Origin: Gemmatimonadota bacterium | GTDB taxonomy: Bacteria; ARS69 | DNA length: 38,080 nt | Reading direction: 5' to 3' | Assembly (NCBI GenBank): GCA_030747075.1 | Contig: JASLLL010000027.1 | Span: 1-38,080, forward strand | Shown here: one piece after another, positions 1 through 38,080 of the stretch | How positions within the stretch are numbered: position 1 is the first letter of the stretch | How the letters are laid out: each line of letters opens with the position of its first letter | Made by a program: the position numbers and the translations under genes | The notes under the pieces: model-generated | What the model was told of the DNA's origin: nothing | The model's input: only the letters and a program-made list of their open reading frames with translations | Database searches by the model: none

Positions 1-74
1 TCCCAAGTGGAACACAATATGTTTTTTGACAATGTGGAAATTGACGTGGTAGCGTTTCTTAACGACACAACTTT
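1..74 (+). other. 3' end of the 16S-23S internal transcribed spacer
   Basis: This stretch lies directly upstream of the mature 23S start and has no reading frame or tRNA fold that I can see. It is AT-richer than the rest of the window, as rRNA spacers often are, and contains TTTTTTGACA followed by a second TTGACG. By position it should be the spacer tail that pairs with the 23S 3' flank in the processing stem. The 16S gene and any spacer tRNAs would be to the left, outside the window. Confidence 0.7.
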
Positions 75-3093
<3,019 letters not shown>

Positions 3094-3165
3094 TCTCGAT
3101 CATCCTCGCGCCCTTTTTCCCATATCGTCTCCTCGAGTTTGTCAATTCTTCTGACCGGTTTGTCT

Positions 3166-3283
<118 letters not shown>

Positions 3284-3291
3284 TTCTTAGA

Positions 3292-3326
3292 GGGGGTCGT
3301 GCTTCGTGCACGGCCCCTTTTTTGTT
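3292..3326 (+). terminator. Intrinsic terminator of the rRNA operon
   Basis: A 10-bp stem GGGGTCGTGC/GCACGGCCCC (one G-T pair) closes a 5-base loop TTCGT and is followed at once by TTTTTTGTTT. It starts a few bases after the 5S 3' end, so it should end the rRNA transcript before the next promoter. This is the clearest rho-independent terminator in the window. Confidence 0.92.
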
Positions 3327-3369
3327 TCGGCGGTTGTGTGCAGGCAGGGACGGGGGCGCGCTCCCGCCG

Positions 3370-3398
3370 TTGACTCACAAGGCCGTCGCCCGTATCCT
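3370..3398 (+). promoter_or_regulatory. Sigma-70-type promoter of the EF-G-like gene
   Basis: TTGACT (3370-3375) and TATCCT (3393-3398) are separated by exactly 17 bases, close to the housekeeping consensus. The site lies after the rRNA terminator and 57 bases before the GTG start of the EF-G-like gene, so it probably begins the long housekeeping transcript. The same TATCCT -10 box recurs upstream of the sulfotransferase gene. Confidence 0.7.
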
Positions 3399-3454
3399 GA
3401 ACCGCCCTGTAGCGTGGGAAATATCCGCAGGAAACCGGCGAAGGGAGGCACCCC

Positions 3455-5545
3455 GTGAAACAGTATCAGCCCGAGGCGCACCGAAATGTGACACTGATCG
3501 GCCACGGTGGCGCGGGGAAGACCACCGTGGTCGAGGCTCTCCTCGTGACGACGAAGGTCATTCCCCGCATGGGAAGCATTCTGGAAGGCACCACCGCACT
3601 GGACTATCTGGAAGACGAGCAGAAGAAGCACAGCGTGGCCCTTTCGATGGCGGCCATCGAGCACGGCGGTAAGAAGCTGAACCTTCTGGACACGCCGGGT
3701 TTCGCGGACTTTTCCGGTGAGGTGGCTTCCGGCCTCCACGCCGGAGACGCGGCACTTCTTGTGGTGGCGGCGGACTCCGGAGCAGAGGTCGGATCGGAGC
3801 TGACCTGGGCTCAGGCGCGGACCCTTGGAATGCCGAGGGCGATCGTCATCAACGGTATGGACAAGGAACAGGCGGATGGCGCAGCCGCGCTGGCCTCCGT
3901 TCGCGAGAAGGTCTCCCCGAAGGCTGTCGCCATGCAGATCCCCATGGGTTCCGGCGAGGACTTCTGCGGCGTCGTGGATGTCATTCGGAATCAGGCAGTC
4001 ACTTTCGACGGGAACACGGGGAAAGGCGTCAAAGGTGAGGTCCCCGCGGAGTTCGCGGACGCGCTGGAACAGGCGCGCGCGGACCTCATGGAGAACGCCG
4101 CCGAGAGCAGCGAAGAGCTGATGAACAAGTACTTCGACGAGGGGGAACTCTCGCAGGAGGACCTCGTTCGCGGCGTGCATGAGGGCATCGCGCAGGGAGA
4201 TCTCTACCCGGTCTTCTACATGTCGGCCATTCGGAACCAGGGAAGCGCCCAACTTCTCGATGGCATTGCGGACCTGCTGCCCGGCTGTACGGACATCGGG
4301 GCTGTGGAAGGTGTCCATCCGGAGACCGACGAGAAGGAACTGAGAGAGCCCTCCCCCGATGCGCCCCTTTCCGCGCTTGTGTTCAAGACGGCCATTGAGC
4401 CGCATGTCGGAGAAGTGTACTTCGTCAAGGTCTACTCGGGAGTGCTGACGGCAGGTGCGGAGGTGTACAACTCCGGTCAGGATCGCGCGGAGAAGATTGC
4501 GCAGCTGTACCATGTCGTCGGGAAGACCCGGACGGACACGGGCACGCTGTCCGCGGGAGACATCGGGATTGCCGTGAAGCTCAAGAACTCCCGAACCAAC
4601 GACACACTTTGCGATCGCTCCGCTCCGGTGAAGTTGACGCCGGTGAAGTTCCCCGAGCCCATTATCGACTTCTCCGTCTCAGCGCGCACCAAGGGGGAAG
4701 AGGACAAGATCTCCACCGGGCTCGCGCGACTCGCGCAGGAAGACTCCACCTTTGCGTATCACTTCGAAGACGAGACCCGCCAGACCGTCGTGTCCGGCAT
4801 GGGAGAGGCCCACCTGGACCTTCTCATGAAGCGGCTGACCGCGCGGTTCCATGTCGAAGTAGATCTGGAGACTCCGCGCATCCCATACCGCGAGACGGTT
4901 CGCGGCAAGGCGGATGTCCAGGGTCGCCACAAGAAGCAGACCGGCGGTCGCGGGCAGTTCGGCGATGTCTACATTCGCCTGGAGCCTCTCCCTTCCGGGG
5001 GCGGCTTCGTCTTCGAGGATGAAATCGTCGGCGGCGTGGTCCCGGGTCGGTTTATCCCGGCGGTGGAAAAGGGCATTCGCGAATCGCTCTCGGAAGGAAC
5101 GCTTGCGGGGTATCCCGTCGTGGACTTCAAGGTCACGCTCTACGATGGCAGTTACCACGCCGTGGACTCCTCCGAAGCGGCGTTCAAAGTCGCCGGTTCG
5201 CTGGCTTTCAAGAAAGCGCTTGCGGAGGCACAGTCCGTTTTGCTGGAGCCCCACTGGATCATCGTCGTGATGATTCCCAAGGACTACATGGGAGATGTCA
5301 TGGGAGATCTCTCTTCGCGTCGTTGCCGAATCAGCGGGATGGAAGCGGTGGGCGAGATGCAGGTCATCAACGCGACGGGCCCGCGGGCCGAGCTTCAGCG
5401 TTACGCCACCGACCTTCGCGCGATGACCCAGGGGCGCGGGACACACTCCCGGTCGTTCTCTCACTACGAGGAAGTTCCCCGGGATCAGAAGGAGCGGATC
5501 ATCGCGGACTCTCTCAAGCTGACGGAAGAAGAAGTCAAGAAGTAG
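3455..5545 (+). CDS. Elongation factor G-like GTPase (EF-G paralogue)
   Basis: This 696-residue protein has the full EF-G domain plan: an N-terminal G domain, a domain II beta-barrel, and domains III-V with the TGGRGQFGDV element of domain IV. P-loop GHGGAGKTT is at residues 16-24 and the G3 motif DTPGFADF at 79-86. Classical EF-G has His where F83 sits, and G4 reads NGMD (133-136) instead of NKxD. The switch I region is also atypical (EQKKHSVAL rather than the E-R-G-I-T-I type). These features match the EF-G-like paralogue family rather than the main translocase. It could act in translocation, recycling or ribosome stress. The GTG start has GGGAGG at 3443-3448. A second, canonical fusA is expected elsewhere in the genome. 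The function is inferred from family; the motif changes are seen directly. Confidence 0.9.
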   Translation: MKQYQPEAHRNVTLIGHGGAGKTTVVEALLVTTKVIPRMGSILEGTTALDYLEDEQKKHSVALSMAAIEHGGKKLNLLDTPGFADFSGEVASGLHAGDAALLVVAADSGAEVGSELTWAQARTLGMPRAIVINGMDKEQADGAAALASVREKVSPKAVAMQIPMGSGEDFCGVVDVIRNQAVTFDGNTGKGVKGEVPAEFADALEQARADLMENAAESSEELMNKYFDEGELSQEDLVRGVHEGIAQGDLYPVFYMSAIRNQGSAQLLDGIADLLPGCTDIGAVEGVHPETDEKELREPSPDAPLSALVFKTAIEPHVGEVYFVKVYSGVLTAGAEVYNSGQDRAEKIAQLYHVVGKTRTDTGTLSAGDIGIAVKLKNSRTNDTLCDRSAPVKLTPVKFPEPIIDFSVSARTKGEEDKISTGLARLAQEDSTFAYHFEDETRQTVVSGMGEAHLDLLMKRLTARFHVEVDLETPRIPYRETVRGKADVQGRHKKQTGGRGQFGDVYIRLEPLPSGGGFVFEDEIVGGVVPGRFIPAVEKGIRESLSEGTLAGYPVVDFKVTLYDGSYHAVDSSEAAFKVAGSLAFKKALAEAQSVLLEPHWIIVVMIPKDYMGDVMGDLSSRRCRISGMEAVGEMQVINATGPRAELQRYATDLRAMTQGRGTHSRSFSHYEEVPRDQKERIIADSLKLTEEEVKK

Positions 5546-5595
5546 CACTCCGTCCGGGTAGGCGGAGGTGCGAACAGGAACCGTGAGGGTAAGCC

Positions 5596-6345
5596 ATGTC
5601 CGGCCATTCCAAGTGGAGCACCATCAAACGGAAGAAGGGCGCGAAGGATGCCCAGCGGGGCAAGCTCTTCACGAAGCTCATCCGGGAGATCATCACTGCG
5701 GCCCGCGCGGGCGGCGGCGATGTCAACGGCAACAACCGGCTTCGTGCGGCGGTCACTGCGGCGCGCGATGCCAATATGCCGTCCGCAAACATCGATCGGG
5801 CCATCAAGCGCGGCACGGGTGAACTGGAGGGCACCACCTACGACGAGGTGAACTACGAAGGGTACGGCCCCGGCGGAGTGGCACTCTTCATTGACACCCT
5901 GACGGACAACCGAAACCGAACGGTCAGCGAGGTCCGGCATATCCTTTCGAAAAACGGGGGGTCGCTGGGCGAGGCGGGTTGCGTCGCGTGGATGTTCGAT
6001 CTTCGCGGGGTCATCACGCTCGACGCCGCGGATCTGGATGAAGAGTCCGCCATGGAACTCGTGCTTGGAGCGGGCGCCGAGGACTTCTCGATGGATGATG
6101 GAAACTGCCTCGTCTACACCGGTCCGGCAGAGGTGGCGACTGTTCGGGAAGCTCTGGAAGCAGACGGGGCGAAGGTGATTGCCGCCGAGCAGTCGTGGAT
6201 TCCGAAGAACACCGTCGAGGTGGACGCGAAGGTGGCCGAGCAGACGCTTCGCCTTCTGGAGGCACTGGAGGATCAGGACGATGTGCAGCGCGTATCCTCC
6301 AACTTCGACATTTCCGAGGAAGTTCTGCGGTCCCTCGGGGAATAG
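5596..6345 (+). CDS. yebC: YebC/PmpR-family regulator
   Basis: A 249-residue cytosolic protein of the YebC/TACO1 family. The diagnostic N-terminus MSGHSKWSTIKRKKGAKDAQ is intact, followed by the family signatures NIDRAIKRGTG and YEGYGPGGVA. Length and motifs are normal. YebC proteins have been described as DNA-binding transcription regulators and, more recently, as translation factors that help ribosomes through proline-rich stretches. The sequence cannot say which applies. It sits directly upstream of ruvC-ruvA-ruvB, a common bacterial arrangement. The ATG follows GAGGG at about 5584-5588. The stop precedes the ruvC start by nine bases, so the two are probably cotranscribed. Confidence 0.95.
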   Translation: MSGHSKWSTIKRKKGAKDAQRGKLFTKLIREIITAARAGGGDVNGNNRLRAAVTAARDANMPSANIDRAIKRGTGELEGTTYDEVNYEGYGPGGVALFIDTLTDNRNRTVSEVRHILSKNGGSLGEAGCVAWMFDLRGVITLDAADLDEESAMELVLGAGAEDFSMDDGNCLVYTGPAEVATVREALEADGAKVIAAEQSWIPKNTVEVDAKVAEQTLRLLEALEDQDDVQRVSSNFDISEEVLRSLGE

Positions 6346-6354
6346 GAGCGTGGC

Positions 6355-6849
6355 TTGATCGTTCTGGGGGTGGATCCTTCCACTGTGGCCACGGGCTTCG
6401 GCCTTCTGGAGGGAGACTCCCGGAGTGCGCGCAGGATCTCCTCCGGCGTCATTCGGCCTTCTCGCCGCGCGCCGCTGTCGGACCGGTTGAAGGAGATTCA
6501 CCTTCAGCTTCGATCGCTCCTTGAACAGACGCCCCCGGACATCCTCGTGATTGAGTCCACCTTTCTGCATCGAAATGTGAAGACCGCGCTCGCTCTCGGG
6601 CAGGCCCGCGGGGTCATTCTGCTGGCGGCGTCGCTGACCGGGACGCCGGTCACCGAGTATTCCGCGTCTGAAATCAAGCGTTCCGCCGTGGGCTATGGTG
6701 CTGCGTCCAAGGAGCAGGTCGGACTCATGATGACCCGCATCCTCGGGCTTCCGAACGCTCCCGCCGAAGACGAGGCCGACGCTCTGGCGGCGGCGTGGTG
6801 CCATCTGTCGCGGGCCGGAATGCCCGCTCTGGCGGGAGGAACGCATTGA
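6355..6849 (+). CDS. ruvC: Holliday junction resolvase RuvC
   Basis: A 164-residue endonuclease that cuts four-way DNA junctions in recombination and repair together with RuvAB. The catalytic acidic residues fit the family: D7 (GVDPS), E67 (VIEST), and D139 and D142 in the EDEAD segment. The LGQARGV motif is also present, so it should be active. It uses a rare TTG start, supported by AGGAG just upstream and by the alignment of the first residues with the family. Its TGA overlaps the TTG of ruvA in TTGA, which implies translational coupling and roughly matched synthesis. Confidence 0.95.
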   Translation: MIVLGVDPSTVATGFGLLEGDSRSARRISSGVIRPSRRAPLSDRLKEIHLQLRSLLEQTPPDILVIESTFLHRNVKTALALGQARGVILLAASLTGTPVTEYSASEIKRSAVGYGAASKEQVGLMMTRILGLPNAPAEDEADALAAAWCHLSRAGMPALAGGTH

Positions 6850-7433
6850 TTCACCATCTGAGCGGACGAGTTGTGGAACTGGGCGCGGACCGCGTGGTGG
6901 TGGAGGCGGGTGGCGTCGGCTACGATGTGCTCGTGTCTGCCTTCACCCGCGAGGCATTGCCCGGCCCGGGGGGTGAGGTTCGTCTCCTGACGCATCTCTC
7001 CATCCGTCCGGACACATGGACGCTGTTCGGGTTCTCGTCGTCGGAGGAGCGTGCGCTGTTCCTGCTGCTCACGGGCGTGCAGGGTGTCGGCCCGAAGCTC
7101 GCGCTCTGCATTCTCTCGGGGATCTCGCCGACAGGGCTCCGGCGGGCTGTCGGACAGGAGGATGCTCCCGCGCTCACCGCCATTCCGGGCGTCGGGCGCA
7201 AGATTGCGCGGAGGCTTGTCGCGGACCTGAAGGACAAGATGGAACCCGCGCCGGAAGGAGATGCGGAGGGGGCTGCGCCCGCGCCCGCCGAGGACCGGGA
7301 AGCGGTGGCCGCGCTTGTTGCACTGGGGATTCCCCGGTCGGCCGCTCGGGATGCCGTGCGCGGCATGGACCGGGACGACGGGACAGAGCGTCCCGTGGAG
7401 GAAGTGATTCGCCAGGCGCTTCGGCGTCTCTGA
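6846..7433 (+). CDS. ruvA: Holliday junction DNA helicase subunit RuvA
   Basis: A 195-residue junction-binding subunit that tetramerises on the four-way junction and targets RuvB. The N-terminal OB fold begins [12 protein letters not shown]. The helix-hairpin-helix segments include [11 protein letters not shown] and [13 protein letters not shown]. The last 50 or so residues form the small C-terminal domain that contacts RuvB, after an acidic Ala/Pro linker. The frame stays open upstream, but the family N-terminus fits a TTG start at 6846 with GGGAGGA at 6834-6840. This start overlaps the ruvC stop by four bases. Confidence 0.94.
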
Positions 7434-7449
7434 TTTGCGTGGGGGAACC

Positions 7450-8514
7450 GTGAATCCGCAACCAGACTCACAGCCGGATATCCACCCGGGCGCAACCCCG
7501 GGAGACGGCGACTGGGACCACGGCCTCCGGCCGACTCGCCTCGATGAGTTCGTCGGTCAGCCCCACCTGCGCGAATCGCTCGACATCTTTCTGGAAGCGG
7601 CCCGCACACGCGGGGAACCGCTCGACCATGTGCTTCTCGTGGGCCCCCCCGGGCTTGGCAAGACCACGCTTGCGGGGATTCTCGCGCGGGAGATGGGCGG
7701 CGAGGCGCGCGTGACCTCCGGCCCGGTGGTCGAACGCCCGGGAGACCTGGCCGGGATGCTCACGAACCTCGAAGACGGGGAAGTCCTCTTCATTGATGAA
7801 ATCCACCGGCTGAATCGCGTCGTGGAGGAGTTTCTCTATCCTGCCATGGAGGACTTCCGAATCGACATCGTCCTCGACAAAGGCCCCGGCGCGCGTTCGA
7901 TTCGCCTCCATCTGGCGCGCTTCACCCTCGTGGGGTCCACGACGCGGGCGGGCATGCTCACCAGTCCGCTGCGGTCGCGGTTCGGGTTCGTGGCGCGGTT
8001 CGACTTCTACACGGAAGAGGATCTCCGCAGCATTCTGCATCGCTCCGCCGGGATTCTCGAAGTGCCGCTGACTGAAGAGGGCGCCGCAGAGATCGCGCGG
8101 CGTTCCCGTGGGACGCCACGGATCGCCAATCGGCTCCTGCGCCGGGCGCGTGACTTCGCGGAGGTGCGCGCTGACGGGAAGATCGACCGCACTGCGGCTT
8201 CCGCAGCGCTCGACATGCTCCGCGTGGACGAGATCGGGCTGGGCGAAATGGATGTCCGCATCCTCCGGACTCTTCTCGACAAGTTCGAAGGCGGGCCGGT
8301 CGGCCTCAGCACGCTGGCGGCGGCTGTCGGTGAAGAAGGCGAAACGCTCGAAGAGGTGTACGAACCCTATCTCCTGAAGGAGGGGTTCCTGGAGCGAACC
8401 CCCCGGGGCCGGGTGGTGACGGCCGCGGCGGCGGCTCACCTGGGCGTGGAGCTGCCGTCCCGCGCCCGAGAGGCGGTCCGTGCGCAGGCCGGACTGTTTC
8501 CGGATGGTGCGTGA
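7450..8514 (+). CDS. ruvB: Holliday junction branch migration ATPase RuvB
   Basis: A 354-residue AAA+ motor that drives branch migration with RuvA. Walker A is GPPGLGKTT, Walker B is DEIHR, and the sensor/arginine-finger stretch [17 protein letters not shown] is intact. A C-terminal winged-helix domain contains the [11 protein letters not shown] and [17 protein letters not shown] motifs. I place the start at GTG 7450, which has GGGGGA at 7441-7446. A TTG at 7435 is in frame but has no ribosome binding site. It closes the ruvCAB set that follows yebC. No LexA box is evident upstream. Confidence 0.95.
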
Positions 8515-8521
8515 ACCGCGC

Positions 8522-10713
<2,192 letters not shown>

Positions 10714-10716
10714 TTG

Positions 10717-11058
10717 ATGATTCACGAAATTCTGCTGATGGGAGGACGGGGCCCCGAGGGTCAGGCCGCGCCGAACTCCATGATGGTGTTCATGCCGTAC
10801 CTGATCATCCTGGGGATCTTCTACTTCCTGTTGATTCGTCCGCAGCAGAAGCGGGCTCAGGAGCACCGGAAGTTTGTGGAGGGCCTGGCGAAGGGAGACG
10901 CGGTGATCACCGAGTCCGGACTCTACGGAACCGTCGCCTCCGTTCATGAGGACGCGGTCGTTCTCAAGGTGGACGACAGCGTGAAGGTGAGGTTTCTCAA
11001 GGTGAAGATCGCCGGCCCCGCACCTGCGGCGAAGAGCGGCGGGAAGCAGAGCGGCTGA
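10717..11058 (+). CDS. yajC: Sec translocon accessory protein YajC
   Basis: A 113-residue inner-membrane protein associated with SecDF-YidC. It has one membrane segment near residues 21-40 (MMVFMPYLIILGIFYFLLIR) followed by the hallmark RPQQKR, then a cytosolic domain with VITESGLYGTV, typical of the family. GAGGAG at 10705-10710 supports ATG 10717 over the TTG one codon before it. The tgt-yajC order is common in bacteria, but secD and secF, which usually follow, are replaced here by def. Confidence 0.92.
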   Translation: MIHEILLMGGRGPEGQAAPNSMMVFMPYLIILGIFYFLLIRPQQKRAQEHRKFVEGLAKGDAVITESGLYGTVASVHEDAVVLKVDDSVKVRFLKVKIAGPAPAAKSGGKQSG

Positions 11059-11060
11059 GC

Positions 11061-11579
11061 ATGGCGGTTCGGAAGATTCGCAGATACGGAGATCCCGTGC
11101 TTCGTGAGAAGGCCGCACCGGTCGAGGCGTTCGACGAGAGCTTGCGGGAACTCGTTCGCGATCTTCTCGACACGGTGGAACTTGCCGGAGGTGTGGGGCT
11201 TGCGGCTCCGCAGATCGGTGTTCTGGAGCGGGTGATGGTCGTGTGGCCGGTCCCTGCGGGAGAGGAGGAGCGGCGCATCGAAGATGCCCTCGTCCTCGTG
11301 AATCCGGAGGTTGCGGACAGCATGGGTCCCGCGGTCTCGATGGAAGAGGGGTGTCTCTCCATCCCGGGGATCTACGAGACCGTCAAGCGGCCTGCAGGAA
11401 TCCGCGTCCATGCGAAGAACTCTTCCGGGGAGCCTTTGGAGATTGAGGATCACGAAACCGTCTCCCGCATTCTCCAGCACGAGATCGACCACCTGGACGG
11501 TGTGTTGTTCATCGACCTGGTGGGTCCCATGAAGCGCGCGCTCCTGAAGAAGCGGCTTCGCGAACTCGCTGAGTCATGA
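11061..11579 (+). CDS. def: Peptide deformylase
   Basis: A 172-residue metalloenzyme that removes the N-terminal formyl group from new proteins. All three family motifs are present: GVGLAAPQIG at 44-53, EEGCLS at 95-100 with metal ligand C98, and HEIDHLDG with ligands H140 and H144 and catalytic E141. The length is typical of a type 1 enzyme. Its TGA overlaps the fmt ATG in ATGA, so the enzymes that remove and add formyl groups are coupled. Confidence 0.95.
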   Translation: MAVRKIRRYGDPVLREKAAPVEAFDESLRELVRDLLDTVELAGGVGLAAPQIGVLERVMVVWPVPAGEEERRIEDALVLVNPEVADSMGPAVSMEEGCLSIPGIYETVKRPAGIRVHAKNSSGEPLEIEDHETVSRILQHEIDHLDGVLFIDLVGPMKRALLKKRLRELAES

Positions 11580-12499
11580 GGATTGTCTTCTGCGGGACAC
11601 CCGCCTCTGCGGTGCCGTCTCTTGAGGCGCTTGCGGAGCGGGGTTGGGAGATTTCCGCAGTCGTGACGCAACCGGATCGTCCCGCCGGGCGCGGCGCGGC
11701 GCTGGCACCGCCCCCGGTGAAAACGGCTGCGGAGTCGCTCGGAATCCCTGTCCTCCAGCCGTCCCGGTTGCCGGAGATTCGCGGGAGACTGGAGGAGATT
11801 CGACCGGATGTCGTGGCCGTGGTGGCGTACGGACGGATCTTCCGCCGGTGGCTTCTGGAGCTGCCGCGTCTGGGGTGCGTGAATGTGCATTTCTCGCTGC
11901 TCCCGCGCCATCGGGGTGTGGCTCCCGTACAGTGGGCGGTGATCGAGGGGGATCGCGAGACCGGGGTCACCACCATGCTGATGGATCGGGGGGTAGACAC
12001 GGGCGACACACTCCTGTCTGCCTCCACACCGATCGGGCCGGATGAGACCGCCGGAGACTTGACGGGGCGGCTGGGGGAAATGGGCGGGCCGCTTCTGGCG
12101 CGGACGCTGGAAGGGCTGGAGGAAGGAACCGTCGGGCCTCGGGCGCAGCCGGAGGAGGGCGTGACCTGGGCGCGGCGTCTCCTGAAGGACGACGGACGCA
12201 TCGACTGGCGCCACTCCGCCGACGCGATCGCGCGGCGCGTACGCGGACTTTCGCCGTGGCCGGGCGCGCATACGACCTTTCGCGGGAAGGGACTCAAGAT
12301 CCATCGTGTTCGCGCCGTCGGAGGAAGCGCACCGCCGGGGAGGGTGGTTCGGGAAGAGGCCGCGGTCCTTGCGGGGACAGCGGAAGGACGGATCGCTCTG
12401 GAAGAGGTGCAACCGGCCGGCAAAGGCCGCATGGAGGGCTCGGCATGGGCAAGGGGCGCGCGCCCGGAAGAGGCGGACACTCTCGGAGACGCGGGCTAG
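11576..12499 (+). CDS. fmt: Methionyl-tRNA formyltransferase
   Basis: A 307-residue enzyme that formylates Met-tRNA(fMet) with 10-formyl-tetrahydrofolate. The N-terminal Rossmann-like domain carries the catalytic set N103, H105 (NVHFSLLPRHRG) and D141 (DRGVDTGD). The C-terminal OB-like domain has the PWPGAHT motif. The length is normal. It starts inside the def stop (ATGA). The end of the coding region overlaps the preferred rsmB start by 55 bases, in a different frame. Confidence 0.95.
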   Translation: MRIVFCGTPASAVPSLEALAERGWEISAVVTQPDRPAGRGAALAPPPVKTAAESLGIPVLQPSRLPEIRGRLEEIRPDVVAVVAYGRIFRRWLLELPRLGCVNVHFSLLPRHRGVAPVQWAVIEGDRETGVTTMLMDRGVDTGDTLLSASTPIGPDETAGDLTGRLGEMGGPLLARTLEGLEEGTVGPRAQPEEGVTWARRLLKDDGRIDWRHSADAIARRVRGLSPWPGAHTTFRGKGLKIHRVRAVGGSAPPGRVVREEAAVLAGTAEGRIALEEVQPAGKGRMEGSAWARGARPEEADTLGDAG

Positions 12500-13833
12500 C
12501 GTCGACCACCGATCCACGGTCCGCAGCGATCACGCTCTTCCTGGAGTGGGATCGGACGGGACTTCCGGCGGATGCACTGCTGGATCGCCTTCTGGATTCC
12601 ATCCCAGACGGGCGCGATCGCGCGCTTGCCGCGGAACTCGTACACGGCGTGTTCCGGTGGCGCGGGAGGCTGGACTGGCACCTCCAGAGTCTGGTGCACC
12701 GTCCGCTCAAGGAACTCTCGCCGGCGATCCTCTGGGTCCTTCGGCTGGGGCTCTATCAAGCGGAGCACCTCGACCGCATTCCGGTTCATGCCATGGTCCA
12801 CTCCTCCGTGGAACTGGCCCGCGACTTCGGCAATCCGGGTGCCGCCGGGTTGGTCAATGCCGTGTTGCGGAAAGCCCCTGACCGCCTCGCCACGGCCAGG
12901 GAACCGGATGCCTCCGAAGATCCCGTCGGGCATCTGGAAGCCCGGGCTAGCCATCCCGCATGGATGCTTCGCCGGTGGCTGGAAGCGTTCGGCTTCCGCA
13001 AGACCATGGCGATCGCGGCAGCAGGAAACCGCAAGCCCTCCTTGACGCTCCGGGTGGCCTCAAAGAGAGTGGATCCACAGGAGATTGAGCGCCAGCTTGC
13101 CGAAGCCGGGATTCCCGCCGAGCGAGGAGAGTTCCTGCCGGAGGCGATTCGACTGCCCGGCGGATGGCATCCCATCGTGGAGGATATCACCGGCGCCGGG
13201 CACGCGGTCGTTCAGGATGAATCCGCCGGACTGGTCGCTCATGTCGCCCGGCCGGAGCCGGGGCTTCGCATCCTGGATGTCTGTGCGGCGCCGGGGGGGA
13301 AGGGGACGCACCTGGCTTCGCTTTGCGGAGACTCTCCCATGGTGGCCGCGGACATCTCTCCCGGGCGCGCGCGGTTCGTGGAGGCATCGGTCGCGGCGCT
13401 GGGACTCCGGAACACGCGGGTCATCGTGGCGGACGGGACGCGTCCCGTGACTGACGGCGGCTTCGACCGGGTGCTGGTGGACGCCCCATGCAGCAACACC
13501 GGCGTCCTGGGTCGCCGTTCGGACGCACGCTGGCGTCGCGGGCCGGACGCGATCGTCCGCCTCGTGGAGTTGCAGGGCCGTCTTCTGGAAGCGTCGCGCT
13601 CTCAGGTTGGGCCGGGGGGGATTCTGGTGTATTCGACCTGCTCGCTGGAACCGGAGGAGAACGACGGCGTGGTGGCGTCCTATCTCGACCGGCACCCGGA
13701 GGACCGTCTGCTTCCGGCGGGCGAGGTCCTCCCCGAGGAGGTCGTGGACGGGGACTTCTATCGTACCGACCCGTCTCGTCTTCCCCTCGACGGGGCGTTT
13801 GCCGCGGCGATTCTCCCCGGAGGCAAAGCGTGA
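12445..13833 (+). CDS. rsmB: 16S rRNA m5C967 methyltransferase RsmB
   Basis: A 462-residue protein that methylates C967 of 16S rRNA using SAM. Residues about 20-150 form the NusB-like domain. The Rossmann methyltransferase domain has the SAM loop DVCAAPGGKGTHLA from D278, the PC motif DAPCSNTGV with C349, and the TC motif YSTCSLEPEEN with C399, the family nucleophile. The start at ATG 12445 has GGAGGG at 12433-12438 and lies 55 bases inside fmt. The frame is open further left but that part is Arg/Gly-rich and matches nothing in the family. def-fmt-rsmB is a classic bacterial order. Confidence 0.94.
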   Translation: MGKGRAPGRGGHSRRRGLASTTDPRSAAITLFLEWDRTGLPADALLDRLLDSIPDGRDRALAAELVHGVFRWRGRLDWHLQSLVHRPLKELSPAILWVLRLGLYQAEHLDRIPVHAMVHSSVELARDFGNPGAAGLVNAVLRKAPDRLATAREPDASEDPVGHLEARASHPAWMLRRWLEAFGFRKTMAIAAAGNRKPSLTLRVASKRVDPQEIERQLAEAGIPAERGEFLPEAIRLPGGWHPIVEDITGAGHAVVQDESAGLVAHVARPEPGLRILDVCAAPGGKGTHLASLCGDSPMVAADISPGRARFVEASVAALGLRNTRVIVADGTRPVTDGGFDRVLVDAPCSNTGVLGRRSDARWRRGPDAIVRLVELQGRLLEASRSQVGPGGILVYSTCSLEPEENDGVVASYLDRHPEDRLLPAGEVLPEEVVDGDFYRTDPSRLPLDGAFAAAILPGGKA

Positions 13834-14549
13834 AGCGGCTTGCGGGGTTCTGCGCGGCGTCGGTTCTGGCTTGCCTGACCGGGATGGTTCTCTTCCATCT
13901 GGGAATGCTCACCTTCGTTCGCGCCGGGGTGGAGACGCGCCTGCCGGACCTGACGGGGCGTCCATTGCCGCAGGCCCGGGAGGAACTGGAAGCGTCGGGA
14001 TTCACCGCCGTCGCGGACCGGGAGGTTCACGACACGCGTTACCCGGAAGGCGCCGTGGTGGAACAGCGCCCCGCTCCGGGCGAAATCCTTCGCCGCGGCC
14101 GGAAGGTCTGGTTGACCGTCTCTCTGGGGGTGCGCCGCACCGAAGTGCCCTCCGTGGCCGGGAAGACGGTCCGGCAGGCGGGGATTGTGCTGGAGGCCGG
14201 AGGGTTCCGCCCGGGTGCGGTGCTGCGGGTGTCGCACCCGACGGCGGAGTACAACGCGGTCATCTCGCAGGATCCACCGGCCGGATCGAAGCGGGCGGAG
14301 GGGACGCGTGTGGCTCTCCTGGTGAGCGGCGGTAGGGATGCCCGGGACTTTGTCCTGCCGCGCTTCGCCGGGCTCACCGTGAGAGAGGCTGAGCGGATCC
14401 TTACGGACCACGGGTTTCGCTTGGGGGAGAAGTCTTTGCGGGCGGATGAGTTTGCCGCGCGCGGCGTGGTGATTCGGCAGAACCCGCCCGCCGGGAGCCG
14501 CGTTTGGGCGGGAATGGCCGTGGACCTGGTCGTCTCTGCCGGGGATTGA
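13830..14549 (+). CDS. Membrane-anchored triple-PASTA-domain protein
   Basis: A 239-residue protein with one N-terminal membrane segment (about residues 5-28) and three extracytoplasmic PASTA repeats at about 36-100, 101-168 and 171-238. Each carries the repeat pattern of a V/LP.. start followed by A...L...GF and .Q.P.PG. PASTA domains bind muropeptides or beta-lactams in penicillin-binding proteins and PASTA kinases. This protein has no kinase or transpeptidase domain, so it may be a cell-wall sensing or scaffold partner. The GTG start has GGAGG at 13819-13823 and overlaps the rsmB stop in GTGA. The role in cell-wall biology is inference; the domain call is good. Confidence 0.85.
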   Translation: MKRLAGFCAASVLACLTGMVLFHLGMLTFVRAGVETRLPDLTGRPLPQAREELEASGFTAVADREVHDTRYPEGAVVEQRPAPGEILRRGRKVWLTVSLGVRRTEVPSVAGKTVRQAGIVLEAGGFRPGAVLRVSHPTAEYNAVISQDPPAGSKRAEGTRVALLVSGGRDARDFVLPRFAGLTVREAERILTDHGFRLGEKSLRADEFAARGVVIRQNPPAGSRVWAGMAVDLVVSAGD

Positions 14550-14576
14550 CCCTGGCCGGGCGGACCGTGCTATCTT
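14546..14576 (+). promoter_or_regulatory. Possible promoter for rpe
   Basis: TTGACC (14546-14551) and TATCTT (14571-14576) lie upstream of rpe, starting at the stop of the PASTA gene. The spacer is 19 bases, longer than ideal. The gap to rpe is one of the few in this block long enough to hold a promoter. It is a weak candidate. Confidence 0.35.
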
Positions 14577-14601
14577 CCCGCACATCCTCGGGAGGCGTTG
14601 C

Positions 14602-15303
14602 ATGGAACCGGTTGTTCGCGTGGCCCCATCCATTCTTGCCGCGGATTTCACCTGCCTCGCGGACGAGATCCGCCGCGCGGAGGCAGGCGGCGCGGATCTT
14701 CTCCACCTCGATGTGATGGACGGTGCCTTCGTTCCGAACATCAGCTTCGGGCCGCTCGTGGTGGAGGCAGTTCGCCGAGTCACCCGTCTTCCGCTGGATG
14801 TGCACCTCATGATTGAAGAGCCCGTCCGGTATGTGGAGGCGTTTGCCGGAGCCGGCGCCCGGTGGCTGACGGTTCATGTCGAGGCGTGCGCGGATGTGGC
14901 GGGCACGCTGGAGGAGATCCGCGTGCAGGGCCTGCGCCCGGGGCTGGCGCTTCGTCCGGGGACGCCCTTCGCGGAGGTGGAGCCGTTTCTTGACGCGCTG
15001 GACCTTCTGCTGGTGATGACGGTGGAACCCGGCTTCGGCGGGCAGTCTTACATGGAAGATCAGGAGCCCAAGTTGGCCAGAGCCCGCCAGCTCCGCGAAA
15101 GCGCGGGGCACTCCTACCGGATTGAGGTGGACGGAGGGATCGGCCGGACGACCGCCCCCGGCGCCGTGGCGGCGGGAGCGGAGTTCCTGGTGGCGGGGTC
15201 CGCGCTCTTCACCGACCCGGACCTGCCCGGTTTTGTGAGCACCCTCCAGAAACTGGCAGGAAGCCCCTCAGCGGACCCGGAGCAGGGGAGTTCGGCGCCC
15301 TGA
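14602..15303 (+). CDS. rpe: Ribulose-phosphate 3-epimerase
   Basis: A 233-residue TIM-barrel enzyme that interconverts ribulose 5-phosphate and xylulose 5-phosphate in the pentose phosphate pathway. Metal and catalytic residues are H35 and D37 (HLDVMDGAFVPN), H68 (DVHLMI) and D177 (EVDGGIG). The MTVEPGFGGQ motif is also present. The ATG follows GGGAGG. A short Ser/Pro-rich tail of about 15 residues extends past the usual barrel end. The placement after rsmB and the PASTA gene recalls the Gram-positive rsmB/PASTA-kinase/rpe neighbourhood, with a kinase-less PASTA protein here. Confidence 0.95.
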   Translation: MEPVVRVAPSILAADFTCLADEIRRAEAGGADLLHLDVMDGAFVPNISFGPLVVEAVRRVTRLPLDVHLMIEEPVRYVEAFAGAGARWLTVHVEACADVAGTLEEIRVQGLRPGLALRPGTPFAEVEPFLDALDLLLVMTVEPGFGGQSYMEDQEPKLARARQLRESAGHSYRIEVDGGIGRTTAPGAVAAGAEFLVAGSALFTDPDLPGFVSTLQKLAGSPSADPEQGSSAP

Positions 15304-15327
15304 CCGGCCCTGCCGCGGGGTTTCTCC

Positions 15328-15356
15328 TTGATTCTCCCGGGGGTGCTTGGTAGTTT
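15328..15356 (+). promoter_or_regulatory. Candidate promoter for ffh-rpsP-rimM-trmD-rplS
   Basis: TTGATT (15328-15333) and TAGTTT (15351-15356) are spaced by 17 bases. They lie in the gap between rpe and ffh, 40 bases before the ffh start. The placement suits the ribosomal-protein and SRP transcript that follows. Confidence 0.45.
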
Positions 15357-15395
15357 CCCTCGTTCAATGTCGGGATTTGTGCCTTGGAGGCTCTC

Positions 15396-16757
15396 TTGTT
15401 CGAGGATCTCAGCTCGAGACTGGAGGGAGTCTTCCGTGCCCTGAAGGGGCGGGGCGTCCTGACCGAGGAGAATATCCAGGAGTCTCTGCGGGAGGTTCGC
15501 CGCGCTCTTCTGGAAGCCGATGTTCATTACCGGGTGGCCCGCGACTTCGTGAAGCGGGTGGAGACCCGCGCGGTCGGGGAGACGGTCCTGCGGGGGCTTC
15601 ATCCCGGGCAGCAGGTCATTCAGGTGGTTCACGAGGAGCTCGTGGAGCTTCTCGGAGGCACCACCGCCGCCCCGACTCTCTCCGGAAGCCCGCCGGTTCC
15701 GGTGATGGTTGTGGGGCTGCAGGGCTCGGGGAAGACCACCACCTGCGCGAAACTGGCCCGCTGGCTGGTAGAGCAGGGAAGGCGGCCGTATCTCGTACCT
15801 GCGGATCCGTATCGGCCCGCGGCCCGGGACCAGCTGATTCAGCTGGCTCGTGCCGGGGGGCATCCGGTCTATGAGGGGCCGGAGTCCGACGCGGTGGAGA
15901 TCTGCGCGGCGGGTGTGGCCGCGGCGGTGAACGAGGCCGCGGATGTGGTGCTTCTGGACACCGCCGGTCGGCTTCATGTGGACGCGGAGCTGATGGCGGA
16001 GTTGACGGCCATTCGCGGCCGTGTGAAGCCGCGCGAAGTTCTGCTGGTGGTGGACGGGATGATCGGGCAGGACTCGGTCCGTGTCGCCGAGGCCTTTCAG
16101 CAGGAAATCGGCATCGACGGTGTGGTGCTGACGAAGATGGACGGCGATGCCCGCGGAGGCGCGGCGCTTTCCGTCCGACAGGTGACCGGCGTTCCGGTGA
16201 AGTTCCTGGGCGTCGGAGAGGGTGCGGAGGCGCTGGAGTTGTTCCATCCGGATCGGATGGCCTCCCGCATTCTGAACATGGGAGATGTCCAGAGCCTCGT
16301 GGAGCGCGCCCAGGGCGCGGTCACGGAAGACGAGGCCCAGGCGGTCACCCGAAAGCTCGCCCGGGACGAGTTCGACCTGGAGGACTTTCGGGACCAGCTT
16401 CGGAAGGTCCGGAAAATGGGATCTCTCGGACAACTCGTCGGGATGCTCCCCGGCGTGCCCCGGGAAGCACTCTCCCGGATCGAGGAAGACGGCGGAAAGA
16501 GTCTCCGCCGGACAGAGGCGATCATCTGTTCGATGACGCCCGCGGAAAGAGCCCGGCCCGGTATCCTGAACGGGAGCCGCCGGAAGCGGATCGCTCGCGG
16601 AAGTGGCACGGCGGTCCGGGAAGTGAACCAGCTGCTCCGGCAGTTCACCGAGATGCGCCGCATGATGAAGCGCATGGGCGGGAAGTCCGGACGGAAGGGT
16701 GGCAGGAAACAAAGAGGAATGGCGGGCGGGCCTTTCGGTCGGCTCATCGGTCGTTGA
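15396..16757 (+). CDS. ffh: Signal recognition particle GTPase Ffh
   Basis: A 453-residue SRP54 homologue that binds signal sequences and 4.5S/6S RNA and delivers ribosomes to FtsY and the Sec translocon. It has the N domain, the G domain with GLQGSGKTTT (from about residue 107), DTAGRLHVD and TKMDGDARGG, and the methionine-bearing M domain. RIARGSGT and the run MRRMMKRM form the RNA-binding and signal-binding region. I choose TTG 15396 because GGAGG at 15386-15390 is well placed and the protein then begins FEDLSSRLEGVFRAL, like the family. A TTG four codons earlier overlaps that binding site. rpsP follows. Confidence 0.95.
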   Translation: MFEDLSSRLEGVFRALKGRGVLTEENIQESLREVRRALLEADVHYRVARDFVKRVETRAVGETVLRGLHPGQQVIQVVHEELVELLGGTTAAPTLSGSPPVPVMVVGLQGSGKTTTCAKLARWLVEQGRRPYLVPADPYRPAARDQLIQLARAGGHPVYEGPESDAVEICAAGVAAAVNEAADVVLLDTAGRLHVDAELMAELTAIRGRVKPREVLLVVDGMIGQDSVRVAEAFQQEIGIDGVVLTKMDGDARGGAALSVRQVTGVPVKFLGVGEGAEALELFHPDRMASRILNMGDVQSLVERAQGAVTEDEAQAVTRKLARDEFDLEDFRDQLRKVRKMGSLGQLVGMLPGVPREALSRIEEDGGKSLRRTEAIICSMTPAERARPGILNGSRRKRIARGSGTAVREVNQLLRQFTEMRRMMKRMGGKSGRKGGRKQRGMAGGPFGRLIGR

Positions 16758-16799
16758 TCAGAGTCCATTCGCCGCGGAACGCGGGGAGGTGAGAGTTCA

Positions 16800-17309
16800 T
16801 TGGCAGTCAAGCTCCGTCTGGCCAGACACGGAAACCGGAAGCGACCCTTCTACCGCGTGGTGGTGGCGGAGAGCGCTCATCGTCGGGATGGACGGTTTAT
16901 CGACATGGTCGGGACCTACGATCCCTTGAAGAAGCCGGCCGTCATCGAGGTGAAGGCGGATAAGGTTCTGCACTGGCTTTCCGTGGGTGCGCAGCCGTCG
17001 CCGACCGTGCGGAGCATTCTGGCGAAGACCGGGGTGTGGGCGCACTGGCGCGCCGTTCAGGACGGCAGCGCGCAACTGTCCGACATGACCGGTCGCGTGG
17101 ACGGCACGCTGGAGCGCGCGCGGGACGACCGCCCGTCGAAGAAGGTGGTTGCGAAGCTGGAGTCCGCCGAAGCCGAGGCCGTGGAAGCGGCGGCTGCGGA
17201 AGAGACGGCGGCGGACGAGGCTCCGGCGGCGGAAGAGGAAGCCCCGGCGGCGGAAGAGACTGCGGCGGCGGAAGAGGCTCCCGAAGAGAAGACCGGGGAG
17301 AGCGCCTGA
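16800..17309 (+). CDS. rpsP: Ribosomal protein bS16 with long acidic tail
   Basis: A 169-residue small-subunit protein. Residues 1-80 or so are the conserved bS16 core ([20 protein letters not shown], then [10 protein letters not shown] and [17 protein letters not shown]). Most bS16 proteins are about 80-100 residues long. This one carries roughly 55 extra C-terminal residues made almost only of Ala and Glu, encoded by repeated GCGGAAGAG-like units, probably disordered and strongly acidic. The TTG start has GGGGAGG at 16784-16790. The small KH-domain RNA-binding gene (khpA) often found between rpsP and rimM is absent here. Confidence 0.93.
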
Positions 17310-17337
17310 GTAACGGCACGGGCCCGGGAGGAATACG

Positions 17338-17880
17338 GTGACTGATCGCGTGGGCCTTCTGGAAGTGGCACGCCTCGGAAAGCCGCACGGACTGCGTGGC
17401 GAGATCTCCGCGCAGCTGTTTGGCGTGAATCTGGCGGAGCTGGAGGAACTGAAGCGTCTCGTCCTCCGGCTGGAGTCCGGCGAGGATCGACCGGTCTGTG
17501 TCATCGGGGGGCGGCCCAAGGGGAAAGGGCTCATCCTCGCGCTGGACCTTCTGCCGGATCGGACCGCGGCGGAGGGCGCTCGGGGAGCGGTCCTCCTCTC
17601 CCCGCGGGAGGATCTTCCGAAGCCGGAAGAGGGAGAGTGGTTCGTGACCGACCTCGTGGGACTGTCGGTTGCGGACGAAGAGGGAAGCGAGATCGGAACG
17701 CTGGAAGAGGTGCTCACGCTTCCGGCAAACGATGTGTTGGTGGTTCGCGGGAAGCTCGGCGAGGTTCTGCTCCCGGCCATCCCCGAGGTGATTCGGAAAG
17801 TGAACCTCGACGAACGGAAGATGACCGTTCACATTCTCCCCGGGCTGGTTGATGTGCCTGCGGAGAAGGGCGCGTCGTGA
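17338..17880 (+). CDS. rimM: Ribosome maturation factor RimM
   Basis: A 180-residue 30S assembly factor that binds uS19 and acts on the 16S head domain. The N-terminal RimM domain has the signature [11 protein letters not shown]. The C-terminal PRC-barrel has [21 protein letters not shown] and LLPAIPEVI. The GTG start has GGGAGG at 17326-17331. Its stop overlaps the trmD start in GTGA. The rpsP-rimM-trmD-rplS order is conserved widely across bacteria. Confidence 0.94.
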
Positions 17881-18656
17881 GGTTTACGGTGTTCACGCTC
17901 TTCCCGGATCTGATCCGGGAGGGGTGTCGGCCTTCAGTCCTCGGGCAGGCGGTCGACAAGGGTGTTCTTTCGGTGGAGACGGTCGATCCCCGGGAGTTCT
18001 CCACCGACCGGCACCGTTCGGTCGATGATCTCCCCTTCGGGGGCGGTGCGGGGATGGTGCTCATGCCCGGCCCCCTCTCCGAGGCTCTCGACGGAGCTTT
18101 GGAGAAGGAGTCGGCCGACGAGAAACCGCGGGTCGTTTTCCTCTCGCCGGGAGGGAGGCGGTTCGATCAGGATGTGGCCCGGGATCTGGCGGAGGAATCC
18201 TCCGTGTTCCTGGTCTGCGGTCGGTACAAGGGAATCGACGAGCGCGTGCGGGACCGCTACGCGACGGACGAGATCTCCATCGGAGACTATGTCCTGTCCG
18301 GAGGGGAACTGGCGGCGCTGGTTGTGATCGACGCGGTCATGCGGCTTCTCCCGGGCGCTCTGGGAGATTTCGCGAGCGCGGAGGATGACGCCATCTACTC
18401 CGGGTTGCTTTCCGCACCGGAGTACACGAGGCCGAGAGTCTTTCGCGGGGCCGAGGTGCCGGAGGTGCTCGTCTCCGGGCACCACGAGAATGTTCGCCGC
18501 TGGCGGCGGCAGGAGGCGCTTCGCAGGACGCTGGAGCGTCGGCCCGACCTGCTGGAGTCGGCGGATCTGTCACGGGAGGACCGGAGATTCCTGCGGGAGT
18601 TGCGGTCAGGGAGAGGTTCGGAGGAACTGGAATCGGGCGGCGACACCCGTCCGTGA
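17877..18656 (+). CDS. trmD: tRNA (guanine37-N1)-methyltransferase TrmD
   Basis: A 259-residue SPOUT-class methyltransferase that makes m1G37 and prevents +1 frameshifting. It starts [12 protein letters not shown] and has the trefoil-knot motifs [21 protein letters not shown] and [11 protein letters not shown], the SAM-binding and catalytic region. The C-terminal domain motif [11 protein letters not shown] is intact. The GTG start overlaps the rimM stop by four bases, with GGAGAAGG nearby. The length matches the family. Confidence 0.95.
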
Positions 18657-18672
18657 GAAAGGGGGAGCGATC

Positions 18673-19023
18673 ATGGTTGACCTGATCCGGCTGGCGGAGG
18701 GGAAGGGTCTCCGGACTGACATTCCCGACTTCGGGCCGGGAGATACCATTACTGTGCATGTCACCGTCCGCGAAGGAAGCAAGGAACGAGTGCAGCTCTT
18801 TCGGGGGAATGTGATCCAGATTCGCGGGAGCGGGATTCGCCGAACGGTCACCGTGCGGAAGATCGCGAACGGGTTCGGGGTGGAGCGCGTCTTCCCGATG
18901 CATTCGCCGTCGGTGGCTCGGTTCGAGGTGGTGCGTCGCGGTCGAGTTCGCCGCGCGAAGCTGTTCTACCTCCGGGGAAGGTCCGGCAAGGCTGCACGGA
19001 TCCGCGAGCGTCGAAACACCTGA
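18673..19023 (+). CDS. rplS: Ribosomal protein bL19
   Basis: A 116-residue large-subunit protein located at the 30S-50S interface. Family motifs are [33 protein letters not shown] and the C-terminal [13 protein letters not shown] 18673 has GGGGGAG at 18661-18667. The same frame is open for nearly 100 codons to the left through trmD, but that part is a shadow and not bL19. rnhB starts two bases after its stop. Confidence 0.96.
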
Positions 19024-19024
19024 G

Positions 19025-19669
19025 ATGGCTGTTTCGCGCCGGGGAGTGGAGACCGCGTATCGCCGGGAGCGGCGCATCGCCCGGGTAGTGGGGGGAGATG
19101 TCGCCGGGATCGATGAGGCAGGGCGCGGTCCGCTGGCCGGTCCCGTCGTGGCGGCGGCCGTCGTGCTGGACCCGTCCGACCCCATCGACGGCCTCGGAGA
19201 TTCGAAGAAGCTCACACCGCGCGCCCGGGAGCGGCTCTTCGCCGAGATTCGCAGTCGGGCCGTGGGCATCGGCATCGGCTGGGCGGGGCACGGGCTCATC
19301 GACCGGATCAATATCCTCCGAGCCACGCACTTCGCCATGCGCCGGGCCGTGGAGCGGCTCCCGCACGCACCGTCGCATCTTCTGGTCGATGGCCTTCCGG
19401 TTCCCGGGCTCCCCTGTCGCCATACCGCGCTCGTGAAGGGGGACTCGCGGTGCGCGTCCATCATGGCGGCGTCCATCGTGGCAAAGGTCGTGCGTGACCG
19501 GCACATGATCCGGCTGGCGAAGCGGTTTCCGGAGTATGGCTTTGAGCGACACAAGGGGTATCCTGCTGTCGTGCATCGCGAGGCGCTGGAGAGAGTCGGT
19601 CCGTGTGTTCATCATCGGCGAACCTTTTCCGGCGTTCGGGAGCGGATCCCCGAGGGAGCGCATCGGTGA
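19025..19669 (+). CDS. rnhB: Ribonuclease HII
   Basis: A 214-residue enzyme that removes ribonucleotides and RNA from RNA-DNA hybrids. Catalytic residues are D30, E31 (GIDEAGRGPLAGP), D122 (VDGLPVPG) and D140 (KGDSRCASIMAASIVAK). The spacing between the last two equals that in E. coli. The length is normal. It starts right after rplS. Its stop overlaps the yraN start in GTGA, a frequent rnhB-yraN linkage. Confidence 0.95.
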   Translation: MAVSRRGVETAYRRERRIARVVGGDVAGIDEAGRGPLAGPVVAAAVVLDPSDPIDGLGDSKKLTPRARERLFAEIRSRAVGIGIGWAGHGLIDRINILRATHFAMRRAVERLPHAPSHLLVDGLPVPGLPCRHTALVKGDSRCASIMAASIVAKVVRDRHMIRLAKRFPEYGFERHKGYPAVVHREALERVGPCVHHRRTFSGVRERIPEGAHR

Positions 19670-20040
19670 GAACTTCTCCTGCACGCGGACGATGGGCGGA
19701 AGATCAGGCGCTACGGTTTCTAACCTGCGCGGGGATGCGCCTGTTGGCGCGAAATGTCCGCCAGGGCGGGGGCGAGATCGATCTGGTTCTGGAGGACGGA
19801 CACACGCTGGTGTTCGTGGAGGTCAAGGCCCGGCGGAAATCGGCGGGGCGTGCGGCAGAAGCCGTGACTCTCGCAAAGCAAGGGAGGATTGCCAGCGCGG
19901 CCTCGGTCTGGCTTGCGCGGAACGGCGTCCCCGCAGGGGGGTGTCGATTTGATGTCGTGACGGTGGCGGGCACGGGCCCCGACCTTGCCGTCGAGCATAT
20001 TCCGGGGGCTTTTGACGCTCCCGCACGCCCCGGTATCTGA
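19666..20040 (+). CDS. yraN: YraN/UPF0102 nuclease-like protein
   Basis: A 124-residue protein of the UPF0102 family with a restriction-endonuclease-like fold. The motifs GGGEIDLV and LVFVEVKAR hold the conserved acidic and lysine residues expected at the active site. The true substrate in the cell is unclear for the family. The GTG start overlaps the rnhB stop, and GAGGGAG lies just upstream. The same frame is open for 21 codons further left, but these lie inside rnhB. Confidence 0.9.
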   Translation: MRTSPARGRWAEDQALRFLTCAGMRLLARNVRQGGGEIDLVLEDGHTLVFVEVKARRKSAGRAAEAVTLAKQGRIASAASVWLARNGVPAGGCRFDVVTVAGTGPDLAVEHIPGAFDAPARPGI

Positions 20041-20052
20041 GGAGGAACTGCC

Positions 20053-20199
20053 GTGAAAATCGTTCTTGTTCTGCTCCTCGGAATCCTCGCAATGAACGCG
20101 GTCCTCATTCTGGGGGTGGCCGTGGTGCTCATTGCCGACCATATTCGTTCGCGCCGACACGCGGAAACCGAAGACGAATCCGAAGGAGAACAGACATGA
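20053..20199 (+). CDS. Small single-pass membrane peptide (48 residues)
   Basis: I do not recognise a family. The frame starts GTG at 20053 with a strong GGAGGAAC ribosome binding site right after the yraN stop, and ends TGA at 20197-20199. The TGA overlaps the ATG of the next gene in ATGA. Residues 1-28 or so are strongly hydrophobic (MKIVLVLLLGILAMN and LILGVAVVLIA), then a short basic stretch (RSRR) and an acidic tail (ETEDESEGEQ). This predicts a single membrane anchor with a cytosolic charged tail. The tight coupling on both sides and the good ribosome binding site support a real gene. Confidence 0.7.
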   Translation: MKIVLVLLLGILAMNAVLILGVAVVLIADHIRSRRHAETEDESEGEQT

Positions 20200-21056
20200 G
20201 AGTGATCGCAATGGGGCTGGCGCTTCTTCTTCTGGCGTCCGGGTGCGGGGATCAGGGCGTGGACCCACGCGTTCAGGAGGCCTATGACCTGGTGGTCAGT
20301 GGAAGCGTGGACGAGGGAATCGCCATGGCAAACGCCATTCTTGTGGACGACCCCGACCATGCGGGAGCCATGAATGTTCTGGGGCTCGGGCTTTATAAAG
20401 CGGGAGATGCGGAAGGATCGATCCAGCAGTACCTGCGCGCGCTGGAGGTAAGGCCGGACTTCCCGGAAGCCCACTTCAATCTGGGCAACTCCCATGTCGC
20501 CCTTCTTCATCGAGCCAAGGCGGAAGCGGCGTTCCGGCGTGCCGTGGAACTGGAGCCGGACTTCGAGCTGGCCAGGTACAACCTCGGGAAGATCCACGAC
20601 GGTGCGGGTCGCAAGGAAGAGGCGCTGACCGAGTTTCAGAAGTGCGCGGAACTGGATCCGCAGTTCATTCCGGCCATCCTTTCCGCGGGGCAGCTCCTGG
20701 ACGGGAAGGGGGACTACCCCGGCGCCATCGGGTATTACGAGCGCCTTCTGGAACTGGATCCGGCATTCAAGGAGGGGCGCGTTCTTCTGGGCAATGCATG
20801 GATTCGGTCGGGGGCGCCGGATGCCGTATCCCGGGCCGGAGAGCAGTTCCGCATTGCCGTCGAGATCGATCAGGAGTACCTCGACGGCGTGTACAGCCTG
20901 GCCGTGGCCTGCGGCCTCATGAACAAGATAGACGATGCCGCAAGGTGGTATCGTCGGGTGCTGGAGCTTGCTGAGCCGGGTTCCGTGGTAGCCGTGGAGG
21001 CGACCCGTTTCCTGACGACGCAGTTGCCTCCGCCCCCCGAGGGTGCTTCCGACTGA
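20196..21056 (+). CDS. TPR-repeat lipoprotein
   Basis: A 286-residue protein with a lipoprotein signal peptide (MRVIAMGLALLLL, then ASGC; C17 would be lipidated). About six tetratricopeptide repeats follow (ALEVRPDFPEAHFNLGNSH, AVELEPDFELARYNLG and so on). TPR lipoproteins act as protein-protein scaffolds in the periplasm or on the outer membrane. The binding partner cannot be read from sequence. A Pro-rich stretch (PPPPEG) ends the protein. It overlaps the small membrane peptide by four bases, so they may work together. Two more TPR lipoproteins lie at the right end of the window. Confidence 0.88.
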   Translation: MRVIAMGLALLLLASGCGDQGVDPRVQEAYDLVVSGSVDEGIAMANAILVDDPDHAGAMNVLGLGLYKAGDAEGSIQQYLRALEVRPDFPEAHFNLGNSHVALLHRAKAEAAFRRAVELEPDFELARYNLGKIHDGAGRKEEALTEFQKCAELDPQFIPAILSAGQLLDGKGDYPGAIGYYERLLELDPAFKEGRVLLGNAWIRSGAPDAVSRAGEQFRIAVEIDQEYLDGVYSLAVACGLMNKIDDAARWYRRVLELAEPGSVVAVEATRFLTTQLPPPPEGASD

Positions 21057-21093
21057 TCCGCGGGTTCTTCCTGCGGTTGTGTGCTCCCTTTCA

Positions 21094-21128
21094 CTCCCCG
21101 ATTCGACAGGTTTTCATCGATCGGGGAG
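21094..21128 (+). promoter_or_regulatory. RNA hairpin hiding the comM ribosome binding site
   Basis: CTCCCCGAT (21094-21102) pairs perfectly with ATCGGGGAG (21120-21128), nine base pairs around a 17-base loop. The right arm contains the GGGGAG of the comM Shine-Dalgarno sequence, only a few bases before the GTG start at 21135. As RNA this would hold the binding site closed. Either another pairing, a protein, or temperature could release it. It is seen in the sequence; regulation is inference. Confidence 0.5.
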
Positions 21129-21134
21129 GTGGCT

Positions 21135-22727
21135 GTGCTCTTCCGCATACTGACTTCCGCCCTTCAGGGCGTTGAGGCTCATGCTGTTCATGTCGAGGCC
21201 GATGTGTCTCCGGGGATCCCCCATACGCAGATCGTGGGGCTGCCGGATGCGTCCGTCCGGGAGTCTCGGGACCGCGTGCATGCGGCCGTTCGCAACTCCG
21301 GCTACGAGATGCCTCCGGCACGCATCACGCTGAATCTCGCTCCGGCCGGTCTCCCGAAGGAGGGCTCCGGCTTCGACCTTCCCATTGCGCTGGCGCTGCT
21401 CGCGGCGTCCGGGCAGATTCCCGGCGAAGGCCTGGAGCGCAGGTTGTTCCTTGGCGAACTCTCGCTCGACGGGTCGCTGCGCCCGGTGCGTGGGGTCCTG
21501 GTGGCGGCCGTGGCGGCTCGCCGGATGGGGGCCGCGGGGATCGTCGTGTCGGTCGGGAATCGCCGGGAGGCGCTCTCGGTGGAGGGCCTGGAGGTCGGGG
21601 CTGCGGGGAGCCTTCGGGAAGCGGCCGAGCGCGCCGCTGACCCCGGGTTCCACGAGCGAGGGCAGGCATCGGAGGGGCGTGCTCGGCGGCCGGGTGGCGT
21701 GGATCTCGCGGATGTCCGCGGGCAGGACGAGGCACGCAGGGCACTGGAGATTGCGGCGGCCGGGGGGCACAACCTCTTCATGGTGGGTCCGCCCGGCGCC
21801 GGGAAGACCATGCTGGCCCGGCGGCTTTCGACGGTCCTCCCGCCCCTTGCCGGAGAGGATTCGCTGGAGGCGACGATGATCCACTCGATCGCCGGGGTGC
21901 TGAGCGCCGGCGGAGCGCCGCTTCACGAACCGCCCTTTCGCGCGCCGCATCACACGGTCAGCGATGTGGGCCTTGTCGGGGGGGGGAACCCGCCGCGCCC
22001 CGGCGAGGTCAGCCTCGCGCACCGCGGCGTCCTCTTCCTTGACGAGTTGCCCGAGTTTCGCCGATCCGCTCTGGAGGCGCTTCGCCAGCCTGCGGAGGAC
22101 GGGCGGGTTTCCGTGGTGCGTGCGGGCAGAAGCGCGGTGTTCCCCGCTCGCTTTCAGCTCGTCGCTGCGATGAATCCCTGCCCGTGCGGCAAGGCCGGGG
22201 AAGGCCCCGGGGCGTGCCGATGCACTTCGACTGAGATCCGCCGGTATCGCGCACGCCTCTCCGGCCCGCTCCTGGATCGCGTGGACCTGCATGTGCGCGT
22301 GCCTGCCGTCGGGCTGGAACGGCTCACAGGCGGGGAACCGGGCGAATCATCCGAATCCGTGCGCGAGCGCGTCGAGGCGGCGCGCCGGGCGCAGTATGCG
22401 GGGGAACGCGGCGCGGGAGGGCGGGGGGTCGTCAACGCGGAACTCTCCGGGCGGGACCTCGAGCGCGCGTGCGCGTTGCCCGCCGGAGGGAAGGCGCTCC
22501 TCGCCACGGCCCTCCGCAGGCGCGGGCTTTCGGCGCGGGGGGTTCATCGGGTCATGCGTGTGGCGCGCACCATTGCGGATCTTGCGGACGCAGAGGAAGT
22601 GGCGCTCCCGCACCTTGCGGAGGCGGTACGGTATCGCGTCCTCCCGGAGGTGGGCACGGGGGCGACCCGCCCCGGCGATGGGATATCTCTGGAACGCACC
22701 GGACGAACGGCCTATCGTCGCGCCTGA
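21135..22727 (+). CDS. comM: ComM/YifB-family AAA+ Mg-chelatase-like ATPase
   Basis: A 530-residue AAA+ protein. ComM in naturally competent bacteria is a hexameric helicase that promotes branch migration during integration of DNA. The N-terminal Lon-like domain (DVSPGIPHTQIVGLPD, GLPKEGSGFDLPIAL) is followed by the Mg-chelatase ATPase with Walker A GPPGAGKT (from G218), RAPHHTVSDVGLVGGG and the Walker B segment GVLFLDELPEF. The cysteine-rich MNPCPCGKAGEG...CRC motif and the C-terminal domain (RGLSARGVHRVMRVARTIAD) are intact. I take GTG 21135, giving the family N-terminus LFRILTSALQGVEA. A run of nine G (21978-21986) sits in frame. It ends the housekeeping block. Confidence 0.93.
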   Translation: MLFRILTSALQGVEAHAVHVEADVSPGIPHTQIVGLPDASVRESRDRVHAAVRNSGYEMPPARITLNLAPAGLPKEGSGFDLPIALALLAASGQIPGEGLERRLFLGELSLDGSLRPVRGVLVAAVAARRMGAAGIVVSVGNRREALSVEGLEVGAAGSLREAAERAADPGFHERGQASEGRARRPGGVDLADVRGQDEARRALEIAAAGGHNLFMVGPPGAGKTMLARRLSTVLPPLAGEDSLEATMIHSIAGVLSAGGAPLHEPPFRAPHHTVSDVGLVGGGNPPRPGEVSLAHRGVLFLDELPEFRRSALEALRQPAEDGRVSVVRAGRSAVFPARFQLVAAMNPCPCGKAGEGPGACRCTSTEIRRYRARLSGPLLDRVDLHVRVPAVGLERLTGGEPGESSESVRERVEAARRAQYAGERGAGGRGVVNAELSGRDLERACALPAGGKALLATALRRRGLSARGVHRVMRVARTIADLADAEEVALPHLAEAVRYRVLPEVGTGATRPGDGISLERTGRTAYRRA

Positions 22728-22759
22728 CCGGCGTACGCTCGTTGTCCGGGGAGGGGACC

Positions 22760-23701
22760 ATGTTGCGGGACTTCGAGACCAGGGACTATGACGATTGCGT
22801 CCGGATCGAGAACCTCCTCTACCCGGGGCATGGCAGCTCCGTGGAACGCATGCGCCACACAGATCTCGCGAAGGACGAACGAATCCGATTCCGGCGCTGG
22901 GTATGGGAGGAAGCGGGCAGCCCGGTGGGCTGGTGCGAGTACAGTCAGTTCATGGAGTGCCATCACCCACGCAAGTTCAGTCTGGCCATCCGCGTTGCGC
23001 CCCAGTGGCAGCGGCGCGGAATCGGGTCGGCCTGCTACGAGCGTCTCGTGGAGGAACTCCGGGCGTTCGACCCTCTGAAGCTCGGTGCCGTCGGGAAGGA
23101 CGACATGCCGGAGTCCATGCACTTCCTGGAGAGGCGCGGGTTCGTGATCGGTCTTCGGGAACTGCAGTACAGTCTGGATCTTTCGCGCTTCGATCCCGAG
23201 TCGCATGAAGATGCCATTTCGAAGCTGGAAGAGTCCGGCCTTCGTCTGCAGACGCTGCGCGAGTACGAAGCGGAGTGCCCGGACGCCCGGGTGCGGATGT
23301 GGGAGATGGAGCAGGCGGTCTCTCCGGACATTCCCAGCAATGATGAGTTCACCCCGGTGAGTTTCGACTCCTTTGCCGGGATGGTCTTCGGACATCCGAA
23401 CTTCGACCCCGACGCATGGGTGGTTGCGCTGGACGGAGACTCGCCCGTGGGAGTCACCAATCTGTGGGATCGGGAGGGGAATGATGGTATCAACACCGGC
23501 CTCACGGCCGTTCGCCGGGAGTACCGCGGGCGTGGGATCGCTTCCGCGGTCAAGGCGAGGTCTCTGGCCTGGGCAAAGGCCAGGGGATACCCTTGGGCGC
23601 GAACCGAGAACGAGGAGAACAATCGCGGCATGATCGGGATCAACCGGCGCCTCGGGTTTGAGCCGATGCCGACCTGGCTGTGGTACGAGAAAGTTGTGTA
23701 G
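22760..23701 (+). CDS. Tandem-GNAT acetyltransferase
   Basis: A 313-residue protein with two GNAT domains. The first, about residues 1-140, has the acetyl-CoA loop VAPQWQRRGIGSACYERL. The second, about 175-313, has VRREYRGRGIASAVKARSL and ends NNRGMIGINRRLGFEP, the usual C-terminal GNAT strand. Such tandem forms include mycothiol synthase and many small-molecule acetyltransferases, but the substrate cannot be told here. The middle part (ESHEDAISKLEESGLRLQTL) looks like the linker seen in other tandem GNATs. ATG 22760 has GGGGAGGGGA upstream. The open frame continues left through comM but is a shadow there. Confidence 0.88.
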   Translation: MLRDFETRDYDDCVRIENLLYPGHGSSVERMRHTDLAKDERIRFRRWVWEEAGSPVGWCEYSQFMECHHPRKFSLAIRVAPQWQRRGIGSACYERLVEELRAFDPLKLGAVGKDDMPESMHFLERRGFVIGLRELQYSLDLSRFDPESHEDAISKLEESGLRLQTLREYEAECPDARVRMWEMEQAVSPDIPSNDEFTPVSFDSFAGMVFGHPNFDPDAWVVALDGDSPVGVTNLWDREGNDGINTGLTAVRREYRGRGIASAVKARSLAWAKARGYPWARTENEENNRGMIGINRRLGFEPMPTWLWYEKVV

Positions 23702-23755
23702 CGGAGATTGTTGTTTTTCCCGAGCGGGTTTCCCCGTTGCCCTTTCGGTGAGCTA

Positions 23756-23797
23756 GCTCCCGGCTTCGGGTCGCCCCTCGTTGGGGCGGCCGGGAGC
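23756..23797 (+). terminator. Hairpin after the GNAT gene (possible bidirectional terminator)
   Basis: An outer 9-bp stem GCTCCCGGC/GCCGGGAGC (23756-23764 with 23789-23797) encloses an inner 6-bp stem CGCCCC/GGGGCG (23772-23777 with 23783-23788) and a TCGTT loop, with a seven-base bulge between the two on the left. No U-tract follows on either strand, so it may be a factor-assisted stop or another RNA structure. It lies 55 bases past the GNAT stop and just downstream of the possible minus-strand gene end at 23839. Confidence 0.5.
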
Positions 23798-23838
23798 CGG
23801 CACTTCCGATTCACCCCTCCAACCCGCCCGTCCCCACC

Positions 23839-23991
23839 CTAGAACGCGTACTTCAAGGCGTGCGGAGGCGCATTCGGTACCGAAGGCGTCCGCAGTTTCC
23901 CCTCGTAGTAGGTCTTCCACGGATCGGGAAGCCCCACTCGCCCGGGGAAGAGCCGCCTCCGCAAGACATCAGGGACCGGGTTCCTTGCGAT
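23839..23991 (-). pseudogene. Possible C-terminal gene remnant on the minus strand
   Basis: The 369-base gap 23702-24070 has no intact gene. On the minus strand a frame ending TAG at 23839 encodes about 50 residues that look like a natural protein end: VPDVLRRRLFPGRVGLPDP, then WKTYYEGKLRTPSVPNAPPH and ALKYAF. Composition is protein-like and unlike the Arg/Pro-rich shadow frames elsewhere. Upstream of this, the same frame runs into a G-run and the start of the next plus-strand gene and stops looking like a protein. I read it as the tail of a degraded or transplanted gene; its family is unknown to me. It may equally be chance. Confidence 0.25.
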
Positions 23992-24070
23992 AGGGGGGGG
24001 TGGTGGGGTAAACTTGGAGTTCGAAGTCCCCTTTGATTGATTCGGAGGTTCAAACAAAGGGAGGTTCGTG

Positions 24071-25591
24071 ATGTCCATTCTCGTCATCGTCCGCAGAGGG
24101 TTGGCCGCAGGGGTTCTGGCGGCCGCTCTGGCTCCGCCCGCTCTGGCTTGTGACAGCTTGTCCAGGCAGGATCTTGCGATGCCTCCGGATGCGTGGGGCG
24201 TGCCGCGCCTCCAGCTGGACTGCCCGGAACCGCCTTGCGTTCCCGACACCGCGTGCGGCACTTTCGAGACCAACACGGCTTTCGTTCGCTTGGACAGCCT
24301 TGCGGCGTCTCCGATCTATACGCCGCCGTGCAAGGGGTCGTACTGCTTCACGATCGACAAGGGAAGTGATTCCACCTACTACCACCTCCATCCCCTGAAG
24401 CCGGATAGCTGCCACTCCTGGGTGACGGACAGCGGCCTCTATGCCTCCACTTCCACGGACGGGCTGACCTGGACGCTTGGGGGGCTGGCGTTTCCGTCGA
24501 CAGGAAGCTGGTATGCGTCCATCAAGTGCCCGGATGTCCACTACGGGGAGCAACCCGGGGAGATGTACCTCTACTTTCAGGGGGAGGGGAATGGAATCGG
24601 CCGCGCGGACTCCCAGGACGGCGGTCTGAGCTTCGTGGATTCCGGCGCGCCGGTTCTGACCAGCGACGATCCCGCCAACACGAATGTTCGCACGCCCTCG
24701 GTTGTTCACTTCAGAGGGAAGTACTACATGGTCTATAACGAGGTCTGCAGCCACGGCGGCCCCCCCTTCATGCTGGCCACACTCAACCTGAAGGTCTCCG
24801 ACGATGGATATGTCTGGGAGGATCTCGATCCCAATCCCAATCCCATCCTGATTGCCGGAGAGTGCGATCAGTTCGACCGCGGAGGAGTGGGCCTTGGCCA
24901 GTTGGTCGCCGATCCGGACGGCAGGACATTGCACCTGTTCTACGCCGGAACCGGATGGCTCATTAACAGCGACAATGGGGGGCTTTCGAACCGGGGCTGC
25001 GTCAAGATCGGTCATGCGCAGTCCACCGATCTGGGACTGACCTGGTGTAAGACCGGGAGTCCGGTTCTGGATCATCCACCGGCTGGCACGCTCGCATGGG
25101 ATACGGTGCAGTACATGGTCACCAGCTACACATGGGAGAAGGGCCCTGTCGGGGAGGACAGGCTCCGCATGTACTACTGGGGGGAGGGCCCGGTCGATCC
25201 GGGTTGTCACCGTGAGCTGGGTGTTGCTGAAGCCGTCCACCTCCCGGAATGCAGCGCGACGGGCGTGGCGGAGATTGCGAGCGGGGGGGGGCGCAGTTCG
25301 TCCGGATATCGCGTATTTCTGAAGTCGTATCCGAACCCTGCCTCCGGGAGCACGACGATCTCCCACGATCTGGCCCGGGGGGCCGCAGGCTGGGCCGAAC
25401 TCTCGATCCACGACATTTGCGGCCGGAGGGTTCGCACTCTCTGGTCCGGAGATCTTGCGTCCGCGCCGGCCACCTTCGAGTGGGACGGGCGTGGGGACGC
25501 GGGTTTTGAAGTTGCGGCGGGGCGCTATCTGCTGCGTCTTGATTCCGGAGGATCCACGCTGGGCGCGCACTGGGTGACGCGGGTGCGCTGA
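24071..25591 (+). CDS. Secreted Asp-box/GH43-like propeller protein with FlgD-type tail
   Basis: A 506-residue exported protein. A signal peptide (to about residue 26, cut after ALA) is followed by a Cys-rich region and a propeller-like body about 60-390. It has Asp-box-like elements (STDGLTWTL, SQDGGLSF, SDDGYVWED, STDLGLTW) and the glycosidase-type strand VRTPSVVHFRGKYYMVYNE. I cannot show catalytic residues. The last 95 or so residues (SYPNPASGSTTISHDLARG, then WDGRGDAGFEVAAGRYLLR) form a FlgD-like Ig domain, common at the ends of secreted FCB-group proteins and probably a sorting or attachment module. A run of nine G (25283-25291) encodes the GGG linker before it. GGGAGG at 24059-24064 supports ATG 24071. 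The following 252 bases (25592-25843) hold no gene or signal I can support. Confidence 0.8.
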   Translation: MSILVIVRRGLAAGVLAAALAPPALACDSLSRQDLAMPPDAWGVPRLQLDCPEPPCVPDTACGTFETNTAFVRLDSLAASPIYTPPCKGSYCFTIDKGSDSTYYHLHPLKPDSCHSWVTDSGLYASTSTDGLTWTLGGLAFPSTGSWYASIKCPDVHYGEQPGEMYLYFQGEGNGIGRADSQDGGLSFVDSGAPVLTSDDPANTNVRTPSVVHFRGKYYMVYNEVCSHGGPPFMLATLNLKVSDDGYVWEDLDPNPNPILIAGECDQFDRGGVGLGQLVADPDGRTLHLFYAGTGWLINSDNGGLSNRGCVKIGHAQSTDLGLTWCKTGSPVLDHPPAGTLAWDTVQYMVTSYTWEKGPVGEDRLRMYYWGEGPVDPGCHRELGVAEAVHLPECSATGVAEIASGGGRSSSGYRVFLKSYPNPASGSTTISHDLARGAAGWAELSIHDICGRRVRTLWSGDLASAPATFEWDGRGDAGFEVAAGRYLLRLDSGGSTLGAHWVTRVR

Positions 25592-25843
25592 TTCATCGCC
25601 GGGTCTGTCCATGTGGGCCGCGGACCCGTACTCCGCAACGGCCGACAGTCTCCGTTGGCCCCGGCTCGCCATCCCCGGGCTTTCGAACTGTACGACTCCC
25701 GTGAGTTGAGCTATGAAACCTCTCGTCAGCGGGAGAGTGCATCGCGGAACCTGCTGAAGAGCGAGGGCGGTTCTTCCGATGGCGTAAGCGGATGGGCCTT
25801 CCAGCGAAGGGCGTCCCCGTAGCGGTGTTCCAAGGGCCGGGAG

Positions 25844-28033
25844 ATGAATGACATGGAACGGACAGTCCCACCGAAGATCCTCTGTACCATCGGCCCGGCT
25901 ACGCTGAACCGGCGGTGTCTGGTGAAGATGGAACAGGACGGAGTCTGGCTCTTCCGAATCAACCTGTCGCACACCCGGCTGGAGGAACTGCCCGGCGTGA
26001 TCTCCGAGATCCAGTCGTGCTCCCGGGTTCCCATCTGCATCGACACCGAGGGCGCGCAATTGCGCACCGGCTACCTCAAGGGCGGGAGGCGCAACCTCCC
26101 GGCTGGCTCGCTCGTGGTCGTGGGAGGCGCGGGGGGGCTGTCGGCAAACCCTGATACCGCGCTGGCCCGGCTCTCGGCGGAGATGGGGATTACCTTGAAT
26201 CACCCGGAGGTGCTTCGGGATATCGAAATCGGAGAGATGATCTACCTTCGGCTGGGTTCCACTTCCGTGCAGGTCATCGACAAGCTGGAGAACGACGAAC
26301 TCCTCTGCCGAGTCGTGATCGGGGGGACGGTTGGCTCCAACAAGGCGGTGGACATCCAGACTCCTCTCGCGCTTCCCGCCATGACGGAGAAGGATCGCGC
26401 CTCCATTCAGATCGGGCGGGAGTTCGGAGTGAAACACTTCGCCCTTTCATTCGCGCAATCCGCGGAGGATGTGCGATCCATGCGGGCCGAAGTGGGTGAC
26501 GATGCGTTCCTGATCTCGAAAGTGGAGTCGAACCGGGGCCTCATGACTCTCGACGACATCATCCGCGAGTCGGACGCGATCCTGATCGATCGAGGGGATC
26601 TCTCCCGGGAGCAGGCCATCTCCCGAATCCCGTTCTGGCAGAAGCGGATTACGCACGCCACCAAAGAGGGCAAGAAGGAACTCTATGTGGCAACGAACCT
26701 GCTGGAGTCCATGATCACCAGCAGTCTGCCTACGCGTGCGGAGGTCAACGACATCGCCAACACGCTGCTGGATGGAGCGGACGGGCTGGTTCTTGCCGCG
26801 GAAACGGCCATCGGCGGAAATCCGCTGGCTGCCGTCGGGATCTTGAAGAGTGTGATCGAAGAATACGAGAAGTTCACTCGCGGGGAGGGACCCAGGCTGG
26901 AAGACGCCGGTTCGCGCCTGATCCCGCCTCATGGGGGAAGTCTCTGTCTGGCGCCTCGGCTGGATCGGAAGGCATTGCCGATGACCTCGACCGATCTTCC
27001 GCTTCGGCACACGCAGTATCTGGACTTCCTGCAGCTCGCGAACGGTGTGTTCAGCCCGGTGCGGGGGTTCATGACCAAGGCGGAGGTCGAGAGCGTACTC
27101 AGCAGGGAAGTGCTCCTGAGCGGGGCGCTGTGGCCCGTTCCCATTCTGCTTCAGGTTCCGGGGGAAGTTCACTCTGCGGTGGAGCAGGGGGAGCGAGTGG
27201 CACTCAAGTGGCAGGACTCCGTGGTCGGCACGCTGACGGTGGGGGAGAAGTACGAGATCTCCCCGGGTGAGGTCTGTGAGCGGCTCTTCGGCTCACGAAA
27301 CCCCGACCACCCCGGGGTAGAGACCGTGATGGAAGGCGGGGGCTTCGTTCTCGCGGGAGACATCGAGATTGTCGATGATGTGCGCGTTGATGCCGCACGC
27401 TACGAGGTGACACCGCTTCAATCGCGTTCGCTCTTTGAGATGAAGGGCTGGTCACAGGTCGTCGGGTTCCACACGAGGACATTGCCCAATCTCGCGCACG
27501 AGTTCATCCAGAAGAGGGCATTCGCGCGGACCTTCGCCGATGGTCTCTTCGTCAGTCCGGTTTCCGGACCGGTTCGGGATGGCGAGTTCGGCATCGCGGA
27601 GACTACACGATGCTACAACGAACTGACCACCTCCCGGGAGTACGAGAACCTGGAGGTGGTCATCGGGTCGTTCCCGACGCACACCAGATACGCCGGGGTG
27701 CGGGAGGTCGTATTCGACGCGCTCTGCCATCAGAACCACGGCTGCACGCACTTTGTGGCCGGGCCGGAGCATGGAGAGTTTGCCGCGGCATCGGGCGGTA
27801 CTGAGAGCTCCTCCCGCATGGACGAGCTTCAGAAGAAGATGGAAGTGCGAATCGTGACGGCCTCGCGCGTGTACTACTGTGACGAGTGCGGGTCGGTCAC
27901 GGACTCCTGCACCCACTCGTCGGAGCATCACCACCCGATCACCGGATCTCTCGTCAGCGAGGTGCTTCGCGGGGGGGGCACATTCCGATACCCCATGGTG
28001 AGCGGTGTCGTCCGGGAGTTTCTGGCGACCTAG
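25844..28033 (+). CDS. Pyruvate kinase-like/ATP sulfurylase-like fusion protein
   Basis: A 729-residue cytosolic protein. Residues 1-345 match pyruvate kinase (PEP + ADP to pyruvate + ATP): KILCTIGPAT, RINLSHT (R38, N40), DTEGAQLRT (D68; usually DTKGPEIRT), SKVESNRGL (K226, E228), DRGDLSRE (D252), ATNLLESM (T284) and PTRAEVNDIAN. The residues expected to bind PEP, metal and phosphate are kept; the C-terminal regulatory domain is missing. Residues 357-729 match ATP sulfurylase/PUA-like Sat: HGG, NGVFSPVRGFM, WPVPILL, HPGVET, RYAGVREVVF, and a Cys cluster (C679, C682, C689, H691) like the zinc site of some bacterial Sat. The key QTRNPxHRAHE motif reads HTRTLPNLAHE (543-553), so the first HxxH histidine is Asn. 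Start ATG 25844; ATG 25853 is equally possible. A sulfotransferase follows. Confidence 0.88.
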   Translation: MNDMERTVPPKILCTIGPATLNRRCLVKMEQDGVWLFRINLSHTRLEELPGVISEIQSCSRVPICIDTEGAQLRTGYLKGGRRNLPAGSLVVVGGAGGLSANPDTALARLSAEMGITLNHPEVLRDIEIGEMIYLRLGSTSVQVIDKLENDELLCRVVIGGTVGSNKAVDIQTPLALPAMTEKDRASIQIGREFGVKHFALSFAQSAEDVRSMRAEVGDDAFLISKVESNRGLMTLDDIIRESDAILIDRGDLSREQAISRIPFWQKRITHATKEGKKELYVATNLLESMITSSLPTRAEVNDIANTLLDGADGLVLAAETAIGGNPLAAVGILKSVIEEYEKFTRGEGPRLEDAGSRLIPPHGGSLCLAPRLDRKALPMTSTDLPLRHTQYLDFLQLANGVFSPVRGFMTKAEVESVLSREVLLSGALWPVPILLQVPGEVHSAVEQGERVALKWQDSVVGTLTVGEKYEISPGEVCERLFGSRNPDHPGVETVMEGGGFVLAGDIEIVDDVRVDAARYEVTPLQSRSLFEMKGWSQVVGFHTRTLPNLAHEFIQKRAFARTFADGLFVSPVSGPVRDGEFGIAETTRCYNELTTSREYENLEVVIGSFPTHTRYAGVREVVFDALCHQNHGCTHFVAGPEHGEFAAASGGTESSSRMDELQKKMEVRIVTASRVYYCDECGSVTDSCTHSSEHHHPITGSLVSEVLRGGGTFRYPMVSGVVREFLAT

Positions 28034-28039
28034 TCTGCG

Positions 28040-28068
28040 TTGCTCATCCGGAAAGCACGCGATATCCT
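28040..28068 (+). promoter_or_regulatory. Sigma-70-type promoter of the sulfotransferase gene
   Basis: TTGCTC (28040-28045) and TATCCT (28063-28068) are 17 bases apart, immediately after the stop of the fusion gene and about 30 bases before the sulfotransferase start. The -10 box is identical to that of the EF-G-like gene. The sulfotransferase can therefore be expressed apart from the fusion gene. Confidence 0.6.
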
Positions 28069-28099
28069 GACCGGAACGATCCGGCAGGGAGGGTGGAGC

Positions 28100-29083
28100 A
28101 TGAGCCATGCGGCACGGGATGTTGTCTTGCTTGGCGGGTTTGGACGGAGCGGGACCGGGGGCGTGCTCCGCCTGCTCTCTCCGCACCCGGACATCTATGC
28201 CACTCCCTATGAGCTGCGCCTGCTGACCGATCCGGACGGACTCCTCAGTCTGGAGTCCGCGCTGATCGACAACTGGACTCCCTGGCAGGCGGACTTCGCC
28301 ATCGATCGATTCCGGCGGCTTGCGAAGACCATGGGGCGGACATGGGGGAGCGCCTACACCCGATCGAACTACTCCGGGCGGTTCGGGCCTCATTACGCGG
28401 AGGCGGTGGACGCGCTGCTGGAGCGGTTGGTGTCCTTCTCATACCAGGGAATCTGGGCTGGCCGGGCGACGCTTCTGAACAAAGTCCTTCTGAGATTGAC
28501 CGGGCACCGCCGCTACTCTTTCAACAGCCGGGAGATCTTCTTTGCGCAGGAGGTCGACCGTGAAGGCTTCCATCGGGTCACGCGGGAGTTCATCCAGACA
28601 CTGTATGAAGGAGTCGCCGGAGAGAAGGGTGCGAACAGGATCCTGATCAACGAGCCGTTCGTGACCCAGGCACCCGGGCGGTGCATGGAGATGACAGGAT
28701 CCACCCGGCTGATTGTCGCCTGCCGCGATCCACGGGACTCCTTCGGGTCGTTCCAGACGAGAGACTGGAGTCCGCGCGGTCTCTCGGAGGCGGTGGAGTT
28801 CCAGAGCTCCGTGCACCGACGCTGGCTGGAGCAACGGTCGAGACTACCGTCGGAGCAGGTTCTTCAGGTGCGGCTGGAGGATCTGGCGGCGGACCGCGAC
28901 TCGGTCGTTCGTTCCCTGGAGAAGTTTCTGGGCCTGGAGATTTCCCCCGAGACCATTGCGAACACCGGGTTTTCGGCGGCGAAAGCCCATGTTGGAAGAT
29001 GGAAGAAGCAGTTCAGCGAAGACCAGCAGAAACTTGTCACCGAGTCCTTCCGAGAAATCCTCACGGCATACGGATACGAGTGA
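28100..29083 (+). CDS. PAPS-dependent sulfotransferase family protein
   Basis: A 327-residue protein of the P-loop sulfotransferase family, which moves a sulfuryl group from PAPS to an alcohol, sugar, amine or tyrosine acceptor. The 5'-phosphosulfate loop is LGGFGRSGTGGVLRLL (residues 11-26; R16-S17-G18-T19). The 3'-phosphate site is CRDPRDSFGSF (208-218). A C-terminal GRWKKQFSEDQQ element is typical of the family. There is no signal peptide or membrane segment, so it should act in the cytosol. ATG 28100 has GGGAGGG at 28087-28093. The adjacent fusion gene carries an ATP-sulfurylase-like domain, so the two may share a sulfate-activation theme. The acceptor is unknown. Confidence 0.87.
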   Translation: MSHAARDVVLLGGFGRSGTGGVLRLLSPHPDIYATPYELRLLTDPDGLLSLESALIDNWTPWQADFAIDRFRRLAKTMGRTWGSAYTRSNYSGRFGPHYAEAVDALLERLVSFSYQGIWAGRATLLNKVLLRLTGHRRYSFNSREIFFAQEVDREGFHRVTREFIQTLYEGVAGEKGANRILINEPFVTQAPGRCMEMTGSTRLIVACRDPRDSFGSFQTRDWSPRGLSEAVEFQSSVHRRWLEQRSRLPSEQVLQVRLEDLAADRDSVVRSLEKFLGLEISPETIANTGFSAAKAHVGRWKKQFSEDQQKLVTESFREILTAYGYE

Positions 29084-29093
29084 CATTCCTCCC

Positions 29094-29129
29094 GCTGCGG
29101 GATCAGGAGAGCGCTCCCGAACCCGCAGC
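29094..29129. terminator. Bidirectional hairpin between convergent genes
   Basis: GCTGCGGG (29094-29101) pairs perfectly with CCCGCAGC (29122-29129). Inside the loop a second small stem GGAG/CTCC (29106-29109 with 29114-29117) closes AGCG. It lies in the 58-base gap between the plus-strand sulfotransferase and the minus-strand secreted protein, where a shared terminator is expected. No T-run is present on either side. Confidence 0.5.
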
Positions 29130-29141
29130 AGTATTCCGGCG

Positions 29142-30632
29142 CTAACGGACGAGCACCAGCTTTCTGGACTCCGACACTTCTCCCGCGACCAGTCGCGCGA
29201 AGTACACACCGGCCGGGGCGGGCACGCCGCGATCATCGGTGCCGTCCCAGACCAGACTCTGCTCACCCGGCGAGAACACGCGGTCGGCAAGAAGCGCAAC
29301 GCGCTGGCCCTGCACATCGTAGACGGCCAGTCGAGCCCGCTGCTCGCGGGGAAGGCGGAACGCAAGGGTGGTCCGGGGATTGAACGGATTGGGCTGGTTC
29401 TGCGAGAGCATGAGGCGACCCTCGGCCTCCGCAGTTTCTACTGCGGTCCCCGTGTAGTACCCGTCGTCGTACCGGAGCACCCGGGAGATCTTCAGGTTGT
29501 TGCCCCCGCAGGTGAATCCACGATGCTCGTCGTACATGGAGACACCCAGCAGAGCCGTGGCTTCGTTGATGGGCTCTCGTGCCCAGGACAATCCGCCGTC
29601 GGTGGTACCCACGATCGCGGTGCCGGGCTGGCCTCCCGGCCCGTCAGGGCTATAACCCACGGCCCAGCCTTCCGCCGCGCTGACCATTTCAATGTCGGCG
29701 AGAATGTGGTCGTTCTCCGACGGGAAACTGATACGCGGCCAGGTGGCCCCGCCGTTGGTGGTCCGGTAGATCTGGGCGGTGAAGTCCCCCGCGCCTACCG
29801 CGATCCCGAAGGCGGCGTCGACCATGTCGATGCCGCCCATGTACCCGATGCCGACATTCGACAGTTGCTGAGTCCAGCTGCCGCCGCCGTTGCTCGAGTA
29901 CCAGATGGACGACTCATACTGACCGGGAAGTGTCTCTCGTTCCGACATCGGATCGGCTGCTGTCTCGCTGAAGAGTCGCCGCACATGAGGCTCGAAGGCC
30001 TCGGAGTAGTGATCGGAGCGACCGCCCTTCTCCGGCCACGCGCCTCCGGTCGCCCAGATGTTCTGCGAGCCGGAGAAGTCGGCAAACAAGAGGGCGTGCG
30101 TAGCGGGAACGGTGGAGTAATGAGTCCAGCTGGCACCGCCGTTGAATGTGGAGTACAGCCCTTTCGTGTCTCCGAACCCCCAGCTGCCCACAAGATGAGC
30201 CTCTTGAGAACTCCGGGCATTGACGGATCGGAAACTGGCCACAAAGGGGTCGGCCGGGTCCACGGGGTTCCAGCTGCTTCCGCCTGTGGAGGTCATGGCA
30301 CCGCAGCCGTCAGCGGAGAAGGCGAAGACATAAGTCCCCGCAATGAAAGCCGTCGACTTGTCCGCCGCATCCATTCCGACCATGAAGACGCTCAGGTCCA
30401 TGCCGGAGTACTGCATGGTCCAGGTCTCCCCGCCATCGGTGGAGTGATAGATCTGGTTGGTGTTGGTCATCTCGTTCACTCCGGCCACCCACACATCGTT
30501 CGGGCTTGCGCACGCGATGTCCAGAAGCACCAGCCACTGCGGGAAGACATGCACCATTTCCCATTGGCCGGCGAGGGACGGGCACGCTGTCAGAAGAACC
30601 GCGAGGGCCAGGACAGTGCATCGAATCGGCAT
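29142..30632 (-). CDS. Secreted Asp-box (BNR/YCF48-like) propeller protein with FlgD-type tail
   Basis: A 496-residue exported protein. The N-terminus MPIRCTVLALAVLLTACPSLAG is a signal peptide; LTAC could be a lipobox, or cleavage could follow SLA. The body has at least five Asp-box-like repeats (STDGGETWT, STFNGGASW, SSNGGGSWT, TTNGGATWP, TTDGGLSWA) spaced as in photosystem assembly factor-like (YCF48) and sialidase-type propellers. The last 90 or so residues, QNQPNPFNPRTTLAFRLP then VYDVQGQRVALL and PAPAGVYFARLVAGE, are a FlgD-like Ig domain of the kind that tags secreted proteins for surface sorting. GGGAGGAG precedes the ATG. Ligand and role are unknown. It is transcribed away from the beta-helix gene at 30860. 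Confidence 0.85.
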   Translation of the reverse strand: MPIRCTVLALAVLLTACPSLAGQWEMVHVFPQWLVLLDIACASPNDVWVAGVNEMTNTNQIYHSTDGGETWTMQYSGMDLSVFMVGMDAADKSTAFIAGTYVFAFSADGCGAMTSTGGSSWNPVDPADPFVASFRSVNARSSQEAHLVGSWGFGDTKGLYSTFNGGASWTHYSTVPATHALLFADFSGSQNIWATGGAWPEKGGRSDHYSEAFEPHVRRLFSETAADPMSERETLPGQYESSIWYSSNGGGSWTQQLSNVGIGYMGGIDMVDAAFGIAVGAGDFTAQIYRTTNGGATWPRISFPSENDHILADIEMVSAAEGWAVGYSPDGPGGQPGTAIVGTTDGGLSWAREPINEATALLGVSMYDEHRGFTCGGNNLKISRVLRYDDGYYTGTAVETAEAEGRLMLSQNQPNPFNPRTTLAFRLPREQRARLAVYDVQGQRVALLADRVFSPGEQSLVWDGTDDRGVPAPAGVYFARLVAGEVSESRKLVLVR

Positions 30633-30787
30633 ACAGCTCCTCCCAGGGGAATGAGTGAGGGGGGACGCGCATCGTACCAGTTTGTCGGGTTGCGGGGGGA
30701 GTGGGTTGTCGTGGCTCGCTTCCGGAGCGTTCTCTCCGGTGAGCGGCGCTCAAGCCCTCTCAGACCGGCGGTCAGACCCGCCTTGCG

Positions 30788-30817
30788 TTGAATGGGCCTG
30801 TCCAGCCGTGATATTCT
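30788..30817 (+). promoter_or_regulatory. Candidate promoter of the first beta-helix gene
   Basis: TTGAAT (30788-30793) and TATTCT (30812-30817) are separated by 18 bases and end 42 bases before the ATG at 30860. They lie in the 227-base divergent gap 30633-30859. I found no equally good site for the minus-strand gene in the same gap. Confidence 0.55.
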
Positions 30818-30859
30818 GGACTGCTCACGATCGTCCGCAGTCACCCGCCGGAGGTTCTC

Positions 30860-32287
30860 ATGAAGGGAGTTTGCGCCGCCTCTCTTGCCCTTGCGTTTTC
30901 GTTTCCCGCGCTTGCGCAAACTGTAGTCAGCGGCAACCAGTCCGGGGTATGGAACGCCTCGGGTTCTCCCTATCTCGTTGTCGGAGAGGTGGTCGTTCCT
31001 GCCGGACTCACACTCACCATAGCCCCGGGAGTGGAAGTGAACTTTCAGGGGCACTATTCCTTCACGGTGAATGGAGACCTGCAAGCGCTGGGTGCCAAAG
31101 GCGACAGCATTCTCTTCACGACCGATACTCCCGCGGTGGGGTGGGGCGGGATCCGCGTGGACTCTGACGATGTCGTCGCGCTCTCCTATTGTCGCATCGA
31201 ACACGGTTTGACCGCGGGTAGCTATCCGGACATTCACGGCGGCGGCCTCGCGCTCCTCTCGTCGAACGCGATTGTGGATCACTGCCTCTTCGCGGATAAC
31301 GACGCCACCGGAGCCAGCAATGGGATGGGCGGTGCCGTCTACGCCATCTATACCGGCAGTTCCACCGGTGCGCTGACGGAGTTCCTCGAATGTCGATTCG
31401 TTCGGAATCACGCCTACGGCGAAGGAGGCGCGATCAAGTTCACGGGCGACATGAACACGGAGATCACCGGCTGCGAGTTCATCGAGAATGACTGCGGCTA
31501 CGGAGGCGGCGCAATCTCCTGTTACTCGGTCGAGGGCACGAAGATGATCCGCTGCCTCTTCGCGAACAACTACACGATGTATTCCAGCGGAGGGGCTCTC
31601 AACACGATGGGCTACGGGAACAGCCTCTCTCTTGTCCACTGCACGCTGTCGGGCAACAGCGCCGTGACGGGCGACGGCGGGGCCGTGAATCTGGTTTTCG
31701 CCGATGCCGCGTTTGTGAACTGCATCGTGAAGGGGAATCCCGGGATGTACAGCGACAACATCCATCTGGACTTCCTCGGCAACGCCGAGATCCACTACAG
31801 CGATCTGTCCCTTCCCCCGGGCGCGACCGGCAGCAACAACATCAACGCGAACCCGCGGTTTGTGGATCCTTCCGGAGGGGACTTCCACCTCTCGGACATG
31901 TCGCCCTGCATCGACACTCCGGCCAACCTCACCTTCGACCCGTCCGGGCCGGTTCCGAAGGAACCCCACTCTCTGACAAATGCGGGAGGCGTCTCCGACA
32001 TGGGGATGGGCGGACAATCGGCGGCGGATGTCGTGGGTCCGATGAGGACAAGGGCGAGTGAGGCCCACGATGCGGTTCGGCGGATCACAGGATGGCTCAC
32101 TGACACAGGCTCCAGAGTTCGCGAGGGAAACCACACGCTTGAGTATACCGGATGGTCGCGTCGGGGGGCAACCGGGGGCAGGACGCAACCCGGCAGACGG
32201 AGACTTCCGGGTTGCGCGTGGATGGCAGGGAGGCTCAAGATCGCGCCGGGCGCGCCGTCCGGGAATGCCTCGATGCCGGTGCGCTGA
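30860..32287 (+). CDS. Secreted right-handed beta-helix protein
   Basis: A 475-residue exported protein. The signal peptide MKGVCAASLALAFSFPALAQ ends at ALA. Residues about 30-340 form parallel beta-helix coils (IVDHCLFADNDATG, FLECRFVRNHAYGEGGAI, ITGCEFIENDCGYGGGAI, LVHCTLSGNSAVTGDGGAV), a fold used by pectate lyases, adhesins and pectin-binding proteins. No lyase residues are evident. The core closes with DPSGGDFHLSDMSPCID, the usual end of this repeat class. From about residue 395 the sequence becomes Arg/Gly-rich and unlike a folded protein, so the stop at 32287 may lie beyond a frameshift. No FlgD-type tail is seen. GGAGG at 30850-30854 precedes the ATG. Confidence 0.78.
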   Translation: MKGVCAASLALAFSFPALAQTVVSGNQSGVWNASGSPYLVVGEVVVPAGLTLTIAPGVEVNFQGHYSFTVNGDLQALGAKGDSILFTTDTPAVGWGGIRVDSDDVVALSYCRIEHGLTAGSYPDIHGGGLALLSSNAIVDHCLFADNDATGASNGMGGAVYAIYTGSSTGALTEFLECRFVRNHAYGEGGAIKFTGDMNTEITGCEFIENDCGYGGGAISCYSVEGTKMIRCLFANNYTMYSSGGALNTMGYGNSLSLVHCTLSGNSAVTGDGGAVNLVFADAAFVNCIVKGNPGMYSDNIHLDFLGNAEIHYSDLSLPPGATGSNNINANPRFVDPSGGDFHLSDMSPCIDTPANLTFDPSGPVPKEPHSLTNAGGVSDMGMGGQSAADVVGPMRTRASEAHDAVRRITGWLTDTGSRVREGNHTLEYTGWSRRGATGGRTQPGRRRLPGCAWMAGRLKIAPGAPSGNASMPVR

Positions 32288-32321
32288 AGCCTGATCGCGT
32301 CGATTCACCTCCGGAGGCCCG

Positions 32322-33149
32322 ATGAGTTCCAACCTGCAGCGAGTCATTCTCGGTCGATCGGGGCTGTCCGTCTCGCGACTGGGGCTGGGTTCATCGTATG
32401 CGGCTCCCGCCTCGGCCTACGAAGAGGCGTTCGAGCGCGGCGTCAACTACTTCTACTGGGGGAGTCTCCGGCGGGATCCCATGGGGAGCGCCATTCGGCA
32501 CCTGGCCCCGAACCACCGGGATGATCTGGTCGTGGTGGTGCAGAGCTATGCGAGGATCCCGGCGCTTCTTCGGCAATCGGTCCGGGGCGCCCTGCGGAAG
32601 TTGAAGCTCGACGGCGCCGATGTCCTCCTCCTGGGCTGGCACAATGGACCGCCCTCCCCGCGTGTGATGGATGCGGCGGCCGACCTTCGCGAGAAGGGTC
32701 TTGTGCGCAAGGTCGCGATCTCCAGCCATCGGCGGGCCGCCATTCCCGCGCTTGCGGAGGATCGGCGCTTCGACATCTGCCACTTGCGCTACAACGCGGT
32801 ACACCGGGGAGCGGAGCGGGATGTGTTCCCCGCATTCCAGCCGGTGGAGCGACACCGTCGACCGGGGCTGGTGACCTACACGACGACGCGTTGGGGGCAC
32901 CTTTGTGATCCTCGCCGAACCCCCGACGGGGAGAGGACTCCCACGGGGACGGACTGCTACCGCTTTGCGCTCTCCCATCCGCAGGTGGACACGGTGCTGG
33001 CCGGACCGGGGACCCGCGAAGAGATGCGGCAGGCGTTGCGTGCGGTGGAGCTGGGTGCGATGGACGAAGGCGAGCTGGCATGGATGCAGCGCGTCGGGGA
33101 CGCAATCTACGGCAGGGACCGGACCTCGGGTGCGCGCGATCGTCTATGA
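32322..33149 (+). CDS. Aldo/keto reductase-like protein with degenerate active site
   Basis: A 275-residue protein of the aldo/keto reductase fold. It has the N-terminal LGRSGLSVSRLGLGS, the DGADVLLLGWHNG strand and the later VRKVAISSH and HPQVDTVLAGPGT strands of the TIM barrel. The catalytic tetrad is not intact: the usual GxNFFDTA reads GVNYFYWGS (Y45 where Asp is expected), the tyrosine a few residues later is missing, and the lysine position reads VVVQ (Q74). The tetrad histidine may be H107 (GWHN). It may bind NADP(H) without the classical mechanism, or use another one. GGAGG precedes the ATG. The gene overlaps the convergent minus-strand aminotransferase by six bases. Confidence 0.82.
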   Translation: MSSNLQRVILGRSGLSVSRLGLGSSYAAPASAYEEAFERGVNYFYWGSLRRDPMGSAIRHLAPNHRDDLVVVVQSYARIPALLRQSVRGALRKLKLDGADVLLLGWHNGPPSPRVMDAAADLREKGLVRKVAISSHRRAAIPALAEDRRFDICHLRYNAVHRGAERDVFPAFQPVERHRRPGLVTYTTTRWGHLCDPRRTPDGERTPTGTDCYRFALSHPQVDTVLAGPGTREEMRQALRAVELGAMDEGELAWMQRVGDAIYGRDRTSGARDRL

Positions 33150-34043
33150 GGACGCGCTTCTTGCAGCAGACGCGGCTCCTGTATCCGCATGGACGGCGTC
33201 CATGTAGAGATCGTGGAGCGAACGCGTGATCGACCCGGGCCGACCATCCGCAACGGGAGAATCTCCGACGCATACCACGGGAGCCACCTGAACGGTGGTC
33301 CCGGTCAGGAAGAGCTCGTCCGCGCGCGCCAGGAGGTCCTTCGGGAGAGTCTTCTCCCGCGTGGGGATTCCCTCGCGTTCGGCGATCTCCAACACGGTCT
33401 CACGCGTAATGCCTCCGAGAATCCCGGTGCCGAGCGGGGGGGTCAGCAACTCACCCTCGGTCACCAGGAACACATTGCTGGCGGCGCCCTCGACGATGTC
33501 TCCGGTCTCGTTCGCCAGGAGCACTTCGTCGGCACCGGCCTCACGGGCCTCGTTTCGTGCGAACAGAGACACCTGGTAGTTCGTGGTCTTGATTCCTGCC
33601 AGCGAGAACTCCGTGAGACGCAGGAACCGCGAGTGAACAACCCGGATCCCCTGTCGTCGCGCCGTGTCCGCCGCGGAGTCGATGGGGTAGGCCGTGATGA
33701 GGACCGAGGGTTCACCGCATGTCGAGAGGTCCAGGCGCTTCTCCAGCTGGCCCCGGGTCAATGTGATTCGCAGCACGGCATCCGCGAGGCCGTTGGCTTC
33801 CATGACCTCAGTGACGCGGACGCGGAGATCCCCTTCGTTCAGAGTGCGGAGTCCGATGGCGTCCCCGCTCCTCCGCAGCCGGGCGAGGTGCCGGTCCAGT
33901 GCGAACGCCGACCCGCCGTAGGCACGCATCGTTTCGTAGATGCCGTCCCCGTACAGGTATCCCGTATCGAGGACGGACACGCGGGCCTCTTCGGTCGGAG
34001 TCACCCGGCCGTTCCAGTGGACATAGGGTTCGATCACCGTCAT
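33144..34043 (-). CDS. PLP-dependent class IV aminotransferase/lyase (PabC-like)
   Basis: A 299-residue fold-type IV PLP enzyme. The PLP lysine is K152 in AGIKTTNYQVSLFARNEA and the cofactor-binding acidic residue is E185 in EGAASNVF. The start YVHWNGRVTPTEEARVSVLD and the LYGDGIYET motif fit the family, as does the C-terminal LFLTGTTVQVAPV. The group includes 4-amino-4-deoxychorismate lyase (PabC), branched-chain aminotransferase and D-amino acid aminotransferase. Its ATG overlaps the pabB stop in ATGA, so PabC, making p-aminobenzoate from aminodeoxychorismate, is the favoured role. The exact substrate is not proven by sequence. Confidence 0.88.
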   Translation of the reverse strand: MTVIEPYVHWNGRVTPTEEARVSVLDTGYLYGDGIYETMRAYGGSAFALDRHLARLRRSGDAIGLRTLNEGDLRVRVTEVMEANGLADAVLRITLTRGQLEKRLDLSTCGEPSVLITAYPIDSAADTARRQGIRVVHSRFLRLTEFSLAGIKTTNYQVSLFARNEAREAGADEVLLANETGDIVEGAASNVFLVTEGELLTPPLGTGILGGITRETVLEIAEREGIPTREKTLPKDLLARADELFLTGTTVQVAPVVCVGDSPVADGRPGSITRSLHDLYMDAVHADTGAASAARSASS

Positions 34044-35467
34044 GTCGTTCTCTCCGCGAAGTGGTCGGTCGTCTCGGGCTCCAGCGCCAGCCGGAATGCT
34101 TTCGTCTTGAGGATCAGCTCATCCCATTCCGCTTCAGGGGACGAGTCGATCACGATTCCCCCTCCGGCGCCATGATGGAGAATCCCGTTGCGAACCACGC
34201 CGGTGCGGATGGCCACGCTGAACCTCGCCGAACGGTCGAATCCGAGCCACCCGACCGTACCGGTATACACTCCCCGGGCCGCGGGTTCCAGTACTCGGAG
34301 GATTTCCATGGCCCGCCTTTTGGGAGCCCCGGTGATGGAACCGCACGGAAAAACCGCCTCCAGCGCATTCAATGCATCCAGTCCGGGCTTCATGCGCCCC
34401 GTGACCGTGGAGACAAGATGATGCACATGGGGGAAGGATTCAAGGGCGGCCAGCGAACTCGTCTGGACGGATCCGAACTCGCAGACGCGCCCCAGGTCGT
34501 TCCTTGCGAGGTCGGTGATCATCACGAGTTCAGCGCGGTCCTTGCGCGAAGCCGTCAGTTCCCGGGCGAGCACGCGGTCGCGGAGCGGGTCCGGATCTCG
34601 TGGCCGCGTGCCCTTGATGGGTCGGGTGGTGGCCGTTCGGCCCCGGCACTCCAGCAGAGTCTCCGGCGACGAGGAAACCACCGTCGCGCCGTCGGCTTCC
34701 ACGAACGCCGAACAGGGCGCAGGATTGTCGCGAAGGAGGCGTTCAAAAAGGGCGGCAGGATCCCCTGAGACCGGCACGCCGAAGAGTGCGGTGAGGTTCG
34801 CCTGATAGATGTCGCCGCGCCGGATGGACCGAAGAATCTCCCGCACACGAGCCTCATGCCCCGTGCGGTCCAGCGTGCAGGTGGCCGGGCCGTCAGCGAA
34901 TCCTCCGGCGGCTGCGTGGAGGGCCGCGTCCGGCGACAGGAGCGCGTCCTCCAGACGCGTGGCGCGAGCGGTCGCGGCGGCGGGGTCGAAGGATCCGTCT
35001 TCGCGAAGCCCCCACGACACGATCTCCAGTTCGTCCAACTCCGGATTCGCCCGCGCGAAGGTGTCGTAGATCCCGAACCAGACCTGCGGACACAACGGGG
35101 GCGGTTCACGCGGCAGCACCTCTTCAAGGAGTGTGCCGCGTTCATAGGTGATGAACCCGACTGCGCCGCCGGGGAATGAACCTTGAGCCGCAAAGGCGGC
35201 CGAAGGGGAGGGGAGGGCGTCCCGAAGTTCGCGGGATGGCACGGGGGCCATCGATCCGGGGGGCGCGGATTCTGACGAAATGACGCGCAACGGAGAGCAC
35301 CCGAACACCGTCTCGGATGTGGAATCGGCCGCGAATCGGAAGCGTCGAGATCCGGGAAGGCGAGCGAAGAGGCACTCCGGGGAGGCAGGCAGACGGTGCC
35401 GTCTTCGGCAGGGGCCCAAGGTCGAGTTGGCGGGAGGCGTCGTCGCGACGATCGGACCAGTACTCAA
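34040..35467 (-). CDS. pabB: Aminodeoxychorismate synthase component I (PabB)
   Basis: A 475-residue chorismate-utilising enzyme that aminates chorismate for folate p-aminobenzoate. The C-terminal catalytic half has RRGDIYQANLT, SSSPETLLECRGR, PIKGTRPR with K285 (the Lys that marks PabB; anthranilate synthases have Ala here), ITDLARNDLGRVCEFGSV, CGSITGAPKRRAMEIL and GGGIVIDSSPEAEWDE. The N-terminal 150 residues form the cap domain. I use TTG at 35467, just after a run of nine G in the coding sense (35472-35480), which could serve as a G-rich ribosome binding site. The amidotransferase pabA is not nearby, so ammonia or a distant PabA/TrpG would supply nitrogen. Confidence 0.92.
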   Translation of the reverse strand: MSTGPIVATTPPANSTLGPCRRRHRLPASPECLFARLPGSRRFRFAADSTSETVFGCSPLRVISSESAPPGSMAPVPSRELRDALPSPSAAFAAQGSFPGGAVGFITYERGTLLEEVLPREPPPLCPQVWFGIYDTFARANPELDELEIVSWGLREDGSFDPAAATARATRLEDALLSPDAALHAAAGGFADGPATCTLDRTGHEARVREILRSIRRGDIYQANLTALFGVPVSGDPAALFERLLRDNPAPCSAFVEADGATVVSSSPETLLECRGRTATTRPIKGTRPRDPDPLRDRVLARELTASRKDRAELVMITDLARNDLGRVCEFGSVQTSSLAALESFPHVHHLVSTVTGRMKPGLDALNALEAVFPCGSITGAPKRRAMEILRVLEPAARGVYTGTVGWLGFDRSARFSVAIRTGVVRNGILHHGAGGGIVIDSSPEAEWDELILKTKAFRLALEPETTDHFAERTT

Positions 35468-35592
35468 GCGACCCCCCCCCGTGTGAATGCGGGAGAATAG
35501 GGGCTTCCCGGCGCCGGGGCAAGGCGGGCGGGGCGTCTGAGTTGCTGCCGCTTACCCCTCGACGATCGATGAGATTTGTGAGTACGGAGCGA

Positions 35593-35621
35593 TTGCCGCA
35601 CTCGAATGAGCTTGGTATAGT
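35593..35621 (+). promoter_or_regulatory. Promoter of the second beta-helix gene
   Basis: TTGCCG (35593-35598) and TATAGT (35616-35621) are spaced by 17 bases, 62 bases upstream of the preferred ATG at 35683. The site is in the gap between minus-strand pabB and the plus-strand beta-helix gene. Confidence 0.6.
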
Positions 35622-35682
35622 CCGCTGGCCATTTCCCCGGGAAGGGGTTCGGATGCGCCGGACCCGTGGGGGCGGAGGATCC

Positions 35683-36726
35683 ATGAGACCGTCGTTGCAC
35701 AGTGTTCTTCTCCTTTTCGCGTCCCTGTGTCTGGTAGCCCTTTTTGCGGGTCCCGGCGGGGCGACTACCTGGACGATTGGCGTGGATTCGCTGGACTGCG
35801 ACGGGCTCTGCGACTTCTACACGCCGCCGGGGGAAAGCGAGAACGAGGGCATCTGGAATGCCCTCGACGGCGGGAGCGTGACCGCGGGAGATACCATTCT
35901 GGTCTGGCCCGGAGAGTACTCCGGCGGGCTGCTCCTGGAGTCCGGCGTGGTACTGATCTCCCGGCACGGTCCGGAGAACACAGCCATCAGAGGGCTCGCA
36001 ACGGGTGTGCCTGCCGTTCGCTTCCTGAACGGGAATGAGGACACGCGGGTAGAGGGGTTCACTCTCGATTGGGACAGCAACGCGACGGGTCGCGGAGGCG
36101 GAATCTCGGCCAACGCCACGGGGGGAACGATCGAGAACTGCATCTTTCTGAACTGCCAGTCCGGGCTGGGCGGCGGCGTCTATGCGGAGTTCAGCGAGAT
36201 CCGTCTGATCAACAATGTGTTTGTCGGGAACTATGCGGAAGATGGTGGAGGCGCCATTGCCATCACCGCGTGCGGACCCCCGTTCACCGCCAATCCAGTG
36301 GAGATCATCAACAACTCGTTCTACCAGTGTGAGGTTCCCTTCGGCGGGGCCGGAGCGGTCTTCTGGGCGGAGTCGTCGGACTTCGAGTTCTCCAACAACA
36401 TCATCACGGGAACGCTGTCCTCCAACGCCATCCAGTGCGGTCTGAGCAACGAACAGTCCTTCACCTGCAACATTTTCTGGGACAACCCGCTCGGTCCGTA
36501 TGGTGGCGAGTGCATCGACTTCACCGGGTCGTACGACAACCTGAACATCGACCCGCTGTTCTGCGACGCTCCGGGCAGCGATTTCGGCGTCTGTGCGGAT
36601 TCTCCTGCGCTGGGCGGAGGGTGCGGCACGATCGGATATGTTTCCCCGGACGGAAACTGCGCGGCTTGCGGGGGAACTGCCCTGACGCCTGGATCCTGGG
36701 GACTGGTGAAGAGTCATTATCGCTGA
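35683..36726 (+). CDS. Secreted right-handed beta-helix protein with SWG-type C-terminal tail
   Basis: A 347-residue exported protein. Signal peptide MRPSLHSVLLLFASLCLVAL, cleavage after GGA or ATT. Parallel beta-helix coils run from about residue 45 to 290 (GGTIENCIFLNCQSGLGGGV, IRLINNVFVGNYAEDGGGA, VEIINNSFYQCEVPFGGAG). It has many cysteines, as expected for an exported protein. It ends CGGTALTPGSWGLVKSHYR: a linker, then SWGLVKSHYR at the very C-terminus. I see this as a possible short sorting tail, distinct from the FlgD-like domain on the two propeller proteins. ATG 35683 has GGAGG at 35674-35678; ATG 35653 is possible but gives a weak N-terminus. Confidence 0.82.
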   Translation: MRPSLHSVLLLFASLCLVALFAGPGGATTWTIGVDSLDCDGLCDFYTPPGESENEGIWNALDGGSVTAGDTILVWPGEYSGGLLLESGVVLISRHGPENTAIRGLATGVPAVRFLNGNEDTRVEGFTLDWDSNATGRGGGISANATGGTIENCIFLNCQSGLGGGVYAEFSEIRLINNVFVGNYAEDGGGAIAITACGPPFTANPVEIINNSFYQCEVPFGGAGAVFWAESSDFEFSNNIITGTLSSNAIQCGLSNEQSFTCNIFWDNPLGPYGGECIDFTGSYDNLNIDPLFCDAPGSDFGVCADSPALGGGCGTIGYVSPDGNCAACGGTALTPGSWGLVKSHYR

Positions 36727-36828
36727 TCGGCGTTGACCGGTTTTGTATTCCCCCCGGCGGAGCGTAGCTCCCCGGGCCGCCCGGCCACAGGGTCGTTCGC
36801 GGGAGCCTTGATCTTCGGAGGTCGATTC

Positions 36829-37491
36829 ATGTCCGCTTCATCTGCGCCCCGGTGCTTCGCGGTTCCTGCGGCAACGGTCCTTCTCGTCACTTTGGCGGCC
36901 TGCGCCGGATCTTCGGGCAAAGGGACCACCGTAGAGGTCAAGGGAGACCCCATGGAGGTCGTCGCTCTGGCGCACACGGCCATTGCCGCGGACTCGCTGG
37001 ATTCCGACGCGTGGTTCCGCCTTGCGGACGCATGGCAGCGGGCAAACCGCCCGGACTCCGCGGTGGTCGCCTTCGAGAGTCTGCTGGAACGCTGGCCTGA
37101 GTCCGTGGAGGCAGTCGTGCATTACGGGCTTGCCCTGGAAGAGGCCCGCCGGTTTGAAGACGCGCTGGCGCAATACCGCCGTGCCATCGAACTGGATCCG
37201 AAGGATCCCACGCCGCGCGTCAATCTGGGTTCGCTCCTCTACTTCAACTTCAAGCGCACATTCGAGGCCAAGGAAGCTCTGTCCGCGGCACTGGAGCTGG
37301 ATCCGGATCACTCCGACGCCCACTTCAACCTGGGTGTTCTCTTCGCCGACGCAAGAATGTTCAAGGAAGCGAAGCGAGAATGGGAGTTCGTGCTGGATAA
37401 GACACCAGACAGCCCGGCAGGGGCCCTGGCGCGCGAGAACCTGGAGCGGATCAGTCCTCTCTTCCAGGAGGCGGACGCCCCCACGGAGTAG
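36829..37491 (+). CDS. TPR-repeat lipoprotein
   Basis: A 220-residue protein with a lipoprotein signal (PAATVLLVTLAAC; C25) and about four tetratricopeptide repeats (AVVAFESLLERWPESVEAVV, ALAQYRRAIELDPKDPTPRV, ALSAALELDPDHSDAHFNLG and AKREWEFVLDKTPDSPAGA). It probably faces the periplasm or surface as a scaffold. CGGAGG at 36816-36821 supports ATG 36829 over in-frame codons further left. The 102-base gap before it contains adjacent small hairpins (GGAGC/GCTCC near 36759-36771 and CCGGG/CCCGG near 36772-36784) that may end the beta-helix transcript. Confidence 0.87.
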   Translation: MSASSAPRCFAVPAATVLLVTLAACAGSSGKGTTVEVKGDPMEVVALAHTAIAADSLDSDAWFRLADAWQRANRPDSAVVAFESLLERWPESVEAVVHYGLALEEARRFEDALAQYRRAIELDPKDPTPRVNLGSLLYFNFKRTFEAKEALSAALELDPDHSDAHFNLGVLFADARMFKEAKREWEFVLDKTPDSPAGALARENLERISPLFQEADAPTE

Positions 37492-37646
37492 AGGCGCGGC
37501 GTGTCTTGACAACCTTCGGGATCTCCTCCAAGGTACCCGGGACTTTTCCCCGGGACGCGCCGTTCCGGTCCGCCTTCAAATGGAGGGCAGATCCGCGCGG
37601 CCGTGTCCGCGAGCGTGCAGATGCCAAGACTCCGAGGAGATGAAAC

Positions 37647-38080
37647 ATGAACAGGACTGGTCGGGGGCTCTCCCCCTGGGTGCCCTGGCTTGGGATTCTA
37701 TTGATCGTGGGAGGGTGTTCCCCGCCTGACCAGAGTACTCAGGTCGAGGTCATGGCGGAGCCGGTTTCGAATGGAGACGAGGAGTTTCGCCAGAGTCTCT
37801 TTCTGGGAGATCAGTACCGATCCAGCGGACTCTTGGGCAAGGCGGTGGAGGAGTATCGCAAGGCGGTGGACCTCAAGCCGGATGATCCGGATGTCTACGC
37901 GCGTCTCGGTTTTGCGCTGACGGAAATGGAAGAGTTCGAAGACGCAGTCAAAGCGTATCGGCGTTATGTCGCCCTGCGCCCGAAGGACTGCAACAGTCAC
38001 GCCAGTCTGGCCTTCTCGTACATGAAGCAGGGGCTTTCGGATCAGGCCATCGTGTCCTATGAGCACGCCATGGAGCTCTG
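37647..38080 (+). CDS. TPR-repeat lipoprotein, cut off by the window edge
   Basis: The first 144 codons of a TPR lipoprotein that continues past the right edge. ATG 37647 has GAGGAGA at 37634-37640. The signal peptide ends in LLIVGGC with lipidated C24. After an acidic linker the repeats AVEEYRKAVDLKPDDPDVYA, AVKAYRRYVALRPKDCNSHA and IVSYEHAMEL are clear. It resembles the lipoproteins at 20196 and 36829 in layout and follows the latter by 155 bases. A TTGACA at 37506-37511 in that gap could be a -35 box, but I find no good -10. Full length and end are unknown. Confidence 0.85.
   Translation, partial: MNRTGRGLSPWVPWLGILLIVGGCSPPDQSTQVEVMAEPVSNGDEEFRQSLFLGDQYRSSGLLGKAVEEYRKAVDLKPDDPDVYARLGFALTEMEEFEDAVKAYRRYVALRPKDCNSHASLAFSYMKQGLSDQAIVSYEHAMEL

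Follow-up and report, generated by a model that had tools for sequence, protein, structure and literature searches.

A widespread but rare bacterial pyruvate kinase–ATP sulfurylase fusion family with a proposed role in PAPS supply, and a member with a degraded sulfurylase site

What is gained by joining a pyruvate kinase (PK) to an ATP sulfurylase (Sat) in one bacterial polypeptide, and do both halves still work as enzymes? The question is raised by an open reading frame in a 38,080-nucleotide stretch of DNA from a Gemmatimonadota bacterium (contig JASLLL010000027.1; hereafter the window). The initial annotation had proposed that the kinase half recycles ADP to ATP with PEP and so drives sulfate activation. 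With human PAPS synthase in vitro the PAPS peak was practically missing without PK and PEP, because APS and ADP lock the APS kinase into a dead-end complex (PMC9885120). The best joint explanation of the evidence presented here, which we consider rather probable, is that PK–Sat fusions constitute an ancient, horizontally spread family that provides PAPS for sulfating surface glycans or other products.

The fusion is encoded by a single frame of 729 codons that begins with an ATG and contains no internal stops (Table 1). Translation may in fact begin at the ATG at 25853, because a GGGAG motif directly abuts the one at 25844. Pfam searches gave the domain order PK barrel, PUA_2 and ATP-sulfurylase: PF00224 matched residues 11–331 (E = 2.8e-66, 224.3 bits against a cut-off of 30), PUA_2 residues 382–511 (E = 1.9e-34) and PF01747 residues 519–713 (E = 1.5e-41), the latter two well over their cut-offs. 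The PHGG that follows the linker corresponds in the alignment to the start of stand-alone Sat proteins, and the third-position GC content is uniform (0.72–0.84) over the entire frame including the junction. A model calculated with AlphaFold2 from 67 fusion sequences (mean pLDDT 91, pTM 0.88) folded both halves with high confidence; Foldseek matched the Sat half to the solved Sat 8a8d (TM 0.89 by target) and the PK half to solved PKs. Two halves in one frame, with a kinase that ends at about residue 345, lacks the C-terminal regulatory domain and has Sat next, had been read from the sequence initially, and this reading is borne out. The APS kinase domain (PF01583) was not found in the window protein by Pfam, in which it differs from the PAPS synthases.

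Table 1. Positions of the PK–Sat fusion gene, its parts and related genes (window coordinates unless a locus is named; Sat residue numbers in brackets follow the Allochromatium vinosum enzyme).
Feature	Position	Strand	Basis
PK–Sat fusion gene, 729 residues	25844..28033	+	Pfam; homologous fusions elsewhere
Pyruvate kinase barrel half, residues 11–345, without C-terminal regulatory domain	25874..26878	+	Pfam, site census, Foldseek
Linker between the halves, residues 346–359, then PHGG	26879..26920	+	Alignment
ATP-sulfurylase half, fold kept, active site degraded	26921..28030	+	Pfam, site census, model, Foldseek
RNP loop and HXXH motif, both degraded: H543 T R T(N202) L P N(H205) L A H552	27470..27499	+	Alignment, census
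GxxKxxD loop, now GPVRDGE (K234R, D237E)	27566..27586	+	Site census
GRD loop, now GPEHG (R296P, D297E, A299G)	27761..27775	+	Site census, model
SGTxxR motif, now TGSLVS (R365S)	27941..27958	+	Site census
Sulfotransferase gene, directly downstream of fusion	28100..29083	+	Sulfotransfer_3, E = 6.5e-16
Triple fusion, Sat site intact	L111 8737-11946 (G388:C176)	-	Pfam

The fusion was sought in 84,980 species' genomes by a scan with the family alignment, which gave 220 confirmed stretches, the best 80 of which were kept; the source genomes are mostly MAGs. Both halves lie in one frame in all of these best 80 of 220 loci, a few being cut by a contig end, and the 80 loci span at least 14 phyla, as read from record titles and taxonomy: Pseudomonadota, Myxococcota and other Deltaproteobacteria, Omnitrophota, Elusimicrobiota, Bdellovibrionota, Chloroflexota, Acidobacteriota, Planctomycetota, Nitrospinota, Actinomycetota, Verrucomicrobiota, Gemmatimonadota, Bacteroidota, Marinimicrobia, KSB1 and several Patescibacteria. 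One member, L037, comes from Methyloversatilis universalis EHg5. A plasmid search located the fusion on two rhizobial megaplasmids (Ensifer adhaerens and Sinorhizobium chiapasense), and a 60-genome search located it in genome G047 (42% identity over 702 residues to the window protein; same contig as locus L022). The family is widespread but rare, because only the window genome and G047 were positive among 386 sampled genomes. With its one-frame PK–PUA_2–Sat order, DTEGAQ, DRGDLSRE and ATNLLESM motifs and a His at Sat position 199, the window copy is a regular member.

Two separate genes joined by an assembly error are excluded as the source of this arrangement, since the fusion recurs in many independent genomes, cultured isolates among them. 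A phage origin was likewise rejected, no fusion being present in the phage records searched or in IMG/VR. In trees with the stand-alone enzymes the PK halves of the fusions form one clade (SH-aLRT 100), as do their Sat halves (SH-aLRT 99); a single fusion event is therefore the simplest reading, and the fusion is probably old and of single origin. No description of it was found in the open-access literature, and the bacterial family is apparently undescribed so far. Small-genome Patescibacteria also carry the fusion (L072, L075, L083, L076, L079 and L063), several together with APS kinase and surface-polysaccharide genes, which suggests that these bacteria sulfate their own surface polymers.

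The PK half of the window protein retains R38, N40, S42, H43, D67, T68, R74, K167, K226, E228, D252, T284 and E320, so that the residues for PEP, metal, K+ and ADP are all present; R38, K226, E228, D252 and T284 had been named correctly at the outset, whereas the residue given as D68 is D67, with T68 next. With PykF and PykA the fusion shares the barrel, the B domain and the PEP, metal and ADP residues; it differs in lacking the C-terminal regulatory domain, in its separate clade and in its motifs (DTEGAQ, IDRGDLSRE and ATNLLESM in the family; ARGDLGVE and ATQMLESM in the usual enzymes). The half scored 257.8 bits against TIGR01064, under the NCBIfam equivalog cut-off of 306.4. K226 and T284 are found in all family members, and almost every member has an entire PK site, a census biased towards PK retention because the scan patterns sit in the PK half and members with a decayed PK would be missed. 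Given its complete site, the window PK half should be active. A housekeeping role was rejected, since the window genome (G000) encodes a separate full-length PK on contig C29.

The Sat half presents a different picture. Its residues are numbered here as in the A. vinosum enzyme (PMC3779200). In that enzyme Gln199 hydrogen-bonds sulfate (PMC3779200), and Gln occupies this position in 13 of 13 stand-alone Sats with a readable motif; the 77 fusions with intact Sat sites all have His instead (residue 543 in the window copy). This replacement at the sulfate-binding QXRN position may alter sulfate affinity or the choice of oxyanion. Otherwise the intact fusions resemble stand-alone Sat (PF01747/PF14306) in fold and domain order and keep R201, N202, H205, H208, GRD and R365, whereas the window copy is also without most of the catalytic residues. 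Compared with the 77 intact fusions it carries N202T, H205N, K234R, D237E, R296P, D297E and R365S, and N202, H205, D237, R296 and R365 are each invariant in that set. Asn202, His205, His208 and Arg365 are invariant residues assigned to PPi binding and transition-state stabilization (PMC3779200). Where intact fusions read HTRNVxHRxH and stand-alone Sats QTRNPxHRAH (window residues 543–552), and in the loops that follow, the QXRN, HXXH and GRD motifs have become HTRT, NLAH and GPE; the same RNP, HXXH and GRD losses appear in an alignment with the solved yeast, Thermus and Methanothermococcus enzymes. R201, H208, H298 and the ribose-contacting G295 are kept, as are the PUA_2 and ATP-sulfurylase domains and the fold. 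Residues 646–651, directly after the GRD loop, form the lowest internal stretch of the model (pLDDT <50).

Divergence is greater in this half. Mean identity of the window protein to intact fusions is 46% for the PK half and 34% for the Sat half, for which about 46% would be expected at such PK identity; the terminal branch of the window member, a long branch with no close relative, is 1.18 for the PK half and 2.83 for the Sat half, and the TIGR00339 (sopT) score of 207 bits falls under the equivalog cut-off of 322.95. The genome also encodes, at 76103–77218 of contig C2, an intact stand-alone Sat that adjoins the APS kinase gene CysC. Because invariant catalytic residues are lost and an intact Sat is available, it is unlikely that the Sat half of the window protein makes APS itself.

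The window copy is not alone in this state. Five further loci (L097, L100, L098, L085 and L086) have broken Sat motifs with complete PK motifs. As the tree places L085 and L086 among intact members, the five stand for about three additional losses; in L085 a CysC gene lies directly 3' of the degenerate fusion. Of the six genomes that carry a degenerate fusion, five (G000, G386, G387, G388 and G389, but not G390) also encode a stand-alone Sat, compared with 9 of 60 with an intact fusion (Fisher p = 0.0012), a comparison that reflects at most about four independent losses in lineages that are not fully independent and MAGs that may be incomplete. This Sat adjoins CysC in G000, G386 and G388. Between L097 and L100 dN/dS is about 0.16 for the Sat half and 0.07 for the PK half, similar to intact pairs, the values being rough as synonymous sites are well diverged. 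Because of this low ratio the dead Sat half of L097/L100 is taken, on sequence comparison, to be maintained by selection. Most plausibly, with APS available from another Sat, the sulfurylase activity would become dispensable, the half would be kept for docking or sensing and PK would be the useful activity.

The genes around the fusions point to what that activity may serve. Genes were called in 83 loci and profiles were made from the neighbours. APS kinase (PF01583) is near the fusion in 44 of the 83 loci. In 39 hits it follows the fusion on the same strand, and 36 of these overlap the fusion end or start no more than 33 bases past its stop; a sulfotransferase is near in 50, and one or both are present in 71. 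These settings are mostly surface-polysaccharide clusters, and the further neighbours include O-antigen ligase, flippases, glycosyltransferases, sugar epimerases, DegT aminotransferases and nucleotidyltransferases. Genome G388 encodes a 1069-residue triple fusion, Sulfotransfer_3–PK–PUA_2–ATP-sulfurylase, between Wzx-like and Wzy genes, in addition to a degenerate PK–Sat fusion and a stand-alone Sat–CysC pair. In the window a sulfotransferase gene is the only such neighbour, no CysC and no polysaccharide genes adjoining the fusion; its frame opens with TTG at 28040 and its likely start is the ATG at 28100, which has a ribosome-binding site and lies 66 bases past the fusion stop. It is because of the APS kinase and sulfotransferase neighbours that we assign the family a role in PAPS synthesis and sulfation.

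Three further observations concern the surroundings. In 15 loci, three degenerate ones included, a PF00999 Na+/H+ exchanger-like gene lies close to the fusion and shares its strand (for example L062 12835-14286 and L100 12563-13828; 13 more loci). The window genome holds several further sulfotransferase genes, on contigs C1, C11, C12, C15 and C27. The window itself starts with 23S and 5S rRNA genes (75–3283), followed by an EF-G gene (3455–5545).

In intact members the Sat half would make APS and PPi, and the adjacent CysC would convert APS to PAPS with release of ADP; we infer that the PK half returns this ADP to ATP with PEP. Such recycling would pull the uphill sulfurylase step and prevent the APS–ADP dead end of the APS kinase. 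In the window copy the PK half would still recycle ADP, and the Sat half would be a catalytically dead pseudo-sulfurylase, APS being supplied by the stand-alone Sat next to CysC on C2; the dead half would most likely act as a docking or oligomerization platform that holds PK near the Sat–CysC pair or the adjacent sulfotransferase. We are moderately confident of this proposal as a whole. The original idea of PK-driven sulfate activation thus survives for the family, with APS kinase downstream, sulfotransferases adjacent and PK residues kept, and is not supported for the window protein, which has lost Sat N202, H205, R296 and R365 and is accompanied by an intact stand-alone Sat.

Instead of docking, the dead Sat half might sense APS, PAPS or a nucleotide and tune PK or the neighbouring sulfotransferase. 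The retained G295, H298 and Arg201 are consistent with this, and the APS-kinase-like domain of fungal ATP sulfurylase, which binds PAPS as a regulator (PMC3779200), would be an analogous precedent; ligand binding is, however, a prediction, the GRD loop is altered and modelled with low confidence, and we regard a sensor as unlikely. Decay of the Sat half or of the whole gene towards a pseudogene, which would leave the Sat half functionless at present, would account for the long Sat branch and the identity deficit, but the 729-residue frame is intact with uniform GC3, the fold is well predicted outside the GRD loop, the comparable pair L097/L100 is under purifying selection and the same state occurs in about four lineages, all of which makes decay quite unlikely. 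For the family as a whole, the PK half could recycle no ATP and instead sense PEP or play a structural part, so that carbon state gates sulfate activation; its missing C-terminal domain and the separate PK found in 47 of 64 fusion genomes would fit, yet the PEP, metal and ADP contacts are kept beyond the needs of binding alone and the fusion adjoins the ADP-making CysC, so that this role appears distinctly improbable. That the window protein is a working bifunctional enzyme whose PK drives its own Sat half is very improbable, for all its confidently predicted folds and its R201, H208 and H298, since five residues invariant in 77 fusions, among them ones implicated in PPi binding and in transition-state stabilization (PMC3779200), are replaced and an intact Sat is encoded elsewhere.

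The proposed recycling of ADP by the PK half has counterparts in known systems. PAPS synthases (human PAPSS, Aquifex Sat/APS kinase) also pair Sat with a reaction-pulling enzyme, but they carry Sat and APS kinase in one chain, whereas here an N-terminal PK is joined to Sat and APS kinase is separate, often adjacent. The engineered PK/PEP regeneration system (PMC9885120) follows the same logic, PK removing ADP and restoring ATP for APS kinase, but is a laboratory mixture of separate enzymes, whereas the fusion is a single naturally occurring gene with operon-like surroundings. Fungal ATP sulfurylase also has one half turned pseudo-enzyme with a possible regulatory role; there the dead half is APS kinase-like, here it is Sat-like and the live half is PK. 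The Cobetia sulfated-capsule cluster uses CysDNC and not a PK–Sat fusion.

A broader formulation, which we offer tentatively, is that bacteria of many phyla have a self-powered sulfate activation, in which a PEP-fed PK joined to ATP sulfurylase, and in one case to a sulfotransferase as well, recycles on the spot the ADP that APS kinase releases, and that in several lineages, including that of the window, a pseudo-sulfurylase tethers the kinase to a separate Sat–CysC pair. That the Sat site has been lost repeatedly while PK was kept offers a direct test of the purpose of the kinase half. If the proposal is true, the family would be nature's equivalent of the PK/PEP regeneration added by chemists for PAPS synthesis in vitro, would be useful for enzymatic glycan sulfation and would supply a gene by which sulfated surface polymers could be traced in uncultured phyla, among them the ultrasmall Patescibacteria.
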